This document shows, piece after piece, positions 1-64,000 of a stretch of 64,000 nucleotides of DNA (positions within the stretch are counted from its first letter, which is position 1; every line of letters starts with the position of its first letter). Position numbers and translations under genes: made by a program. The notes beneath the pieces are model-generated. The model saw nothing but the letters and a program-made list of their open reading frames with translations. It was not told the origin of the DNA and made no database searches. This stretch comes from Gemmataceae bacterium (GTDB lineage Bacteria > Planctomycetota > Planctomycetia > Gemmatales > Gemmataceae). The stretch is taken from contig LR594584.1 of the NCBI GenBank assembly GCA_901538445.1, forward strand, positions 3,652,055 through 3,716,054, written 5' to 3'.

Positions 1-2
1 CG

Positions 3-390
3 TACCTGACCCGGGTGCGGCACCGCCGGCCCGTGAAGAACCCCCGGCCCCGCGTGGACCCGCGGCTCGAAGGCTTGCGGCCCGAAGACGCCGAGGAGGT
101 GCTGTACCAGTGCGCCCTGACCCCCGAGGGGCGGGTCCGCCAGGACCGGATCGACGCCGCGTGCCTGCCCGACTTCGACCGGGGGTTCGCCCGCGCCCAC
201 GCCGACATGCTCAAGCGCCACACGCTCAAGAACCCGCCCCGCACCGACGGCGACGACCCCGGCGCGACCGGCTCCGGCGTCCCCCGCACCCCGCACGACC
301 CCGCCGGCCCGACCAGCGGTCACAACGCACCCGCCGCCGCCCCCGCGGACGCCGAGTTCGACTTCCGAGCCCCCCGCAGTTCAGGTATAA
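3..390 (+). CDS. 3' end of an unidentified gene; frame does not close
   Basis: From base 3 one frame shows clear coding character: nearly every codon ends in G or C and the peptide is hydrophilic, with repeated charged runs followed by a Pro/Ala/Gly-rich tail. This character stops at about base 368-378, but the frame has no stop there and runs on as noise inside dnaE. A TAA at 388-390 in the neighbouring frame, reached by a one-base shift, would end the protein just before dnaE. I infer a single-base indel near 370. The product belongs to no family I recognise and its start lies outside the window. The end coordinate is the inferred stop. Confidence 0.4.
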
Positions 391-438
391 CCCATGAGAG
401 TCACGCTTGTCCGCCTGTTCACCGACCGGGCCGTCCTC

Positions 439-3400
439 ATGGCGAAGTGCTTCTGCCACCTGCACCTGCACACCCACTACAGCCTGCTCGACGGCTTCAA
501 CCGGATCCCGCCCCTCGTCCAGCAGACGAAGAAGCTCGGGATGACGGCCTGCGCGATCACGGACCACGGGAACCTGTACGGGGCGATCGAGTTCTACAAC
601 GAGTGCAAGAAGCACGACGTCAAGCCGATCATCGGGTACGAGGCGTACCTCGCGCCGGGGAGCCGCACGGACCGCAAGGCCGCGAACCAGGACAAGGCGT
701 ACAGCCACCTCACGCTCCTGGCGAAGAACGTCACGGGGTACAAGAACCTCGTGAAGCTGTCGAGCATCGCGTTCCTGGAGGGGTTCTACTACCACCCGCG
801 GATCGACCGGGAGGTCCTGGAGGCCCACAAGGAGGGGCTTATCTGCCTGAGCGGGTGCCTGGCCGGGGAGTTCAACCAGCACATCATCAAGGACCAGATC
901 CCGGAGGCCGAGAAGACGGCGAGGTGGTTCAGCAAGCAGTTCGGCGAGGACTACTACATCGAGCTGCAGAACAACGGGATCTCGCTCCAGGACCAGTGTA
1001 CGCCGGTGGCGACGGACATCGCCAACAAGCTGGGCATCCCGCTCGTTGCGACGGCCGACGCCCACTACCTGAACGCCAGCGACGCGACCGCGCACGACGT
1101 GCTGTTCTGCATCAACACGCGCCGCAAGCACGACCCGCGGAAGCGGCTGTACCCCGAAGAGAAGATGCCGAACCCGTACTTCGTCCGGAGCCCGGACGAC
1201 ATGTACAACCTGTTCCCGAACCACCAGGACGCGGTGGCCCGGAGCCAGGAGATCGCGGACAAGATCGACATCCAGCTCGACTTCAAGAAGCGGCACTTCC
1301 CGGTGTTCGCCCCGCCCCCGGGCCGCACCCCCGAGGAGTTCCTCCGCGAGCTGTGCGAGGCCGGGGTCAGGGACCGGTACGGGGACAACCCGAGCGAGGC
1401 GGTGAAGAAGCGCCTCGACCACGAGCTGGCGACCATCAACAAGATGGGGTTCGCGAGCTACTTCCTGATCGTGTGGGACTTCGTGCGGTTCGCGCGCGAG
1501 AGCGGGATCCCCTGCACGGCCCGCGGCTCCGGCTGCGGGGCGCTGGCGTGCTACGCGCTGTACCTGAGCCACGTGTGCCCGCTGGAGTACGACCTGCTGT
1601 TCGAGCGGTTCCTCGACCCGAACCGGTCGGAGGCGCCCGACATCGACATCGACTTCTGCCAGGACCGCCGGGAACTGGTGATCGACTACGTGAAGCGGAA
1701 GTACGGGGTCGAGTCGGTGGCGCAGATCGGCACGTTCGGGACCCTCGCGGCCAAGAACGCGATGAAGGACGTGGGCCGGGCGCTCGACGTCCCGCTGGAC
1801 CGGGTCAACCACATGTGCAAGCTCGTCCCCATGAAGGGGGCGATCGCGGCCGACCTGGCCGAGGCGATGGCGTCGCCGGACTTCAAGCGCGAGTACGACT
1901 CGGACCCGCAGGTCCGGGAGATGGTGGACATCGCGCTCAAGCTGGAGGGGATGAACCGCAACGTCGGGACGCACGCGGCCGGGGTGGTGATCGCCAACGG
2001 GCCGATCACCAACTACGTCCCGGTGCAGCGGATCGTGCGGAAGGCCGACTCCGACGACGCCGCGGGCGGCTCGATCGCCGTCACCACGCAGTGGGAAATG
2101 GGCATCATCGAGAAGGTCGGGATGCTCAAGATGGACTTCCTGGGGTTGCGGAACCTCACGGTCCTCGACAACTGCGTGCGGCTCATCAAGAAGACCCGCG
2201 GGCTCGACATCGACCCGATGAAGTTCCCGCTCACCGACCCGGACACGTACAAGCTGCTCCAGCGCGGCGACGCCAAGGGCGTGTTCCAGTTGGAGTCGGA
2301 GGGCATCCGCGAGCTGCTCAAGCGGATGAAGCCGGACAACATCCGCGACCTGATCGCGGTGCTCGCGCTGTACCGCCCGGGGCCGCTCGAGGGCGGCATG
2401 GTGGACGAGTACATCGAGTGCAAGCACGGCCGCCGCAAGCCGGTGTACCCGCACCCGGTGATGGAGGAGGTGCTGAGCGAGACGTACGGGGTGATGGTGT
2501 ACCAGGAGCAGGTGATGCGGATCCTGAACCGGCTCGGGGGGATCGAGCTGGCCAAGGCATACGCCTGCATCAAGGCGATCTCGAAGAAGAACTTCGAGAT
2601 CATCAACGCCCGCAAGGCCGACTTCGTCGTCGGGGCGAAAGAAAAGGGCATGGCCGAGGAGAAGGCCACCGAGATATTTGAACTCATTGTCAAATTCGGA
2701 GGCTACGGATTCAACAAATCACATACCGCCGCTTACGCTCAAATCGGGTACCAGACGGCGTACCTGAAGACGCACTACACGGCCGAGTACATGGCGGCGC
2801 TGCTGTCGTCGGAGATCGACGACGGGAACAAGCGGGACATGCTGGTGGACCACATCGCCGACGCCCGCAAGCTGGGCATCGAGGTGCTGCCCCCGGACGT
2901 GAACCGCGGCCGGGCCGACTTCGACGTCCACAACAACCGCATCCTGTTCGGCCTCACCGCCATCAAGGGGCTGGGCCGCAGCGCCGCCGAGGAGATCGTC
3001 CGCGCCCGCGACCAGGGCGGGAAGTTCAAGGACTTCTTCGACTTCAGCGAGCGGATCGACCGGCGGATCGTCCAGAAGTCCGCGGTCGAGCGGATGGTGA
3101 TGGCCGGGGCGTTCGACCCGTTCGGGAAGCGGTCGGCGCACTTCAACGCGGTCGCCAAGGCGTTCCAGGCGGCCGACGAGCGGGCCGCGGACCGCCGCCG
3201 CGGGCAGAAGAGCTTCCTCGACATGTTCGAGGCGGGCGACGACGCGGCCGGGGGCGGGGGCGGCCGCGGGCCGGGGCACGGGCTCCCCGAGATCGACGAG
3301 TGGCCCGAGCGGGAGAAGCTGAAGTTCGAGAAGGAGGCGCTCGACTTCTACATGTCGAGCCACCCGCTCGCGCAGTACGACGAGCAGCTCCGCCGGTTCC

Positions 3401-3966
3401 GCACGCACGACGCGGCCGACCTCGCCAAGGCCAAGGACAAGACCGAGGCCCGCGCCGGCGGGATGATCGCCAACCTGGAGGTCCGCACCGCGAACAAGGG
3501 CCGCAACACCGGCCGCAAGTACGCCACGTTCCGCATCGAGGACTTCACCGGGTCGGTGCGGTGCATCATGTGGTCCGACGAGTACGCCCGGTACCAGGCG
3601 ATGGTATCGGCCGACGCGGTCCACCTGTTCGAGGGGACACTGAACTGGGCCCCGGAACGGGCCGAGCCCGACTTCCAGGTGAAGAAGGTACTCACCATCG
3701 ACGAGGCCCGGGCCGAGTTCACCAAGAGTATGCTCATCAAGCTGGCGTACACCGAGGACGAGGGGAGCCTGCGGAAGCTCGACGCGGTGTCGCTGGTGCT
3801 GAAGCGGTACCGCGGGACGTGCCCGGTGTACCTGAGCGTCCGGGACGGGAACGGGAAGCAGGTGCAACTCAAGCTGAACGAGGAGTTCCGGGTGAACCCC
3901 GGGGCGCTCAAGGTCGAGGAACTCGAGATGGTCCTCGGCCCGGGCGCGGTGCTGTTCTCGCGGTAG
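439..3966 (+). CDS. dnaE: DNA polymerase III subunit alpha
   Basis: Catalytic subunit of the replicative DNA polymerase, 1175 residues (E. coli has 1160). It opens with a PHP domain (HLHLHTHYSLLDG, residues 7-19, and TDHG). The polymerase palm follows with PDIDIDF, giving D401 and D403, and the third aspartate at about D566 (KMDFLGLRN). Then come the fingers, a helix-hairpin-helix region and a C-terminal OB fold near residues 1010-1090. All PHP metal ligands known from proofreading DnaE proteins appear present, unlike the degenerate E. coli domain. I chose the ATG at 439 because MAKCFCHLHLHTHYS matches the usual N-terminus; an in-frame ATG at 394 would add 15 unconserved residues. Codons at 2674-2745 are strikingly atypical (separate entry). 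The gene converges on the next one with two bases between stop codons. Confidence 0.97.
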   Translation: MAKCFCHLHLHTHYSLLDGFNRIPPLVQQTKKLGMTACAITDHGNLYGAIEFYNECKKHDVKPIIGYEAYLAPGSRTDRKAANQDKAYSHLTLLAKNVTGYKNLVKLSSIAFLEGFYYHPRIDREVLEAHKEGLICLSGCLAGEFNQHIIKDQIPEAEKTARWFSKQFGEDYYIELQNNGISLQDQCTPVATDIANKLGIPLVATADAHYLNASDATAHDVLFCINTRRKHDPRKRLYPEEKMPNPYFVRSPDDMYNLFPNHQDAVARSQEIADKIDIQLDFKKRHFPVFAPPPGRTPEEFLRELCEAGVRDRYGDNPSEAVKKRLDHELATINKMGFASYFLIVWDFVRFARESGIPCTARGSGCGALACYALYLSHVCPLEYDLLFERFLDPNRSEAPDIDIDFCQDRRELVIDYVKRKYGVESVAQIGTFGTLAAKNAMKDVGRALDVPLDRVNHMCKLVPMKGAIAADLAEAMASPDFKREYDSDPQVREMVDIALKLEGMNRNVGTHAAGVVIANGPITNYVPVQRIVRKADSDDAAGGSIAVTTQWEMGIIEKVGMLKMDFLGLRNLTVLDNCVRLIKKTRGLDIDPMKFPLTDPDTYKLLQRGDAKGVFQLESEGIRELLKRMKPDNIRDLIAVLALYRPGPLEGGMVDEYIECKHGRRKPVYPHPVMEEVLSETYGVMVYQEQVMRILNRLGGIELAKAYACIKAISKKNFEIINARKADFVVGAKEKGMAEEKATEIFELIVKFGGYGFNKSHTAAYAQIGYQTAYLKTHYTAEYMAALLSSEIDDGNKRDMLVDHIADARKLGIEVLPPDVNRGRADFDVHNNRILFGLTAIKGLGRSAAEEIVRARDQGGKFKDFFDFSERIDRRIVQKSAVERMVMAGAFDPFGKRSAHFNAVAKAFQAADERAADRRRGQKSFLDMFEAGDDAAGGGGGRGPGHGLPEIDEWPEREKLKFEKEALDFYMSSHPLAQYDEQLRRFRTHDAADLAKAKDKTEARAGGMIANLEVRTANKGRNTGRKYATFRIEDFTGSVRCIMWSDEYARYQAMVSADAVHLFEGTLNWAPERAEPDFQVKKVLTIDEARAEFTKSMLIKLAYTEDEGSLRKLDAVSLVLKRYRGTCPVYLSVRDGNGKQVQLKLNEEFRVNPGALKVEELEMVLGPGAVLFSR
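2674..2745 (+). other. Atypical-codon island at the DnaE intein insertion point
   Basis: Of 24 successive dnaE codons, 13 end in A or T (ata, ttt, gaa, att, aaa, gga, gga, aaa, tca, cat, gct, gct, caa). Codons on either side almost always end in G or C. The encoded stretch is the highly conserved KFGGYGFNKSHTAAYA block. The split DnaE inteins of cyanobacteria are inserted between the Tyr and the following residue of this block. Here that junction is 2706/2707, which is also the middle of the tract. No intein is present. Confidence 0.75.
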
Positions 3967-3968
3967 GG

Positions 3969-6900
3969 TCAGCGGGCGCGGAGGCCGCGGGCGACCGCCT
4001 CCGCGAGCCAGACGACCCGGGCGGCGCACCAGACCGGCACCCCGACCCACCCGCCCACGCCGACCGCGAGGCCGAGGAACCCGGCGACGAGCCCGAGTTG
4101 CTCCGGCCACGTCGCCCGCTGGAAGCAGGCCGCCATCAGGAGCAGCAGCCCGAACGCGGCGGCCCAGCCGACGGCGAGCGAGAGCGGCACCAGCCAGCGG
4201 GCCGCCGACTCGCTCACCGGTTCCGGCAGCGGGGCGGCCCCCGGTGCGGGCGGAGCGGTCTCCGGCCGCGGCTTCGCCGGGGGGCTCGGGTCGGCCGCGA
4301 CACCCGCCCGGGGCGACGGCGCGAGCCACCCGAGGTCGGCCGCTGCGAGCGACCCGCGGGCCGGGTCGAGGGCGACGCGGACCGGCGGGAACGACGCCGT
4401 CGAGGTCCGGTAGCTCAGTTGGGGACCCGACGCGGGGCCGTGCGTCCACCCGCGGTCGCGCTCCACAACCAATCCGTACCCTTCGGCCGGCCGGACCCGC
4501 ACCGCGTCGCTCACCAGCCGGCCGGCACTCGTGACGCGGGGCGTCTTCGCCTCGAACGGCAACTGCGGCGAGGCGACCGTCCCCGTCCAGCTCACCTCGC
4601 CCTCCTTCACGGCCCGCTGGAGCCACACCTGCAACCGGCCGTCGGGCTGCGCCCAGCCGGCGACCTCGGCCCCGCGTACCTCGGTGACGGTGACGCCCTC
4701 CAGGCCGAGTTCAAGGAGCGCCTGCGGCGCGGTGCCGGCCCACTTCACGGTTCCGGCCGCCACCGCCCGCTTCGGGCCGAGGTGCCAGAGGGTGTCGAGC
4801 GTGAGGCCCGGTGGGTCGCTGAGCACGCGAAGGGTCGGCCGGAGTTCGGCCCCGCCGCGGACCGTCGGCCGGAACACCCGGACCGGGGCGTTCGGGTCGA
4901 GCCGGAGTTCCACCACCCCGGCGAACTCCTTCGTCAGCGCGTCCGGGGAGAAGTCGATCACCCCGCCGCGGCCGAGTTCCTCAATGGCGACGCCCTTCAC
5001 CCGCAAACCGTAGGCGGCGTCGGGGACCGGGACAGCCCCCCCGGGGAGAACGACTTTCGGGAACCGCAGGAGCGGCTGCCGGGTGACGGCCCTCTGCGGG
5101 GCGAGGGTCAGCACTACCAGGAGGCGGCCGCTGGTCGCGTCCTGGAGGTCGAGCTTCAGCGGCCGGAACCCGCCCTGCTCCGGGGCCAGTGACCAGTCAC
5201 GCAGCGCCACTGTCCCGCCCGGATCGAGGGACCGAACGGCCAGTGACAGGGGTTCCAGTTCCGCGGGGACCTCGAGCCGCACGGACGTCACCGTCCCCTG
5301 CTCGACCCGGACAACGTAGCAGGCCGTCAGTTCGGCACCGTCCTCGGAGACGTCCCAGACGCACCCCTCGCGAACCTTGATCGTGGCCGCCCCGCCCGCG
5401 CCGTCCCGCCAGCGGGCGTGGAACTGCTTGACCGGGCCGAGGTCCGCCTCGAGCCGCACGCGGCCACCGGGGACAACGGTCTGCCGCCCGATCCGCCCGA
5501 CGGCCTGCGCCTGGCGCGCGTTGCCCGGCAGGTCCGCGACCAACCGCGTCGCGGGCACCTCGGGGATGCCGAACCGGACCTCCCGCTCGGGGCCGGAACC
5601 GGCGATCGCGACGGTGAACCGGACCTCGATCTCGTGGCGGCCCGGTCCCGGCAGCGGGACCGCGTACACCCCCGGGCGGGGCGTGGCCGGGAACGCGTTC
5701 GCCCCGTTGACCGTGACCCGCTCCAGCCGCGCGTCCGGCAGGGCGAGACTCGCCACTGGCTCAGCCCCGCCCAGCGCGTGAGCGGAGAACTTTGCGACGA
5801 CCCGCGCCGTGGAGTCGTCCGCCGTAGCCGTGTACTCGGCGGTCGTCAGCACCACGCCGGGCGCGGCCGGGCGGGTCGCGGCCAACCGATCGAGGACCGC
5901 CTTTGGGACGGCGACCGTCTCGCGGCCCTCGCGGTCCGGCGACACGAGAATCACGGTGGTGGTCGCGGGTTGTTGTGCCGTGATCCGGGTGTCGATCACC
6001 GCCCACCCTGCCAGCACGACCCCGACCGCCGCAACACCCCTCCGGTGCCCGCGGACGATCACGACCCCCCCGGCGACCGCCAAACCGACCACGAGCGGGG
6101 GGAACGCTGCCCGCTGCCACCAGGGCGGGCCGAGGTGCCGGGCGGCCGCGAGGGCGAACAACCCGGTGAGCAGGAGCAAGACGCAGAACGGGTGCCGCCG
6201 CCGACCGGCCGCCCAGCCCAGCGCGAGGAACACCGCTGCGATGCCACCCCCGGCAGCGGACGCCGTTCCCGCCGGTGCGACGCGGACCTCGGAGAAGTTC
6301 GCCCGCGACACCAGACCGCCGGGACCGCCGAGCGGCAGGCCACCGAGAAGGGCGGGGAGGTCGGCGGCGGAGCCGCGGTCCCACGGGAGCACCGGCCAGC
6401 CGGCGAGGACCGTTGGCCCGAACGCCCACCACCGACCGACCTCGGCCGGAACAGGCAGACCCGGCTCGGGGCTGCGGACGAGTGCGACCGGAAAGTTCCC
6501 GTCAGGGGGGAGGCGATACCGGACCTCGAACCGCACCGTCGAGCGCGCGGGAACCGGTAGTTCCAGAACGCCCGCGGCGGTGACCGGGATCGAACCAGGG
6601 GACGCCCACTTCCCCTCCACCGCCACCGACAGAACTTCTGCACCGGGCGGCAGCGTGACGGGCAACTTCGCTCCGCCCACGGACGTCGCAGAACCGCCGA
6701 ACACACCAACGACATCCGACGGGGAGCGGACCGCGGTCAGCAGGTACAGGTCGCGGAACCCCCAGGGTTGCGACCCGGTCGCCCGCTCGGGCTTCGGGGT
6801 CGGGCGGGCTGCTGTCGAGCTTGTGCCCGCACCCAGGATGAAGGGCCGGCGCGTCAGAGTGGCCCGCCCGTCTTGGGCGACAGGTGCAGTTGCGAGGGTC

Positions 6901-9011
6901 AAGACACCCGTTGCGGGCCGGGCCAAGGTGACCACCCAGAGGTCCACCGGCCACGGGGACGCCCGTCGGAGCGCAGTCGCGAGCAACGGCCCCAACGGGA
7001 CTCTCGCCGCAGACGCGACCGCGTTCCCCCCGCCGAGGACGTTCCACCTCCGCTCCGGTCCGCCGCTCGGGCACGCGGCCAGAACGAGTGGGAGCGCCCC
7101 GCTGCGGATCTCAATGGTGAGCGACTCGCCGTCCGGCTGGTCCGTCGGCGTCACCGAGGTCAGGGCGTACTCGGGCCTCGCCGGGACCAGCACCACGCCA
7201 CCGTCAGGGTCGCCCCCCGCGTACCGGAAGACGGCGGCCGCTCCGCCCGGGGCGCGGGGCGCGAAGGGGTCGAGCCACCCCACCCGCGACGTGCCCGGCC
7301 CCGCCCAGGCGTCGATCGCCCACACGGACCCCGGGGACACCGCGACCACCCCGTTCCGCTCCCGGGCGGCCAGCGGGGTGAACACCGGGAACGGGAGCCG
7401 GTGCCGGCCGGGCGGCAGTTCCGGGCCGCGGAACTCGAAGGCCAACTCGGCCGACTGGCCGGTCGTCAGCGGCCGGGTGAACTCGACCGAGACCTTTCCG
7501 TTCGCGAACTGCGAGCTCGAGATCAGTTCATCGGGCAGCGTGGTCACCCGTGAGAGCCCGTACCCCTGGGGCACCCGTAGCGCGAACGAGAACAGCGGCC
7601 CGCGCCGGACCCTGAGCGCGACCCGGAGGGCGGCGGTGGACCGGTCGGCCTCGAATCGCCAAGCCAGATCCTCGGTGCTCGTAAAGTCGTGTTCGGCGGC
7701 CGCAGTCGCGAGCAGTGGCGGCTTCCGGAACTGCCGGTCGGCTCCGGGCGGCAGGAGCGTGCCAGTGAGGGTCACGCTGCGGGTCTGATCGGACAAGGTT
7801 TGCGAATCGACGGGCCGGTAGTCCCCCGGGTTCCAGTTCGTGACGCCCAGTCGCGGGTGAACGCGGACCTCGACGGTCTCGTCGTCCAGTACGGCCCCGA
7901 TCGGGCGAACGATGGGCAGCGGCGCGTCGCCCGGCCTCTGGGCGTCTGGGAAGGGCGCGACCGCTGTGACGACCACCTTTCCGCCCGCGCCCGGTTGGCG
8001 GAGGGCGACGCGGAGCTTTCGTGGCGAGTTCGGGGACGGGGCCGGGTCCACCGTCCAGCCGGCGCGGTTGTTCATCACCACATCGGCGATCCGCAACCCG
8101 GGGTCAACCGCGAACAGCCACTCGCCCACGGTGCCGGTGGCGGGGCGGAGGTCGTACTCGAACGAGCACGCGAGTTGCCCGGGGGCGGCGTCGTACCGGG
8201 CCACAAGGGTCGCGGCCGCGGGAACCCCCGAGTGCCCCGCGGGGCGGACCGCGACGTCCAGGCGCGAGCGGCCGCCGAACCGCACCCGCCACTCGGCCCG
8301 CGGCGGGCTCCCACCGGTCGGGAACGGGCCGGTCAGGAGCACCTCGGCGGCGGGGACCGCCGGCACCTGACCCGCGGGGAGGTCGAGGGTCAGGAGGGCG
8401 GTCGGCGCGGTCGGCACCCGGAACTCGAACCGCCGCTCGCCGGGTTCGGCGATCCCCACCGCGGACCACCCGAACTTGAGGGTGTGCCGCCCGGGGCGAT
8501 CGAGCCACACCGCGGGAATGGTGCCCCCCGGGGGGAGCGCGACCACGGCCTCGCGCCCGTCGCCCCACGTCGCCGGCCCGAGCGCGAGCCGGAGCGGGTC
8601 GAGCGGGAAGAACCGCGGGGCGGTCCCGGTGTGGACGACCTCCAACTCGGCCGTGCCGACGAGATCCCCTTCGACCAGGGCGGCCCGGTAGCGGGCGTCA
8701 GCGATCCGGGGGGCGAGCCGCGCCTCGGCCGCGGCCCGGCCGGCCGACCGCACCCGCGCGTCGAACTCGCCGCGGGGGAGGCGGACCACCGGACCGGCTT
8801 CGAGTTGCTTCTGGGCCTCGGCGAGTTGCTGCTCCGTGGCCCGCACCCGGCGGATCGGGAACGGGTCCTCGACGGGCAGCGCGTCGGGGTGGAGAACGGC
8901 CGCGGGACCGGCCACGACCTGACCCGGCGGGCGGACGCCGGGCGCGTCGGCCGCCGCGCCCGCAAGTGCGGCGGCCCCGGCGGCCGCCAGGATCAGCAAC
9001 CAGCGCGGCAT
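3969..9011 (-). CDS. Giant exported membrane protein with repeated beta-rich modules (1680 aa)
   Basis: No family recognised. The N-terminus is a signal peptide (MPRWLLILAAAGAAALAGAAA). A long, beta-rich, Pro/Gly/Val-rich extracytoplasmic part follows. A cluster of hydrophobic helices lies near residues 930-1040, then a second extracytoplasmic half, and two more helices close the protein. A module appears twice, after the signal peptide and after the central helices. It contains a Y..A...V/L strand pair, a PGRH-[TE]-[LI] turn and a following aliphatic strand. The same module starts the upstream gene, whose stop lies four bases before this ATG, so the two genes are almost certainly cotranscribed and functionally linked. 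I infer a cell-envelope or surface structural role, without support from a known domain. Confidence 0.85.
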   Translation of the reverse strand: MPRWLLILAAAGAAALAGAAADAPGVRPPGQVVAGPAAVLHPDALPVEDPFPIRRVRATEQQLAEAQKQLEAGPVVRLPRGEFDARVRSAGRAAAEARLAPRIADARYRAALVEGDLVGTAELEVVHTGTAPRFFPLDPLRLALGPATWGDGREAVVALPPGGTIPAVWLDRPGRHTLKFGWSAVGIAEPGERRFEFRVPTAPTALLTLDLPAGQVPAVPAAEVLLTGPFPTGGSPPRAEWRVRFGGRSRLDVAVRPAGHSGVPAAATLVARYDAAPGQLACSFEYDLRPATGTVGEWLFAVDPGLRIADVVMNNRAGWTVDPAPSPNSPRKLRVALRQPGAGGKVVVTAVAPFPDAQRPGDAPLPIVRPIGAVLDDETVEVRVHPRLGVTNWNPGDYRPVDSQTLSDQTRSVTLTGTLLPPGADRQFRKPPLLATAAAEHDFTSTEDLAWRFEADRSTAALRVALRVRRGPLFSFALRVPQGYGLSRVTTLPDELISSSQFANGKVSVEFTRPLTTGQSAELAFEFRGPELPPGRHRLPFPVFTPLAARERNGVVAVSPGSVWAIDAWAGPGTSRVGWLDPFAPRAPGGAAAVFRYAGGDPDGGVVLVPARPEYALTSVTPTDQPDGESLTIEIRSGALPLVLAACPSGGPERRWNVLGGGNAVASAARVPLGPLLATALRRASPWPVDLWVVTLARPATGVLTLATAPVAQDGRATLTRRPFILGAGTSSTAARPTPKPERATGSQPWGFRDLYLLTAVRSPSDVVGVFGGSATSVGGAKLPVTLPPGAEVLSVAVEGKWASPGSIPVTAAGVLELPVPARSTVRFEVRYRLPPDGNFPVALVRSPEPGLPVPAEVGRWWAFGPTVLAGWPVLPWDRGSAADLPALLGGLPLGGPGGLVSRANFSEVRVAPAGTASAAGGGIAAVFLALGWAAGRRRHPFCVLLLLTGLFALAAARHLGPPWWQRAAFPPLVVGLAVAGGVVIVRGHRRGVAAVGVVLAGWAVIDTRITAQQPATTTVILVSPDREGRETVAVPKAVLDRLAATRPAAPGVVLTTAEYTATADDSTARVVAKFSAHALGGAEPVASLALPDARLERVTVNGANAFPATPRPGVYAVPLPGPGRHEIEVRFTVAIAGSGPEREVRFGIPEVPATRLVADLPGNARQAQAVGRIGRQTVVPGGRVRLEADLGPVKQFHARWRDGAGGAATIKVREGCVWDVSEDGAELTACYVVRVEQGTVTSVRLEVPAELEPLSLAVRSLDPGGTVALRDWSLAPEQGGFRPLKLDLQDATSGRLLVVLTLAPQRAVTRQPLLRFPKVVLPGGAVPVPDAAYGLRVKGVAIEELGRGGVIDFSPDALTKEFAGVVELRLDPNAPVRVFRPTVRGGAELRPTLRVLSDPPGLTLDTLWHLGPKRAVAAGTVKWAGTAPQALLELGLEGVTVTEVRGAEVAGWAQPDGRLQVWLQRAVKEGEVSWTGTVASPQLPFEAKTPRVTSAGRLVSDAVRVRPAEGYGLVVERDRGWTHGPASGPQLSYRTSTASFPPVRVALDPARGSLAAADLGWLAPSPRAGVAADPSPPAKPRPETAPPAPGAAPLPEPVSESAARWLVPLSLAVGWAAAFGLLLLMAACFQRATWPEQLGLVAGFLGLAVGVGGWVGVPVWCAARVVWLAEAVARGLRAR

Positions 9012-9015
9012 CGGG

Positions 9016-12000
9016 TTACCCCTTGATCGGGGGTGCGGGGTCGAAACTGGCCGTTCCGTCCGGGTTCGGGCGGTTCCGGGCCGACGACGGGAGAACGACC
9101 CGCTGCGCGGACGGCTCGGGCGAGGTTCTCGAGAACCCCGGCATCCGCGCCAACCTGCGGCGGTGTAGCCACCGGGCCGCCGCCGCGAGCGCCGCCACCC
9201 CGGCCGCGGCCACTACCCCGGGCTGACACGCCCCCGCGACCTGCGCGGCGGGGTGCGGGTAGTAGATCGCTGCGACCACGGCGGCGGCGCTCGCGGCGGC
9301 CACCCCCAGGCCGAAGACCGCGCCGGGCAACCGCCAGAGTACGAGGACCAGAATGAACGCGGCCGCCGAGCACACGACCACCAGACCGGTGTGGTGCACC
9401 TGGTACACACGGACGGGGCCGGGCGCGACCTGTCGCGCGACGAACACCTCACCCGGCGCGTCCGAAGCGTCGGCCGCATCGTCCCCGGTGCGGAACCACG
9501 CTTCGAGCGCCTCGGCCGAGCCCGCCGCGCAGGGGGCAACGCCGGTCGGCCGCGGCCGCCAGCGGAACTCGGTGCTCGCGCCCGCGGAGACCAGCGGCGT
9601 GTGGCCGTGCGCGACCACCGCCTGCCACTGCACCGGGCCGACGAACGCGACCCCGGGGAGGGTCGGCGGGAAGTAGACCAGCTCGCCGGTCGGGCCGCGG
9701 GACACCGGGAGCTGGTACCGGACCTCGACGACTGTTGTGGCACCCGGGCGGGCGGCCGGGAGCGGGACGCGGAACGCCCGCTCGTCGTCGGTGCCGGTCA
9801 GGGCGACCGCGTCCAGGCGCTGGCCGTCGCGGAAGAACTCGGGGTTCGGGCCGGCGAGCGGGCTCGGGAGCCGGACCTCGACGCTGGGCCGCAGCCAGCG
9901 GCGGAGGAGGTAGCGGGCGCGGTAGCTCACGGTCCCGTCGTCGCCCCCCCAGGCCTGAACGAGCCCCCGCTCGGCCCACACGGCGACCGTGCCGGTGTCG
10001 GCGACCGGCTGCGTCTCCAGCGTCAGCGGTTCGGCCGCGACGGCCGACAGGGTGAGCACGGGGAGCGCGTCGCGGTCCGGGGCGGGCTCGACCGCCAACT
10101 CGCGCCACCCCGAGGAGGCGCTTGTGACCGCCCGGCTCGTGTCGAGGTCCGTCCAGACGCGCGCCGTCGCCTCGGTCCGGGTCGCCCCCACCGGCCAGAG
10201 GAGCGCGACCGGGACGCGGGCGGCACCATTTACGCCCGGCGACTGCCGCGGCAGGGCCGTCGCGTAGGTGGCGGAGACGGTCACCTCCGTCGCGTCCGGG
10301 GCCGTCGCGAAGACCCACTCCCCGGTCCCGACGGGGTCCAGTGCGGGGACCGTCTTCATCGCGGCCGGGGCGGCCGGCCCCCGGAACCGGAGCCGCCGCG
10401 GGAGCCCGGTCGAGGACCGGAGCTTGATCTGCTGGACGATGACGAGTTGCCGCTCGCCCAGCGTGACATCGGCCCGGACCTCGGCGGCGAGGTCGGGGTG
10501 GTGCGGGCTCCAGCCGAGGGTCACGCGGGCGAATCCGGATTCGGCCTGTCCGCTCACAGTGGTGACGGCGCGGGAGCCCTTCCCGCTCGGGTCCGCGACG
10601 GCCCCCAGGGGAGTGCCCCACGCGGCGTACTCGCCGTCCCAGTCCCGGGTCTCCGCGCGGAGTTCGAACCCATCGGGGACCGTCGCGGTCAGCGTCGCCG
10701 CGGACTCGGTCGCCTCGGGGAACCGCGGCAGCGCGACCGTCCCGGCCGCGTCACCCGGTTCGACCGGCACCGTCCCGGTGAGGACCAGATCGAACGGTTG
10801 CTTGTGGGCGGCGGCGAGGCGCACGACAACCGACACGCGGCGGCCGCCGACGGCCTGTGCCGCGGACGCCGCCCAGAAACCGTCCTGCGGCGGCACCTGC
10901 TGAACGCCCTCGACCAGTTCGGGCGGGGACGCCTCGAGCCCCCGCCAGTTCACCGGCACCTCAACGAGGACGGACTCGACTTGCGTGCGGATCGGGAACA
11001 CCCGCACCTCGGCCCGGACCCGCCACCCGGTATCGGTCAGGCTCAGGCGGTACGTCGGCTTGACCTTCACCGCACCCACCTGGGGCCGGGCCTCAAGGGT
11101 AAACAGCGGCGCGTTCGAGGCGGACGATCCAGACGGTCCGGTGACCAGGCGGAAGAACGCGGTCGTCACCTCCTCATCGGCAGGGCCGGGCGGCTCGGCC
11201 TTGCGGAGGTCGGGACCGTGCTTGAACGTGAGCTGCGTGTTGGCCGCGGCCGTCACCTTGACCGTCCCGGTCTGCCGGAGGACGTCGAGTGTCGTGAACG
11301 GTCCGACGGGGTACGGCCCGCGGTGCTGCGGGTCTTCGGGCCTGGGACGGGGCTGCCGGGTGACGACGGTGACGGTCCAGTCGGTCGCCGGCGAGCCGGC
11401 CGGGAACTCGATCTTCCAGACCGGCTTGTTCGGGTCCCCGGGCCGCGACACGGTCGCCGGCTGCGTCGGTCCGGTGTCGGGACCGGCCGCGTGGTCGGCG
11501 GTCACGTCGGCGGTCGCCGGGGCGACCAGCTTCCACTCGCGGGCGGGGCCGCGGAACCGCACCTTGGCGGTCGTTTCAACGAACGGCTCGGTCAGCAGCA
11601 CGGCGACGTCGAGGTCCGCGGACTGCACCTGATCGGCCGGCTGCGCCGCGGCCGCGGGCGGGTCCCAGGTCACCTCGACGGAATCGACCGGCCCGAGCGG
11701 GTAGCCGGCCTCGTGCCCGGCGCGGGCCGCGAGTTGCTTCAGCTCCAGGGCCGGGGTGCGGCGGGTCTCGGGGGGCCGGGCCGGCTGCGCCGGGTCAACG
11801 GTCTTGGTCGTCAGGTTGACGCGCTTGACGTCCTGCCCCGGCGGGTCGAACAGAAGGGTCGTGATCGCCGCCCGCGGGAGGCCGATCTCGAACCCGAGTT
11901 CGGGCTTCGCCCCGCGGGACGTCACGGGCGCTTCCAGGTCCAAAACGAGCGAGTGGTCGCCGGCCGCCTCGACCATCAGGGCGAAGCCGTCCTCGTTCGT

Positions 12001-12486
12001 GTCGAGGACCGGGAGCTTGTTGCCGTCGAGCGCAGCGGCGACGAGGAACCCCCGGCGGCCGCCCAGCGCCACGGCCGTCTGCGGCGCGGTGGTGCGGAAC
12101 GTACAGGTGAGTCGGAGTGCGGCCACGAGTTGCTCGCCGCGCTTCTCGACCCGGCCGCGGACGGCGCAACCGCTGGGCGGGGCCGGCTTGCGGGCCGCGA
12201 GTTGCTTCCGCACTTGATCGAGTTCGTTGAGGAGCTTCTGAAGCTCTTGCGGCGTGAGGCTGACTCGCTCGCCGGCGCTGTCGGTCGAGCTCCCGACCCA
12301 GAGGTAGGTGCCGTCGGGGAGGCGGACGACCGGCGAGTCCTTGGTCTTCGGATCGGCGGACTTCTTCGGATCGGGTTGCAGACCGCGGGCGGTCGGGGCG
12401 ACCAGGGCGAACAGCACCACCGGCACGGCCAGCGCGACGCGGCGGAACCGGCGGCACAGCGCGGGGAGGCAGGTGGTGGCCGGCAT
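9016..12486 (-). CDS. Giant exported membrane protein, partner of the downstream gene (1156 aa)
   Basis: No family recognised. A hydrophobic signal or anchor (about residues 17-36) is followed by a lysine-rich linker and PVVRLPDGTYLWVG, which echoes VVRLPRGEF in the downstream protein. A short heptad-like helix comes next (QELQKLLNELDQVRKQL, a possible coiled coil). Then follows a long beta-rich region with PGQ/PGR turns. Three hydrophobic helices lie near the C-terminus, followed by a basic, proline-rich tail of about 45 residues, probably cytoplasmic. It is the first gene of the pair and seems to hold one copy of the module that the downstream protein has twice, which suggests duplication. 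The ATG at 12486 leads straight into the signal. Confidence 0.85.
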   Translation of the reverse strand: MPATTCLPALCRRFRRVALAVPVVLFALVAPTARGLQPDPKKSADPKTKDSPVVRLPDGTYLWVGSSTDSAGERVSLTPQELQKLLNELDQVRKQLAARKPAPPSGCAVRGRVEKRGEQLVAALRLTCTFRTTAPQTAVALGGRRGFLVAAALDGNKLPVLDTNEDGFALMVEAAGDHSLVLDLEAPVTSRGAKPELGFEIGLPRAAITTLLFDPPGQDVKRVNLTTKTVDPAQPARPPETRRTPALELKQLAARAGHEAGYPLGPVDSVEVTWDPPAAAAQPADQVQSADLDVAVLLTEPFVETTAKVRFRGPAREWKLVAPATADVTADHAAGPDTGPTQPATVSRPGDPNKPVWKIEFPAGSPATDWTVTVVTRQPRPRPEDPQHRGPYPVGPFTTLDVLRQTGTVKVTAAANTQLTFKHGPDLRKAEPPGPADEEVTTAFFRLVTGPSGSSASNAPLFTLEARPQVGAVKVKPTYRLSLTDTGWRVRAEVRVFPIRTQVESVLVEVPVNWRGLEASPPELVEGVQQVPPQDGFWAASAAQAVGGRRVSVVVRLAAAHKQPFDLVLTGTVPVEPGDAAGTVALPRFPEATESAATLTATVPDGFELRAETRDWDGEYAAWGTPLGAVADPSGKGSRAVTTVSGQAESGFARVTLGWSPHHPDLAAEVRADVTLGERQLVIVQQIKLRSSTGLPRRLRFRGPAAPAAMKTVPALDPVGTGEWVFATAPDATEVTVSATYATALPRQSPGVNGAARVPVALLWPVGATRTEATARVWTDLDTSRAVTSASSGWRELAVEPAPDRDALPVLTLSAVAAEPLTLETQPVADTGTVAVWAERGLVQAWGGDDGTVSYRARYLLRRWLRPSVEVRLPSPLAGPNPEFFRDGQRLDAVALTGTDDERAFRVPLPAARPGATTVVEVRYQLPVSRGPTGELVYFPPTLPGVAFVGPVQWQAVVAHGHTPLVSAGASTEFRWRPRPTGVAPCAAGSAEALEAWFRTGDDAADASDAPGEVFVARQVAPGPVRVYQVHHTGLVVVCSAAAFILVLVLWRLPGAVFGLGVAAASAAAVVAAIYYPHPAAQVAGACQPGVVAAAGVAALAAAARWLHRRRLARMPGFSRTSPEPSAQRVVLPSSARNRPNPDGTASFDPAPPIKG

Positions 12487-12561
12487 GGCACTCCTCGGGC
12501 CGGACGGGGCGTCGCCTTTAACCTCCCAGTATACCCAGCCCCCGTGCCCGTTCCGACCCGA

Positions 12562-13935
12562 TCACGTCGAAATCTCACCCGGCCTTGCCCCACCCGAACG
12601 GTCCCGCTGCTGCAACCCGCACACGAGGACCGCGGCTGTGGCCGCCGTCAGAAGAACGAACGCGATCGTGTGGGTGCCGTACACCAGCGCGAGATCGCCC
12701 GCGCGCGTTCCGAAGGCCCCCGGGACCGTCATCAGCACCGCGGCGGTCACGAGGCTCCCGACGACGAGCCGCCGCACACCGGGCGGAAGTCCGACGGTGG
12801 TCGAGACCGCGAGTGCGGCCGCCGGGATGAGGAGCACGACAGCGTGGTGCTTCCACGTCCGCTCGCTGAGGAGGAGCATCGCCATGACGATCAGCCCGCA
12901 CTCGGCCGCGAACCGCCACCCCTGGCGCTCGGCCCGCGGGGTGCGGCACAGGAACATGATCGCCACGGCGAACCCGAGCGTGGCGAACTTGACCACCGCC
13001 CACGCCGCTGGGCGGCCGATGTCGACGAGGTTGTGGTAAGCGGCGGGGACCGGGACATCGCCCTCGGGGGTATGCGCGTAATCGATGAACGACGGGCTGT
13101 GCGTCCCGAGCCGGTAGACGAACCCGACGATCGACTGGTTCGGGTGCTCGCTCGTGACCTCGCCCTTCAGTACGGGCCGCTCGACCATCAGCCGGTACCA
13201 GTCTGTGAGCAACTCGGCATTGCGGTCGAAACCGAACACGCACCCGGGCGCGACGACCAGCCACAAGACCAGCCCCGCGGCGCACCCGCCAACCACGCGG
13301 CCGGCCCGCTTCCACACGAAGAACGCGAGCAGCATCACCGGCATGACCTTGCACGCAATGGCCAGCGCCAGCACGACACCCGAGGCGACGTCGCGGCCGC
13401 TGCGGTACAGTTCCAGGCACCCCGCGACAAGAAACAGGATGAAGATGTTGACGTTGTTGTGCGTGAGGTCGCCCATGACGGCCGGCAGTGCGAGCAGGAC
13501 GGCCGCCGCCTTCGCCCCGTCGGGAACACCCCCTGCCCCGGGTTCGCCGGGTCTCGGGCTCACGAGGCGGAACGTCCACACGGCCGCGAGGACCGCCATC
13601 AGCACCTTCGCGTAGAACCAGCTCATCGCACCGACAACGGGCGGCAGTTCGGCAAACGGCCGCAGGATGATCGCCATGATCGGCGGGTTCGGGTACTCGT
13701 TCTTGCCGACGTAGATGTTGGTGCCGGTGAACACGTCGCGGATCATCGCCCGCCAGCGGAGGAACGCGGAGCGGGACTGCTCCCCGGTGTCGGCCGGCTT
13801 GGAGACCTTCGCGGCGTACTTCACGCTCGCGAGTGCGAGTGCGAGTGCGAGCAGTCCGAGGAACGCGACCCGCAGGCGGACGGGGTTCGCGGCGAGCGCC
13901 GCGAAGACGCGGTGGGAGAACGACAGGTTCGTCAT
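12562..13935 (-). CDS. GT87-family (DUF2029) polyprenol-dependent glycosyltransferase-like membrane protein
   Basis: 457 residues with about nine or ten hydrophobic helices. The pattern of an N-terminal helix, a loop carrying aspartate and tryptophan-rich residues (NEYPNPPIMAIILRPFAELP), and alternating short loops is that of the GT87 family. Its best known members are mycobacterial alpha-mannosyltransferases using polyprenyl-phosphate mannose. The substrate here cannot be read from sequence. The first helix is encoded partly by a GCGAGT hexamer repeat (13829-13852) that gives an LALALA run. A 75-base gap separates it from the giant-protein gene that follows on the same strand. Confidence 0.8.
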   Translation of the reverse strand: MTNLSFSHRVFAALAANPVRLRVAFLGLLALALALASVKYAAKVSKPADTGEQSRSAFLRWRAMIRDVFTGTNIYVGKNEYPNPPIMAIILRPFAELPPVVGAMSWFYAKVLMAVLAAVWTFRLVSPRPGEPGAGGVPDGAKAAAVLLALPAVMGDLTHNNVNIFILFLVAGCLELYRSGRDVASGVVLALAIACKVMPVMLLAFFVWKRAGRVVGGCAAGLVLWLVVAPGCVFGFDRNAELLTDWYRLMVERPVLKGEVTSEHPNQSIVGFVYRLGTHSPSFIDYAHTPEGDVPVPAAYHNLVDIGRPAAWAVVKFATLGFAVAIMFLCRTPRAERQGWRFAAECGLIVMAMLLLSERTWKHHAVVLLIPAAALAVSTTVGLPPGVRRLVVGSLVTAAVLMTVPGAFGTRAGDLALVYGTHTIAFVLLTAATAAVLVCGLQQRDRSGGARPGEIST

Positions 13936-14008
13936 GAGCGCGTCCGTGCGCGGGTGTGGGGATGGCCCCGGCGCGTCCAGCGGCCGGGGGGGCGGTTCGG
14001 GCGGTGCC

Positions 14009-14338
14009 CTACGCGGCAGGCTCGACGGAGACGCCGAGGGTCACGGCCCCCTTGGCCTTCTGTTGCGGGTCCGGGCCGCACGAGCGGATCTGGTCGGCTT
14101 TCAGCTCCGCGACCTCCAGCGCCCCGACCCACACGGCGGCCTTCCCCTTCTCGTGCGCTTCGAGCATCAGCTCGACGCACTTCTCGACGCTGTACCCGAA
14201 GATCTTGCGGAGCACGCTGACGACGTACTCCATGCCGTTCACGTCGTCGTTGTGAAGGACGACGGCGTAGGGCGGCTGCCGGCGGGTGCGCGTCTCAGTA
14301 TCGGTTTCCGGCAGCACGTCCGGAAAGGGGGTCGCCAT
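14009..14338 (-). CDS. clpS: ATP-dependent Clp protease adaptor ClpS
   Basis: 109 residues, the usual length. ClpS binds the ClpA N-domain and delivers proteins with N-degrons (Leu, Phe, Tyr, Trp) for degradation by ClpAP. The conserved core is plain: YAVVLHNDDVNGMEYVV, then the EKCVELMLEAHEKGKAAVW helix-turn, then the last strand and helix. The Asn-Asp-Asp of the core strand and the His of the AHEKG segment that line the N-degron pocket are present. The final strand is degenerate and the last 20 residues are unconserved. clpA is not adjacent. Confidence 0.93.
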   Translation of the reverse strand: MATPFPDVLPETDTETRTRRQPPYAVVLHNDDVNGMEYVVSVLRKIFGYSVEKCVELMLEAHEKGKAAVWVGALEVAELKADQIRSCGPDPQQKAKGAVTLGVSVEPAA

Positions 14339-14412
14339 GGTGGTCTCCGGGGCGCATCGGGTTGTCGGATTCTAACATTCGGCCGGCGGGAGGGAAATGG
14401 CGAACGCGGGCC

Positions 14413-15354
14413 TCACCTCCCCACCGCCTGCCGCAGTTCGGCCTCGGTGAACGCGATGTTGCACTCGTCCGGCGTGTCCTTCAGGATCTTCTGCGCGATC
14501 AGCGCGTTAACCGGCGCGAGGACACTGAAGTGGTCCGCCCCCTTCACGGGGTAGAAGTGCCCCATTGGGTTGGTACACGCCTTCGCCATCGTCTCGAGCG
14601 CCTCGAGGTTCCCGTCCGAGGTGCCCTCAAACACGAACGTCGGACACTGGATCGAGTGCAGCCACTTGCCGGGCGACCGGAGGTCCACCTCCTTGCGGTC
14701 CTTGACGTTCACGGCCTCGGTGAACCGCCCGCCGTAGCCCCGGATGTCGTCCACCGGCCCGAACGAGAACACCGCCCGGAACCGGGGCGAGTGTTCCGCG
14801 GCCAGCAGCACGAGCGTGCCGCCGGTGCTGTGGCCGCCGAGGTAGATGCGCTTCGGGTCGACGTAGTCGAGTTTCCCGAGGTAGTCGGCCGCGGCAAGGA
14901 CGTCGTCCACCTCGCCGTAGAAGTTCTCCTTGAACCCCGGGTTCTGGTTCCCGCCGCGGAGCGACGGGAACATCATCACGATCCCGGCCGCACGGTACTG
15001 GCCCGCGGTCTGGTCGTTGTCCCGCTTGCCGGGGCTCCACACGTCGCCGATGGTGTTGCAGTCGCCGCCGGTGATCCAGATGATCGCCGGCCGCTTCTTG
15101 CCGTCCTTGGGATCGGGGCCGAGGTACGCGGCCAGCTTGCCGGCCGGCGACTCGAACTGCACCGTGCCGAACACTTTGGCAGGCGGGGTCGGCACGGCCT
15201 CGTTGGCCTTCTCCTGCCGGACCAGCTTGGTCGTGAATCCCTTGCGGGCCTCGGCGAGTGACCCCGCGGTGCCACCGGGTCCGGTCTGCGCACCGTCCGG
15301 CGGTTTGCAACCGGCCAGAACCAGCACCGCGGCGAACAGGAGGACGCGTTTCAT
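14413..15354 (-). CDS. Lipoprotein alpha/beta hydrolase (prolyl-oligopeptidase/dienelactone type)
   Basis: 313 residues from the ATG at 15354, which begins a textbook lipoprotein signal (MKRVLLFAAVLVLAGC, lipobox LAGC). An earlier in-frame ATG at 15414 would bury that signal. After the cysteine comes a linker and an alpha/beta hydrolase. It has a strand with ITGGDCNTIGD (oxyanion side), the nucleophile elbow GGHSTGG with Ser in GHSTG, a later Asp region (FEGTSDGN) and the catalytic His at KGADHFSVL. The probable role is an esterase or peptidase tethered to a membrane facing the periplasm; the substrate is unknown. It lies downstream of the esterase-SMP30 gene on the same strand, but a terminator hairpin separates them. 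Confidence 0.85.
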   Translation of the reverse strand: MKRVLLFAAVLVLAGCKPPDGAQTGPGGTAGSLAEARKGFTTKLVRQEKANEAVPTPPAKVFGTVQFESPAGKLAAYLGPDPKDGKKRPAIIWITGGDCNTIGDVWSPGKRDNDQTAGQYRAAGIVMMFPSLRGGNQNPGFKENFYGEVDDVLAAADYLGKLDYVDPKRIYLGGHSTGGTLVLLAAEHSPRFRAVFSFGPVDDIRGYGGRFTEAVNVKDRKEVDLRSPGKWLHSIQCPTFVFEGTSDGNLEALETMAKACTNPMGHFYPVKGADHFSVLAPVNALIAQKILKDTPDECNIAFTEAELRQAVGR

Positions 15355-15396
15355 GTTGGACTCCAACGTGCCGTCTGAACCTGAACCATCGAGTTC

Positions 15397-15426
15397 AAAA
15401 GAGCCACGGCTCACGTCCCGTGGCTC
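15397..15426 (-). terminator. Rho-independent terminator of the esterase-SMP30 gene
   Basis: A 9-bp perfect stem (GAGCCACGG at 15401-15409 with CCGTGGCTC at 15418-15426) and an 8-base loop is followed, on the minus strand, by TTTT (15397-15400). It lies 13 bases past the stop at 15439. The stem resembles the hairpins at 17925 and 20969. Confidence 0.7.
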
Positions 15427-15438
15427 GCCCCTCGCGAG

Positions 15439-17160
15439 TCACAGCCGCGGCGGGGCCGGCTTGAACGGGGGCTCGAATGCGTTCGCGCCCTTGGCCTTCA
15501 TCTTGCGGCTGAACACTCTGTCGCCGCAGGTCGCGTACACGGTGTCCATGTCCGGGCCGCCGAACGTGAGGTTCGAGACCTTCCCGTTCGGCGTCGGGAT
15601 GATGCAGTTCACCCGACCCGCTTGGTCGCACACCTGCAACCCCGATTTCGTCGCGACCCACAGCCGGCCGTCGCGGTCGGCACGCAGCCCGTCGGCCCCG
15701 GAGTCGTCGTCCTTGTCGTGAACGTGCAGGTGGTAATACTTCTGCTTGTACGCGAGCGACCCGTCGGCCGCAATCTGGTAGCTGTAGACCCAGTGCGTGC
15801 GGCTGTCGGCGACGTACAGGAGCGTCTGATCGGGTGACACGGTGATGCCGTTGGCGAACTTCAGACCGGTGTCCACCACCTTCGCCTCGCCCTTCGGCGA
15901 CACGTAGTACACCTTGCTGTTGTTCGGCACCTCGAACGGGTCGGTGGCGTAGACCGCGCCGTTGTTCAGCACCACGAGGTCGTTCCCCTTGAACCCGGTT
16001 GCGAACTCGGTTGACTTGCCGTCTGCATCCCAGGCGAGGACCTTGCTCACCCCCGAGGCGTTGGTGTACAGCTTGCCGTCCGGGCCGAACCGTTGGCCGT
16101 CGCCGCGCTTGCTGTCGGCGAGCCACTCGACCGCCTTGCCGTCCACCACCTTGAACGTCTTGCTGCTGCCGACGTCGTTGAAGAACACATCGCCCTTCGC
16201 GTTGGTCGCCGGCCCCTCGGTGAACTTGTACCCCTCGCCCACGAGCTTCCAATCCTCGCCGGGGATCAAGATCTCCTTGAGTTGCTGACTCCCCTGCCCC
16301 GCCTTTACCGGCTTCGGGTGGCCCTCCCACAGGAACTTCATCGCCTCGGGGAACACCTCCGCGGCGAGCCCGCCGTTGTGGCCGCCGTCGTTCCACGAGT
16401 GCTTCACCTCGTACCCCGCGAACGTCAGCGCGCGTTGCATCGTCTGGTTCGCCATCCACCAGTCGCCGCCGTAAATGTTCAGGTCCTTGCTGCCGTCCTG
16501 GAGGTAGACGCGGATCGGCCTCGGCTCGAACTTGCGGATCAGCGTGGGGTACACGTCGCCGCCGCGGAGCCCGACGTATGTGCCGATGGTGCTGAACACG
16601 CGGCTAAACTCGTCGGGCCGCTCCCAGGCCGCGGTGAACGCGCAGATCGCCCCACTACTCGCCCCGCCGATCGCCCGATCGACGCCGCTCGGCGATAGCA
16701 CGACCTTGCGGCCGGACTGCGTCGCCTTCGTCTCGACCTCGGGGAGCAGTTCGGTGACGAGGAACTTGACATAGTCGCCGCCGAGCCCGTCGTACTCGTA
16801 GCTCCGGTTGAACCGCGGGAGCGCGTCCGGGTTCGCGGCCTTCACCACGCCCGGCGTGACGCCGATCGCGATCGTCACTGGCATTGCCTTCTCGGCGATG
16901 AGCTTCTCGAACGCCAGCCCAACGTACCCCGGGAGTCCGTCCTGGCTGACGTACACGCACGCGGGTGTCTTGCCGTCGTACTGCGACGGAACATACACGG
17001 TCACCCCGCGACTGGTCCCCGGAAAGACCTTGCTTTTCTCGAAGCTGAACGTGATGGTCTCGCCCTTGGACGGTTGCGGGTCGGCATTCTTGTCGTCGGC
17101 GGCCAATGCGACGGCCGTTGCGACGAATAGCACGAGGACGGGAGAGAGGCGGCGTGTCAT
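15439..17160 (-). CDS. Exported two-domain hydrolase: esterase fused to SMP-30/gluconolactonase-like propeller
   Basis: 573 residues from the ATG at 17160, which begins a signal peptide (MTRRLSPVLVLFVATAVALAA). Residues about 25-290 form an enterochelin-esterase/esterase-D-like alpha/beta hydrolase, with the nucleophile at GGASSGAICAF and a His in GGHNGG. After a short linker, residues about 300-570 form a six-bladed SMP-30/gluconolactonase/LRE-like propeller. Its metal-site pieces are FTEGPA (Glu), GNDLVVLNN (Asn) and SGADGLRAD (Asp). Such fusions suggest stepwise hydrolysis of an ester and a lactone from plant or algal material; the substrate is inferred, not shown. Periplasmic location is likely. 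It is divergent from the sigma-like gene at 17316. Confidence 0.85.
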   Translation of the reverse strand: MTRRLSPVLVLFVATAVALAADDKNADPQPSKGETITFSFEKSKVFPGTSRGVTVYVPSQYDGKTPACVYVSQDGLPGYVGLAFEKLIAEKAMPVTIAIGVTPGVVKAANPDALPRFNRSYEYDGLGGDYVKFLVTELLPEVETKATQSGRKVVLSPSGVDRAIGGASSGAICAFTAAWERPDEFSRVFSTIGTYVGLRGGDVYPTLIRKFEPRPIRVYLQDGSKDLNIYGGDWWMANQTMQRALTFAGYEVKHSWNDGGHNGGLAAEVFPEAMKFLWEGHPKPVKAGQGSQQLKEILIPGEDWKLVGEGYKFTEGPATNAKGDVFFNDVGSSKTFKVVDGKAVEWLADSKRGDGQRFGPDGKLYTNASGVSKVLAWDADGKSTEFATGFKGNDLVVLNNGAVYATDPFEVPNNSKVYYVSPKGEAKVVDTGLKFANGITVSPDQTLLYVADSRTHWVYSYQIAADGSLAYKQKYYHLHVHDKDDDSGADGLRADRDGRLWVATKSGLQVCDQAGRVNCIIPTPNGKVSNLTFGGPDMDTVYATCGDRVFSRKMKAKGANAFEPPFKPAPPRL

Positions 17161-17315
17161 GCGGGTCGTCCTACTGGAGCGTTGGGGCGGGCCGGGTGAC
17201 AGCATACCGGACGGTCCCCGGGCGACATTGAGAATTTTTCGGCCGGTCGTGCGAGATTTGCGGCGGATGCCGTCCGTAGGATAGTGGTCAGCTCCTCACT
17301 TAACGGGTTCCAAGG

Positions 17316-17912
17316 ATGCGACGGTTCCTACCTGCCAACCCCGCCTCCCGCCAGATGATGGTGGCGGTCGTGCTGGGGGCACTGGCCACGACCTCGGCCA
17401 ACCGGGCGACGGCCGCCGCGACGGGTGGCACGCCGAGCGCCAAGGCCGTAACCGACATCAGCAAGTACTGTCAGACGTGCTGGCGGAACGCCCGCCTGCC
17501 CGCTGACCGGTGGCAGGACTGCACCCAGGAGGTCTTCGTCCGCTTGCTGGAGCGGGTCGAGGCCGACAAGTGGGGCCGGCTGCTGGTCGACGACGAGAGC
17601 CTCGAGCGCCGCGAGTTCATCCGGGCCATCGACGCGGTGAAGAAGCGCACCCAGCGCGCCCGCAAGTTCACCAACCTGACGCCCGACGTCCCCGAGCGGC
17701 GGCCGGTCGCGAACACGCTCAAGGACGACCGCGACGCGGTGACCAAGGCGTCGGCCGAGCTCCTCAGCCCCCGCCAGCGCCGTCTGCTCGACCTGACGGC
17801 GGACGGGTGGACCGTCCCCGAAATCGCCGACGAACTCGGCACCACGCCCGAGCGGATCAGCGATGAGAAGTACAAGGCAGTGAAGAAGTTGCAGCACTAC
17901 TTCCAGGCGTGA
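17316..17912 (+). CDS. ECF-type RNA polymerase sigma factor-like protein
   Basis: 198 residues. The C-terminal half is a clear sigma region 4/LuxR-like helix-turn-helix (LSPRQRRLLDLTADGWTVP followed by EIADELGTTPERIS). The middle (RLPADRWQDCTQEVFVRLL) matches region 2, with the usual DCTQEVF pattern. The first 40 residues are hydrophobic and Ala-rich, odd for a sigma factor, so translation may start further in; I kept the ATG at 17316 because AAGG precedes it at good spacing. Region 3 is missing, as in all ECF sigmas. No anti-sigma gene adjoins it. A 17-bp hairpin follows the stop. Confidence 0.8.
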   Translation: MRRFLPANPASRQMMVAVVLGALATTSANRATAAATGGTPSAKAVTDISKYCQTCWRNARLPADRWQDCTQEVFVRLLERVEADKWGRLLVDDESLERREFIRAIDAVKKRTQRARKFTNLTPDVPERRPVANTLKDDRDAVTKASAELLSPRQRRLLDLTADGWTVPEIADELGTTPERISDEKYKAVKKLQHYFQA

Positions 17913-17924
17913 CCCAAGCGACCA

Positions 17925-17963
17925 GCGCAACGAGCCGCGGGCTTGTCCCGCGGCTCGTTGCGC
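17925..17963 (+). terminator. Hairpin terminator after the sigma-like gene
   Basis: A perfect 17-bp stem (17925-17941 with 17947-17963) with a CTTGT loop, 12 bases after the stop at 17912. No T run follows, so it may act as an RNA-stabilising hairpin or need Rho. The core GAGCCGCGGGCTTGTCCCGC is close to the hairpins at 15401 and 20975. Confidence 0.6.
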
Positions 17964-18021
17964 TTCACACCGACACCTACGCCGCTACCACTCTCACCGT
18001 CCCGCCTGCTACAACGATCCA

Positions 18022-18185
18022 GTTCGCTCGTGGGGGGCAGCGCCACAACTGCGGCGGTACGCCGCGGGTGGGGAATGCCGGACACCCTCGGGTTTGTCAC
18101 ATCACACCGGTCCGCCCCCACACTCGCGTGTGGGACCGGTGGTGAACGCGCCAAACAGCGCGGAAGGTGGCCCCCACGAGCGAAC
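18022..18185. other. Structured intergenic element (nested inverted repeats)
   Basis: The 624 bases between 17912 and 18537 hold no convincing gene. Within them GTTCGCTCGTGGGGG (18022-18036) is matched perfectly by its reverse complement at 18171-18185. Inside lie a GCGGCG-GTA-CGCCGC hairpin (18051-18065) and a larger hairpin, 18105-18141, pairing CACCGGTCC and CACAC with GTGTGGGACCGGTG around a TCGC loop. This could be a structured RNA or a small non-coding mobile element. No target-site duplication is visible. An AT-rich patch follows at 18210-18255; I could not make a good promoter of it. Confidence 0.45.
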
Positions 18186-18536
18186 ACTCTGGGTGCCCAC
18201 CAGCCCGTCCCGTGAGAATTGGGTGGACAGCGGTAGATAATGTGAATAATTCGTGTCATGCTGCTCTTGTGGTGCCGTTCTGCCCGGCACTATCACCCGC
18301 CCTGCCTTGCGCGAATTGAAGCCGCGATCGTGGACCTCTGCTCCCACCCCCCACGACGTTCCACGCCCGACCGCTGCCGGTCCGTGCTGTGGGTCCTCAT
18401 TCGGCGTACTACCTGGTTCGTACCGGGCTCCGCGCCGAACGGGTTCCGTTTGTGAAGAAAGTACCGCTGCCGTGCGCCCCACCCGGGGCGCAACTCGTCT
18501 TACCTTCAGGCACCTTTCGAGGGGTGGGCACAGTCG

Positions 18537-19217
18537 ATGAACGATTGGTTCCGTGAGGTCGGTCCGAACCGGCTGGAGGCGTCGCCGGAGCGGTTGCTCG
18601 AGTGCCTGGGAACGGCCGCGTTCTTCGGCGTGGTCGTGGCCGTGATCTACTACCTGACCCAGCGCCGCGGCCGGCTCGAGACTGCGTCGCTCGTCTCCAC
18701 CCTCGTGCTCCTGACGATCCTGCTCGCCATGGTCACGCTCGTGATCGGCCAGAACCTGGCCCGCGCGTTCGGCCTCGTCGGGGTGCTGTCGATCGTCCGG
18801 TTCCGCACGATCGTGGACGACACCCGCGACACGGCGTTCGTGATCTTCGCGGTCGTCACCGGGATGGCCATCGGGTCCGGGTTCATCACCCTCGCGTGGG
18901 CCAGCGCCCTCGTCGTCGGGGTCACCGCGTGGGGGCTCAGCGTGTGGAGCCGCGGGGGCGGCCGCGGGACCGCCTCGACCCTCGTCATCAAGATCAACGT
19001 GTGCCCCGACCCCGAGTCGGTGGTCACCCCGGCCCTGCTCAAGCACCTGGCCACCTACCGCGTCACCGAGGTCGGGACCGCCAAGCAGGGCGTCGCGCTG
19101 GAACTGACGTACTACGCCCGCCTCCGGCCCGAGGTCTCGCCCGTCGCGCTGATCCTCGAACTCAAGAAAATCGAGGGCGTCCAGGGCGTCGAGTGGAAGG
19201 ACCCGTCCGCGAACTGA
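18537..19217 (+). CDS. DUF4956 family membrane protein
   Basis: 226 residues. Four hydrophobic helices lie between residues 25 and 140, with the family's hallmark segment between helices (ARAFGLVGVLSIVRFRT, then DDTRDTAFVIFA). A soluble alpha/beta domain of about 80 residues ends the protein. DUF4956 genes are commonly found beside CotH-type kinases and VTC-like polyphosphate polymerases. Here a CotH gene starts 29 bases after the stop, so the pair is probably one transcript. The biochemical role is unknown; the membrane part may transport or anchor. An ATG at 18537 after a GGGTGGGC stretch is the only sensible start. Confidence 0.85.
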   Translation: MNDWFREVGPNRLEASPERLLECLGTAAFFGVVVAVIYYLTQRRGRLETASLVSTLVLLTILLAMVTLVIGQNLARAFGLVGVLSIVRFRTIVDDTRDTAFVIFAVVTGMAIGSGFITLAWASALVVGVTAWGLSVWSRGGGRGTASTLVIKINVCPDPESVVTPALLKHLATYRVTEVGTAKQGVALELTYYARLRPEVSPVALILELKKIEGVQGVEWKDPSAN

Positions 19218-19246
19218 CACTCCCAACCGTCCACGGGGTTTCGCAC

Positions 19247-20956
19247 ATGCACCGCTTCGTGATCGCGTCGTGCCTGTTCGCCGCGGCAGCCGCTGGGCTC
19301 CCGGCCCAGCCGGCCAAGCAAGCGCCGGACAAGCCGGGCGCGAAGGAGGTCGATGCCTTCTTCGCCGAGGGCAAGATCCCCACCGTGACCATCACGGTCG
19401 GGCAGAAGGAGGCCGACGCGCTCCGCCGCGAGCCGCGCAAGTACGTCAAGGCCACGCTCAAGGAGGGGGACAAGTCGTACACCGACGTCGCGATCCACCT
19501 CCGCGGTTCGGCCGGGAGCTTCCGCGGGTTCGACGACCGCCCCGGTATCACGCTGAACATGGACAAGTTCGTGGACGACCAGGCGTTCCACGGCCTGGAC
19601 AAGTTCCACCTCGCGAACTCGGCCCAGGACCCGAGTTACCTGTCGGAGTTGATCTGTGGCGAGATCTGCAAGGCGGTCGGCGTCCCCGCCGCTCGGATCA
19701 GCCACGCCGTCGTCACGCTCAACAACCGGAAGCTCGGGTTCTACTACCTCAAGGAAGGGTACGACAAGAACTTCCTCCGCCGGCACTTCAAGAACGCCAA
19801 CGGCAACTTCTACGACGGCGGGTTCCTCCGCGACATCGACCAGCCGCTCGACCTGATCTCGGGCAAGGGCGACGTCCCCGACCGCAAGGACTTGAAGGCG
19901 CTGCTCGACGCGTGCCGCGAGCCCGACGCGGCCAAGCGGTTCGCCGCGCTGGAGAAGGTACTCGACCTGCCCGAGTTCCTCAGCATGTGCGTCGTCGAGG
20001 TCATCACGGCCGACTGGGACGGGTACCCGATGAAGCCGAACAACTACCGCATCTACCACGACCCGGACCGGGACAAGATGGTGTTCATCCCGTCGGGCAT
20101 GGACCAGATGTTCGGCGACCTCAACTGGGGCCTGTTGCCCGGGTTCAACGCCATCGTCGCCCGGGCCGTCATCAGCACGCCCGAGGGCAAGAAGCGGTAC
20201 ATCGCCCGGTTCCGCGAGATCATGAAGGACCTGTACAAGCCCGAGGATCTGGTCAAGAAGCTCGACGAGGCCGAGAAGCGGATCCAGCCGGTCGTCGCAT
20301 CGGTCGATGCGAACCAAGGCCGCGACCTGAAGAACCACGTGAACCGCCTCCGCCACGCGCTCCGCGAGCGGGCGAAGATCTTGAACACGATGCTCGCCAA
20401 CTACGAGGATTCGACGGGCAAGCCGCTCGACGGCGAGGGCTTCATCCGGCACTGGCTGGTTCTCACCCCGGTGCCGCACCCGCCGGGGGCCGACTCGAAC
20501 AAGGCCGTGGACACCGCACTCATCCCCAACGAGGGCAAGGTTGAGCCCAAGGAGGGCGAGAAGGTGAAGGTTGCCGACAAGGAACTCGCCTGGAAGAAGG
20601 TCGAGAGCGACGACTGGTTCATCGACTTCCCGATGGTCAACGGCGGGGCCGACAACGCGACCGCGTACTGCGTGTCGTACGTCGTGGCCCCGGCCGAGAT
20701 CAAGGACGTGATGGTCCGCATCGGGAGCGACGACGGTGCTAAAGTGTGGCTGAACGGGAAGGAACTCGGGAAGGTGCTCGAGTCGCGGGCCCACGGCAAG
20801 GACCAGAACGTCTACGGCGGGGTCACCCTGAACAAGGGCACCAACCTCATCGTGTTCAAGGTGTGTAACGGCAGCGGCCAGTGGGCCGGGGCGCTGCGAC
20901 TCACCGACAAGAACGGCGCGCCGCTCAAGGGCATCAAGCCGCAACTGACGAAGTGA
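19247..20956 (+). CDS. Exported CotH-family protein (protein-kinase-like fold)
   Basis: 569 residues from the ATG at 19247 with a signal peptide (MHRFVIASCLFAAAAAGLPA). The CotH domain covers about residues 60-400. It starts with VAIHLRGSAGSFRGFDDRP (the substrate-binding G-rich strand), then has HGLDKFHLANSAQDPSYL, the helix with LSELICGEICKAVGVPAAR, FYYLKEGYDKNFLRRHF, and the metal/catalytic region NNYRIYHD and GMDQMFGD. The C-terminal 150 residues form a beta-sandwich (GADNATAYCVSY..., VRIGSDDGAKVWLNGKELG) that looks carbohydrate-binding. Bacillus CotH phosphorylates coat proteins; whether this exported homologue is an active kinase is unknown. It forms a pair with the DUF4956 gene. Confidence 0.87.
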   Translation: MHRFVIASCLFAAAAAGLPAQPAKQAPDKPGAKEVDAFFAEGKIPTVTITVGQKEADALRREPRKYVKATLKEGDKSYTDVAIHLRGSAGSFRGFDDRPGITLNMDKFVDDQAFHGLDKFHLANSAQDPSYLSELICGEICKAVGVPAARISHAVVTLNNRKLGFYYLKEGYDKNFLRRHFKNANGNFYDGGFLRDIDQPLDLISGKGDVPDRKDLKALLDACREPDAAKRFAALEKVLDLPEFLSMCVVEVITADWDGYPMKPNNYRIYHDPDRDKMVFIPSGMDQMFGDLNWGLLPGFNAIVARAVISTPEGKKRYIARFREIMKDLYKPEDLVKKLDEAEKRIQPVVASVDANQGRDLKNHVNRLRHALRERAKILNTMLANYEDSTGKPLDGEGFIRHWLVLTPVPHPPGADSNKAVDTALIPNEGKVEPKEGEKVKVADKELAWKKVESDDWFIDFPMVNGGADNATAYCVSYVVAPAEIKDVMVRIGSDDGAKVWLNGKELGKVLESRAHGKDQNVYGGVTLNKGTNLIVFKVCNGSGQWAGALRLTDKNGAPLKGIKPQLTK

Positions 20957-20968
20957 AGCGTCGTGGTT

Positions 20969-21040
20969 GTCGAGCCACGGGGCTTGCCCCCGTGGTCTTT
21001 GTGCGGTTCAGCACTTCGGGGACAAGACCCGTGGCTCGAC
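20969..21040. terminator. Bidirectional terminator region between the CotH gene and dapA
   Basis: An 8-bp stem (CCACGGGG 20975-20982 with CCCCGTGG 20988-20995) is followed by TCTTT on the plus strand, just after the CotH stop. In addition GTCGAGCCACGGG (20969-20981) pairs with CCCGTGGCTCGAC (21028-21040), so a larger alternative fold exists. It sits between two converging genes. Confidence 0.6.
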
Positions 21041-21049
21041 AAGAAGTGA

Positions 21050-21943
21050 TCACAGCAGGCCGTAGTTCACGAGCGTCTGTCGGACGCGAGCCTCCCCGGC
21101 CGCATCGAGCGGGCACATCGGCAGCCGCATCTCGCCTGTACCGCGGCCGAGCAACTTCATCGCCGCCTTGAGCGGGATCGGGTTCGTCGAGACGCTCAGC
21201 ATGTCGCGGCACAGCGGGAACAGCTTGCGGTGCCAGGTCTGCGCCTCTTCGATCTTCCCGGCCGCGAACGCCCGCACCAGCGCCATCATGTCGCGCGGCA
21301 CGATGTTCCCGACGACCGACACCACGCCCTTCCCGCCCACGCTCATGAGCGGCAGCGTCAGGCTGTCGTCGCCGCTGAGGATCGTGAGGTCCGAGAGCGC
21401 GATGGTCTGGCTCGCCTGGTCGAGCGACCCGGTCGCCTCCTTCACCGCGACGACCGTCGGGTTCTTCTCGGCGATCTTCGCGAGCGTCTCGGGGGTGATG
21501 TTCGACCCGGTCCGGCCGGGGATGTTGTACACGACGACCGGCAGGTCCGTGGCCCCTGCGACCGCCGAGAAGTGGCGGTAGTACCCCTCCTGCGACGGCT
21601 TGTTGTAGTACGGCCCGACCTGGAGCGTGCCGTTCGCGCCGGCCTTCTTGGCCGCCTTCGTCATACGGATCGCTTCGGACGTGCTGTTCGACCCGGTGCC
21701 GGCCATGATCTTCGTGCGGCCGCGGGCCTTCTCGCACACGAACGCCACGACCCGCTCGTTCTCGTCGTGGGTGAGCGTGGGAGACTCGCCGGTGGTGCCG
21801 CACGGGGCGAGCGCGTCGGTGCCCTGCTCGCAGTGCCACTCCACGAGTTGCCCGAGGTCGTCCCAGTCCACCTCGCCGTTGCGGAACGGGGTGACGATTG
21901 CGACGGTGACGCCTGCGAACAACTCGCCTCTTGTGGTGGCCAT
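21050..21943 (-). CDS. dapA: 4-hydroxy-tetrahydrodipicolinate synthase
   Basis: 297 residues, the normal length. It condenses pyruvate with aspartate semialdehyde, the first step of the lysine/diaminopimelate branch. The TIM-barrel motifs are present: [29 protein letters not shown] (phosphate and pyruvate binding), [10 protein letters not shown] with the active-site Tyr, and the Schiff-base Lys in VVAVKEATG. The [11 protein letters not shown] segment is near the end. Two in-frame starts further upstream exist (21955 and 22021); the ATG at 21943 begins [11 protein letters not shown], closest to the family. The lysine pathway neighbours are absent. A hypothetical gene lies 74 bases upstream on the same strand. 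Confidence 0.92.
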
Positions 21944-22017
21944 AGCTCGACTCATCTCGGGACAGGGATTCAGGCAGGGTACGGACGCCCCAGCCGAATG
22001 CAAGGTGCGCGAGACGG

Positions 22018-22368
22018 TCACGGCTCCAGGTCGCCGTCGGTGCGGGGGCGGCTGGTGGGGGTGGCGACGGGCTCGCGGTTGGTCCGCACGACCGGTGTGG
22101 AGGGGAGTTCGGCCGGCAGCACGGCCGGGGCGAGGTGCGGCTCCGGAGTCGGGGTCGGCTTCGCCTCGGCGAGCAGGTTCACCACGGGGCGGTCGGGCGG
22201 AGTCGGTGCAACAGCCTTCTCGGTGGGCGGGGGTGCGACCGCTTTTTGAGCCGGTGCCGGCACGTTCGCGGCCGTCGGCGCTTGCGGCAGCGGCTTCGCG
22301 GACATCACCGCCACGAACACCACCCCCACCACCCCGACCAGCAGACCCAGCTTCGCGTCGTTCGGCAT
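22018..22368 (-). CDS. Hypothetical membrane-anchored proline-rich protein (116 aa)
   Basis: No family recognised. From the ATG at 22368 one N-terminal hydrophobic helix ([18 protein letters not shown]) is followed by about 90 Pro/Ala/Lys/Thr-rich, low-complexity residues, a likely periplasmic spacer. [17 protein letters not shown] shows a small internal repeat. Such proteins in planctomycetes often carry a LysM or similar module, but none is seen here. It lies upstream of dapA on the same strand and may share its transcript. Confidence 0.6.
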
Positions 22369-22564
22369 CGGCACGCCCCCCTTACCAGACACCTCCACTA
22401 TTCCCGAGAAACCCGCCGCCCGTCGGTTGACATCAACCCGGTTGGCGGAAAACACTCGGCCAACCGGTTGAGTTCGTCGGAGAATAGTTCCTCCCGGTCG
22501 GACCGGTTCACTCCACACAACCGCCCCGCCGCGAACAGCCGGCACACTCGTCAACGAGGCTCCC

Positions 22565-23953
22565 ATGGGATTCGCGGGGTTCGCCGCACTCGCGGTCATC
22601 GCGCTCGCCGTGCTGATGGTCGTGAAGGGCTGGGACGTGCGGCTCGTGCTGCTCGTCTCGGCCATCCTCATTGCCGTGGGTGCCGGTATCGCCGCCCCGC
22701 CGGGCGGCCACCACCGCCCGCTGGCGGCCGTGCTTCGGACGTTCCTCGCGACGTTCTCGAACGAGAAGTTCGTGGTGCCGATCTGCTCGGCGATGGGGTT
22801 CGCCTACGTCCTGCGGCACACCGGGTGCGAGCGGCACCTCGTGCTGCTCCTCGTGAAGCCGCTGCGGTACGTCCGGTGGATGCTGGTGCCCGGAGTGCTC
22901 CTCGTCGGGTTCTTCGTGAACATCCCGGTCATCAGCCAGACGAGCACCGCCGTGTGCATCGGGCCGGTGATCGTACCGCTCATGCGGGCCGCCAACTACT
23001 CGATGCCGACCATCGGCGCGTGCCTGCTGCTCGGTTCCTCGGTCGGTGGCGAGTTACTGAACCCCGGTGCGCCGGAACTGCTGACGGTGTTCACCGCGAC
23101 CGGGGTCTCGACCACCGAGCAGACGCACAAGTACATCCCGAAGCCGCTCGCGGTTCAGTTCGCCGTGTCGATGCTCGTGTTCTGGGCGATGAGCGTGTGG
23201 TGGGAGCGGAAGGCCGCGGCCACCCCGACCCCTTCCCTTCCCGGTGACGCACCCGTGCCGGCGGCGGGCGCGCGGGAGCCGATCAACGTGCTGAAGGCGC
23301 TGGTGCCGCTCGTGCCGCTGATCCTGCTCTTCGCCACGGGGATGCCCGAGAAGTACCGGCTGCTCAAGATCCCGGACGAGTGGGTGATCGGCCCCAAGGA
23401 CGACATCAAGTCGTACAGTTCGCGGCTCATCGGGCTGGCGATGCTCGTCGGCGTGCTCGTCGCCGCCGCGGTCACGCCGAACAGGGCCCGCGACTGCGTG
23501 AAGCAGTTCTTCGACGGGGCCGGGTACGGGTTCGCGAACGTGGTCAGCCTGATCGTGATCGCGACGTGCTTCGGCACGGCGATCGAGTCGGCCGGGCTCG
23601 CGAACGCGCTGGGCGACGTGATCGAGCACACCCCGAACCTGATGCAACCGCTCGCGGCGTTCGTGCCGATGCTGTTCGCGGCGATCAGCGGGTCGGGGAT
23701 GGCCAGCACGCAGAGCCTGTACGGCTTCTTCCACCTCCCCGCCCTCGCGCTCGACGTCAACCCCGTGGACGTGGGGGCGCTCGTGTCGATCGGCAGTGCC
23801 GCCGGCCGCACCATGTCGCCGGTCGCGGCCGTGACCCTGATGTGCGCCACCCTCACCGGCACCAACCCGTTCACGCTCGCGAAGCGGGTCGCGGTGCCGC
23901 TGATCGCCGGGTTGGTGGTACTTGTGCTCCTGCGGATGGCTGCTATCGTGTGA
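22565..23953 (+). CDS. dcuC: C4-dicarboxylate transporter, DcuC family
   Basis: 462 residues and about 12 hydrophobic segments. DcuC-type carriers exchange or export fumarate and succinate across the inner membrane. Features matching the family are the early VVKGWDVRLVLLVSAIL, the conserved SNEKFVVPICSAMGFAYVLRHTGC region, the NIPVISQTSTAVCIGPVIVP re-entrant loop, LLLGSSVGGELLNPGAPEL, and the mirrored second half with FVPMLFAAISGSGMASTQSL and GSAAGRTMSPVAAVT. A His/Gly-poor cytoplasmic loop around residues 215-235 separates the halves. It has its own upstream region and no partner genes. Confidence 0.85.
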   Translation: MGFAGFAALAVIALAVLMVVKGWDVRLVLLVSAILIAVGAGIAAPPGGHHRPLAAVLRTFLATFSNEKFVVPICSAMGFAYVLRHTGCERHLVLLLVKPLRYVRWMLVPGVLLVGFFVNIPVISQTSTAVCIGPVIVPLMRAANYSMPTIGACLLLGSSVGGELLNPGAPELLTVFTATGVSTTEQTHKYIPKPLAVQFAVSMLVFWAMSVWWERKAAATPTPSLPGDAPVPAAGAREPINVLKALVPLVPLILLFATGMPEKYRLLKIPDEWVIGPKDDIKSYSSRLIGLAMLVGVLVAAAVTPNRARDCVKQFFDGAGYGFANVVSLIVIATCFGTAIESAGLANALGDVIEHTPNLMQPLAAFVPMLFAAISGSGMASTQSLYGFFHLPALALDVNPVDVGALVSIGSAAGRTMSPVAAVTLMCATLTGTNPFTLAKRVAVPLIAGLVVLVLLRMAAIV

Positions 23954-24014
23954 AGGGGGGGACGGAGTGGCGGCCGGGTGAGAAAATGGTTCTGGCGAGA
24001 TGGGGGGGTGGGGT

Positions 24015-24114
24015 CTCCAGAACCAACGAAAACTCTCCAGAAACAGCCGAAACTCTCCAGAACCAACGGAAACTCTCCAGAACCAACGCCAACTCCTCAG
24101 AACCAAGTGCCCCG
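24015..24114. repeat. 20-bp tandem repeat (minisatellite) between dcuC and acpS
   Basis: Four near-identical 20-base units begin at 24015, 24035, 24055 and 24075, consensus CTCCAGAACCAACGGAAACT, and a fifth decayed unit runs from 24095. GGTTCTGG at 23986-23993 is the reverse complement of the CCAGAACC core, so the array can fold back. It lies in the 199-base gap between converging genes. Confidence 0.85.
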
Positions 24115-24152
24115 CGCCTCAGAACCATGTTCCCGCAAGGCAGTTCACCACG

Positions 24153-24575
24153 TTAGTCGTCGATCGCCGTGTCCTCGGCGGGCGTGTGGTGCGAGACCCG
24201 CACCGCGATGCCGGTCGCGGTGGCGAAGTCGCGGCAGAACGCGGTCGTGAGCATGATCTGCGTCACCCCGCGAGCCGCCATGAGTTCCGCCGTCGGGCCG
24301 CTCACAACAACGTGCGGCGCGCCGGCCGCCTCGCACAGCACCTCGACGTCGGTCCAGTTCGTGCCGCGCTTCCAGGTCGTTCCGAGCGCCCGAAACACCG
24401 CCTCCTTCGCGGCCCACAGCGCCGTGAACTGCTCCGTGGTGCGGGCCTTCCCGTTGCAGAACCGCACCTCGCGGTCGGTGTACACCTGCTTGAGGAACGT
24501 CTCGCCGTGCTGGTCGATGAGCTTCCGCACCCGGGCGCAGTCCATCACCTGACTTCCGAGTCCGACGATCTCCAT
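24153..24575 (-). CDS. acpS: Holo-[acyl-carrier-protein] synthase
   Basis: 140 residues; it transfers 4'-phosphopantetheine from CoA to acyl carrier protein. Recognisable parts are the N-terminal strand GLGSQVMDCARVRKLIDQHG, VYTDREVRFC and the catalytic helix WAAKEAVFRALGT with its metal-binding Glu. In E. coli the first strand reads GLGTDIVEIARI and its Asp holds magnesium; here the aligned residue is Gln (SQV). The core otherwise looks intact, so the protein is probably active with a modified metal site. It could also serve the carrier domains of the NRPS genes at 37-43 kb, since no Sfp-type enzyme is in view. Its start at 24575 faces the helicase gene. Confidence 0.88.
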   Translation of the reverse strand: MEIVGLGSQVMDCARVRKLIDQHGETFLKQVYTDREVRFCNGKARTTEQFTALWAAKEAVFRALGTTWKRGTNWTDVEVLCEAAGAPHVVVSGPTAELMAARGVTQIMLTTAFCRDFATATGIAVRVSHHTPAEDTAIDD

Positions 24576-24703
24576 GTGCCGCCTTCGGGGGGACGGTCGC
24601 CGCGGGCCACTGGTCTGGGTGGGGCGGGGGCCGCAGGGTACAATTCTCTACCTGCTCATACCTACGCGCCGCGGTTGCGGATTATAGATCGGAAGGATTC
24701 GAC

Positions 24704-27700
24704 ATGCATCAGCCCCTTGCCCGCGACCTCCTGGCCGACCTGACCGACGACCAGCGGGCCGCCGTGATGCACGGCGAGGGGCCGCTGCTCATCCTCGCCG
24801 GGGCCGGGAGCGGCAAGACCCGCGTCATCACCCGCCGCGTCGCGTACCTGCTCTCGCAGGGCATCCGCCCGAGCAACATCCTCGCGATCACCTTCACCAA
24901 CAAGGCCGCGGGCGAGATGCGGAGCCGCGTCGAGCAACTCGTGCCGGGCAACCGCGTCCTCGTCAGCACGTTCCACGCGCTCGGCGCGCGGCTCCTGCGG
25001 CAGTACGGCGAGCGGCTCGGGTTCGACCGCAACTTCACCATCTACGACATGGACGACCGCAACAAGGTCGTGAAGGCGGCGCTGGAGGCGACCGGCATCG
25101 ACAACGTGAAGTTCAGCCCGGAGCGGATCGGCGGCGCGATCAGCAAGGCGAAGAACGCCCTCGTCACCCCGCCCGAGTTCGAGAAGACCGCGACCGACTT
25201 CTTCGCCCAGACCGTCGCCAAGGTGTACCGCGGGTACGAGAAGCGGCTCCGGGCCGCGAACGCGATGGACTTCGACGACCTGCTGTACCTCCCCGCGATG
25301 GCGCTCAAGCACAACGAGGAGCTGCGGGCCGAACTCGACGCCCGGTTCCGGTACGTCCTCATCGACGAGTACCAGGACACCAACTCGGCCCAGTACCAGG
25401 TCGCCAAGCGGCTCGCCATCGACCACCCGAACCTGTGCGTCGTGGGAGATCCCGACCAGTGCCTGCTGCCCGGCACGCTCGTGGACACCCCCTCGGGACC
25501 GAAGCCGATTGAGCAGATCCGTGACGGCGATGAAGTGCTGTCGGGGATCGGATGGGGCAAGGTCGCACCGATGCCGGTGGACAAGGTGATGTTAAACCCG
25601 CACCGCGGGAAGATCATCCGCATTCAGGTCGAGGGCGGCGTCACGCTCCGCGCGACGCCCAACCACATCTGCTTCGGGCGTCTCCGGCCCGACCCCGACC
25701 GGCACCACGTGTACCTCATGTGGAAGCGCGGCATGGGGTACCGCCTGGGCACGACGCGCGGCGTGCGGACGAGCAAGAGCGGCCCGTTGATGTCCGGGCT
25801 CCAGGTCCGGACGAATCAGGAGGTCGCGGACGCGATGTGGGTCGTGAGGACGTGCGGCACCTCGTCCGAGGCCCGGTACTTCGAGCAACTCTACTCGGTG
25901 AAGTACGGCATCCCGACGATGGTGTTCTTCGTTCGCGGTCGGGGGATGGGAATCAGCCAGGACTTGATCGACCAGTTGTTCCGAGAAGTGGACACGGAAG
26001 CCGGGGCGACGCGCTTGATGGCCGATCTGCTTCTGGACCGCCGCTACCCGCACCACCGCCCCGGGGCCGTGACTCGGGGAGAAATCGCGCGCAGGTTCAT
26101 CCAGTTCACGGTATTCGGAGACCCACGGCCCAAGCAAGAGGCCCAGCGCCGCTGGCACGAACATCGGGTGCAACTCATCACGTCCGGTGTCGAGCTGCGG
26201 GAGAAGGCTCGCTCCGCCGCGCTGCCCGTGCGCAACGGGAACAAGGGAACGTGGCGGATCGAGACTTCTCGCAAGGGCTACGACGACGCCCTTGCACTCG
26301 CCGATTCAATCAACCAAGTCGATGAGTTCGAGACGGTCTCCCGCGCCCGGCTCACCGAGGGCAAGGCGTTCCCGTTCATGCCGGCGAGTCACTTGCAACC
26401 GGGCATGGTCGTGCCGGTCCGAATCGAAGGCCGGATCGAGGAACGGGTGGTTGAGTCCGTGACGTGGGAAGAGTACGACGGGTTGGTCTACGATCTGTCC
26501 GTACCCAACACTCGGAACTTCATCGCAAATGGGCTGGTCGTCCACAACTCGATTTACAAGTGGCGCGGCTCGGACATCAAGAACATCTTGGACTTTGAAC
26601 GTGACTTCCCGGCGGCGCGGGTGATCACGCTGAACAAGAACTACCGCAGCACGAAGACGATCCTGCACGCGGCCAGCACGGTCATCGACCACAACAAGCA
26701 GCGCAAGAAGAAGTCGCTCGTCACCGACAACCCGCAGGGCGAGCCGGTGCGTGTCGTCACCTACGACAACGGGCTCGACGAGGCCGAGGGAGTCGTGGTG
26801 CGGATCAAGGAGGCGGTGACCGCGGGCCGGTTCAAGTTCCGCGACCACGCCATCTTCCTGCGGATCAACGCCCTCACCCGGACCCTCGAAAGCGCGTTCG
26901 TCAAGCACGGCGTCCCGTTCCAGATCGTGAAGGGGCTCGCGTTCTTCGACCGCAAGGAAAACAAGGACGTCCTCGCGTACCTGCGGTTGCTCGCCAACCC
27001 GGCCGACACGGTCAGCTTCCTGCGGGTCGTCAACGAGCCCCCGCGGGGCATCGGCAAGGTGTCGCTCGACAAGCTCCAGTCGGTCGCCGCCGACCGCGAG
27101 ATGACGCTCATGGACGCCGCCGCCCAGGTCGCGAAGCTCACCGACATCAAGGGCAAGGCCGCGACTGGGCTCCGCGACTTCCACAAGCTCATCACCGAGT
27201 TGCGGGCGCGGCTCGACCTCCCGCCGCAAGACCTCGTGCGGCTGGTTCTCGAAAAGTCGGGCTACTCCGCGTCGCTCCGCGAGTCCGGCGAGGAAGAGGA
27301 CGCGGAGCGCTTGGCTAACATTGAGGATGTCGTGACCGCCGCCAAGCAGTTCCACGACCAGAACCCCGAGAGCACCATCGTCGACTTCCTCGAACAGATC
27401 ACCCTCGCGTCCGACACGGACGGCTGGGACGAGCAGGCCGACCACGTCTCGGTCATGACGCTGCACGCCTCGAAGGGGCTGGAGTTCCCGGTGGTGTACG
27501 TGATGGCGGTGGAAGAGGGGTTGCTCCCGCACGAGCGGAGCATGGGCCGCGAGGACGAGATTGAAGAGGAGCGGCGGCTGTGCTTCGTGGGCATGACGCG
27601 GGCGATGAAGGAGCTGTACCTCACGCACGCCCGGCTCCGCGAGTTCCGCGGGCAGATGAACTACGCAATCGAGAGCAGCTTCCTCCGCGAGTTGCCGCGG

Positions 27701-28063
27701 GAGGGGGTGGAGCGGCTCGACCCGTCGATGACCCGGAACGTGGCCCGCACGGCAGCCGACGAGTGGCGGGCGAAGGCCGGGAACGCCGCGAGCGACTGGG
27801 CCGACACCGGGGCGCGGCCGTACATCCCCGCGAAGAAGCCAACGACCGACCTCAAGCCGACGATCCCCGACGGGGCCGACACGGGCCTCGCGGTGGGCGT
27901 GCTGGTGCAGCACGAGGAACTCGGGCTGGGCCAGGTGACGGACGTGAGCGGGTACGGGGCGCTGCGGCGGGTGAAGATCCGGTTCCCCAGCGCCGGGGAA
28001 AAGACGTTCGTCGCGGACAAGGTGAAGCTGAAGGTCGTGGGCCGCAAGAAGACCGGCGGCTGA
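24704..28063 (+). CDS. pcrA: UvrD/PcrA-type 3'-5' DNA helicase containing an intein
   Basis: 1119 residues as translated, about 756 after intein removal, a normal PcrA length. Superfamily 1 motifs in order are I (AGAGSGKTR), Ia (AITFTNKAAGEM), II (LIDEYQDTNSAQ), III split by the intein (VVGDPDQ, then SIYKWRGSD), IV (LNKNYRSTKTIL), V (VMTLHASKGLEFP) and VI (RRLCFVGMTRAMKELYL). A C-terminal Tudor-like segment (GVLVQHEELGLGQVT) as in PcrA binds RNA polymerase. It unwinds DNA in repair and clears stalled polymerase or RecA. The start ATG at 24704 follows GGAAGGA at 24690-24696. Without splicing, motif III is destroyed and the enzyme cannot work. Confidence 0.95.
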   Translation: MHQPLARDLLADLTDDQRAAVMHGEGPLLILAGAGSGKTRVITRRVAYLLSQGIRPSNILAITFTNKAAGEMRSRVEQLVPGNRVLVSTFHALGARLLRQYGERLGFDRNFTIYDMDDRNKVVKAALEATGIDNVKFSPERIGGAISKAKNALVTPPEFEKTATDFFAQTVAKVYRGYEKRLRAANAMDFDDLLYLPAMALKHNEELRAELDARFRYVLIDEYQDTNSAQYQVAKRLAIDHPNLCVVGDPDQCLLPGTLVDTPSGPKPIEQIRDGDEVLSGIGWGKVAPMPVDKVMLNPHRGKIIRIQVEGGVTLRATPNHICFGRLRPDPDRHHVYLMWKRGMGYRLGTTRGVRTSKSGPLMSGLQVRTNQEVADAMWVVRTCGTSSEARYFEQLYSVKYGIPTMVFFVRGRGMGISQDLIDQLFREVDTEAGATRLMADLLLDRRYPHHRPGAVTRGEIARRFIQFTVFGDPRPKQEAQRRWHEHRVQLITSGVELREKARSAALPVRNGNKGTWRIETSRKGYDDALALADSINQVDEFETVSRARLTEGKAFPFMPASHLQPGMVVPVRIEGRIEERVVESVTWEEYDGLVYDLSVPNTRNFIANGLVVHNSIYKWRGSDIKNILDFERDFPAARVITLNKNYRSTKTILHAASTVIDHNKQRKKKSLVTDNPQGEPVRVVTYDNGLDEAEGVVVRIKEAVTAGRFKFRDHAIFLRINALTRTLESAFVKHGVPFQIVKGLAFFDRKENKDVLAYLRLLANPADTVSFLRVVNEPPRGIGKVSLDKLQSVAADREMTLMDAAAQVAKLTDIKGKAATGLRDFHKLITELRARLDLPPQDLVRLVLEKSGYSASLRESGEEEDAERLANIEDVVTAAKQFHDQNPESTIVDFLEQITLASDTDGWDEQADHVSVMTLHASKGLEFPVVYVMAVEEGLLPHERSMGREDEIEEERRLCFVGMTRAMKELYLTHARLREFRGQMNYAIESSFLRELPREGVERLDPSMTRNVARTAADEWRAKAGNAASDWADTGARPYIPAKKPTTDLKPTIPDGADTGLAVGVLVQHEELGLGQVTDVSGYGALRRVKIRFPSAGEKTFVADKVKLKVVGRKKTGG
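25460..26548 (+). mobile_element. Intein in the helicase motif III (363 aa)
   Basis: An in-frame insertion splits VVGDPDQ from SIYKWRGSD. Residue 1 is Cys (CLLPGTLVDTPSG). Block B shows RATPNHICF with the TxxH-type motif. Block F reads VYDLSVPNTRNFIANG, and it ends HN before a Ser +1 residue: all the chemistry for protein splicing. The ends lie at helicase residues 253-615. The central 220 residues lack a recognisable LAGLIDADG dodecapeptide; they contain RYFEQLYSVKYGIPTMVF and PHHRP, which may be a diverged or different endonuclease or a linker. Codons look a little less GC-rich than the flanks. Excision should restore an intact helicase. Confidence 0.93.
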
Positions 28064-28066
28064 CGC

Positions 28067-29074
28067 TCAGTCGAGCGGGAGCGTCTCGCCGCCGGCCCGT
28101 GTGCCGGCCGCGCGCCAATTGTCCATCGGGATGTTGTCCGACACGAACCGCACCGAGCCGTCCGCGAGGACCACGTTCACCCCGCCCGTGTGCGCGCTCC
28201 GCGATGCGAGGTGGATGTTGATACTGGGCTGCGTCATACAGTCTTTGCCACTGTAATTCGGTGGGAGGGTGTGGGTGTAGAAGACGTAATTCAGTTGGCT
28301 CCCGTAGTAAGCCAGCCCCGTAGTTCTGTCGGGGGCCAGCGACGAGGAACTGCACGCCGAGGCCACCGCGGTGTCCATGCTTGGAACCGCAGTATTCTTC
28401 TGCGTGTCGGCAACGCCCGTCGGCCACGCCGACGCGGGAGAGGTTGACATAGTCCGTTGGACCTCGAACACATCGGGTGCGGCATTCGTGCCCCGGCGCA
28501 CTTCCGCAAACATTACGGTGTTGCTGGTGCCGTCAGAGATGCCAGTCAGAGCGACTTTACTCCCAGATGCGAACACACCGCGCTTGTTGGCGGGTTTCGA
28601 TTCCGAGGAGTTAGCGTGCGTCCCGAGGTTCGCCTGGTAGTTGGTTCGGCCCGAGGGGCCACCCGTCGGACCTGAAACCACACCGGCCGACGGGTCCGAG
28701 GGGCACAGGAAGCCGGCGACATCGCCGGACGAGCGGGCCGCGTCGTTGTCCGCGTGCGTCAGCAGCTGCGACTGCACGAACAGGGCGAAGCGGTCGGCCT
28801 GTTCCAGGTGGGGGAGCAATAGCGCGAGCGCCGAGAGCTGGCACTGGACCGGGGGGCTGATCTCCTGCCTCCCGGGGGGCAACGCCATCGCGACGTTGTG
28901 GTAGTTGTGGGCCGCGATGCCGATCTGCTTAAGGTTGTTCTGGCACTTGGCACGGGCCGCGGCCTCACGGACCTTCTGAACGGCCGGCAGGAGGAGGCCG
29001 ATGAGAACCGCGATGATCGCGATCACCACAAGCAATTCAATGAGGGTAAACGCACGGACTGTTGGGCGAGTCAT
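28067..29074 (-). CDS. DUF1559 family protein with prepilin-type N-terminus
   Basis: 335 residues. It begins with a type IV prepilin/pseudopilin leader (RAFTLIELLVVIAIIAVLIG, cleavage expected before the Phe) followed by LLLPAVQKVREAAARAKCQNN and the DUF1559 body with its conserved AHNYHNV region. It ends with the HTGGVNVVLADGSVRFVSD motif seen in nearly all planctomycete members. It is presumably exported and assembled or anchored by a type II/IV-pilus-like machine; the precise function of these very numerous proteins is unknown. It is the last gene of the minus-strand group starting with the sigma gene at 32803, but a hairpin at 29176 suggests its own transcript. Confidence 0.95.
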   Translation of the reverse strand: MTRPTVRAFTLIELLVVIAIIAVLIGLLLPAVQKVREAAARAKCQNNLKQIGIAAHNYHNVAMALPPGRQEISPPVQCQLSALALLLPHLEQADRFALFVQSQLLTHADNDAARSSGDVAGFLCPSDPSAGVVSGPTGGPSGRTNYQANLGTHANSSESKPANKRGVFASGSKVALTGISDGTSNTVMFAEVRRGTNAAPDVFEVQRTMSTSPASAWPTGVADTQKNTAVPSMDTAVASACSSSSLAPDRTTGLAYYGSQLNYVFYTHTLPPNYSGKDCMTQPSINIHLASRSAHTGGVNVVLADGSVRFVSDNIPMDNWRAAGTRAGGETLPLD

Positions 29075-29175
29075 GAGGTTCCCAGCCGCGGGTGGGCGGA
29101 AGAGCCGGCCGAACGCCGCACCGAGCGAGTGCGGTCGCGAGAAGATCGCGGTGAGGAGAGGGCCCGCGACCCACC

Positions 29176-29204
29176 CCGGCTCCCGTTCGCGGAACGGGAG
29201 CCGG
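29176..29204 (-). terminator. Strong hairpin between the hypothetical gene and the DUF1559 gene
   Basis: Perfect 13-bp stem (CCGGCTCCCGTTC 29176-29188 with its complement 29192-29204) and a 3-base GCG loop. No T run follows on the minus strand. It lies 86 bases past the upstream stop and 100 bases before the DUF1559 start, so it may end transcription or protect the RNA. Confidence 0.5.
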
Positions 29205-29289
29205 ATTCAAATATGAGAATAACAGGCGGCCACCGGACCAGCAACGTCTGGGGGAGGAATCACAACGCGTGCCGTACCTCGGGCCGCCG

Positions 29290-29928
29290 TCAGGGAACCG
29301 CGACGGAGTACGTCCGCGGACCGGTCGCGTTGGTGACCACCAGCGGCTTGGCGGTCTCCGTCGTCAGGTTCACGAACTCGCCCCACCAGAACTGGTCGCC
29401 CAGCCAGGTCTCGAGATTGACGGGATACACGGACGTGTTCCAGGTGAGCGCCGTGATGTTCGAGTCGGTGAAGCCGCAGCAGATGAAGCTCGACGTCTCC
29501 GAGGGGTCGAGCGTGTACGGGTCGGTCGGCGGCCAGTCGTACTCCGGAATCAACGGGCGGCCGCGGGGAATGAGGCAGACGCTGCCCACGGTTGCCGGCG
29601 CGGCGAGGGGGCGGCCCGCGGCGTCCTTCGCGACCGCGTTGATGCGGACCTCCCGGCGGGCGGTGATCTCGCCGTCGAGGTTGAAGACCACGCCCCACCG
29701 GACCCTTAGATCCGGTCGGTTCTGGCGGAACCGCGAGGTCGAGGTGCTCTTCAGGACCGGCGATCGGGGGTCGGTCCCGCTCAGCACGTCCACAGAGACC
29801 GACGCGACCGGTACACCGCCAATCGTCGGGGAGTGATACCCGACCACAACGAAGGTCGATTTCAGGTGCGATTGACAGACGCCGCTATCGAGTGGGAACA
29901 GGATCGAAATGCCGTCGGGGAGACTCAC
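29290..29928 (-). CDS. Hypothetical protein (212 aa)
   Basis: No family recognised and no signal peptide. The sequence is beta-rich and hydrophilic, with two cysteines together (FICCGFTD) and an aromatic-rich segment (NTSVYPVNLETWLGDQFWWG). The middle part (FRQNRPDLRVRWGVVFNLDG and later INAVAKDAAGRPL) resembles an immunoglobulin-like or carbohydrate-binding sandwich, but this is an impression only. It starts 29 bases after the kinase stop and ends before a hairpin, so it is very probably cotranscribed with the kinase and might be a substrate or partner. Confidence 0.6.
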   Translation of the reverse strand: MSLPDGISILFPLDSGVCQSHLKSTFVVVGYHSPTIGGVPVASVSVDVLSGTDPRSPVLKSTSTSRFRQNRPDLRVRWGVVFNLDGEITARREVRINAVAKDAAGRPLAAPATVGSVCLIPRGRPLIPEYDWPPTDPYTLDPSETSSFICCGFTDSNITALTWNTSVYPVNLETWLGDQFWWGEFVNLTTETAKPLVVTNATGPRTYSVAVP

Positions 29929-29957
29929 AGGCGAACTCCTGGATTACACACAAGGCA

Positions 29958-32159
29958 TCACCGGTCCGCGGGGAGCGGGGTGACCGTTACCCGGCGGACC
30001 GACGCGGCCGCGCTGGGGTAGAGTAGGAGCCCGAGTCCGCCCCGTGGGGTGAACTCCGGGCGCAGGTTCTGGATCGCGAAGTCGTTCGGGAGGAACCCGC
30101 GGAGCGATCCGGCCCCGGCGTGGAGGGCCGCGGGATTCAACTCCTTGGGGCCGAGCACCATTCGGTGGCCGACGACGACCGCTTCGACGCTGTGCGGGGT
30201 GACGGTTATTTCGAGGTCGTGCCAGACCCCGTTCCGGGGGCCGAGGGCCATCGTCCTCCCCGCCCTCGACGCGCTCAACTCCGCGTCCACGTTCGGGGGC
30301 GGGAGTCCGACGTCGGTGTGAACCCGGGTCACCAGGGACACCGCGTGCGTCGTGCTTTCGGGAATCAGGGGCTTCAATCGGGTTCCCGAAACCAGACTCG
30401 CAAGGTTGAAGCCGAGTACCGTCGATTCCGGTGGGACGCGCCCATCCAGTTCGGAGGGGCGGGGGACCAGAACCAGCGGCGAGGCCGCGACCGCGTTGAA
30501 CCGGATGTGGTGGAACACGTGCAACTCGCACGGCTGTCTCGGGTACGTCCGGTGCCCGACGTACAACCCGATCGAGCCCCCGTAGCCCCCGAGGTCGTGG
30601 CGGATCTGGGCGTTCACCTTGTACCGGGTCACGCGGGCCTCGGGGAGCAGTTCCAGGAGGCCGAGTGTGTGGCGGTCCGTGATCTCGGCCGCGAACACGC
30701 CGTCCGGCTCGATCCCCATGCGGTTCGCGGCCGCCCCCGTGCGCCACTTGAACCACTTCGGGTAGCCCGTGTCGCCCACGAGCGTCACCCGCTTCCCCGC
30801 GTCGAGGTCGCGCTCAAGCTCGCGTCGCACCTCGGCCGACGCGCCGTCGGGGGCCGCCGACACCACCGGTTCTTTGCGGGCCAGCGCCACGACGCCGGCC
30901 GCGAGCACCGCGACGACCGCGAGCACACCGGACCCGACGAGAGCGTGGCGCTGAACGGTGCGAACCATCCGCTTGGCACGGCCGGGCCGCTTGCCGTGGA
31001 GCGCTTGCCCGTCGAGCCACCGGTCGAGATCTTCACCCAAATCGTTCGCTGAAGCGTACCGGTCGTTTTGTGAATGTTCAAGGCACTTGAGGCAAATTGT
31101 TTCGAGGTCGGCAGGAACGTCCGTGCGGCACTGCGACGGGGGGGTGATCGCGCCCCGCTGCACCAGCCGGAGGAGCTGGATCTTGTCGTCGGCGACGAAC
31201 GGCGGGGTGCCGGTGAGCGTCTGGTAGAGGATCACCCCGAGCGAGTACACGTCGGACCGCTCGTTCACCTCGCGGGCCCGCCCGGCGGCCTGCTCCGGGG
31301 CCATGTACGCGGGGGTGCCCATCACCGCGTCCGAGATGGTGAGCTGGCCGGCGTCGCCGACGATGCGGGCGAGGCCGAAGTCGGCGACCTTCGGGGTGCC
31401 GTCGCGGGCGATCAGCACGTTCGACGGCTTCAGGTCGCGGTGGATGATCCCGTTCTCGTGCGCGTACCCGACGGCCCGTGCGAGGGCGCGCACCAGCCTC
31501 GCGGCGTCGGCGCAGTCGAACGGGCCGCGGGCGAGGCGGGCGTCGAGCGACTCGCCCTCGACCAGCTCCATCGCGAGGTACTGCTGCCCGGCGGCCTCGC
31601 CGCTGTCGTAGACGCGGACCACGTTCGGGTGGTCGAGCCGGGCGATGGCGGCGGCCTCGACGCGGAACCGGGCCAGCGTGTCGGTCCGGGCCGACGCGCC
31701 GAGGTGGAGGGTCTTCAGCGCGACCGGCCGCTTGAGGCCCTGGTGGACGGCCCGGAACACGACGCCCATGCCGCCGCGGCCGAGCACCTCTTGCACCGCA
31801 TAGGGGCCGATCCGCGCGGAGGTCTCGAACTCCCACTCCGCGGCGGCCGCGGCGCGTGCCCCGGGCCAGGTGCCGCTCTCGCACACGTCGCGGGCGGCGG
31901 CCTCGAACCGCAGGTAGCCCGGGTCGGTCGTGGGCACCACGGCGGAGCGGTCCCCGCAGAACCGGAGCAGGTTCGCCTCGAGCGAGTCGGCCGCGTCGCT
32001 GCTCAGTTCGCGGAGCGAGGACAGGCACGCGCCGCACGTGTCGAGGTGCGCCGCGAGCCGCTCGGCCTCGGGGTCGCTGAGCCGCCCGGTGTGGAACGCG
32101 AGGAGCTCGTCCCGGTCCGGGCAGGCGTCCGGCGGGCGGGATGGGGAGGGTGCGTGCAT
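29958..32159 (-). CDS. Membrane serine/threonine protein kinase with N-terminal zinc-finger (anti-sigma) motif
   Basis: 733 residues. At the N-terminus CPDRDELLAFHTGRL is followed by HLDTCGAC, the HxxxCxxC zinc site of anti-sigma factors. The kinase domain (about residues 120-390) is complete: GRGGMGVVFRA (P-loop), VALKTL (Lys), HRDLKPSNV (catalytic loop), VADFGLAR and MGTPAYMAPEQ. One transmembrane helix (ALVGSGVLAVVAVLAAGVVAL) follows. An extracytoplasmic region of about 280 residues, beta-rich, resembles a LamG/DUF1080-type sandwich. The gene follows an ECF sigma gene by 25 bases. Together they form the planctomycete arrangement in which a kinase with an anti-sigma zinc domain probably holds or phosphorylates the sigma factor on an envelope signal. 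Confidence 0.9.
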   Translation of the reverse strand: MHAPSPSRPPDACPDRDELLAFHTGRLSDPEAERLAAHLDTCGACLSSLRELSSDAADSLEANLLRFCGDRSAVVPTTDPGYLRFEAAARDVCESGTWPGARAAAAAEWEFETSARIGPYAVQEVLGRGGMGVVFRAVHQGLKRPVALKTLHLGASARTDTLARFRVEAAAIARLDHPNVVRVYDSGEAAGQQYLAMELVEGESLDARLARGPFDCADAARLVRALARAVGYAHENGIIHRDLKPSNVLIARDGTPKVADFGLARIVGDAGQLTISDAVMGTPAYMAPEQAAGRAREVNERSDVYSLGVILYQTLTGTPPFVADDKIQLLRLVQRGAITPPSQCRTDVPADLETICLKCLEHSQNDRYASANDLGEDLDRWLDGQALHGKRPGRAKRMVRTVQRHALVGSGVLAVVAVLAAGVVALARKEPVVSAAPDGASAEVRRELERDLDAGKRVTLVGDTGYPKWFKWRTGAAANRMGIEPDGVFAAEITDRHTLGLLELLPEARVTRYKVNAQIRHDLGGYGGSIGLYVGHRTYPRQPCELHVFHHIRFNAVAASPLVLVPRPSELDGRVPPESTVLGFNLASLVSGTRLKPLIPESTTHAVSLVTRVHTDVGLPPPNVDAELSASRAGRTMALGPRNGVWHDLEITVTPHSVEAVVVGHRMVLGPKELNPAALHAGAGSLRGFLPNDFAIQNLRPEFTPRGGLGLLLYPSAAASVRRVTVTPLPADR

Positions 32160-32184
32160 GCGTGGGTGAAGTGTTGTGCGGGCG

Positions 32185-32803
32185 TCAGCCCGAGCCGGGG
32201 TCGAGCAGTTCGCGGAACTCGTCCCGCAGCCGACGGAGGACGCGGGACTTGATCAGGTACACGGCGTTGATCGAGAGGCCGAGGTCGGCCGCGACGGCGG
32301 ACGGGTCCTGGCGGTCGACCACCACCCGCATGAACACCTCGCGGGTCTCCTCGCGGTGGTCCGCGAGGACGAGTTCGAGCGCCCGGCAGTAGAGGATCCG
32401 CTCCTCCTCGGGTCGGGCGTGTCGTCGGACCCGGGTCGGAATCGACGGCGATCTGGACGAGGTGCTGGTCGTTCCCGCCCCCCGCCCCCGCACCTTCTGC
32501 CGCTCGCGGAGCAGGTCGCGGACCTTGTTTCCGGGTGATGACCCGGAGCCACCCGCGGAAGCTCCCCGAGCCCTGGCGGCGGAACGAGCCGATCGCCGCG
32601 AGCACGGCCCGGAACACGTCCTGCCCGATGTCGGCCGCGTCGGCGGCCTGGAGCCCGCACCGCTGGCACCAGTGGTAGATCAGCGGCGCGTAGAGGTTCG
32701 CGAACGACTCCCACGCCCCCGGCTCGCCCGACCGGACGCGGTCCAACCAGGTCGTCGAGGTGGAATCGTCCGGCCCACCCACGTTAACGGGCTTGTCTGT
32801 CAC
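32185..32803 (-). pseudogene. ECF sigma factor gene, frame broken at several points
   Basis: The N-terminal part (STTWLDRVRSGEPGAWESF, YHWCQRCGLQAADAADIGQ, SFRGWLRVITR) is sigma region 2 and the C-terminal part (RALELVLADHREETREVF, DRQDPSAVAADLGLS then INAVYLIKSRVLRRL) is region 4. They lie in different frames. The frame is lost at 32527-32530 (one extra T on the plus strand would explain it), changes again in the C runs at 32474-32489, and again at about 32405-32440, where PGSDDTPDP is in a third frame. Either the gene has decayed or the assembly has indels in GC runs. If repaired it gives about 206 residues, normal for ECF. Start chosen as GTG at 32803; the ATG at 32860 is also possible. 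Confidence 0.75.
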
Positions 32804-33035
32804 GAGCCGCTCCGCACCGCCCCGCCACTCGACCGCGCCATCCCCCGACCCCGACAACACAAAATAGGTGCGCCCGCGCAGTCGAATTGGCGTTGTTTGA
32901 AAATACTCGCCCGGGCAGTGAATGCGAAGTCAGTTTTTCCGACTCCCGCAATAACTCCAGCAACCGGGGCTGAGTTGCAAACACCCGTGCGGGAGGTAAG
33001 CTGGCGAGAGGCGTGAGTTCCCACGGAGTCCGCGC

Positions 33036-33842
33036 GTGGCCCCGGACCTGCGATTCCAGTGCCGGTACGAGGACCTGCGGCCCGGCGAACCGCGGTTCGG
33101 TCGGGTCGCCGTGCTCCCCTGGGACGCGGAGATCTTCGGCTTCCCCGTCGGCGACTGCCAGCTCGGCGACGCCGCCCCGCTCCTCAGCGCGCGAGCGGAG
33201 TGGCTCGACGCGCTGCGCGAATGGGCCGGCCGGACCGGCGTGCGACTCGTCTCGTTCGGAACGGGCGCGACGGACCGAGCGGCGATGGAGTTGCTGACGC
33301 GGTGCGGGTTCGCCCTAGTCGATACCAGCCTCCACGGCGAGTTGACCGGCCTCCAGGCCCGCACCCTTCCCGAGCCGCGGCTCACGTTCCGCCCGGCGGA
33401 GGCCGCCGACATGGCCGCCGTCGAGCGAATGGCGGCCGCGGGGTTCGAGTTCGGCCGCTACCACACCGACCCACTGTTCCCCCGCGACCTGGCCGATCGG
33501 CGGTACGTTCACTGGGTCCGCAACGCCTTCGCGAACCGCTCCGCCGGGGACCAACTTTCCGTCCTGTGTGACGGGCCGGAGGTGCGGGGCTTCTTCCACT
33601 TCGTGACCCGCGGAGTGCGGGGCGAGGTGCGGTTGCTGGCCGCGAGCCCGCCCGGCAAAGGGTACGGGCGCGACCTGTTCGCGAACGTCCTCCGGGTCTG
33701 GCAGCGGAGCGGCGTCGATGCGGTCACGTCCAAGCTGTCCGGGGCGAACCCCGCGTCGGTGAACGCGCACGCCTCGATGGGGTTCCGGTTCACCCGTGCG
33801 TCGCTCACGTACCACTGGCACCCGGCGGGCGCGCTGGTGTGA
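33036..33842 (+). CDS. GNAT acyltransferase, WecD/RffC-like (dTDP-4-amino-sugar acylation)
   Basis: 268 residues from a GTG start preceded by GGAG at 33023. The N-terminal half has LPWDAEIFGFPVGDCQL, the pattern of WecD-type N-acyltransferases (WDxxFFGF). The C-terminal half is a GNAT domain with ERMAAAGFEFGRYHTDPLF and the acetyl-CoA pyrophosphate loop ASPPGKGYGRDL, then NPASVNAHASMGFRFTR. WecD acetylates the 4-amino group of dTDP-4-amino-4,6-dideoxygalactose, the product of a WecE-type aminotransferase. A WecE-like gene lies two genes downstream on the same strand, so the assignment is supported by context. The true acyl donor and sugar are unproven. Confidence 0.75.
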   Translation: MAPDLRFQCRYEDLRPGEPRFGRVAVLPWDAEIFGFPVGDCQLGDAAPLLSARAEWLDALREWAGRTGVRLVSFGTGATDRAAMELLTRCGFALVDTSLHGELTGLQARTLPEPRLTFRPAEAADMAAVERMAAAGFEFGRYHTDPLFPRDLADRRYVHWVRNAFANRSAGDQLSVLCDGPEVRGFFHFVTRGVRGEVRLLAASPPGKGYGRDLFANVLRVWQRSGVDAVTSKLSGANPASVNAHASMGFRFTRASLTYHWHPAGALV

Positions 33843-33872
33843 CCGCCCGCACCGGGCGGGTCGTAATCCGTT

Positions 33873-33943
33873 CTGTAGCCGGCCTCTGCGAGGCCGGTGC
33901 CTTGGGACTCGCCCCGGCCCGGCCTCACAGAGGCCGGCTACAG
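33873..33943. repeat. 25-bp imperfect inverted repeat
   Basis: CTGTAGCCGGCCTCTGCGAGG plus CCGG (33873-33897) is the reverse complement of 33919-33943 with one mismatch; each arm is itself nearly palindromic (CCGGCCTCTGCGAGGCCGG). A 21-base spacer lies between. It sits in the 239-base gap between the acyltransferase and glycosyltransferase genes, and could be a mobile palindromic repeat or a transcription terminator. Confidence 0.8.
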
Positions 33944-34081
33944 GAATCTGGCCGCCGCTCCGGTGTGACCGGTCGGCCGCCGGGCCGCGCGGCACCTTGA
34001 CCGGTGCGGAGTTCCGAAGTAAGGAACACCCGGAGCCGAACCGGTCGCCCGCGGCGAGCGGCGCGCCCACCCGAGACCAAC

Positions 34082-35059
34082 GTGACAGACCACCCGGATC
34101 CGAGCCCGACGCCAGAGGCACCCGACCTGCCACAGGGCGTGTCGGTCGTCGTGCCGGTGTACAACAGCGAGGAGTCGCTGACGCCGCTGGTCGAGCAGCT
34201 CGCGGAGCTGTTCCGGGGCCGCGGGCAGGCGTTCGAGGTCCTCCTCGTCAACGACGGGAGCCGCGACCGGAGCTGGGCCGTGGTGTCGGACCTCGCGACC
34301 AAGCACCCGTTCGTGCGCGGGTTCGACCTGATGCGGAACTTCGGCCAGCACAACGCCCTGCTCTGCGGCGTCCGGGCCGCCCGCTACGCCGTCGTCGTCA
34401 CGATGGACGACGACCTCCAGCACCCGCCCGCCGAGGTCCCGAAGCTCCTCGCGAAGCTGGACGAGGGGTGCGACGTCGTCTACGGCGCGCCCCGGGAGCT
34501 CCCGCACGGGCTGCTGCGGAACCTCGCCTCGAAGATCACCAAGATCGCGCTCCAGACCGCGATGGGGGCCGAGACGGCGCGCCGCGTCAGCGCGTTCCGG
34601 GCGTTCCGGACCCGCACCCGGGAGGCGTTCGCGCACTTCAGCGGGTCGTTCGTCTCGCTCGACGTCCTCCTCACCTGGGGCACGGTGCGGTTCGCGCACG
34701 AGTTCGTGCGGCACGAGCCGCGGCGACTCGGTCAGTCGAACTACACGACGCGGAAGCTCGTCACGCACGCCTTCAACATGATCACCGGGTTCAGCACGCT
34801 CCCGCTCCAGGCCGCGAGCGTGCTCGGGTTCGGGCTGACGGTGTTCGGCCTCGCGCTGCTGGCCTACGTCGTCGTCATGTACTTCGCCGTCCACGAGGCC
34901 CCGGCCGGGTTCCCGTTCCTCGCGTCGGTGATCTCGCTCTTTTCCGGCGCGCAACTGTTCTCGCTCGGGATGATCGGCGAGTACCTGGGCCGGGTCCACT
35001 TCCGCCTGCTCGACAAGCCGACCTACGTGGTGCGGCAGACCGAGGGCGGCAAGGGGTGA
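34082..35059 (+). CDS. GT2 glycosyltransferase, ArnC/DPM1-like (polyprenyl-phosphate sugar transferase)
   Basis: 325 residues from the GTG at 34082 (MTDHPDPSPTPEAP). The GT-A domain has VSVVVPVYNSEESLTPLVEQ, VNDGSRDRSW, RNFGQHNALLCGVRAAR and the DXD-containing VTMDDDLQHPPAEVPKLL. Then come two hydrophobic helices (LGFGLTVFGLALLAYVVVMY and FLASVISLFSGAQLFSLGMIG) as in ArnC and GtrB. These enzymes move a sugar from a nucleotide donor to undecaprenyl phosphate on the inner membrane. The neighbouring aminotransferase and acyltransferase suggest an acylated amino sugar as substrate. The gene precedes the aminotransferase gene by 28 bases. Confidence 0.85.
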   Translation: MTDHPDPSPTPEAPDLPQGVSVVVPVYNSEESLTPLVEQLAELFRGRGQAFEVLLVNDGSRDRSWAVVSDLATKHPFVRGFDLMRNFGQHNALLCGVRAARYAVVVTMDDDLQHPPAEVPKLLAKLDEGCDVVYGAPRELPHGLLRNLASKITKIALQTAMGAETARRVSAFRAFRTRTREAFAHFSGSFVSLDVLLTWGTVRFAHEFVRHEPRRLGQSNYTTRKLVTHAFNMITGFSTLPLQAASVLGFGLTVFGLALLAYVVVMYFAVHEAPAGFPFLASVISLFSGAQLFSLGMIGEYLGRVHFRLLDKPTYVVRQTEGGKG

Positions 35060-35087
35060 CGCGCTCTCCCCCACGAGGGTCTCCGCC

Positions 35088-36245
35088 ATGTCTTCGGCAG
35101 CGTCCGCGCCCGCACCGGTCCCGTTCAACCGCTCCTCCACGCTCGGGAAGGAGCTGCAGAACATCGCCGAGGCGCTGCTCGGCGGCCAGATCGCCGGGGA
35201 CCAGGTGTTCACCCGCCGGTGCCAGGCGCTGCTGGAGCACCTGACCGGGAGCCGGCAGGCGCTGCTCACCACGTCCTGCACGCACGCGCTGGAGATGGCC
35301 GCGCTGCTCCTGAACATCGGCCCCGGCGACGAGGTCGTCCTCCCGTCGTTCACGTTCGTCTCGACCGCGAACGCCTTCGTGCTCCGCGGGGCCAAGCCGG
35401 TGTTCGCCGACGTGCGGCCCGACACCTTCAACCTCGACGAGGCGCAGTTGGAGGGGCTCCTCACCGACCGCACGAAGGCGGTCGTGCCGGTCCACTACGC
35501 CGGGGTCGGGTGCGAGATGGACCCGATCCTCGCCGCGTGCCGGAAGCGGGGGGTGGCGGTGGTCGAGGACAACGCGCACGGCCTGTTCGGGCGGTACCGG
35601 GGCCGCCCCCTCGGCACGTTCGGCGCGCTGGCGACGCAGAGCTTCCACGAGACCAAGAACCTGACGTGCGGCGAGGGCGGGGCGCTGCTGGTGAACGACC
35701 CGGCGTTCTCCGAGCGGGCCGAGATCCTCCGCGAGAAGGGCACCAACCGCTCGCAGTTCTTCCGCGGCCAGGTCGCGAAGTACACGTGGGTGGACGTCGG
35801 GTCGAGCTACGTCATGTCCGACGTTCTCGCGGCGTTCCTCTTCGGCCAGCTCGAACAGTGGGAGCGGGTCCAGGCGAAGCGGAAGCAACTGTGGGACTAC
35901 TACCACCTGCACCTCGCCGACTGGGCCGCGACGCTCGGGGTCCGCACGCCGACGGTGCCGAAGCACTGCGACCAGGCGTACCACATGTACTACCTCGTGA
36001 TGCCGACCCTCGAGCAGCGCCAGAGCCTCATCCAGCACCTGCGGGACCGCGGCGTGCTGGCCGTGTTCCACTACCAGCCGCTGCACCTGTCCGAGATGGG
36101 CCGGCGGTTCGGCGGGAAGCCCGGCGACTGCCCGGTGTCCGAGATGGCCGGCGACTGCCTCGTGCGGCTGCCGTTCTTCAACGACCTCTCGACGGCCGAC
36201 CAGGCGCGCGTCGTCCGCGAGGTCCGGTCCTGGTCGGGCCGCTGA
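35088..36245 (+). CDS. DegT/DnrJ/EryC1 aminotransferase, WecE/RffA-like (dTDP-4-amino-4,6-dideoxygalactose transaminase)
   Basis: 385 residues, the family length. PLP-dependent aspartate-aminotransferase fold: LLTTSCTHALEMAALLL, DEVVLPSFTFVSTANAFVLRGAKPVFAD, VEDNAHGLFGRYRGRPLGTFGALATQSF and the Schiff-base lysine segment SFHETKNLTCGEGGAL, which is specific to the WecE group (SFHETKN). The C-terminal part (HYQPLHLSEMG) is typical. It converts a dTDP-4-keto-6-deoxy sugar and glutamate to the 4-amino sugar. Upstream dTDP-glucose enzymes are outside the window. The start is ATG at 35088 with a 28-base gap from the glycosyltransferase. Confidence 0.92.
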   Translation: MSSAASAPAPVPFNRSSTLGKELQNIAEALLGGQIAGDQVFTRRCQALLEHLTGSRQALLTTSCTHALEMAALLLNIGPGDEVVLPSFTFVSTANAFVLRGAKPVFADVRPDTFNLDEAQLEGLLTDRTKAVVPVHYAGVGCEMDPILAACRKRGVAVVEDNAHGLFGRYRGRPLGTFGALATQSFHETKNLTCGEGGALLVNDPAFSERAEILREKGTNRSQFFRGQVAKYTWVDVGSSYVMSDVLAAFLFGQLEQWERVQAKRKQLWDYYHLHLADWAATLGVRTPTVPKHCDQAYHMYYLVMPTLEQRQSLIQHLRDRGVLAVFHYQPLHLSEMGRRFGGKPGDCPVSEMAGDCLVRLPFFNDLSTADQARVVREVRSWSGR

Positions 36246-36260
36246 CGCGATCCTGGGGGA

Positions 36261-36872
36261 ATGATGGCGGGGGTGAAGGCGATCCTGGCCCGACCGTGGG
36301 CGTACCGCCTCTTCCAGCGGGCGGTCGGTGCGGCGCGGCTCCGCGCCGTGTACGTGCGTCGGTACGTCCGGCCGTTCCCCGGGGCACGGGTGCTCGACAT
36401 CGGGTGCGGGCCGGGCGACATCCTCGACGCGCTCCCGAACACGCGGTACGTCGGTGCGGACCTGAGCCCCGAGTACATCCGCGAGGCGCAGGAGCGGTAC
36501 GGGGCGCGCGGCGAGTTCGTGTGCCGCTCGGTGAGCGACCTCGTGGTCGAACACGCCGGCTCGTTCGACATCGTCCTGGCCAACGGGGTGCTGCACCACC
36601 TCGACGACACGGAGGCCGATTCGCTACTTACCGTCGCGCGACAAGCTCTGAGGCCCGGGGGGCGGTTCGTATCGTTCGACGGGTGCTACGTGCCGGGCCA
36701 GAACCCGTTCGCCCGGTGGATGCTCGACCACGACCGCGGCACGCACGTTCGCCCCCGCGAGGAGTACCTGCGGCTCGCGCACGCCCGGTTCCCGACCGTC
36801 GAGTCGTTCCTGCACCACCGCCTGCTCAACATCCCGTACACGCACCTCGTCATGGTCTGCACGCAGGGCTGA
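36261..36872 (+). CDS. SAM-dependent class I methyltransferase
   Basis: 203 residues with a Rossmann methyltransferase fold: GARVLDIGCGPGDIL (motif I), YVGADLSPEYIREA (motif II, Asp binding the ribose), VLANGVLHHLDD (motif IV) and LRPGGRFVSFDGCYV. The acceptor is unknown; the context suggests the sugar or peptide made by this locus. It starts 15 bases after the aminotransferase and ends 5 bases from the converging NRPS gene. A second ATG three bases in is equally possible. Confidence 0.85.
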   Translation: MMAGVKAILARPWAYRLFQRAVGAARLRAVYVRRYVRPFPGARVLDIGCGPGDILDALPNTRYVGADLSPEYIREAQERYGARGEFVCRSVSDLVVEHAGSFDIVLANGVLHHLDDTEADSLLTVARQALRPGGRFVSFDGCYVPGQNPFARWMLDHDRGTHVRPREEYLRLAHARFPTVESFLHHRLLNIPYTHLVMVCTQG

Positions 36873-36877
36873 TGCGG

Positions 36878-39629
36878 TCACGGGCCCGTCGGTGCGGCCG
36901 GAGAAGCGCGGTCGATGCTGCCCGCCATTTGCCGCGCCAACTTATCGATGTTGTCGGGGTGGAACACCTCCAGGTGCCCCATCGCGACCGAGTGCAGTTC
37001 GACCCGACCGGTCGTGAGCCCCTGCCACCCCAGGAGCGGGTCGACGTTCACGACCGCGTTCCACAGGTCGAGCGGCACCTCGGCGCGGAACAGGGCGACC
37101 GTCCCGTGCATCTTGCCACCGGGGCGATAGCGCCGCGCCGCGGTCTGGAGCGCGACCCACACGTCGCGGAGCGCGTCCTGCGGGAGCGCGTCGAGGGCCG
37201 GGTGCGTGGGGAACAGGAGCCGCTCAAGGCCCGCGAGCCGGATGGCACGGTTGCCGAGGTTTTTCAGGCGGCGGACCGCGTACCGGACCCCGCCCTCGCG
37301 CCGGAACAGGTTCCGCGCGTGGAGCGCGAGCCGCCGGCGGAGCGGAAGGGCCGGCGGGTACCCCGGGGCGTTCATGTCGAACACCGCCACGAGCGGCACC
37401 TCGTGCCCGAGCGCCTGGAGCTGGAGCGCCACCTCGACCGCGACAAGCGCCCCGATCGAATACCCCGACAGCAGGTACGGCCCCTGGGGCCGCGCGGCGG
37501 TGATCTCGCGCACGTACTCGGCGGCGATCTCCTCGAAGTTGTCCGGGGGGCGGCGGCCGCCGTCGACGCCGACGGCCTTGAGGCCGTACACCGGGTAGTC
37601 GCTCCCCAGGGACCGGGCGAACTTATGGAACGTGAACACGTGGCCGCCGACGCCCGCGATCATGAACAGCGGCGGCTTGTGGCCGTCGGTCTGGAGCGGC
37701 ACGAGGACGCTCGGCGTCCCCATCTCCAGCCGGTTCTGCACGAGCACCGCCAGCTTCTCGACGGTGGTGGCCTCGTACATCGCGCCGAGGGGGATCGTGT
37801 GGCCGAGCCGTGCGGACACGAGTGCCACGACCTCCGCGGCCTTGAGGGACGTGCCGCCGAGGTCGACGAAGTCGTCGGTCACGCCGAGATTCGGGTTCCC
37901 GAACACCTCGGCCCAGATCGCGAGCAGGTCGCGCTCGGCGTCGCTCCGCGGGGCCACCCGCGACCGGTTCGGGGCCGCGGGGGCCGGGGCGCGGCTCGGG
38001 CCGGGAGCGCCTTGCGATCGACTTGCCGTTCGGGGTCATCGGCAGGGCGTCGAGGAACACGACCGGGCCGGGGACCATGTACGCCGGGACCCGCTCGCGG
38101 GCGTGCTGCCGCACGGCTTCCGGCGTGGGGGCCGCTCCCGGCCGCGGGACGAGGTACGCGACCAGCTCCGCCGGGTCGCCGGTCACGTGCGCGACCGCGG
38201 CGGCGACGAGCGGGTGCGACGCCAGGGCCGACTCGACCTCGCCCAACTCGATGCGGTAGCCGCGGACCTTCACCTGATGGTCGATGCGGCCCAGGCACTC
38301 CAGCACGCCGTCGGGTCGCAGCCGGGCCAGGTCGCCGGTCTTGTAGAGGCGCTGGCCGGGGTTCGCGGGGTCCGCGACAAACCGGTTCGCGGTGAGCTCC
38401 GGGCGGTTGAGGTAGTGCCGGGCGAGGCCGTCGCCGCCGATGTAAAGCTCGCCCACCTCCCCCGCCGGGAGCTGTTCGAGTTGCGGGTCGAGCACGTACA
38501 CCTGCGTGTTCGCGATCGGGTGGCCGATCGGGACGCTCCCGCCGGCGCGCTCGACGCGGTGGACCGTGGACCACACCGTCGTCTCGGTCGGGCCGTACAG
38601 GTTCCAAACTTCGGCGACCCGCTCGAGGAGGCGACCGGCGAGTTCCGGCGGCATCGGCTCGCCGCCGCAGAACGCCCTCAGCCCCGGCCGCCCGGCCCAC
38701 CCAGCGGCGAGGAGCAGCCGCCAGCGGGTCGGCGTCGCCTGGAGCACGGTCGCGCCGTACCGGTCGAGTTCTTCCGCGAGGCGGACCCCGTCGGCGGCGT
38801 CGGCCCAGCGGAGCACCGCGAGCCGCGCGCCCGCGATGAGCGGGAGCCACAGCTCCAGGTGGTGGATGTCGAACGAGATGGTCGTGACCGCGGCGACCAC
38901 GTCGGCTCGCGTCAGCCCTGGTTCACGCTGCATCGAGACGAGAAAGTTCACGAGTGCCCGGTGCTCGACGGCGACGCCATTCGGGCGACCGGTCGAGCCG
39001 GACGTGTAGATGACGTACGCGAGGTTCGCGGGCGTGCCCGAGTGCGGGAGCGGGCCGGTCGGCTCGCGGCCGATGGCGTCCCGTTCGGCGTCCAGATCGA
39101 CCACGTGCGCCGCGCCTGCGGGGAGGCGGCCGGCGAGGTGCGCCAGTGTGACGACGACCGGCGCGGCGCTGTCTTCGAGGTACAGTTTGAGCCGCTCGGC
39201 GGGGAAGTCGGGGTCGAGGGGAACGTACGCGCCGCCGGCCTTCCACACGCCGAGCAGGGCCGCGACCATCTCGGCCGTGCGGTCGAGGCAGACGCCGACG
39301 AGCACGTCCGGTCCCACGCCCCGCTTCCGGAGGTAGTGCGCGAACTGGTTCCCGCGGGCGTCCAGCTCGGCGTAGGTGAGCTTCGCGCCGCTGCTCTCGA
39401 CCGCGACGGCCCCGGGGGTCCGGGCGGCTTGCTCGGCGATCAACTCGTGCGCGCGGCGGTCGCGCGGGTAGTCGGCCGCTGTGTCGTTGAGGGCGGCGAG
39501 GATCTCGCGCGGGTCGGCCGCCGGGTGGTGGGTCTCGCTCAGGCCCGCGCCGACCGCCGGCCCCACGCGGTCCAGAGTACCCGTTGCGTGCGACCCCATC
39601 GAGAGATCAGCCGGCAGCGACTTCGACAT
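36878..39629 (-). CDS. NRPS module A-PCP-TE (glycine-like pocket), two frame breaks
   Basis: About 917 residues if repaired. Frame one (from ATG 39629) holds a complete adenylation domain: YIYTSGSTGRPNG-type loop, YGPTETTVWST, KTGDLARLRPDG and MTPNGK. The signature residues read by eye as D-I-L-Q-F-G-L-V-W, close to the glycine code DILQLGLIW. At about 38026 the frame is lost; VDRKALP continues in a second frame, and from about 38000 APNRSRVAPRSDAERDLLAIW in a third, leading into the carrier domain (DLGGTSLKAAE, Ser for phosphopantetheine) and a type I thioesterase (GYSIGAL, His in MGHLEVF). The breaks sit at GC runs and may be sequence errors or decay. The gene is 141 bases from the upstream NRPS gene. 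Confidence 0.82.
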
Positions 39630-39770
39630 CGAACGCCTCGTGTAGCGGAGACTTCTGGTCAATTGTTCTCGTTGCAGCCGCGTCGAACGCCGCCCGACCC
39701 TGGCCAGTTAAGCAATCGAAGTGCCAACGCGGCCCGGGGGCGGAGTCGGGGCCACCGGCGCGGCCCCGGA

Positions 39771-42700
39771 TCACGCCGGGTCCCCGATCGCCACCCGGAG
39801 CAGCCCGGCGACGAGTTCCTGATTGTCCTCCCGGAAGATGTCGAGGTGCCCGGCCGGGACGACGTGCCGCTCGACGCCCCCGGTCGCCCACCGGCCCCAC
39901 CCCTTCATCGGGTCGTCGAACACGCACCCCGGCCAGTCCTCGGGCGTCTCCGACGCGAACAGGATCACCCGCCCGTCGAACGTGCCCGACGGCCAGTACC
40001 GGTCCCGGGCCTTCGTCAGCGCGCCCCAGACGCGCTTGAGGTTCTCCTGGGGCACGAGGTCCATCCCGGGCACCCCGGGTGCGTCGAGCCAGTGCAGGTT
40101 GAGCGCCCCCAGGACGCGGCCCCGCACCCGCCGGAACCGGTCCCGGAGGTAGCTCAGCCGCCCGGGGGCGCGGGCGAACCGGACCAGGTGCCGCCACGCC
40201 CGGCGGACCGGGGACGGCTTCCGAGGGTACCCCGGGGCCAGCATGTCGAACACGATCACGTGGGGCACCTTCTTCCCGGCGGCCCGCAGTTGGACGGCGA
40301 GTTCGAGCGCGATGACGGCCCCGATCGAGTACCCGCCGACGACGTAGGGGCCGTCCGGCCGGGCCGCGACGATCTCCTTGAGGTACCGCGCCGCGATCTC
40401 GGCCATCGACTCGAGCGGGGGCTCCGTGCCGTCCACGCCGACCGCCTTCAACCCGTAGGTCGGCTGGTCCGGCCCGAGGTGCCGCGCGAACTGGTGGAAC
40501 GCGAACACGTGCCCGCCGGCCCCGGCGATCAGGAACAGCGGGGGCCGCCCGCCCCCGGGTTGCAGTGGGACGAGGCACCCGCGGCCCAGCTCCAGCTTCC
40601 GCTGGATCACGGCGGCCAGGCCGCGGACCGTCGGCGCGGCGAACAGCGCCTCCAGGGGCACGCGGTGCCCGAGCCGCGACTCGACCCGGGCCATCAGGAC
40701 CGCGGCCGAGAGGGAGTTCCCGCCCAGGTCGCGGAAGCTGTCCGTCACGCTGATCGGGCGCACGTTCAGGAGCTCCTCCCACAGCGGCAGCAGCGCCCGC
40801 TCGGCGTCGTTCGCGGGCGACTCGAACGCCGCCTCGGGCCGGGCGGCGGCGAGGTCCGGCGGCGCGAGTGCGGCCCGGTCGAGCTTCCCGTTGGGCGTGA
40901 CCGGCAGCGCCGCCAGCGCGACGAAGTGCGCCGGCACCATGTACTCGGGGAGCGTCGCCCGGAGGAACCCGGCCAGTTCGTCGGCCCCCGGGTCGGCCCC
41001 CGGCTGGGCGACGACGTAGGCCGCGAGGTAGGCGGTGTTCGCGGCGTCGCGGTGGTGCTTGACCACGCACTCGCGGACCGCCGGGTGCGCCGCGAGCACG
41101 GCCTCGATCTCCCCGAGTTCCACCCGGAACCCGCGGACCTTGACCTGCTGGTCGATGCGGCCCAGGAACTCGATGTTGCCGTCCGGCATGTACCGGGCCA
41201 GGTCCCCGGTCTTGTACAGCCGGTGGGTGTCGGCCGGGTCGGAGCCGGGGGACCGGGGCGTGAGCGGGTCCGGGACGAACCGCTCGGCCGTCAGCTCGGG
41301 GCGGTTCAAGTACCCGTCGGCGAGGACGAGGCCGCCGATGTGCAACTCGCCGGGGACGCCGACTGGGACGGGTTGAAGCCGCGAGTCGAGGACGTGGTAC
41401 CGGGCGTTGCGGATCGGGCGGCCGTAAGGGATGCTCGGCCACGCCGGATCGACCGGGCCGATCGGGTACCAGTTCGACCAGATCGCCGCCTCGGTCGCTC
41501 CGCCGAGGCTGACGACGCTCGCGCCCGGGAACGCGGCCCGCACCTGGTCCGGGAGCGCCACCGGGATCCAGTCGCCGGAGAGCATGACGAGCCGGAGCCG
41601 GTCCCGGCGGTCCCGCTCGAAGAACGGCGCGAGTTGCTGGAGCGCGGCCGGGGCCGAGTCCCAGATGGTGATCCCCTCGGTCCGCAGCACGCGGGCGAGC
41701 CGGGCCGGGTCGCGGAGTTCGTCCTCGGCGGCGACGCGGACCGAGCCGCCCGCCCCGAGGACCCCGAACACGTCGTACACCGAGAGGTCGAAGCTCAGCG
41801 ACGTGACGAACAGGAGCCGGTCCCGCGGCCCGACCTCGAACGTCGCGTTCACCCAGTCGAGGACGTTCACCACGGCCGTGTGCCGCAGCACCACGCCCTT
41901 CGGCCGGCCGGTCGAGCCGGACGTGTAGATGACGTAGCACACGTCGCCCGGCCCGCTCACCGGGTCGAGGTCGCCCGGGTCCAGGGGCGCCAGGCCCGGC
42001 GCGATCTGCTCCACGCACACGCACCGCGTCTCGCCCCCGGGGAGCCGGTCGAGGAGCGCCCGCTCCGTCACGACGAGCGGCGCGCGGCTGTCGCCGAGCA
42101 TGAACGCGATCCGGTCGCGGGGGTACACCGGGTCGAGCGGAACGTAGGCTCCGCCGGCCTTCAGGATGCCGAGTACCGCGACGAGAGGTTCCACCGCCCG
42201 CCGCAAGCAAACGCCCACGAACGTGCCGGGCGCGACGCCCTGCGCCCGGAGGTAGCGCGCGAGGCGGTTGGCCCTCTCGTTCAGCTCGCGGTACGTCACC
42301 TCGCGGCCCCCGGCGACCACCGCGACCGCGTCCGGCTGCTGGCGGGCGCGGGCCTCGAACAGGTTGTGGATGCACAGGTCGCGGGGGTAGTCGCCGGCGG
42401 TCGCGTTCCACTCGCGGACGATCTGGTGCCGCTCGGTCGGGGTCATGAGGGGCAGTTCGCCGACGGCCGTGTCGGGCTCGGCACACGCGGCGGCGAGCAG
42501 AATCAGGTAGTGGTTCCCGAGTCGCTCGATCGCCGCCGCGTCGAACAGGGCGGTGTTGTACTCGATCCAGATGGACAGGCCGCCGTCCGGTGTGTCTTCG
42601 AGGCCCATCCGCAAATCAAACATCGCCGTCCCGTTGTGGACCGGAACGTTCTCGGCCCCGAGCGGCCCGATCCGCTCGGGAACGATCGGGATGTTCTGGT

Positions 42701-43843
42701 ACTGGAACACGACCTGGAAGAACGGCTGGCGCGACGCGTCGTGTGGGGGTTGAACGGCCCCGACGAGGGCTTCGAGGTCCACGTCGGAACCGGCGAACGC
42801 CTCGGTCCGCGTGCGGCGGGCGCGAGCGAGCACCTCGCGCACCGTCGGGTCGCCGCTCAGGTCGGTGCGGAACACGAGGGTGTTGGTGAAGAACCCCACG
42901 GTGTCGCGGGTCTCGGGCCGCTGCCGGTTCGCCACGGGCACGCCGATGAGGAGGTCCGTCTGCCCCGTGTACCGGTGGATGAGGGTCTGGAAGGTGGCCA
43001 GGCCAACAAGAAACCGGCTCGACGCCTCGCGAGCGGCGAGATCGTCCGCGGCGGCGACGAGGTCGCGCGGGACGGTGAAGGTGTGGGTCGCGCCGCGGAA
43101 CGTCTGGGCCGGCGGCCGGGGCTTGCTGAACGGCAGATCGACCGGCGCGAGCGGGAGCCGGAGCGCGTCCTTCCACCTTTCCAGTTGCCCCTGGAACTCG
43201 GTCGTGGTGACGTGCTCGCGTTGCCAGGCGGCGAAGTCGCCGTACTGGACCGGCAGCGGCGGCAGCACGGGTCCGCGGCCCTCGCACGCGGCCCCGTAGA
43301 ACTCACCGAAGTCCCGAAAGAAGACGCCCACCGACCAGCCGTCGATGATCGAGTGGTGGAAGTTCACCCACAGGTACGACTCGCCTTCCGCGATAAGGAA
43401 CAACTGTGCGTCCCACAACCGGTCCGATGCCAGTTCGAACCTGCGGCGGGACTCGGCGCTCGCCCGTTCCCGCACCGCGCCGCGCCGGTCGGCTACCGGG
43501 AGATCGCGGAGGTCGATCACGATGAAGTCGACCGGACCCGGGGGGCAACGATCTGGGAAAGCTCGCCCCCGTCGTTGACGAGTCGGGTGCGCAGCGCCTC
43601 GTGCCGGGCGACCGTTTCGCGGAGCGCGTCCCGGGCCGCGACCGGGTCGATCCGTCCCGCGAGCCGCAGGAGGAAGAAGACGTTGTACACCTCGGGGTTC
43701 GGGATGATCTGGTCCAGCATCCACAGCCGGCGCTGCCCGGCAGTCGCGGGCAGCCGGTGCCGCGGGCCGTCGAGTGGGGCAATGGGCCGCCGCGGGGGCG
43801 TGATGGGAACCGTCTCTGCGGGGCTACCCTTGAGGCGAAGCAT
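39771..43843 (-). CDS. NRPS C-A-PCP-TE (cysteine-like pocket), one frame break
   Basis: About 1357 residues if repaired. Start at ATG 43843 (MLRLKGSPAETVPITPP). Domains in order: condensation with ATAGQRRLWMLDQ and HHSIIDGWS (HHxxxDG, so a peptide-forming, not heterocyclising, domain), then adenylation (VIYTSGSTGRPKG), carrier (DLGGNSLSAAVL) and type I thioesterase (GYSIGAV, His in AGHLDIF). Frame is lost at about 43540-43545 in GGGGGG, where QIVAP continues as PPGPVDFIVIDL. The adenylation signature reads D-L-Y-D-M-S-L-I-W, near the cysteine code DLYNLSLIW as I remember it; the assignment is by eye. A domain beginning with C and ending in its own TE suggests a short or single-residue product. 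Confidence 0.85.
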
Positions 43844-44254
43844 GGGTCGAACTCGGCGGGGACGAGGCGGAGAGACCGCTGAGATTCGTGGGTCCGGAGC
43901 GTGGGTCTGCGGTAGGAGCGACCGGTCCCGGGCGGGGTGCCGCGGGCGGGTGATCACAGGCTGTTCCCTCGAACCCTCCGATCGCTGCGCGGCCCCCTCG
44001 CGCGGGTCACCCCTCCGGGTGAAGCAAACAGAATTTCCGATGGGAACCTACGCGCGCGAACGGGAGCCTGAACCAGCGAACCGTGTGCCGGCCCGGGGGC
44101 GCAAGCCGGAATATCCGCAGCACCTCCGCCACATCCGCGCCTGCTTCACTGTCATGGGTCCGACTGTGCAGACTCCGCTCTTTTGGCGCGCCGTCTGCTT
44201 TAGGGAGCGCCGCCGTTGCACTCCGCCCCGGCAGACGTTGGGCCTGAGGACGCC
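43844..44254. other. Divergent intergenic region between NRPS and ABC exporter
   Basis: 411 bases with no gene I can support. A short inverted pair (CACCC and GGGTG around 44009-44020) and a slightly AT-richer patch near 44020-44050 are the only structure seen. I found no convincing -35/-10 pair. Shared control of exporter and NRPS genes is possible. Confidence 0.4.
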
Positions 44255-46114
44255 ATGTTAGCCAAGCCGATTCCCGAGGTGCGCCGGTTCCGAACCGAGG
44301 TCCGCGACCTCTTTACAACGGCCCGCAAAACCTGGCGAATGCTCTCCCGTTCGCACCGCTTCTCGCTGCTCACCGCCGTCTCGCTCATGGCCGTTGGTGG
44401 GTTCACGGCGACCGCCATCCCGCTTCTCTCGGGCAAACTCGTGGACCGCGTCGCGCACGGCATCCAGGCCGGCGAGTCCCGGGCCGTCGTGCTGGAGTCC
44501 GTCGCGTACGTCCTCTGCGCGATCGGCGCGCTCGTCCTCGTCCGCGAGTTGCTCCAGGTGCTGCGCCGCTACCTGGTCGAGAACACCTGCACGCGGATCG
44601 AGCGGCACATGAGCGTGAAGGTGATCGCGCACATCACGCAGGCCGACCTGTCCGGGCTCACGCACGAGCGGATCGGCTCGCTGCACGGGAAGATCTTCCG
44701 GTCCGTCGGCGGGTTCATGCGGCTCCTGCGGCTGTCGTTCCTCGACTTCTTCCCGGCCCTGCTGGTCGGCGTGTTCGCCATCACAACGGCGGTGTGGAAG
44801 GAGCCGTGGCTCGGGCTCGCGATGCTCGGCGTGATCCCCGCGTCGCTCACCCTCACCGTGTGGCAGTTGATGTCCCAGAAGCGGGTGCGGCTGAAGCTCC
44901 TGCGGGTCAACGAGGAGATGGACGGCACCGTGGTCGAGTTGCTCGGCGGGCTGGACTACGTCCGGGTCGCGAACGCGAACGCCCAGGAACTCAAGCGGGT
45001 CGCACGGGCCGCCGAGCAGAAGCGGTCGAAGGAGCTGAAGCACCACGTCGCGATGTCGTTCTTCGGTGCCGGCAAGGCGGTCGTGGAGGGCATGTTCCAC
45101 GTCGGGGTCCTGGCACTGGCCGCGTACCTCGCCATCTCGGGGAGCATCAGCTTCGGCGACATCCTCACGTTCTCCATGCTGTACCTCAGCGCGATGGCGC
45201 CGCTCAACGAGGTCCACCGGGTGCTCGACGAGGGCCACGAGGCGAGCCTCCGCGTGCTCGACCTCCAGGAACTGCTCGCGCTGCCGCTCGACCCGTCGTT
45301 CCAGACGCCGACGCACACGGCCCCGCGGCTCGACGACACGGTCCCCGTGGTCCGCGTCGAGGGCCTGCGGGTCGAGTACGCCCTCCCCGACGGCCGCCCG
45401 GCGCGGGCGCTGAAGGGCATCGACCTGGAGATCCACGCGGGTGAGACCATCGGCGTGGCCGGCAAGTCCGGGTGCGGGAAGTCCACGTGGCTCAAGGTGC
45501 TGATGCGGTTGCTGCACCCGCGCGAGGGCCGGGTGTGGGTCATGGGCGTGCCGCTGGAGGAGGTGTCCCGGGAGACGATCAGCCACCTCATCGGGTACGT
45601 CGGCCAGAACCCGTTCGTGTTCAGCGGCACCATCGAGGAGAACATCACCTACGGGTGCCCGAAGTACCTCCCCGAGGACGTGGTGCGGGCCGCGAAGATG
45701 GCGTGCATCCACGACGAGATCGTGGCGATGCCCGACGGGTACCGCACCGCGGTCGCCGAGCGCGGGGCGAACCTGTCCGGCGGGCAGCGGCAGCGGATCG
45801 CGCTGGCCCGGGTGTTCCTCCAGAACCCGCCGATCCTCGTGCTCGACGAGGCGACCAGCGCGCTCGACACGATCAGCGAGCGGCAGGTCCAGCACGCGAT
45901 CGGCACGGCGAGCCGGAACCGCACGGTCATCATGGTCGCGCACCGGCTCAGCACGTTCGCCGACGCGGACCGGATCTTCGTGTTCGACGACGGCCGCCTG
46001 GTCGAGACCGGTCCCTACGAGGAGCTCCTCGCCCGGGACGGACTGTTCGCCGAACTGGTCCGGGCCGCCGAAACCAAGTCGGCCGACGCACGCTCGCCGG
46101 TCGCCGTGGGTTGA
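44255..46114 (+). CDS. ABC exporter, fused permease-ATPase
   Basis: 619 residues from the ATG at 44255, which follows GAGGA at 44246-44250; a TTG at 44216 would be the other start. Residues about 30-320 hold six transmembrane helices of the exporter type (LSLLTAVSLMAVGGFTATAIP-like first helix, LDFFPALLVGVFAITTAVW). Then comes a nucleotide-binding domain with Walker A GKSGCGKST, GYVGQNPFVFSGTIEENITYG (Q-loop and exporter motif), signature LSGGQRQRIAL, Walker B ILVLDEATSALD and the H-loop AHRLST. It works as a homodimer, exporting lipids, lipopeptides or drugs. Position divergent from the NRPS genes suggests export of their product. A perfect terminator follows. Confidence 0.92.
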   Translation: MLAKPIPEVRRFRTEVRDLFTTARKTWRMLSRSHRFSLLTAVSLMAVGGFTATAIPLLSGKLVDRVAHGIQAGESRAVVLESVAYVLCAIGALVLVRELLQVLRRYLVENTCTRIERHMSVKVIAHITQADLSGLTHERIGSLHGKIFRSVGGFMRLLRLSFLDFFPALLVGVFAITTAVWKEPWLGLAMLGVIPASLTLTVWQLMSQKRVRLKLLRVNEEMDGTVVELLGGLDYVRVANANAQELKRVARAAEQKRSKELKHHVAMSFFGAGKAVVEGMFHVGVLALAAYLAISGSISFGDILTFSMLYLSAMAPLNEVHRVLDEGHEASLRVLDLQELLALPLDPSFQTPTHTAPRLDDTVPVVRVEGLRVEYALPDGRPARALKGIDLEIHAGETIGVAGKSGCGKSTWLKVLMRLLHPREGRVWVMGVPLEEVSRETISHLIGYVGQNPFVFSGTIEENITYGCPKYLPEDVVRAAKMACIHDEIVAMPDGYRTAVAERGANLSGGQRQRIALARVFLQNPPILVLDEATSALDTISERQVQHAIGTASRNRTVIMVAHRLSTFADADRIFVFDDGRLVETGPYEELLARDGLFAELVRAAETKSADARSPVAVG

Positions 46115-46135
46115 GCCACACAACCCGTCGCGTTG

Positions 46136-46169
46136 CCCCGCCGCGGTCACCCGCGGCGGGGTTTCTTTT
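46136..46169 (+). terminator. Rho-independent terminator of the ABC exporter gene
   Basis: An 11-bp perfect stem (CCCCGCCGCGG 46136-46146 with CCGCGGCGGGG 46151-46161), TCAC loop, then TTTCTTTTT. The clearest terminator in the window; it isolates the exporter from the tetR promoter that starts nine bases later. Confidence 0.92.
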
Positions 46170-46177
46170 TGTTCGGC

Positions 46178-46205
46178 TTGACACGAAACAAACGTTTGAT
46201 ACACT
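46178..46205 (+). promoter_or_regulatory. Promoter and probable TetR operator of the exporter operon
   Basis: TTGACA (46178-46183) and TACACT (46200-46205) are separated by 16 bases, a good sigma-70-type promoter. The spacer contains the palindrome CAAACGTTTG (46189-46198), and related half-sites (CGTTCGAT at 46211, CGTTTCAT at 46228) follow. Binding of the regulator encoded next would block the polymerase. The promoter is inferred from sequence only. Confidence 0.7.
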
Positions 46206-46253
46206 TCAAGCGTTCGATTAAAACATCCGTTTCATTTGGTCGATATCTCTCCC

Positions 46254-46937
46254 ATGGTCGTTGCAGCACAGCCGCCCGCGGACACCCCCGACGACGCGAA
46301 CGCGCGCGAGCGGCTGCTCGCGGCGGCGCAGGAGGCGTTTGCCGAGCACGGGTTCAAGGGGGCCACGGTCCGCGACATCTGCCGCACCGCGGGGGCGAAC
46401 ATCGCGGCCGTGAACTACTACTTCGGCGACAAGGAGAACCTGTACATCGAGGCGGTCAAGCGGGCGCACACGTGCGCCGGGCGGATGGACACGTTCCCCG
46501 TGCCGCCCGCGGGCGCGGCGCCGCTCGACAAGCTCCGCGGGTTCGTCCGCGAGATGGTGACCCGGATGCACGCGCCGGCGAGCCCGGCCGCGATGAAGCT
46601 GATGATGCGGGAGATGGCCGACCCAGGGAAGGCGGCGCACGTGGTGGTCACCGAGTTCATCCAGCCCGCGGCGTTCGCGCTCCGCGCGATCCTCCGCGAG
46701 TTGCTCCCGCACCTCGACGAGCAGCACCTGTTGATGACCGGGTTCAGCGTGATGGGGCAGTGCCTGTTCTACCGCCAGAACCGGCCCGTGTCGGAGCTGA
46801 TCTTCGGCCGCGAGGCGGTTGCCGCGCTCGACGTCGAGTCGGTCGCCGACCACGTCGTGCGGTTCACCCTGGCGGCCCTCGGCCACGCGGAGCCGATCGG
46901 GGCGCGGGCGAAGAAACCGGGCGGTCGAAAGGTGTGA
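46254..46937 (+). CDS. TetR/AcrR-family transcriptional regulator (CerR-like C-terminus)
   Basis: 227 residues from the ATG at 46254. Helix-turn-helix at residues about 15-60: NARERLLAAAQEAFAEHG, FKGATVRDICRTAGANIAA, VNYYFGDKENLYIEA, all standard. The ligand-binding half (MKLMMREMADPGKAAHVVV and FYRQNRPVSELIFG) resembles CerR/DUF1956 proteins, which repress nearby exporter genes. It is the first gene of an operon with permease, ATPase and membrane fusion protein; the palindrome in its own promoter suggests self-repression relieved by a compound that the exporter removes. Confidence 0.92.
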   Translation: MVVAAQPPADTPDDANARERLLAAAQEAFAEHGFKGATVRDICRTAGANIAAVNYYFGDKENLYIEAVKRAHTCAGRMDTFPVPPAGAAPLDKLRGFVREMVTRMHAPASPAAMKLMMREMADPGKAAHVVVTEFIQPAAFALRAILRELLPHLDEQHLLMTGFSVMGQCLFYRQNRPVSELIFGREAVAALDVESVADHVVRFTLAALGHAEPIGARAKKPGGRKV

Positions 46938-46979
46938 CGGCGGCTGTCTACCAATGTCGCAACGACAACGGAGCGTGCG

Positions 46980-48137
46980 ATGAACTGGGTCGCCTTGAAG
47001 ATGCTGATGGGGGACAAGGCCAAGTACCTCGGCATCGTGTTCGGGGTCAGCTTCGCGGCCCTGCTCATGGCGCAGCAGAGCGCGATCTTCTGCGGGCTCA
47101 TGCGGAACACGACGAGCCAGATCCGCGACATCCAGGGCGCGGACCTGTGGGTGATGGACAGGAACGTCCAGTTCGTGGACGACACGAAGCCGCTCTCGGA
47201 GAACGCGCTGTACCGGGTCCGGGGCGTCGAAGGGGTGCAGTGGGCCGTGCGGCTGTACAAGGGGCTCGCCCGCGCGCGGCTCGACGACGGTAACTTCCAG
47301 CAGGTGATCCTCATCGGCGTGGACGACGCGACCCTGACCGGCGCGCCGGCCGTCGAGCAGGGGAAGTTGCTCCACGGCAAGCTCGAGGACCTGCGGCGGC
47401 CCGACGCGGTCATCATGGACGAGTTCGGGTGGCGGTACCTCTACGGGGCCGAGCCGTTCGCCCCCGGCAAGACCATCGAGATGAACGACAAACGGGCCGT
47501 GGTCGTCGGCCTCGCGAAGTGCAACCCGACGTTCCAGACGTTCCCGATCCTGTACTGCACGTACACGCAGGCGGTGAAGTACGTCCCGCAGGAGCGGAAG
47601 ACGCTCACGTTCGTGCTGGCCAAGGCCGCCGACGGCGTGACCCCGGAGCAGCTCTGCGAGCGCATCGAGCAGCAGACCGGCGACCTGCGGGCGCTCACCG
47701 ACGAGCAGTTCTTCTGGACGACGATCGGGTACTACCTGAAGCGGACCGGCATCCCGATCAACTTCGGCATCACCGTGGCGCTCGGGTTCTTTGTCGGGTG
47801 CGCGATCGCCGGGCAGACGTTCTACCTGTTCACCATCGAGAACCTGAAGCAGTTCGGGTCGCTCAAGGCGATGGGGGTGAGCAACCCCCGCCTCGTGCGG
47901 ATGATCATGCTCCAGGCGCTGGTCGTCGGCACGATCGGGTACGGGCTCGGGGTCGGCGGGGCGGCGCTGTTCGGGTACGTGTTCGAGCGGGTCGTGACGA
48001 ACGCGCCGCCCGCGTTCCACTTCCCGTGGCAGGTGCTCGCCCTCACGGCCGGGGCGGTGTGCGTCATCATCACCGCGTCCGCGGCCGTGAGCCTGCGGCG
48101 GGTGCTGTTCCTCGAACCGGCCGTCGTGTTCAGGTAG
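46980..48137 (+). CDS. ABC transporter permease, FtsX/DevC type
   Basis: 385 residues. An N-terminal transmembrane helix (LGIVFGVSFAALLMAQQSAIF) is followed by a periplasmic domain of about 230 residues. Three further helices lie in the FtsX-like C-terminal domain (FGITVALGFFVGCAIAGQTFY, then the MGVSNPRLVRMIMLQALVVG coupling segment, then VCVIITASAAVSLRRVL). This layout is that of MacB-type and DevC-type exporters that work with a separate ATPase and a periplasmic fusion protein; both genes follow. It starts 42 bases after tetR. Confidence 0.9.
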   Translation: MNWVALKMLMGDKAKYLGIVFGVSFAALLMAQQSAIFCGLMRNTTSQIRDIQGADLWVMDRNVQFVDDTKPLSENALYRVRGVEGVQWAVRLYKGLARARLDDGNFQQVILIGVDDATLTGAPAVEQGKLLHGKLEDLRRPDAVIMDEFGWRYLYGAEPFAPGKTIEMNDKRAVVVGLAKCNPTFQTFPILYCTYTQAVKYVPQERKTLTFVLAKAADGVTPEQLCERIEQQTGDLRALTDEQFFWTTIGYYLKRTGIPINFGITVALGFFVGCAIAGQTFYLFTIENLKQFGSLKAMGVSNPRLVRMIMLQALVVGTIGYGLGVGGAALFGYVFERVVTNAPPAFHFPWQVLALTAGAVCVIITASAAVSLRRVLFLEPAVVFR

Positions 48138-48253
48138 TGCGGAGTGCGGAATTCGGAGTGCGGACTCACAGCAACAAATCGGGAGCTCGACCGATGACCG
48201 CTCAGCTCATGGACAAGAGTGTTCATTCCGAACTCCGCGTTCCGCACTCCGCA
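48138..48253. repeat. Inverted copies of a GC-rich repeat flanking the ATPase start
   Basis: TGCGGAGTGCGGAA (48138-48151) pairs perfectly with TTCCGCACTCCGCA (48240-48253). Each is part of a longer, similar unit (TGCGGAGTGCGGAATTCGGAG). One lies directly after the permease stop and the other inside the first codons of the ATPase gene, whose start at 48194 is in the loop. Confidence 0.7.
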
Positions 48254-48967
48254 ATTGCGTTACGGGGTGTGACCAAGGAGTTCGGCACCGGCGACACCAA
48301 GACCGTTGCCTTGGCCGACATCAACATCGACCTGCCCTATGGCGAACTGGTGCTGCTCGTCGGCCCGTCGGGGTGCGGGAAGACGACGCTCATTTCCGTC
48401 GTCGCCGGCCTGCTCGACGCAACCCGCGGCGAGGTCGAGGTGCTGGGCGAGAACCTGACCCGCATGGGCAACGGCCGCAAGGTGCGGTTCCGCGGCGACA
48501 ACATCGGGTTCGTGTTCCAGCAGTACAACCTGCTCCCGGCGCTCACGGCCGCCGAGAACGCCTGCGTGCCCCTGCTCATCGCCGGGTGGGACCGCAAGAA
48601 GGCGGTCGCGAAGGCGAAGGAGCTGCTCGCCGCGGTCGGGCTCAAGGACCGGCTCAACTCGTACCCGAACCAGCTCTCGGGCGGGCAGCAGCAGCGGGTC
48701 GCGATCGCCCGCGCGCTCGTCCACGAGCCGCGGCTGCTGGTGTGCGACGAGCCGACGGCGGCACTCGACGCGCACAGCGGCCGCACCGTGATGGACCTGA
48801 TCCGCAAGGTCGCCGTGCAGCCCGACCGGGCCGTCGTCGTGGTGACGCACGACAGCCGGGTGTACGACTTCGGCGACCGCATCGTCTCGATGGCCGACGG
48901 CCGCGTCGAAAGCGTTCAGAGGACAGAGGACAGAGCGCAGGAGACAGAAGGCAGAGTACCGCACTGA
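48194..48967 (+). CDS. ABC transporter ATP-binding protein (MacB/DevA/LolD type)
   Basis: 257 residues from ATG 48194. Walker [11 protein letters not shown]-loop [18 protein letters not shown], signature [15 protein letters not shown], Walker [13 protein letters not shown], His-switch [15 protein letters not shown]. It energises the permease to extrude substrate through the fusion protein. Both ends look acquired: residues 11-21 ([11 protein letters not shown]) are encoded by an inverted repeat, and the last 16 residues ([16 protein letters not shown]) by another. The conserved domain is residues 22-240. A start just before [10 protein letters not shown], for instance a GTG, cannot be excluded. 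Confidence 0.92.
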
Positions 48968-48999
48968 TCCCCTGTGCTGTCACTGTCCTCTGTCCTCTG
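48917..48999. repeat. 17-bp inverted repeat at the ATPase 3' end
   Basis: CAGAGGACAGAGGACAG (48917-48933) is matched perfectly by its reverse complement at 48983-48999. The left arm is coding (end of ATPase), the right arm lies just before the fusion-protein gene. It is built of a repeated GAGGACA/TGTCCTC unit. Confidence 0.85.
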
Positions 49000-49027
49000 C
49001 CGCTCTGTCCTCCAAAGGAGGCTCCCC

Positions 49028-50128
49028 GTGCTCACCCGATACCTCTTGCCCGTGCTCGCCGTCGTCGCGTTCTCGTTCGCGATGATCCAGATGACGAAGG
49101 CCCAGCAGCAGCCCCCGCCCGTGAACCCGCCGGTGGACCCGGGGAAGTCGCCGTTCGGAAAGCAGGTCGCCGGGGCCGGCATCGTCGAGCCCGAGACCGA
49201 GAACATCTCCGTCGGCACGCACGTCCCCGGCGTGGTGCGGGCCGTTCACGTCCGCGTGAACGACCGCGTCACCCCCGGCGCGCCGCTGTTCGAGCTGGAC
49301 GACCGGCAGATGGCCGCCGAACTCGCCGTGCGGCAGTCGATGCGCGACAGCGCCGCGGCGCAGCTCGCGAAGCTCGAAGCGATGCCCCGCCGCGAGGAGC
49401 TGCCCCCGCTCGAAGCGAAGGTGGAGGAGGCGAAGGCCAACGTCGAGGACAAGGTGCGGCTGTTCGAGCGGGCGAAGCGCGAGATCGACACCGGCGTCGG
49501 CTCGGGCGAGACGTTCGACACCCGGCGGATGGGCGTGGACGTGGCCAAGGCCCAGCTCCGCCGGGTCGAGGCCGAACTGGACCTGACCCGCGCCGGCGCG
49601 TGGAAGTTCGACACCGCCGTGGCACGCGCCACGCTCACCCAGGCCCAGGCCCAGGTGGACCAGACGAAGACCGAACTCGAGCGCCTGCGGGTCGCCGCAC
49701 CCCGAATCCGCAAGCCCGGTGCGGACCGCTCGCGCGAACCGATCCCGTCGTCGGACCTGCTCGAGCTCCGCGTCCTCCAGGTGAACGTGCGGCCGGGGGA
49801 GTACGTCGGCGCGACGCCCGGTCAGGCGATCATCGTGCTCGGGACCGTCGGCCGGCTGCACGTCCGCGTGGACATCGACGAGAACGACATCGCCCGGTTC
49901 AAGCCGGGTGTCGGGGGCACGGCCACGCCCCGCGGCGAACCCGGCACGCGGCTCCCGCTCTCGTTCGTCCGCGTCGAGCCGTATGTGATCCCGAAGAAGT
50001 CACTCACGGGCGGGAACACCGAGCGCGTGGACACCCGCGTCCTCCAGGTGATCTACGCCATCGACGTACCGAACCCGACGCTCTACGTCGGCCAGCAGCT
50101 CGACGTGTCGCTCGACGCCGGCGGGTGA
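49028..50128 (+). CDS. Periplasmic membrane fusion protein, HlyD/MacA/DevB type
   Basis: 366 residues from the GTG at 49028, preceded by a strong Shine-Dalgarno AAAGGAGG (49014-49021) with 6-base spacing. One N-terminal anchor helix (YLLPVLAVVAFSFAMIQM), then a biotinyl-lipoyl half (GAGIVEPETENISVG and HVPGVVRAVHVRVNDRVTPG). A long helical hairpin of about 150 residues follows (QMAAELAVRQSMRDSAAAQL to QVDQTKTELERLRVAAP), then the second lipoyl half and a beta-barrel domain (LHVRVDIDENDIARFKPG). It bridges permease and outer membrane. It is the last gene of the tetR operon. Confidence 0.9.
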   Translation: MLTRYLLPVLAVVAFSFAMIQMTKAQQQPPPVNPPVDPGKSPFGKQVAGAGIVEPETENISVGTHVPGVVRAVHVRVNDRVTPGAPLFELDDRQMAAELAVRQSMRDSAAAQLAKLEAMPRREELPPLEAKVEEAKANVEDKVRLFERAKREIDTGVGSGETFDTRRMGVDVAKAQLRRVEAELDLTRAGAWKFDTAVARATLTQAQAQVDQTKTELERLRVAAPRIRKPGADRSREPIPSSDLLELRVLQVNVRPGEYVGATPGQAIIVLGTVGRLHVRVDIDENDIARFKPGVGGTATPRGEPGTRLPLSFVRVEPYVIPKKSLTGGNTERVDTRVLQVIYAIDVPNPTLYVGQQLDVSLDAGG

Positions 50129-50144
50129 CGCTTCTTCGTTCGGG

Positions 50145-50174
50145 GAACACGCCGGCCCAGCGGCCGGCGTGTTC
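50145..50174 (+). terminator. Hairpin terminator of the tetR-exporter operon
   Basis: Perfect 12-bp stem (GAACACGCCGGC 50145-50156 with GCCGGCGTGTTC 50163-50174), 6-base loop, 16 bases after the stop. There is no T run on either side. Confidence 0.6.
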
Positions 50175-50239
50175 GCGCGCCCGCACCCCGGCTACACTGT
50201 CACCTCCCGCCCCGCCTCCCTTCTCCGCCGGAGCCCACC

Positions 50240-51175
50240 ATGCACCGCTTCGTTCGCGCCTGCGCGCTCGCGCTCCTGGTCACCGCGTCGGCGGCCGCCG
50301 ACGAGCCGGCCAAGCTCCCGAAGCCGCAGTTCAACGGCCCGTACTTCGGCAAGATGCCGCGGGCGTGGGTCGAGGTGCTCGGGACCGACCCCGAGCGCTG
50401 GACGATGACGGTTCGCACCAAGAAGGGCGAGGAAGTGGTAGTTCCGGTCCGCGGCGACACCGAGCTGCGGGTCCGCGACTCGTGGGGCGACCTCAGCGAC
50501 TACTACCCCGGCCAGTCGGTGATGCTGTTCGTGTACCACGACGCCGACGGCAAGTGGGCGTACCCGCGGGCCGTGCAGGACGAGGTGCAGATGATGTCCG
50601 GGCACAAGTGGTGGTGGACCGTGGACGCGCTCGACGCGGCCGCGGGCACGCTCGACCTGTCGCGCAAGGAGAAGGACAAGGAGTTCAAGGAGTCGTTCCG
50701 CGTCGGCACCGACACAAAGGTGTGGAAGGGCGACAAGCCCGAGGGCATCGCGGCGCTGAAGGTCGGCGACGTGGTGCTCTTCCAGACCCGGTACGACAAG
50801 GGCGAGGCGAAGCGGTTCGCGGTGGAGCTGTTCGACGCGAAGGGGCTGGAAGCGATCAAGGCTGCGCAGCAGGCGAAGCACCGCGAGCGTCTGACTCAAC
50901 GCGGTCTGCCGGCCGTGGTCAACGACGTCGAGGTGCTGACCGGGGCGGTCACCGTGTCGGTGCAGTGGGAGGCGACCGACCTGGCCCGCGGGATCAAGCC
51001 GGGCGCGAGTGTCGAGGTGGTCGGGGGCGACAAGGGCGGGTTGAAGTTTGCCGCGCCCGTGGCCGAGAGCAAGGGCGACGGCACCCGGCACAAGCTGCTG
51101 CTCACCGCCGATCCCGCCGCGATCGCCCGCCTCAAGATCGGCGACGGGGTCCGTGTGTTTCCGGCCAAGCCGTAG
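50240..51175 (+). CDS. Exported hypothetical protein (311 aa)
   Basis: No family recognised. Signal peptide MHRFVRACALALLVTASAAA, then about 290 hydrophilic, beta-rich residues. Two segments look like repeats of a small barrel. The first has WVEVLGTDPERWTMTV and VVPVRGDTELRVRD; the second has WWWTVDALDAAAGTLDLS and ESFRVGTDTKVWKGD. Both end in phrases of the type PGQSVMLF and VGDVVLF. The last 80 residues (TVSVQWEATDLARGIKPG) add a third such barrel. This resembles repeated OB-like or DUF5666-like domains, but I am not sure. The gene stands alone after a terminator and converges on the ligase gene. Confidence 0.8.
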   Translation: MHRFVRACALALLVTASAAADEPAKLPKPQFNGPYFGKMPRAWVEVLGTDPERWTMTVRTKKGEEVVVPVRGDTELRVRDSWGDLSDYYPGQSVMLFVYHDADGKWAYPRAVQDEVQMMSGHKWWWTVDALDAAAGTLDLSRKEKDKEFKESFRVGTDTKVWKGDKPEGIAALKVGDVVLFQTRYDKGEAKRFAVELFDAKGLEAIKAAQQAKHRERLTQRGLPAVVNDVEVLTGAVTVSVQWEATDLARGIKPGASVEVVGGDKGGLKFAAPVAESKGDGTRHKLLLTADPAAIARLKIGDGVRVFPAKP

Positions 51176-51183
51176 GGCACGGG

Positions 51184-53760
51184 CTACGGGGCGTTGATCT
51201 CCGCCTGCAACTTGAGGGCGTGCCGGGCCGCTTCGAGCCGCAGTCGGAACTCGGCGCTGTCGGGCTTCTGCCCGATCAGCCACTCCAGCACCGGGACCGC
51301 TTCGTCGTACCGTTCGTCGTCCTCCAGCGCGGCCGCGAGGCCGCTGCGGGCCGGGACGCTCTCGGGGAAGCGGTCCGCGGCCGCGCGCCACACGCGGAGC
51401 AGTTCGTCGCGGTCGCCGAGGTGCTCGAGCGCGGTCGCCCACGCGAAGTAGCCCGCGAGCGTCGTGGGTTCCGGGCCGGCGCTGCACCGGGCCGCGATCG
51501 CACCGTACCACCGCTCGCGGCCGGCGTCGTCGGGCGGCGCGAACAGGTACGGCACGGCGGCGAGCCAGACGTCCGGTTCGTCGGGGAGGATCCGCGTGCG
51601 GATCTCGTCCGGCGTCAGGCGCGAACCGGCCAGCGCAACAATCGGTTGCAGCCGCTTCCGGGACCGCGCAAGCGACTCGCGCCAGTCCGCGGCGGCCGCG
51701 GACCAGTCGTTCGCGGCCGCCGCGGAACGGCCGCTGGCGTACCACACGTCGGGGTCGAACGCCGCGACCTTCTTGGCCCGTGCGAAGTGCGCCGCGGGCG
51801 GCTCCGAGTTCGTGAACAGTCGCGAATAGGTGCCGAGCGCGACGTGCGCCACGGGGCTGAGGGGCTGGCACTCGCGCGCCTTGCGGGCCGCACGAAGAGC
51901 CGCCGAGACGTGGCCGCCGGGGTCGCCCTCCGGGACGAACTCCGCCGGGTCGGCGAACGCGACGCCCCCGACCACCCCCGCGGTCGCGTGGAGTTGCCCG
52001 TTGATCGCGCTCGTCAGGTGCGCCTGAACGAGCAACTCATGAGCGACCGGGTCGTCGGGGCGGGTGCGGGTCGCCGCGTCGAGCAGGCGCACGGCGTCCC
52101 CGCGTGCGACCGGACCGCCGACCGCGAGTAACTGCGAGGCCGCGTCGCGGAACGTCGTCGCGCGAAAGAGTCGCCACTGGGTGAGGGTGACCGCGAGACC
52201 CGCCACGACCATCAGCGACGCGACGCCGAACACCGAACCGCCCGTGAACACCCACTCGCCGCGCCGCGGGACCCAGTCGCGCAGCCCGCGGCGCCGCCGG
52301 GTGCGGGGCCGCCCGGGACCGGCCGGGTTCGCTGCGCGATCGGCCGGTTTGCGGCTCCGGGCGGTGGCGAACGCGGTCACGACGGCCGCGGTCAGCGCGA
52401 CACTCGGCGTGTGCAGGCCGAAGTCCCCGGCGCTCTGGCACGCCACCGCGGTGAGCCCGAAGGTGCAGCCGAGCAGCAGCGGGTCGCGGGTCCGGGCGTA
52501 CCCGCCGAGGGTCGTTCCGATCGCCGCGAGCGCCAGTCCGAGCGTCAGCAGGAGCCGCCCGACCCCGCCCTCGACGAGCGCTTCGAGGTACTCGTTGTCG
52601 AGCGTGTTGAACGCGTACAGCACGTCGGAGCGGGTGCGCACGGTCGGCTCGGCCCAGATGAGAGCGCCGCCGCCGACCCCCGCGAGCGGGAACCGCTCGA
52701 CGAGCGGCCACACGGCGCGCCAGTCGGCGCTGCGGTTGTCGGCGTTCTCGCCGCCGAGGGTCGCGAGCCGGTCCACGACGGCCGCGAGCCCGAGCCACGC
52801 GACGAGAGCGGCCGTGATCGCGGCGACCCCGAGTCCGAGCACCAGCCCGGCCCGCGTGCCGGGGTCGCGCTCGCCGTCGCCGCGGCCCCGGAGCCACGCC
52901 ACCGCCCCCACCCACGCGGCCGCGACCACGGCGGCGATCATCCCGCCCCGCGACTCGCTGAACGCCAGCGCCGTGGCCATCAGGCCGGCACCCCCGAGCA
53001 GCCCCAGGCCGGCCGGCGACCGCCACCCGCGGTCCCGGTGCGTGACCGACACGAACAACCCGCCCGCGAGCCCGAGGAACAGGTTCATCTGGAACGCGAA
53101 GTGGTTCTTGTTCACGAACGGGCCGCACGACCGCGACCCGACCGGAATCGCCCAGAAGACCCGCGAGCGGTCGCCCGAGAAGTTCTGGAGTAACGCGATG
53201 AGGGCCAGCGCGACCCCGGTCGCGAACCCGACCCAGGCGAGCCGGCGCAGCGCGTCCTTCGGGTCGGGGACGGCGACGAAGTTGCGGGCCGCGGCGTAGA
53301 CCAGGAACAGAACAACCAGGCCGGCGAGGAGGTCGCGGGTGTTCGCAGGGGACATTGAGAGCGGCACCCACGACGTCGGCGGCTTGGCGTCCCCGCGCGA
53401 CTCCCCCGGCAGGAGCTCCGTGTCGGCCGGGTAGAGCGTGCGGTGCCACTCGGCCGCGGCCGGGGAGACCAGGCCGACAACGGACGCCGGCAGCGGTACG
53501 AGCTGGCACGCGGTGAGGATCACGAGCCCGAGGACGCAGGTCGAGGGGGCATCGGGGGTGTACGAGACGCGACGGGTCAGGACCGCGTGCGCGGCCCAGA
53601 GGCCGAGCAGCGCGAGGACCGCAAGCGCGAGGACGACCTGCCACCCCGGCGTGACGGTTCCGAACGGCCACGGGGCGAGGGCGATGATCGCCAAAAGAAG
53701 AGACCCGCCTGCCGCCCACACGTGGTGAGCGGCACTCGGGTCGCGCGCGCCTGGTGGCAT
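51184..53760 (-). CDS. O-antigen ligase-like membrane protein with TPR-like tail
   Basis: 858 residues. The first 500 contain about 12 hydrophobic helices with the Wzy/WaaL signature region: a large loop, then VGFATGVALALIALLQNFSG and NKNHFAFQMNLFLGLAGG (the NHFA segment). Later come SESRGGMIAAVVAAAWVGAV and FNTLDNEYLEALVEGGVGRL. From about residue 520 a soluble, Ala/Arg-rich helical region with TPR-like pairs (LAAALEDDERYDEAVPVLEWL) is probably periplasmic. The family transfers glycan chains from undecaprenyl lipid to an acceptor or polymerises them. It fits the glycosyltransferases elsewhere in the window but is not linked by operon. It lies 44 bases after the small exported protein gene. 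Confidence 0.85.
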   Translation of the reverse strand: MPPGARDPSAAHHVWAAGGSLLLAIIALAPWPFGTVTPGWQVVLALAVLALLGLWAAHAVLTRRVSYTPDAPSTCVLGLVILTACQLVPLPASVVGLVSPAAAEWHRTLYPADTELLPGESRGDAKPPTSWVPLSMSPANTRDLLAGLVVLFLVYAAARNFVAVPDPKDALRRLAWVGFATGVALALIALLQNFSGDRSRVFWAIPVGSRSCGPFVNKNHFAFQMNLFLGLAGGLFVSVTHRDRGWRSPAGLGLLGGAGLMATALAFSESRGGMIAAVVAAAWVGAVAWLRGRGDGERDPGTRAGLVLGLGVAAITAALVAWLGLAAVVDRLATLGGENADNRSADWRAVWPLVERFPLAGVGGGALIWAEPTVRTRSDVLYAFNTLDNEYLEALVEGGVGRLLLTLGLALAAIGTTLGGYARTRDPLLLGCTFGLTAVACQSAGDFGLHTPSVALTAAVVTAFATARSRKPADRAANPAGPGRPRTRRRRGLRDWVPRRGEWVFTGGSVFGVASLMVVAGLAVTLTQWRLFRATTFRDAASQLLAVGGPVARGDAVRLLDAATRTRPDDPVAHELLVQAHLTSAINGQLHATAGVVGGVAFADPAEFVPEGDPGGHVSAALRAARKARECQPLSPVAHVALGTYSRLFTNSEPPAAHFARAKKVAAFDPDVWYASGRSAAAANDWSAAAADWRESLARSRKRLQPIVALAGSRLTPDEIRTRILPDEPDVWLAAVPYLFAPPDDAGRERWYGAIAARCSAGPEPTTLAGYFAWATALEHLGDRDELLRVWRAAADRFPESVPARSGLAAALEDDERYDEAVPVLEWLIGQKPDSAEFRLRLEAARHALKLQAEINAP

Positions 53761-53804
53761 GTCTCACCGTCCGTGGCGAAAAAGACCTGGCTGGTTGGGA
53801 GGGG

Positions 53805-54035
53805 TCACGGCTTGAGGACCGACTTCTTCGGCTTCGGCTTGGCGGCCTTCTTCGTCTCGATCCACGCCGGGACGTCGGACTCGCCGGCGGGGGCCAGTTC
53901 GGCCCGAGCGGTTTCCGAGGTCCGAGGAGTGGTTGGCACCTCGGCACCGGCCGTCAAGTCGCCCTCGCTCGCGAGGAGCAGTGCGCTGGCCCCGAGAAGG
54001 GCGATCATCGGCAGGGTGAGCAAGATCTTTCGCAT
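53805..54035 (-). CDS. Small exported hypothetical protein (76 aa)
   Basis: No family recognised. From ATG 54035 one hydrophobic helix (KILLTLPMIALLGASALLLA) is followed by about 50 mainly polar residues with Thr/Glu/Ala and a basic end (KKAAKPKPKKSVLKP). It could be a periplasmic peptide or membrane-anchored tail. On the minus strand TATACT (54071-54076) lies 35 bases upstream, a fair -10 element. Confidence 0.55.
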   Translation of the reverse strand: MRKILLTLPMIALLGASALLLASEGDLTAGAEVPTTPRTSETARAELAPAGESDVPAWIETKKAAKPKPKKSVLKP

Positions 54036-54142
54036 GGGCGGCCTCTCGGAACGCGATGACTTAGAAAAGAGTATACCCCCTGTCGCCCGAAGAAAGTACC
54101 CCGATCCGAATTTTTCGCCGGATTTCGACCCGCACGTGCGTG

Positions 54143-54799
54143 TCACGGTTTGCGTGACGGAACGAGCCACCCGTGGCCGTCCCGCTTGAGCGCGGCAACG
54201 ATCTCGTCGTGGTGCGCGTAGTACCCGACGCCGGCCCGCGTCGCGACGGCGATCCCGGTGACGCGCCCCGCCGGGTCGAGCAGCGGCCCGCCGGAGCGCC
54301 CGGCCTCGGGGGGCACCTCGGTCTGCCAGAAGAACGCCCCGCCCTTCCCCTCGCGCTTCACGTACTCGCGGCCGGTGATGGTGTTCGGCACGGCCGTCGC
54401 AGCCGGCCCGCCACCGATCCCGATGCCGACGGCACCGACCGGGAACCGCTTCGGGCGGTCCAGTGCCGGTGCGAGCGGCACCACCGACGGTGCGTGGCCG
54501 CGGAGCGGGAACCGGACCAAGGCGATGTCGGGGCCGGGCCACCGGGCGACGACTTCCGCCCCGTCGCCGAACCACGCCACCTTCGGGTAACTCGCCCGCG
54601 TCGTGAACTTCAGCTCGACGAGGTCGCCCTGGGTGACGTGCGCCGCGGTCAGAACGTACCCGAACCCGTCCCTCGTGCCGATCACGACACCCGTGCCGTC
54701 GGCCGACCCCGGTGACGACACCCGCGGGCACGCGAGGAGCGCGGCCCACTGCGTGTCCGCCAACTGCACGGAGAGAAGTGCGGCGGTGAGTGCGAGCAT
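54143..54799 (-). CDS. Exported trypsin-like serine protease
   Basis: 218 residues: a signal-like N-terminus (MLALTAALLSVQLADT), then a two-barrel chymotrypsin-fold core. The catalytic triad is seen as His in LTAAHVTQ, Asp in GPDIALVRF and Ser in EAGRSGGPLL. There is no PDZ domain, unlike DegP/HtrA, so it may be a single-domain processing or quality-control protease. It follows the HAD gene by 21 bases and likely shares a transcript with it and nikR. Confidence 0.85.
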   Translation of the reverse strand: MLALTAALLSVQLADTQWAALLACPRVSSPGSADGTGVVIGTRDGFGYVLTAAHVTQGDLVELKFTTRASYPKVAWFGDGAEVVARWPGPDIALVRFPLRGHAPSVVPLAPALDRPKRFPVGAVGIGIGGGPAATAVPNTITGREYVKREGKGGAFFWQTEVPPEAGRSGGPLLDPAGRVTGIAVATRAGVGYYAHHDEIVAALKRDGHGWLVPSRKP

Positions 54800-54820
54800 T
54801 CCTGGCCCCTTGGGATGCGA

Positions 54821-55474
54821 TCAGCCGCGCACGGCGGGGAGGTGTTCCAGAACTTCCGCGAAGTGCGGGAGCACCCGGTCCGGGCCGGTCTTCGTCACGT
54901 CCTCGCGGCCGGACGCCCCGCCCAGGACGATCCACACCGGGACGCCCGCGGCCCGCGCCGTCTGCACGTCGATCCCCATGTCGCCGACGTACACCGCGTC
55001 GTGCGGCGCGGCACTCAGTCGCTTCAACCCCTCGACGAGCATCGCGGGGTCGGGCTTGGGCCGGTCGCCGACGTCCTCGGGGCCGAGGACCGCCTCGAAG
55101 TACGGCCCGAGCCCGAGCCCGGCGACGAGGTCGCGGGTGAACTCGACCTTCTTGTTGCTGCACACCGCCATGCGGTAGCCGCGGCGCGCGAGTTCGGGGA
55201 TCGCCTCGCCCACGCCCGGCATGAGCCGCGTCAGCGAGTGGATGACCGTCTGGTGGTGGACCCGGTACTTCGCGACGGCCTCGGCCGTCGGGGCGACGGG
55301 CACGAGGTTCCGCAGCAGGTCGTCGAGGCCGAACCCGACGTGGACCCGGACCTCGGCCTCGGGGAGCGGCGGCAGACCGTACAGCTCCCGAACGTGGTTC
55401 GTGCTGGCGGTGATCGCCGTGAAACTGTCGGCGAGCGTGCCGTCGAAGTCGAACAGGGCGGCGCGGCTGGGCAT
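54821..55474 (-). CDS. gph: HAD-family phosphatase (phosphoglycolate phosphatase-like)
   Basis: 217 residues, HAD subfamily IA. Motif I is ALFDFDGTLADSF (nucleophile Asp and acid Asp), motif II MAVCSNKK, the Lys of motif III sits near KPDPAMLVEGLKRL, and motif IV is YVGDMGIDVQTARAAG. The cap is the four-helix type at about residues 18-85. It probably dephosphorylates phosphoglycolate or a similar small phosphate ester, periplasmic export being unlikely. It starts 24 bases after the nikR stop. Confidence 0.88.
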   Translation of the reverse strand: MPSRAALFDFDGTLADSFTAITASTNHVRELYGLPPLPEAEVRVHVGFGLDDLLRNLVPVAPTAEAVAKYRVHHQTVIHSLTRLMPGVGEAIPELARRGYRMAVCSNKKVEFTRDLVAGLGLGPYFEAVLGPEDVGDRPKPDPAMLVEGLKRLSAAPHDAVYVGDMGIDVQTARAAGVPVWIVLGGASGREDVTKTGPDRVLPHFAEVLEHLPAVRG

Positions 55475-55498
55475 GCGGGGCCTTTCCGGACGGGTGCG

Positions 55499-55966
55499 TT
55501 ACGGGTGGTGCGGGTGTGGGTGGCTGTGGGGGTGCGGGTGGTCGTGGCCGTGTCCGCCGGCCGACGAACCGGCCAGGGTGAGTTCGCCGGTGTGGACGCC
55601 CTTTAGCCCGCGGAGCGCCGCCGCCAGTTTGCGGAGGTCGCCGCCGGCCCCGCGGAGGACGATCACCTCCAGGCAGCGGTCGTGGTCGAGGTGGACGTGC
55701 ATCGACGCGACGACCTGACCCGGGTGCTGGTGCTGGAGTTCGAGGAGCTTTTCAACGAGGTGCGGGCGGTGGTGGTCGTAAACGATGGTGAGGGTGGCGG
55801 TGACGACCGTCGCGTCGCCCTCGAAGGCGTCGCGGGTGAGCGTCTGCCGGAGGAGTTGACGAATCGCCTCACTGCGGGTCGCGAACGCCCCGTCGCGCAC
55901 GAAAGTGTCGAATTCTTCAAGGAGGTCGGCTTCGAGCGAAACCGAGAAGCGACTGAGATCGGACAC
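55499..55966 (-). CDS. nikR: Nickel-responsive regulator NikR
   Basis: 155 residues. N-terminal ribbon-helix-helix (SRFSVSLEADLLEEFDTFV then SRSEAIRQLLR-like), then an ACT-fold metal domain. The Ni ligands match E. coli H76, H87, H89 and C95: HHRPHL, then VASMHVHLDHDRCLEV. The C-terminal tail is unusual: after the domain ends, the last 18 residues read GHGHDHPHPHSHPHPHHP, a His-rich metal sponge absent from the E. coli protein. It represses nickel uptake genes with nickel bound; no such gene is in this window. A palindrome lies 31 bases before its start. Confidence 0.93.
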   Translation of the reverse strand: MSDLSRFSVSLEADLLEEFDTFVRDGAFATRSEAIRQLLRQTLTRDAFEGDATVVTATLTIVYDHHRPHLVEKLLELQHQHPGQVVASMHVHLDHDRCLEVIVLRGAGGDLRKLAAALRGLKGVHTGELTLAGSSAGGHGHDHPHPHSHPHPHHP

Positions 55967-55996
55967 TGCGACGACTCCGCAACGGAGGGTGCCGCC

Positions 55997-56009
55997 CTCA
56001 TTGTATGAG
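55997..56009. promoter_or_regulatory. Palindrome CTCAT-TGT-ATGAG upstream of nikR
   Basis: Perfect 5-bp arms around a TGT centre, extended by GC-rich near-pairs on both sides (GCCGCC and GCGGC). It lies 31 bases before the nikR start. It contains the ATGA/TCAT core of NikR half-sites (GTATGA) but not their wide E. coli spacing, so autoregulation is only a guess. Confidence 0.4.
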
Positions 56010-56038
56010 CGGCACCAGCGCAGTGGGTGGTGAGCGCG

Positions 56039-56179
56039 TCACGCCATGCTAAAGCGGTTCTGCCACGGGTTGTGGAGCCGCTTGAAGCGGCCGAGACCGC
56101 CGCCCGACGGGGGCCGTAACTGTGACGATCCGCCCATGATCCCAAGGACCACGACAAGAGAGAGCAGCAGGGGGTCCAT
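56039..56179 (-). CDS. Possible small membrane protein (46 aa)
   Basis: A short frame from ATG 56179 to TGA at 56039 lies in the 378-base gap between nikR and the WD40 kinase gene. It encodes MDPLLLSLVVVLGIMGGSS, a membrane-like start, and then a Pro/Gly/Arg tail. Codon use is mixed and there is no clear ribosome-binding site. It would precede nikR on the same strand. The rest of the gap shows only the nikR palindrome. Confidence 0.3.
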   Translation of the reverse strand: MDPLLLSLVVVLGIMGGSSQLRPPSGGGLGRFKRLHNPWQNRFSMA

Positions 56180-56344
56180 TTTCGCGATCTCCGGGTCCGG
56201 TGCGATGGGCGATCGCGTTCCCAGTAAGTCTGCAACTGCGGTGCCAACTCCGGGCTCGGGCGGCGGAACCGGGAGCGGGGCTTTCCCGGCCCCGATGCGG
56301 GCGGTACGCTAGACAGTGAGTCCCCCACCCACACCGCCACGCCC

Positions 56345-58426
<2,082 letters not shown>

Positions 58427-58433
58427 TGCCGCA

Positions 58434-59183
58434 ATGTCACACCCCGACGACTCGCCGCTCGTCGGCATCCGCCTCGACCAGATCTCCACGCACGTCGCGA
58501 CGCTCCAGGACGCCGAGCGGTTCGTGGTGCGGTACGGGAACGCGGTCCGCGGCTACCTGACCGCGATCCTGCGGAACCCTGACGAGGCCGAGGAGGTCGT
58601 TCAGGAGATTCTCCTGAACCTGCTGAACCGGGGCGGGGTTGGCGCGGTGTGGCCCGGCCCCTCGGGCTCGGGCCGGTTCCGCGACTACCTCAAGGTGATC
58701 GCCCGGAACGCCGCGGTCACGCACCTCCGCAAGAGTGGCCGGCACACCGCCGCGGAACTCACGCCCGACGCGCACGCCGACGCGAGCGGGGAGGCCGCGG
58801 CCGACCGGGCGATGACGTCCGAGTGGCAGTCGTGCCTGCTCGGGAAGGTGTGGCGGGAGTTGGAGCAGCGCGAGCGCAAGTCGCCCGGGAACCTGTGCCA
58901 CACGTGCCTGCGGGTGTACACCGAGTTCCCGGACGCGGACTCGCCGACGCAAGCCCGCATCGCTTCCGAGCGATCGCGGCACCTGCTCTCGCCCGAGGCG
59001 TTCCGCAAGCAGGTGAGCCGCGCCCGCCGGGTGATGGCGGAGTGCATCTTGCTCGAAGTGGCCCGCGGCGTGGTCCCGCCGGCCGCCGACGCGGTCGAGG
59101 CCGAACTGCACGAACTCGGCCTGTGGGGCCACGTCCGCGACTACCTCCCCGACGACTGGCGGGACAAGTTCTTCGCGGCGTAA
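58434..59183 (+). CDS. ECF sigma factor-like protein paired with the WD40 kinase
   Basis: 249 residues. Region 2 is clear: VVRYGNAVRGYLTAILRNP, DEAEEVVQEILLNLLNR, RFRDYLKVIARNAAVTHLRK. The second half (WRELEQRERKSPGNLCHTCL then SPEAFRKQVSRARRVMAECIL) carries a region-4-like helix pair but is diverged, as in planctomycete sigma groups. Two cysteines (LCHTC) are close together. The ATG at 58434 is seven bases after the kinase stop, so translation is probably coupled. It presumably drives genes controlled by the kinase. Confidence 0.8.
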   Translation: MSHPDDSPLVGIRLDQISTHVATLQDAERFVVRYGNAVRGYLTAILRNPDEAEEVVQEILLNLLNRGGVGAVWPGPSGSGRFRDYLKVIARNAAVTHLRKSGRHTAAELTPDAHADASGEAAADRAMTSEWQSCLLGKVWRELEQRERKSPGNLCHTCLRVYTEFPDADSPTQARIASERSRHLLSPEAFRKQVSRARRVMAECILLEVARGVVPPAADAVEAELHELGLWGHVRDYLPDDWRDKFFAA

Positions 59184-59202
59184 TCGAGCCATCACCGAAC
59201 CA

Positions 59203-59853
59203 TCACGATTGTTCGGAGCGGTTCCGCTCCCGCCGCAACCAGCGGCGAGCGTAGTCGACGCGCAAGAGCATCCAGCCAGTGAACCGCACCCACATACCGT
59301 TTGAGTCGGTGATGGGGTAGATGCCCAGGCGGTCGACCCGGCAGTCGTACCACACGGTCCCGGCGAGCGGTCCGATGACAACAAGCCAGGAGCACCGCCC
59401 GCACCCGTTGTCGTTCAACGGAATCGCACCGCTCAGCAACGCCTTGCTAAAATACCGGCGTTTCCAGTCCAGATCGCGGCGTTCGAACGCTGGATCACCG
59501 TCGAGTTCGTCGCGGTAGGCGGGTTCGCCCGACGGATCATTCCACCCGTGAGTGTGCGGAAAGGGCTCCGAAATCGCACCGGGCCGGAAGTCCCACGACT
59601 TCCAGGGCGGTGTTTCGAGGCCGCCGAACCCTTCCTGGACGAGGTGCGGCCACCGCCCACCGTTGCCGACGCGAAGCAAGAATTCGCGGTACTCGACTGG
59701 CAGTACCACACCGTGCGATGCCTCAAACTGAGTGAGCCCTTTCCGCGACACCCGCGGCCGCGCACCAAAACGACCGGAGTACCCGGGAACCCCCTCCGCC
59801 TCCCGGATCAAGGACGCCAGTTCGGCCACCAACTCATCGAGTGTGTATTCCAT
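59203..59853 (-). CDS. SMI1/KNR4 (SUKH) family protein
   Basis: 216 residues from the ATG at 59853. The SUKH core is seen at residues 35-60 (LTQFEASHGVVLPVEYREFLL) and then RVGNGGRWPHL, with the Gly/Trp pattern typical of the fold. Many SUKH proteins are immunity proteins against nuclease toxins; others are housekeeping. No toxin gene is next to it. It follows the cupin gene by 43 bases and probably belongs to its operon. An earlier in-frame start would add 38 Arg/Ser-rich residues, unlikely to be real. Confidence 0.8.
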   Translation of the reverse strand: MEYTLDELVAELASLIREAEGVPGYSGRFGARPRVSRKGLTQFEASHGVVLPVEYREFLLRVGNGGRWPHLVQEGFGGLETPPWKSWDFRPGAISEPFPHTHGWNDPSGEPAYRDELDGDPAFERRDLDWKRRYFSKALLSGAIPLNDNGCGRCSWLVVIGPLAGTVWYDCRVDRLGIYPITDSNGMWVRFTGWMLLRVDYARRWLRRERNRSEQS

Positions 59854-59896
59854 TGGCTTCCCATAGCGCCGACAGTGCGTGACGGATTGCCCTCGT

Positions 59897-60370
59897 TCAG
59901 TGTCCCGGCAGCAACAGCGTGACACCGTACTTCGGCGCGATCTCGATGAGCTTCTTGATCTCGGCATCGGTGGGCGGAGGCGGCGTCAACGTGCCCGGGG
60001 CGACCGGGACGCCGAACTCGAAGAACATCTCCTCCACCCCCGCAGGGGCGACCGAGATGATCATGCGCGCCGGCCGGGCGCTCTCGTTCTTGAAGGCGTG
60101 CGGGGTGCCCACGGGCATGTTCGCGAACGTTCCCGCCGGCGCGACGATCCGCTCGCCGTTGACCGTGAATGTGATTTCGCCTTCGAGCACGTAGAAGCTC
60201 TCCTCCTCGCGGCTGTGGGTGTGCGGGGGCGGGCCGCCGCCGGGCGGCACGAGGGCCTCCCACATCGCGTACTTGCCGTTCGTCTCTTTCCCGGTCGCCA
60301 GGAACCGGTACACGTCACCGGCGACTGCGAGGACGCGGCCCTCGCCCGGCTTGCGAATGGTTGGGGTCAC
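59897..60370 (-). CDS. Cupin-domain protein
   Basis: 157 residues with a single cupin barrel. Motif 1 is PPHTHSREEESFYVLEG (two His and Glu of the metal site) and motif 2 is NMPVGTPHAFKNES (third His), as in small quercetin-dioxygenase-like or germin-like proteins. The metal and substrate are unknown. The C-terminus (TDAEIKKLIEIAPKYGVTLL) is a helix often seen in planctomycete members. It begins 22 bases after the GTPase gene and ends 43 bases before the SUKH gene. Confidence 0.85.
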   Translation of the reverse strand: MTPTIRKPGEGRVLAVAGDVYRFLATGKETNGKYAMWEALVPPGGGPPPHTHSREEESFYVLEGEITFTVNGERIVAPAGTFANMPVGTPHAFKNESARPARMIISVAPAGVEEMFFEFGVPVAPGTLTPPPPTDAEIKKLIEIAPKYGVTLLLPGH

Positions 60371-60392
60371 GGGGCACCTCTCGGGGCAGAAA

Positions 60393-62906
60393 TCACGGTC
60401 CGGTGCGGACGGGTGGGAACAGCGCCGGCAGCCGCGGAACGGGGGAGCCGCCCGTCGGCGTCACGCGCACGCCCGTGCCGGGTTCCGATCCGCCGCCCGG
60501 CTTCACGAGCCGCGGCTCGTGGGCGAGCTTGTCGAATTGATAGGTCCGCGTCGCGGTCGTTTCCCAGACGAGCTTGCAGTCCTGGTTGCCGACCCGCACG
60601 GGCAACTCCGCCCGGAACTCGTCGCCGGGGCGGTACGTCAACTTCGCGTCGCCCTCGGCGGTGAACCGGTAGCTCGTCCCGGCCCCCTCGCGCACACCGC
60701 CGCCGGCCTGCTTGAACGTGCGCGTGGTGCCCGGACCGCCCCGCGGGCCGACGGTGATCGCGAGCGGCCCGTTCGGGGCGACCTTGTTCAAGCCGAGGTC
60801 GAGCGGCAGCACGACGTCGAACCCCGCGGGGTTCATCTCGAACGTGTCGTGGCGCAGGAACGACGCGAGTTCGGCGACGGGATTGGTCGCGCCCTCGGTC
60901 CGCACTTTCGCAATGAGGAACAGCAACCGGCCCCACTCGGGGAACGGCGTCGCGGGGTCGGCGAGCGCCGCCGCGGTCGCCCGCCACGCCTCGGGCGTGT
61001 CCTTCTGGTCGGGGTTCGGTCCGAGCCGCTCGCGGAGCAGCGACTGGACGTGCCGGCCGCCGGTCCGCAGCGCCCGGTCGAGGCGCTCGGCCAACTCGCC
61101 CGGAACGGCCGGGTCGCGGAAGTTCCGCAACTGCCACTCGCTGTAGTCCTCGGTTTCGCGGGGGTAGCTCCGCAGCAGCGCCGCCAGCCGGTCGCCGGCG
61201 AGTTTGGCGGAATCGACCGCCGCCCCCGGGTCGGGCAGCACGAACACGGCCTCGGGCCGGTCCGGGCCGGCCGTGAGCCCGAGCGCGTCGCCGAGGTCGC
61301 GGAGGTGCGTGAGCCGGTCGCGGATGAACTCCCAGTTCCGCCGCCCCTGATCGACCCGCTCGAAGTTGTACGGCACCCAGTACGTCACCGACTTGCCGCG
61401 GAGCTGCTCGAGGGCCGGCGAGCCGGGGAGCGGGTCGTTCAGCGGGGCCGGGGGCCGGGCGGCCTCGGCCAGCAGCGCACCGACCTCGGCCCGCCAGTTC
61501 CCGCCGAGCGACGCGCTGTAGGTGAGGACCGTCCCGCGGCGCACGTAGTCGCGGTACCGCTCGAACAACTCGGCCTCGGCCGTGCGGATCGCGGCCGCGT
61601 CGGCGAGCCACTTGCGCCGCAACTCGGCCGCCGTCGTCCGGCCCCACGCGTAGTGCGGCGGCAGCGCGAGTTCGCCGTTGAGCGCCTGCTCGACGCGGGT
61701 CAGGTCGCCCAGGGTGCGGGTGTCCTCCGGTGCCTGGAACGTCAGGAGCTTCTCGCGGAACGCCTCGTAGTCCGCGATCTCCTTGAGCCGCGTCAGCACG
61801 AACCGGTGCAGGTCGTCGGGGACCGAGCCGAACCCGGCCTCGTCGCGGAACCCCGCGAGCACGTTCTTGTTCCGGGTCAGCGCCGGGTACGCGAGGCGGA
61901 CCTCGGCTTCCGGTTCGTGCTGCTCGTAGGCGCGGATGCGCTCGGCGAGGCCCGGCCCGGTCGGCTGCGGCTGGAACACGAGCATCGTGGCGACGCTGAG
62001 CAGCAGGAAGCCGACGAACCCCAGGGACAGCGTCCGGGTCCACCAGAGCCGGCGGTCCGACGCGAGCACGCGGTCGCGGTGGCCCTTGGCCCCCGCGAAA
62101 CAGCCGCGGAACAGTTCCGCCACGTTGAACGGCGCGTCCAGGTCGGCCGGCGCACCGGGAACGTTCGGGTGCCGCACCGCGACCGGGATCACGGTCAGGT
62201 CCACGTTGCCGAACGGGAGGAACGGCGACGGGATGCCGTCGTCGGGCTCGGCGTCCTTGAGGAACTTGTCGAACTTGGTCCACGCCCGGTCGGCCCGCTG
62301 CTCGACGCGGCGGGTCCACGAGTCGAGCGTGTCGTCGGGCCGGGCGAGCCCGTCGCACTTGGTCAGCACGAGGAAGATCGGGAACCCGCCGACCTCGCGG
62401 GCGTTCACCTTCGCCTGCGCGACGATCGTGAGGAACGTGTCGAACTCCTCGAACGCCTCGCGGAGTTCGTCGTCGTCGGCCGCGCCGTCCACCATGAGGA
62501 CGATCGCGTCGGCGTCGATCACCGCCCGCGCGACCGGGGAACGGGTGCCCGGGTCGCGGATCGCGTCGGGGTGCTGGATCAGGGAGTCGGCCGCCCGGCC
62601 CGAGCAGTCGTTGACCACGACGGTGACCGATTCGCCGAGCGCCCGCGTGCCCTCGCGCCACGGCCGGAGCCGCACCGCGGTGCTCGTCAATTCGGCGGGG
62701 TCGGGCGGGAGTTCGGTGCCGCGGTACACGGCGTCGCGGATCGTGGCGAGGCGACCGGACGTCTCGACCACCTCGCCCCCGAGCGCCGGCCCCTGCGTCT
62801 CGGACACCTTGAGCAGAGCCCCGAGGATCGCCGACTTCCCGGCCCCGCTGTGCCCGAACAGAAGCACCTGAGGCGTGTGCGGATCGGGCGGGGTTGGGAT
62901 GGCCAT
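60393..62906 (-). CDS. Large membrane GTPase-domain protein (837 aa)
   Basis: From ATG 62906 (MAIPTPPDPHTPQ). An N-terminal P-loop GTPase has Walker A LFGHSGAGKSAIL, a DxxG-like VVNDCSGRA and the base-specificity motif VLTKCD, with switch regions around residues 40-110. One transmembrane helix is at about residues 285-305 (TLSLGFVGFLLLSVATMLVF). The remaining 530 residues are soluble, with helical and beta regions, and match no family I know. The layout (GTPase, membrane helix, big C-terminal part) recalls the TssM/IcmF idea, but no T6SS motif was seen. It is in an operon with an ExbD-like protein upstream and the cupin and SUKH genes downstream. Confidence 0.8.
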   Translation of the reverse strand: MAIPTPPDPHTPQVLLFGHSGAGKSAILGALLKVSETQGPALGGEVVETSGRLATIRDAVYRGTELPPDPAELTSTAVRLRPWREGTRALGESVTVVVNDCSGRAADSLIQHPDAIRDPGTRSPVARAVIDADAIVLMVDGAADDDELREAFEEFDTFLTIVAQAKVNAREVGGFPIFLVLTKCDGLARPDDTLDSWTRRVEQRADRAWTKFDKFLKDAEPDDGIPSPFLPFGNVDLTVIPVAVRHPNVPGAPADLDAPFNVAELFRGCFAGAKGHRDRVLASDRRLWWTRTLSLGFVGFLLLSVATMLVFQPQPTGPGLAERIRAYEQHEPEAEVRLAYPALTRNKNVLAGFRDEAGFGSVPDDLHRFVLTRLKEIADYEAFREKLLTFQAPEDTRTLGDLTRVEQALNGELALPPHYAWGRTTAAELRRKWLADAAAIRTAEAELFERYRDYVRRGTVLTYSASLGGNWRAEVGALLAEAARPPAPLNDPLPGSPALEQLRGKSVTYWVPYNFERVDQGRRNWEFIRDRLTHLRDLGDALGLTAGPDRPEAVFVLPDPGAAVDSAKLAGDRLAALLRSYPRETEDYSEWQLRNFRDPAVPGELAERLDRALRTGGRHVQSLLRERLGPNPDQKDTPEAWRATAAALADPATPFPEWGRLLFLIAKVRTEGATNPVAELASFLRHDTFEMNPAGFDVVLPLDLGLNKVAPNGPLAITVGPRGGPGTTRTFKQAGGGVREGAGTSYRFTAEGDAKLTYRPGDEFRAELPVRVGNQDCKLVWETTATRTYQFDKLAHEPRLVKPGGGSEPGTGVRVTPTGGSPVPRLPALFPPVRTGP

Positions 62907-62951
62907 AACGCGACCGCGAGAGGTTCCGGGGTGGGCGATTACCGACAGACA

Positions 62952-63030
62952 AGGAGAGGGGGGGGACACGGAGACAAGGAGGAGAAGACTTGGTTTTCAA
63001 CCTCCTTGTCTCCGTGTCCCCACCTCTCCT
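62952..63030. repeat. About 30-bp inverted repeat between two operon genes
   Basis: AGGAGAGG...ACACGGAGACAAGGAGG (62952-62982) pairs with CCTCCTTGTCTCCGTGTCCCC plus ACCTCTCCT (63001-63030), with one mismatch and one length difference. An 18-base AT-richer loop lies between. The hairpin is in the gap before the GTPase gene, after the ExbD-like gene, and may set the level of downstream expression. Confidence 0.8.
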
Positions 63031-63036
63031 GGTCTG

Positions 63037-63687
63037 CTACTTCACCGCGGGGAACACGACGTCGAGGCCGGCGTCCTCGGCGGCCCACTTCGCGACCTGC
63101 GTCACGGCCGGGTGCTCGCGGGGCAGCGCGTTCCTCGCCGGGAACAGGATCGCGACGACGACCTTCCCCTTCTCGCCCTTTCGCCGCTCGGTGATCGCCG
63201 CCTTCAGGTCGCCGAACGTCTTGGGGGTGCGGTCGTCGTCGAGCTGGTAGAACCGCTCGTTCACCACGTCCTCGCCGCCGAGGACCGTGACGCGGAGGGT
63301 GACGTCGGCCGGCTTGATGTCGATCTTGGGCGGTGCTTTCGGATCGGCCTTGCCGTCGGGAGGGGTCACGGGCGGGCCGGACTTGCTGTTGGGGTCCGTG
63401 TTCGCGGTGCCCTTCCCGTCGCCGCCGTCGCCGATCGGCTTACCCTTCCCGGTGAGGACCAGCGCCGCGACGATGACGGCGACGATCGCGCCGCCGACGG
63501 GCTTGCCGACCGCCTTGAAGTTGTAGGTGTCCTTTTGCTTGAACGCGTACCGCCCGACGGCCCACGCGAGGACGCCGCCGGCGACGTACCCGACGAGTAA
63601 CCCGCCGGCGATGAGCAACAGGCTGTGGACGAGTTCCGTGAGCGCGTTCTCCGCGCCCTCCAGCAACCCGAAGAGGGGAGCGTGCAT
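63037..63687 (-). CDS. Membrane protein with ExbD-like C-terminal domain
   Basis: 216 residues. Two hydrophobic helices (SLLLIAGGLLVGYVAGGVLAW and GGAIVAVIVAALVLTG) precede a Gly/Pro/Lys-rich linker. A periplasmic domain follows, ending with ITERRKGEKGKVVVAILFP and VTQVAKWAAEDAGLDVVFP. Its beta-alpha order resembles the ExbD/TolR periplasmic domain, but ExbD has a single N-terminal helix, so this is an analogue at best. It lies upstream of the GTPase gene and could use or couple to proton flow; that is inference. A partial gene precedes it by 15 bases. Confidence 0.7.
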   Translation of the reverse strand: MHAPLFGLLEGAENALTELVHSLLLIAGGLLVGYVAGGVLAWAVGRYAFKQKDTYNFKAVGKPVGGAIVAVIVAALVLTGKGKPIGDGGDGKGTANTDPNSKSGPPVTPPDGKADPKAPPKIDIKPADVTLRVTVLGGEDVVNERFYQLDDDRTPKTFGDLKAAITERRKGEKGKVVVAILFPARNALPREHPAVTQVAKWAAEDAGLDVVFPAVK

Positions 63688-63702
63688 GGCGGCCTCTCGC
63701 GG

Positions 63703-64000
63703 TCAGGGCGACAGTGCCGGAATGTCGAACCCGAACGGGACGTCCTTGAACCACCGCTTCATCTGCTCCTCCTGCGCCCCGGTGGGGTACGGGCTGAGCG
63801 GCCGGCCCGGCACCCGCCTCGGGTAGAGTATCAGGAAGAACACGTCCTTCACCCCCCCGCCGGTCGCGGCCGCGTCCTTCTGCTTGCGGATCAGCCGCTC
63901 GGCGTCGGCGTCGGTCTTGATGTCCTCGCGGGCCGGGTCGTAGTAGTACAGCGTGCCGCTGGCCGGGTCGATCTCGAGCACCCGCACGGCGAGCCGGTCG
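63703..64000 (-). CDS. Partial gene at the window edge, C-terminal end of an unidentified protein
   Basis: The frame is open to the window edge, so only the last 98 or so residues are seen. They read ASGTLYYYDPAREDIKT, then DVFFLILYPRRVPGRPLSPY and a final KRWFKDVPFGFDIP. No family recognised; aromatic- and Pro-rich ends of this type occur in planctomycete membrane operons. It is 15 bases upstream of the ExbD-like gene and so belongs to the same operon. Confidence 0.6.
   Translation of the reverse strand, partial: DRLAVRVLEIDPASGTLYYYDPAREDIKTDADAERLIRKQKDAAATGGGVKDVFFLILYPRRVPGRPLSPYPTGAQEEQMKRWFKDVPFGFDIPALSP

Follow-up and report, generated by a model that had tools for sequence, protein, structure and literature searches.

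The window, a stretch of 64,000 nucleotides from the chromosome of a Gemmataceae bacterium (genome G000 in what follows), contains two genes that bear on the question of intein history, a dnaE gene that is free of any insert and a helicase gene that carries one. The features concerned are the following.

394 to 3966, plus strand: dnaE (DNA polymerase III alpha), an uninterrupted host gene with PHP, DNA_pol3_alpha, DNA_pol3_finger and HHH_6 domains
2494 to 2499, plus strand: the other DnaE intein site of the genus, following M701; it holds an intein in G007 but is empty here, and it lies in the second highest synonymous-change window of the gene
2674 to 2745, plus strand: a tract of synonymous codons ending in A or T, from I761 to I784
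2704 to 2709, plus strand: codons Y771-G772, the counterpart of the cyanobacterial DnaE split-intein position, unused here
2718 to 2719, plus strand: the junction K775|S776 (GFNK|SHTAAYA), empty here, at which at least 11 relatives carry an intein
25460 to 26548, plus strand: an intein in a UvrD/PcrA-type helicase (GDPDQ|C...VVHN|SIYKWRG), the one intein that the genome was found to contain
25457 to 25459 and 26552 to 26554: pcrA codons 252 (-1) and 254 (+2 from the junction)

The dnaE gene, whose product has 1190 amino acids, is the sole full-length copy in the genome. Codons ending in A or T make up 31 of its 1191 (2.6%), or 1.5% outside the tract, where 13 of 24 codons are of this kind (ATA, TTT, GAA, ATT, AAA, GGA, GGA, AAA, TCA, CAT, GCT, GCT and CAA); seven of these spellings (ATA, ATT, TTT, GGA, TCA, CAT and GCT) are absent from the rest of the gene. 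When the codons of dnaE were shuffled, no 24-codon window anywhere in the gene reached 13 A/T-ending codons (0 of 20,001 shuffles). The coordinates and counts given in an earlier, sequence-only reading of this DNA are therefore right, as is its statement that the encoded protein is conserved, since the amino acids of the tract are the same in the sister clade (G008 and G011), where they are mostly spelled with ordinary G/C-ending codons. The DNA sequence of the tract occurs once in the genome, and scans of the region for Rfam families, promoters and terminators gave no match at the tract.

Windows of comparable strength are found elsewhere in the genome, and it is position that sets the dnaE tract apart. 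In a background sample of 464 kb from the same genome, comprising 157 genes with a low rate of A/T-ending codons, windows with at least 11 of 24 such codons lie either at the starts of open reading frames, where the start codon is itself uncertain, or in unconserved segments. One window equals the dnaE tract at 13 of 24, in a domain-free stretch of a PAS-domain kinase (L251:14600-19732, minus strand, from codon 97, outside any Pfam domain), and another kinase has a window of 11 of 24. Because the other strong windows are confined to such places, the dnaE tract is unusual, being the only one seen within a near-invariant catalytic segment in this sample. The sequence-only reading had named two findings that would speak against an intein history, namely the same codons in all relatives and equal tracts at unrelated sites; instead, the sister clade is without the tract, and the sole equal interior tract of the own-genome sample belongs to an unconserved stretch.

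An intein does interrupt dnaE within the tract in close relatives. In 7 of 19 genomes of the genus, an in-frame insert of about 446 residues lies between ...GGYGFNK and SHTAAYA (the copy in G012 is split across two contigs); four genomes from other genera of the family have one at the same site, as does the named record Planctomyces sp. ACE_PLA29. The first residue of the congeners' insert is Cys, its last two are His-Asn, and the residue after it is Ser; the insert also has matches to the Pfam families Intein_splicing and LAGLIDADG_3 (E=1.8e-12), from which we conclude that it is an endonuclease-bearing intein. Its insertion point, 2718/2719, falls inside the tract, and the cyanobacterial Y|C position lies 12 nt upstream of this point. 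The sequence-only reading had placed the junction at 2706/2707, which we take to correspond to the cyanobacterial DnaE split-intein site (Y|CFN), and this placement was wrong: the residue at +1 of Y|G is Gly rather than a Cys, Ser or Thr nucleophile, so that the position could not splice, and the inteins of relatives follow GFNK. In G000 and its sisters G008 and G011, dnaE is without an intein, whereas other clades of the genus have one. At the second DnaE site, the intein of G007 (L036) follows codon 701, and a Cys stands where others have V702 (TYGVM|C...VVVKN|CYQEQV); in this allele a non-silent +1 residue apparently arrived together with the intein.

Across the family, silent variation in dnaE is concentrated at these same sites. 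In the family codon alignment (58 loci), the 24-codon window with the highest A/T excess lies at the intein site in the intein-bearing genes of the genus (46 A/T-ending codons against 15.5 expected, from codon 758) and again in those of other genera (37 against 17.0, from codon 769). Synonymous changes, counted on a tree of 54 dnaE genes from which codons 741-800 had been excluded, peak in windows 758-781 (z 5.4) and 702-725 (z 4.2), which are the two DnaE intein sites, with a standard deviation of 1.4 elsewhere; at the site within the tract, the excess declines to nothing within about 30 codons upstream and about 15 downstream. Sister-pair divergence also has its top window at the intein site, with a z of 7.2 or 5.2 according to the choice of pairs. 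Since this value varies with the pairing and the window statistics are overdispersed, the tree-based count is preferred, and the argument rests on it together with the pooled tract test described below. In 63 dnaE genes of other planctomycetes and other phyla, A/T-ending codons are not in excess at the site (400 against 427). Away from the known intein sites, dnaE has additional peaks of synonymous change or A/T enrichment at codons 1161-1184 and around 181-204, and the dnaE of G043 (L053) has a strong A/T tract at codons 931-954, likewise off any known intein site.

Tracts like the one in G000 are found at the same dnaE site in G081, G002, G016 and G018, and some occupied alleles have one-sided tracts, on the 5′ side in G010 and on the 3′ side in G017; the intein-bearing dnaE of G003 has none. 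The spelling GTC-AAA at V766-K767 is shared by five genomes in three clades, among both intein-bearing and empty lineages (p~0.002, calculated by hand and ignoring kinship). The closest match of the G000 tract among the dnaE genes of the family is no higher than the rest of the gene predicts. These comparisons draw on a genome set that includes many metagenome assemblies, and the A/T measure detects tracts solely in genomes with few A/T-ending codons.

The association extends to two further genes. For this test, intein sites were set by occupancy, independently of tracts, and the genomes were limited to those in which no more than 15% of codons end in A or T. Of the 17 strong tracts (p<1e-5) in dnaE, pcrA and ribonucleotide reductase, 12 touch an intein junction, where 1.0 would be expected (p=7e-12), and two others adjoin an occupied site. 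Eight of the 12 are at sites that are empty in their own genome, and the strongest tracts are among these eight; strong empty-site tracts are found in dnaE of G000 and G081, in pcrA of G018 and G081, and in the reductase of G024 and G004.

The helicase intein reported for the window by the sequence-only reading is real, and in this occupied pcrA the highest A/T window of the gene is at the intein junction (6 of 24 against 0.9). Where the pcrA site is empty, the strongest A/T tract of the gene lies at the intein site in G018 (12 against 0.7), G081 (11 against 0.7), G002 (8 against 1.7) and G082 (6 against 0.9); a family-wide A/T hotspot at the pcrA intein site is not significant, though single genomes peak there. 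Separately, pcrA of G001 (L285) has a strong A/T tract at codons 535-596, off any known intein site. Ribonucleotide reductase has four intein sites across the genus, and the strongest tract of the gene coincides with empty site 477 in G024 (15 against 2.0) and G027 (9 against 3.1), and with empty site 191 in G004 (14 against 2.4). Several inteins can occupy one reductase gene, with three in G012 (L123; sites 191, 266 and 477) and two in G007 (L114; 223 and 477). The downstream flanks of the occupied inteins of the genus show no A/T enrichment as a group; the exception is the reductase of G012, where site 477 is followed by an A/T tract.

Given this distribution, some connection between the dnaE tract and intein homing is very probable. 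The intein-related origin proposed by the sequence-only reading is upheld in this respect, in that an endonuclease-bearing intein lies within the tract in congeners and tracts gather at intein sites in three genes; what had to be given up is the exact site. Our preferred reading, to which we assign a probability of roughly 0.55, is that the tract is a homing scar of the LAGLIDADG intein at the now-empty K775|S776 site, imported by gene conversion from a divergent dnaE. The homing endonuclease would have cut intein-free dnaE at K775|S776, and a divergent dnaE template would then have served to repair the break or to replace the intein-bearing allele itself. Such a conversion would bring in foreign synonymous codons, about 45 nt of them 5′ and 24 nt 3′ of the site, at a place where the protein tolerates no change. 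Two marks of co-conversion are present, namely that the silent changes gather round an insertion point and that the homing element inserted there in congeners carries a LAGLIDADG endonuclease. Gene conversion is our first choice because the tracts are block-like, are sometimes one-sided in occupied alleles, are wider than the endonuclease target and include linked changes between clades.

Several observations count against gene conversion. A search of 392 phylum genomes turned up no donor of the tract (the best match is 79% over 68 nt); since possible donors are thinly sampled, this weakens the case for co-conversion without excluding it. Viral DnaE genes furnish no donor and are too distant, at 41% protein identity at best. 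G/C-ending codons are 0.65 identical inside tracts and 0.72 outside (p=0.2), which is no significant signal of import, and intein and extein identities correlate (r=0.91), running in parallel, so that recent long-distance transfer is not evident. To these are added the intein-bearing G003 without a tract, the unenriched downstream flanks of occupied inteins and the lack of a family-wide pcrA hotspot. As G000, G008 and G011 are without the intein and the sisters are also without the tract, the scar probably arose in the G000 lineage, or else was lost in the sisters; it could derive either from the loss of an intein gained after the split or from cutting and repair without insertion.

Selection offers another route to the same pattern. 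Silent changes at the endonuclease target may have been favoured because they render an empty site uncuttable, in which case the tract would record resistance to the intein. The strongest tracts do occur at empty sites, and in pcrA the two most A/T-enriched of 756 codons in empty congeners are those that flank the junction, I254 (14 of 16, 2.2 expected) and Q252 (13 of 16, 3.3 expected); there they are nearly always ATT and CAA, whereas the -1 codon is CAG in 5 of 5 occupied alleles (Fisher p=0.02). Similarly, S776 is the top codon in the dnaE of empty congeners, with K775 also high. However, S776 is equally enriched in occupied dnaE alleles, and the contrast between empty and occupied alleles at K775 (-1) is not significant within the genus (Fisher p=0.17). 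The tracts, moreover, span about 60-90 nt (about 70 nt in dnaE) and are wider than a typical LAGLIDADG target, and this width speaks against escape recoding being the sole cause. Single synonymous changes are also reportedly tolerated by intein endonucleases (PMC3024317). Escape from cutting is thus an unlikely explanation of the tract, but selection for an uncuttable spelling may shape the core of the site, on top of the conversion that makes the wider tract. A broader proposal, that the empty sites of the family are kept empty by endonuclease pressure that selects synonymous resistance alleles in essential genes, and that A/T scars are fossils of this arms race, usable to find ghost inteins with nothing but sequence, is somewhat speculative, and we hold it only tentatively.

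Alternatively, endonuclease breaks at the empty site may have been mended with errors, with purifying selection leaving silent changes alone. Such mutagenic repair would account for changes that are centred on the cut site and gone within tens of nucleotides, for their run towards A/T, as mutation would tend in a G/C-saturated gene, and for the fact that no donor was found; the same idea has been put forward for yeast introns (PMC5378118). Many rounds would be needed, however, for 13 silent changes in 24 codons, and the neighbouring changes that make up GTC-AAA are linked between lineages, and we regard this explanation as rather improbable. A constraint at the codon level that is independent of inteins (pausing, an RNA element, an internal promoter or an overlapping gene) would fit a weak excess in the intein-free dnaE of the family's other genera (198 against 155, window from 767), but it is very hard to reconcile with the flat profile of the 63 more distant genes, the tractless sister clade, the recurrence of the pattern at the intein sites of two other genes, and scans that returned no Rfam match or promoter-like site. 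Chance or an assembly artefact in the G000 genome can practically be set aside, despite the equal window in an unconserved part of the PAS kinase, as the tract is far from either end of its 4.9 Mb contig and like tracts stand at the same dnaE site in four other genomes.

The homing-scar reading has consequences beyond this locus. Intein loss is usually held to be traceless, because it restores the protein and the reading frame exactly; A/T-codon scars, strongest where the insert is absent, may nonetheless reveal past attacks by mobile inteins. If silent scars do persist at empty sites, past invasions would be readable from single genomes and rates of intein gain and loss would become measurable. 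The survival of an intein-free allele beside an active endonuclease, a long-standing question, could likewise be tested with natural alleles. More generally, the silent positions of conserved catalytic codons in essential genes can be strongly atypical for causes that have nothing to do with translation.

Comparisons can be made with several known systems. The cyanobacterial DnaE split intein occupies the same gene, at an insertion point 12 nt away, but its site is Y|CFN, whereas Gly follows Tyr here and this family has a contiguous intein with an endonuclease. In general, homing endonucleases cut alleles that are free of the element, and repair copies the element together with flanking DNA, a process known as co-conversion (PMC3192709, PMC10643990). 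The inteins of haloarchaeal mcm and polB offer a parallel in that they home by gene conversion, a flanking extein codon is co-converted and some alleles resist invasion, although this resistance is attributed to a changed amino acid (proline) and the changes here are silent (PMC10643990, PMC3024317). Around the mobile introns of yeast mitochondria, silent variation is elevated to a distance of about 70 nt whether or not the intron is present today, and no donor was found (Repar and Warnecke 2017, PMC5378118). The likeness is close, in that silent variation rises near insertion points, is mismatched to presence or absence and has yielded no donor; the yeast data, however, are population data on introns, whereas those presented here compare inteins between species, in three bacterial genes, and include individual strong tracts where the site is empty. 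In the plant mitochondrial cox1 gene, where at least one co-conversion tract has outlived its intron, short runs of third-position silent changes lie beside the insertion point of an endonuclease-bearing element, as they do here (PMC3192709). That element is an organellar group I intron, and its canonical tract is one-sided (3′), whereas dnaE of G000 is a bacterial chromosomal gene, the element is a protein intein and the tract extends to both sides of the insertion point. Co-conversion tracts at mobile introns are thus the known kind to which the dnaE tract is compared, and what is new is such a scar at intein sites in bacterial genes.

Follow-up and report, generated by a model that had tools for sequence, protein, structure and literature searches.

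A PcrA/UvrD helicase gene in the stretch of Gemmataceae DNA analyzed here (64,000 nucleotides, hereafter the window) is interrupted by an insert in helicase motif III (GDPDQ|SIY), which raises the question of what this insert is and what its middle part encodes. The sequence-only reading of the window had taken the segment for an intein, to be checked by searching its 363 residues with intein HMMs, and had suggested that the middle might be a new or decayed endonuclease type lacking a LAGLIDADG motif. The features discussed below are listed in the table.

Table. Features of the interrupted helicase gene (window coordinates; residue numbers are those of the intein unless stated otherwise)
Feature	Position	Strand	Basis
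PcrA/UvrD helicase ORF, 1119 aa	24704-28063	+	PF00580, PF13361, TIGR01073 matches
N-extein of PcrA/UvrD, 252 aa	24704..25459	+	PF00580, TIGR01073
Intein, 363 aa (ORF residues 253-615)	25460..26548	+	Hint profiles, AF2 model, empty sites
Intein C1; N363; +1 Ser	25460-25462; 26546-26548; 26549-26551	+	
Hint N-terminal part, blocks A and B, residues 1-72	25460..25675	+	TIGR01445, alignment, model
T66-P-N-H69 (TPNH) of Hint N-terminal part	25655-25666	+	
GIY-YIG-like nuclease module (predicted), residues 77-157	25688..25930	+	Alignments, models, structure and profile comparison
Y85, predicted GIY tyrosine equivalent	25712..25714	+	48/48; fixed by pattern in 97-sequence set
R95-L-G97, predicted YIG strand equivalent	25742..25750	+	R95 and G97, 48/48
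R117, predicted catalytic arginine	25808..25810	+	97/97
E142, predicted metal-binding glutamate	25883..25885	+	97/97
Two helices after the module, residues 167-189	25958..26026	+	Model
Accessory alpha/beta subdomain, residues 211-300	26090..26359	+	Model, alignment
Hint C-terminal part, blocks F and G, residues 305-363	26372..26548	+	PF14890, TIGR01443, radA intein match
C-extein of helicase	26549..28063	+	PF13361, TIGR01073

Our profile searches revealed that the insert matches three intein models above their cut-offs, namely TIGR01445 intein_Nterm (29.1 bits), TIGR01443 intein_Cterm (32.1 bits), and PF14890 Intein_splicing (46.2 bits), so that HINT profiles do recognize the segment. Its C-terminal part also resembles the solved radA intein of P. 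horikoshii (E 2.7e-8). The AF2 model of the whole intein reached a pLDDT of 92.3 and a pTM of 0.89, and its Hint part aligned with solved inteins, including mini-inteins, at Z ~20. More specifically, the junctions read Q|C after VVGDPDQ and HN|S before SIYKWRG, and the sequence features of a class 1 intein are present (blocks A, B, F, and G, Cys1, TPNH as the TxxH motif, a C-terminal HN, and Ser at +1). The insert is an intein with intact splicing blocks, and splicing is predicted; without it, the helicase has 756 aa. Profiles, model, and the empty alleles of relatives bear out the proposal of a helicase intein in motif III, and the coordinates and junctions (Cys1, HN then Ser) given for it were exact. 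As such, the intein is ordinary and sits at a classic kind of site; the predicted nuclease is its unusual part.

We found the helicase in 19 of 19 same-genus genomes and the intein in 3 of them. The site could be read in 15 same-genus helicases, 12 of which are exactly empty (VVGDPDQ|SIYKWRG or a near variant) and 3 of which carry the intein. In one pair of sister genomes, Gemmata sp. IIL30 (G010) is occupied whereas G008 is empty, although almost every 100-base block of the flanking coding DNA is 93-99% identical between the two; the intein was thus either gained recently or lost precisely. No co-conversion signal was evident around the G010 site, and the comparison of intein and host trees had too few rows, leaving its forks open. 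GC at third codon positions ranges over 0.78-0.97 for the intein, compared with mostly 0.93-1.00 for the exteins; this lower value would fit, if weakly, a foreign origin. The synonymous divergence between same-genus intein copies is high and speaks against very recent transfer between these copies. When the window intein is compared with its counterpart in Gemmata sp. IIL30 (L022), third-position identity per 40 codons amounts to 0.57-0.72 over the first part, with values as low as 0.37-0.40 at some points of the second; this drop possibly reflects recombination inside the intein. The C-extein frame of L022 diverges from its relatives after about 'ITDFLE', which is a frameshift or a sequencing error.

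The middle of the intein contains a module of ~80 residues that recurs in 97 distinct sequences, 96 of which lie in recognizable inteins: 95 passed the intein-context check automatically, L024 was a pattern miss in which HN|S is plain, and the one remaining module (L090) is cut by a contig end. Within the collections searched, the module is tied to inteins. The pattern used for collecting this set demanded Y85, M87, R95, and G97 and left R117 and E142 free; the latter two are nonetheless kept in 97/97 modules, spanning 23 clusters at 50% identity. In an alignment of 48 inteins, the positions of the middle part that never vary are Y85, M87, R95, G97, R117, W127, A138, and E142. Tyr, Gly, Arg, and Glu are, in this order, the signature residues of GIY-YIG nucleases. 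The model predicts a topology of strand 82-89, strand 93-100, helix 113-120, strand 125-132, and helix 135-149, with Tyr85 and Gly97 on the two first strands and E142 in the last helix; a conserved Arg after the YIG strand and a Glu in a later helix are accordingly both found in the module. Its motifs are variant, the Gly of GIY being absent, the Tyr of YIG being Trp, Phe, or Tyr, and R117 lying farther from the YIG strand than the Arg of classical members.

When the complete intein served as the query, the structures listed were all Hint proteins; the insertion was therefore modeled by itself (pLDDT 80.5) and used for the search. In the viral structure library, the best three matches were proteins of host types that harbor this intein (a helicase, an adenine methyltransferase, and one unnamed protein). 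Next, at E 2.7e-3 to ~0.2, came a large number of endonucleases of the GIY-YIG, group I intron, NUMOD3, SegE-like, and T5orf172 kinds. Among the PDB matches listed, UPF0213 BH0048 (Z 4.9) and Slx1 (Z 4.2) are the ones that extend over the module; both are GIY-YIG structures and also match a GIY-YIG profile made from other loci. Plain Foldseek against the PDB gave nothing at E <= 0.001. With hhalign, the module scored 30.0 (P 3.4e-5) against five MUG113/T5orf172-type sequences, compared with at most 18.8 in 100 column shuffles, and 18.3 against the T5orf172 set as a whole, for which shuffles reached 16.0; its scores against UPF0213 alone (17.4) and against the long T5orf172 set alone fell inside the shuffle range. 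No Pfam or NCBIfam GIY-YIG model passed its threshold in any family member, the module profile found nothing meaningful among PDB sequences, PHROGs gave no consistent family, and two single-sequence viral scans yielded nothing further. A Z below 5 is low by itself, and it is the agreement among these comparisons that carries the weight. Taken together, the models and alignments make a good but not final case that the module is a divergent GIY-YIG-like nuclease.

Other nuclease types were also considered for the middle domain. As the sequence-only reading had noted, it holds no LAGLIDADG motif; neither its own frame nor the alternative frames gave a LAGLIDADG family match, and the hhalign score of the module against LAGLIDADG was 16.1. 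Likewise, no HNH motif or Pfam match was present in frame, and none in other frames. The family searches assigned the middle to no other endonuclease family either. A match to EH_Signature (E 0.04-0.07) occurred in one member only and was taken as chance. Of the segments following the module, the 211-300 subdomain is confined to long members of the family (bacterial helicases, phi92-like phages, L032, and L119). Weak Foldseek rows for the accessory part pointed to LAGLIDADG halves and T4 MotA; assignment of 211-300 as a LAGLIDADG-like DNA-binding half found no support in the profile comparison, its hhalign score against the LAGLIDADG profile (9.3) lying inside the shuffles. We infer that the helices after the module, together with this subdomain in long members, probably serve in target recognition.

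To judge whether the module is intact, we compared substitution rates, and found a dN/dS of 0.03-0.13 for the module (four pairs) versus 0.10-0.32 for the exteins, with synonymous sites partly saturated. In addition, a phage mini-intein of 149 residues (L112:2501-2947) at the methylase site, within an open ORF of 575 aa, lacks exactly the module, and this clean absence indicates that the module is modular. Purifying selection and signature residues kept throughout the collected set mean that the module does not look decayed; jointly with its modularity, these sequence features argue for a selected function, most simply homing. Thus, of the earlier suggestion of a new or decayed endonuclease type, decay looks unlikely, and predicted fold and residues favor the known GIY-YIG superfamily over a wholly new nuclease. 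This superfamily was, however, stated in a 2006 survey to be absent from inteins (PMC1564403).

We therefore favor, at a probability of roughly 0.8, the reading that the window carries a splicing-competent mobile intein with a GIY-YIG-like homing endonuclease, splicing and cleavage being predicted from sequence and models. In this scheme, the Hint domain would excise the intein after translation and join the PcrA/UvrD halves into the 756-residue helicase. The free intein would then cut intein-free pcrA/uvrD at the motif III codons by means of module 77-157, with Tyr85, Arg117, and Glu142 as the predicted active-site residues of a divergent GIY-YIG-fold nuclease, and repair of the break would copy the intein into the cut allele.

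Three other readings were weighed against this one. The module could be a homing nuclease of another fold, still cutting DNA and homing, whose likeness to GIY-YIG is convergent; the missing Pfam match, the low PDB scores, and the variant motifs would suit such a view, which we consider unlikely because residues, topology, two structure libraries, and the profile comparison all agree on GIY-YIG. Slightly less likely still is a GIY-YIG-derived module that has lost cutting in the window lineage, is inherited vertically, and is kept for folding or DNA binding. Such a history would be compatible with the long-standing divergence of the three same-genus copies and with a patchy presence that could equal repeated loss. 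It is opposed by the invariance of Arg and Glu everywhere, the window intein included, by the purifying selection on the module, by the mini-intein at another site, according to which the splicing fold can do without the module, and by near-identical sister alleles that differ by the intein. That the insert is retained, leaving the cell with a helicase of 1119 residues that has gained a domain, is very improbable: all splicing residues are conserved, the source genome yields a single PcrA match at E <= 1e-60 and the insert breaks up its motif III, relatives have empty alleles, and the same junction chemistry occurs in unrelated host proteins.

Beyond the window, the intein family was detected in Planctomycetota and one alphaproteobacterium, and in UvrD-like phage helicases, including SPO1 gp34.33 and those of phi92, Justusliebigvirus, Klebsiella phage KP13-16, and Vibrio phage RYC; the CampHawk helicase intein also belongs to it. 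Helicase-like genes on plasmids of Nostoc, Stanieria, and Thermobispora carry members, as do ParB-like DNA methylases of Planctomycetota, Streptococcus suis phages, and ~70 viral contigs, and three other host genes (L110, L291, L296). Helicase insertion points comprise motif III (GDxxQ|C/S), a site near motif II (DEAQDLNA|C...HN|SQ, L119), motif IV (NYR|S, L117), and motif V (TIH|S..KG, TAHK|SKG). On balance, and with less assurance than for the window intein itself, we consider it more likely than not that these members form a widespread, previously unrecognized class of mobile inteins with a GIY-YIG superfamily endonuclease. They would have invaded UvrD-like helicases at several sites, along with DNA methylases and other genes, some having a DNA-recognition subdomain.

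The nearest known counterparts are the inteins of SPO1 gp34.33 (275 aa), CampHawk, phi92, and Justusliebigvirus, which like the window intein combine Hint with the same module; those of SPO1 and Justusliebigvirus likewise lie in helicase motif III, whereas the SPO1-type intein is short and lacks the 211-300 subdomain. Records of SPO1, CampHawk, and some E. coli phages annotate the intein, with no nuclease type in the features shown. In LAGLIDADG inteins such as PI-SceI, PI-PkoII, and TliVMA, the nuclease is placed between blocks B and F of Hint as it is here (PMC8966425, PMC6801210); the window intein differs from them in having no LAGLIDADG motif or profile match. The module resembles the GIY-YIG homing endonucleases encoded in group I introns, as well as the free-standing enzymes of the Seg type, in its predicted fold, the Tyr/Gly/Arg/Glu order, and its structural neighbors. 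In contrast, GIY-YIG homing enzymes are intron-borne or free-standing (PMC1564403) and the module is intein-borne, with a shorter Arg-Glu spacing and variant GIY and YIG motifs. By profile, MUG113/T5orf172 (PF13455, PF10544) is closest (VYL.k.G.yykIGkT versus VYLMrrG.wwRVGkT in the module), the match spanning ~32 columns and the MUG113/T5orf172 proteins lying outside inteins. The ShiLan insertion is a homing insert in a phage DNA methylase (PMC11855218), but it is not an intein and hides an HNH in another frame; the window intein gave no hidden-frame match.

Inteins have also been described with a Vsr-like type of homing endonuclease. Intein papers later than the 2006 survey describe LAGLIDADG (PMC8966425, PMC9957025, PMC8772380, PMC5784728), HNH in inteins is cited by PMC5050341, and PMC7765530 lists the general homing endonuclease families and gives no GIY-YIG intein. 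Our searches of the open-licence literature turned up neither a previous description of a GIY-YIG intein nor a paper combining intein, 'GIY-YIG domain', and UvrD; prior naming elsewhere is possible. Should the module prove active as a GIY-YIG nuclease, enzymes of this type would combine with protein splicing in the same way as with group I introns. Such a family would account for an otherwise unassigned insert common to many helicases and methylases, and may supply compact site-specific nucleases. Since it occurs in laboratory phages (SPO1, phi92-like phages, and E. coli phage JohannJBalmer), homing and cutting are directly testable.

Several minor observations were made along the way. One phage helicase ORF of 1646 aa (L119; IMG/VR 3300009514_000001) holds two family inteins, near motif II and in motif III. 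The penultimate residue is not His in L016 and L020; L114-L117, L285, L286, and L297; L291; and L296, where Ala (TAN|C), Gly (GN), Gln (QN), and Phe (FN) occur instead, and the splicing chemistry of these inteins may differ. L113 proved to be an unrelated LAGLIDADG intein, picked up via the shared C-terminal pattern. Weak Hint-like matches lie in open frames of 3055 and 3301 aa in the source genome (L002 and L005; C1:159205-159414 and C2:1121356-1121571). Finally, upstream of the acpS/pcrA region, window positions 23990-24134 consist of tandem copies of a 20-base unit (CTCTCCAGAACCAACGGAAA-like). A query of 121 bases taken from this repeat gave 40 genome matches, the others at 86-93% identity (96 first-look candidates), and by these matches the repeat is a member of a dispersed repeat family.
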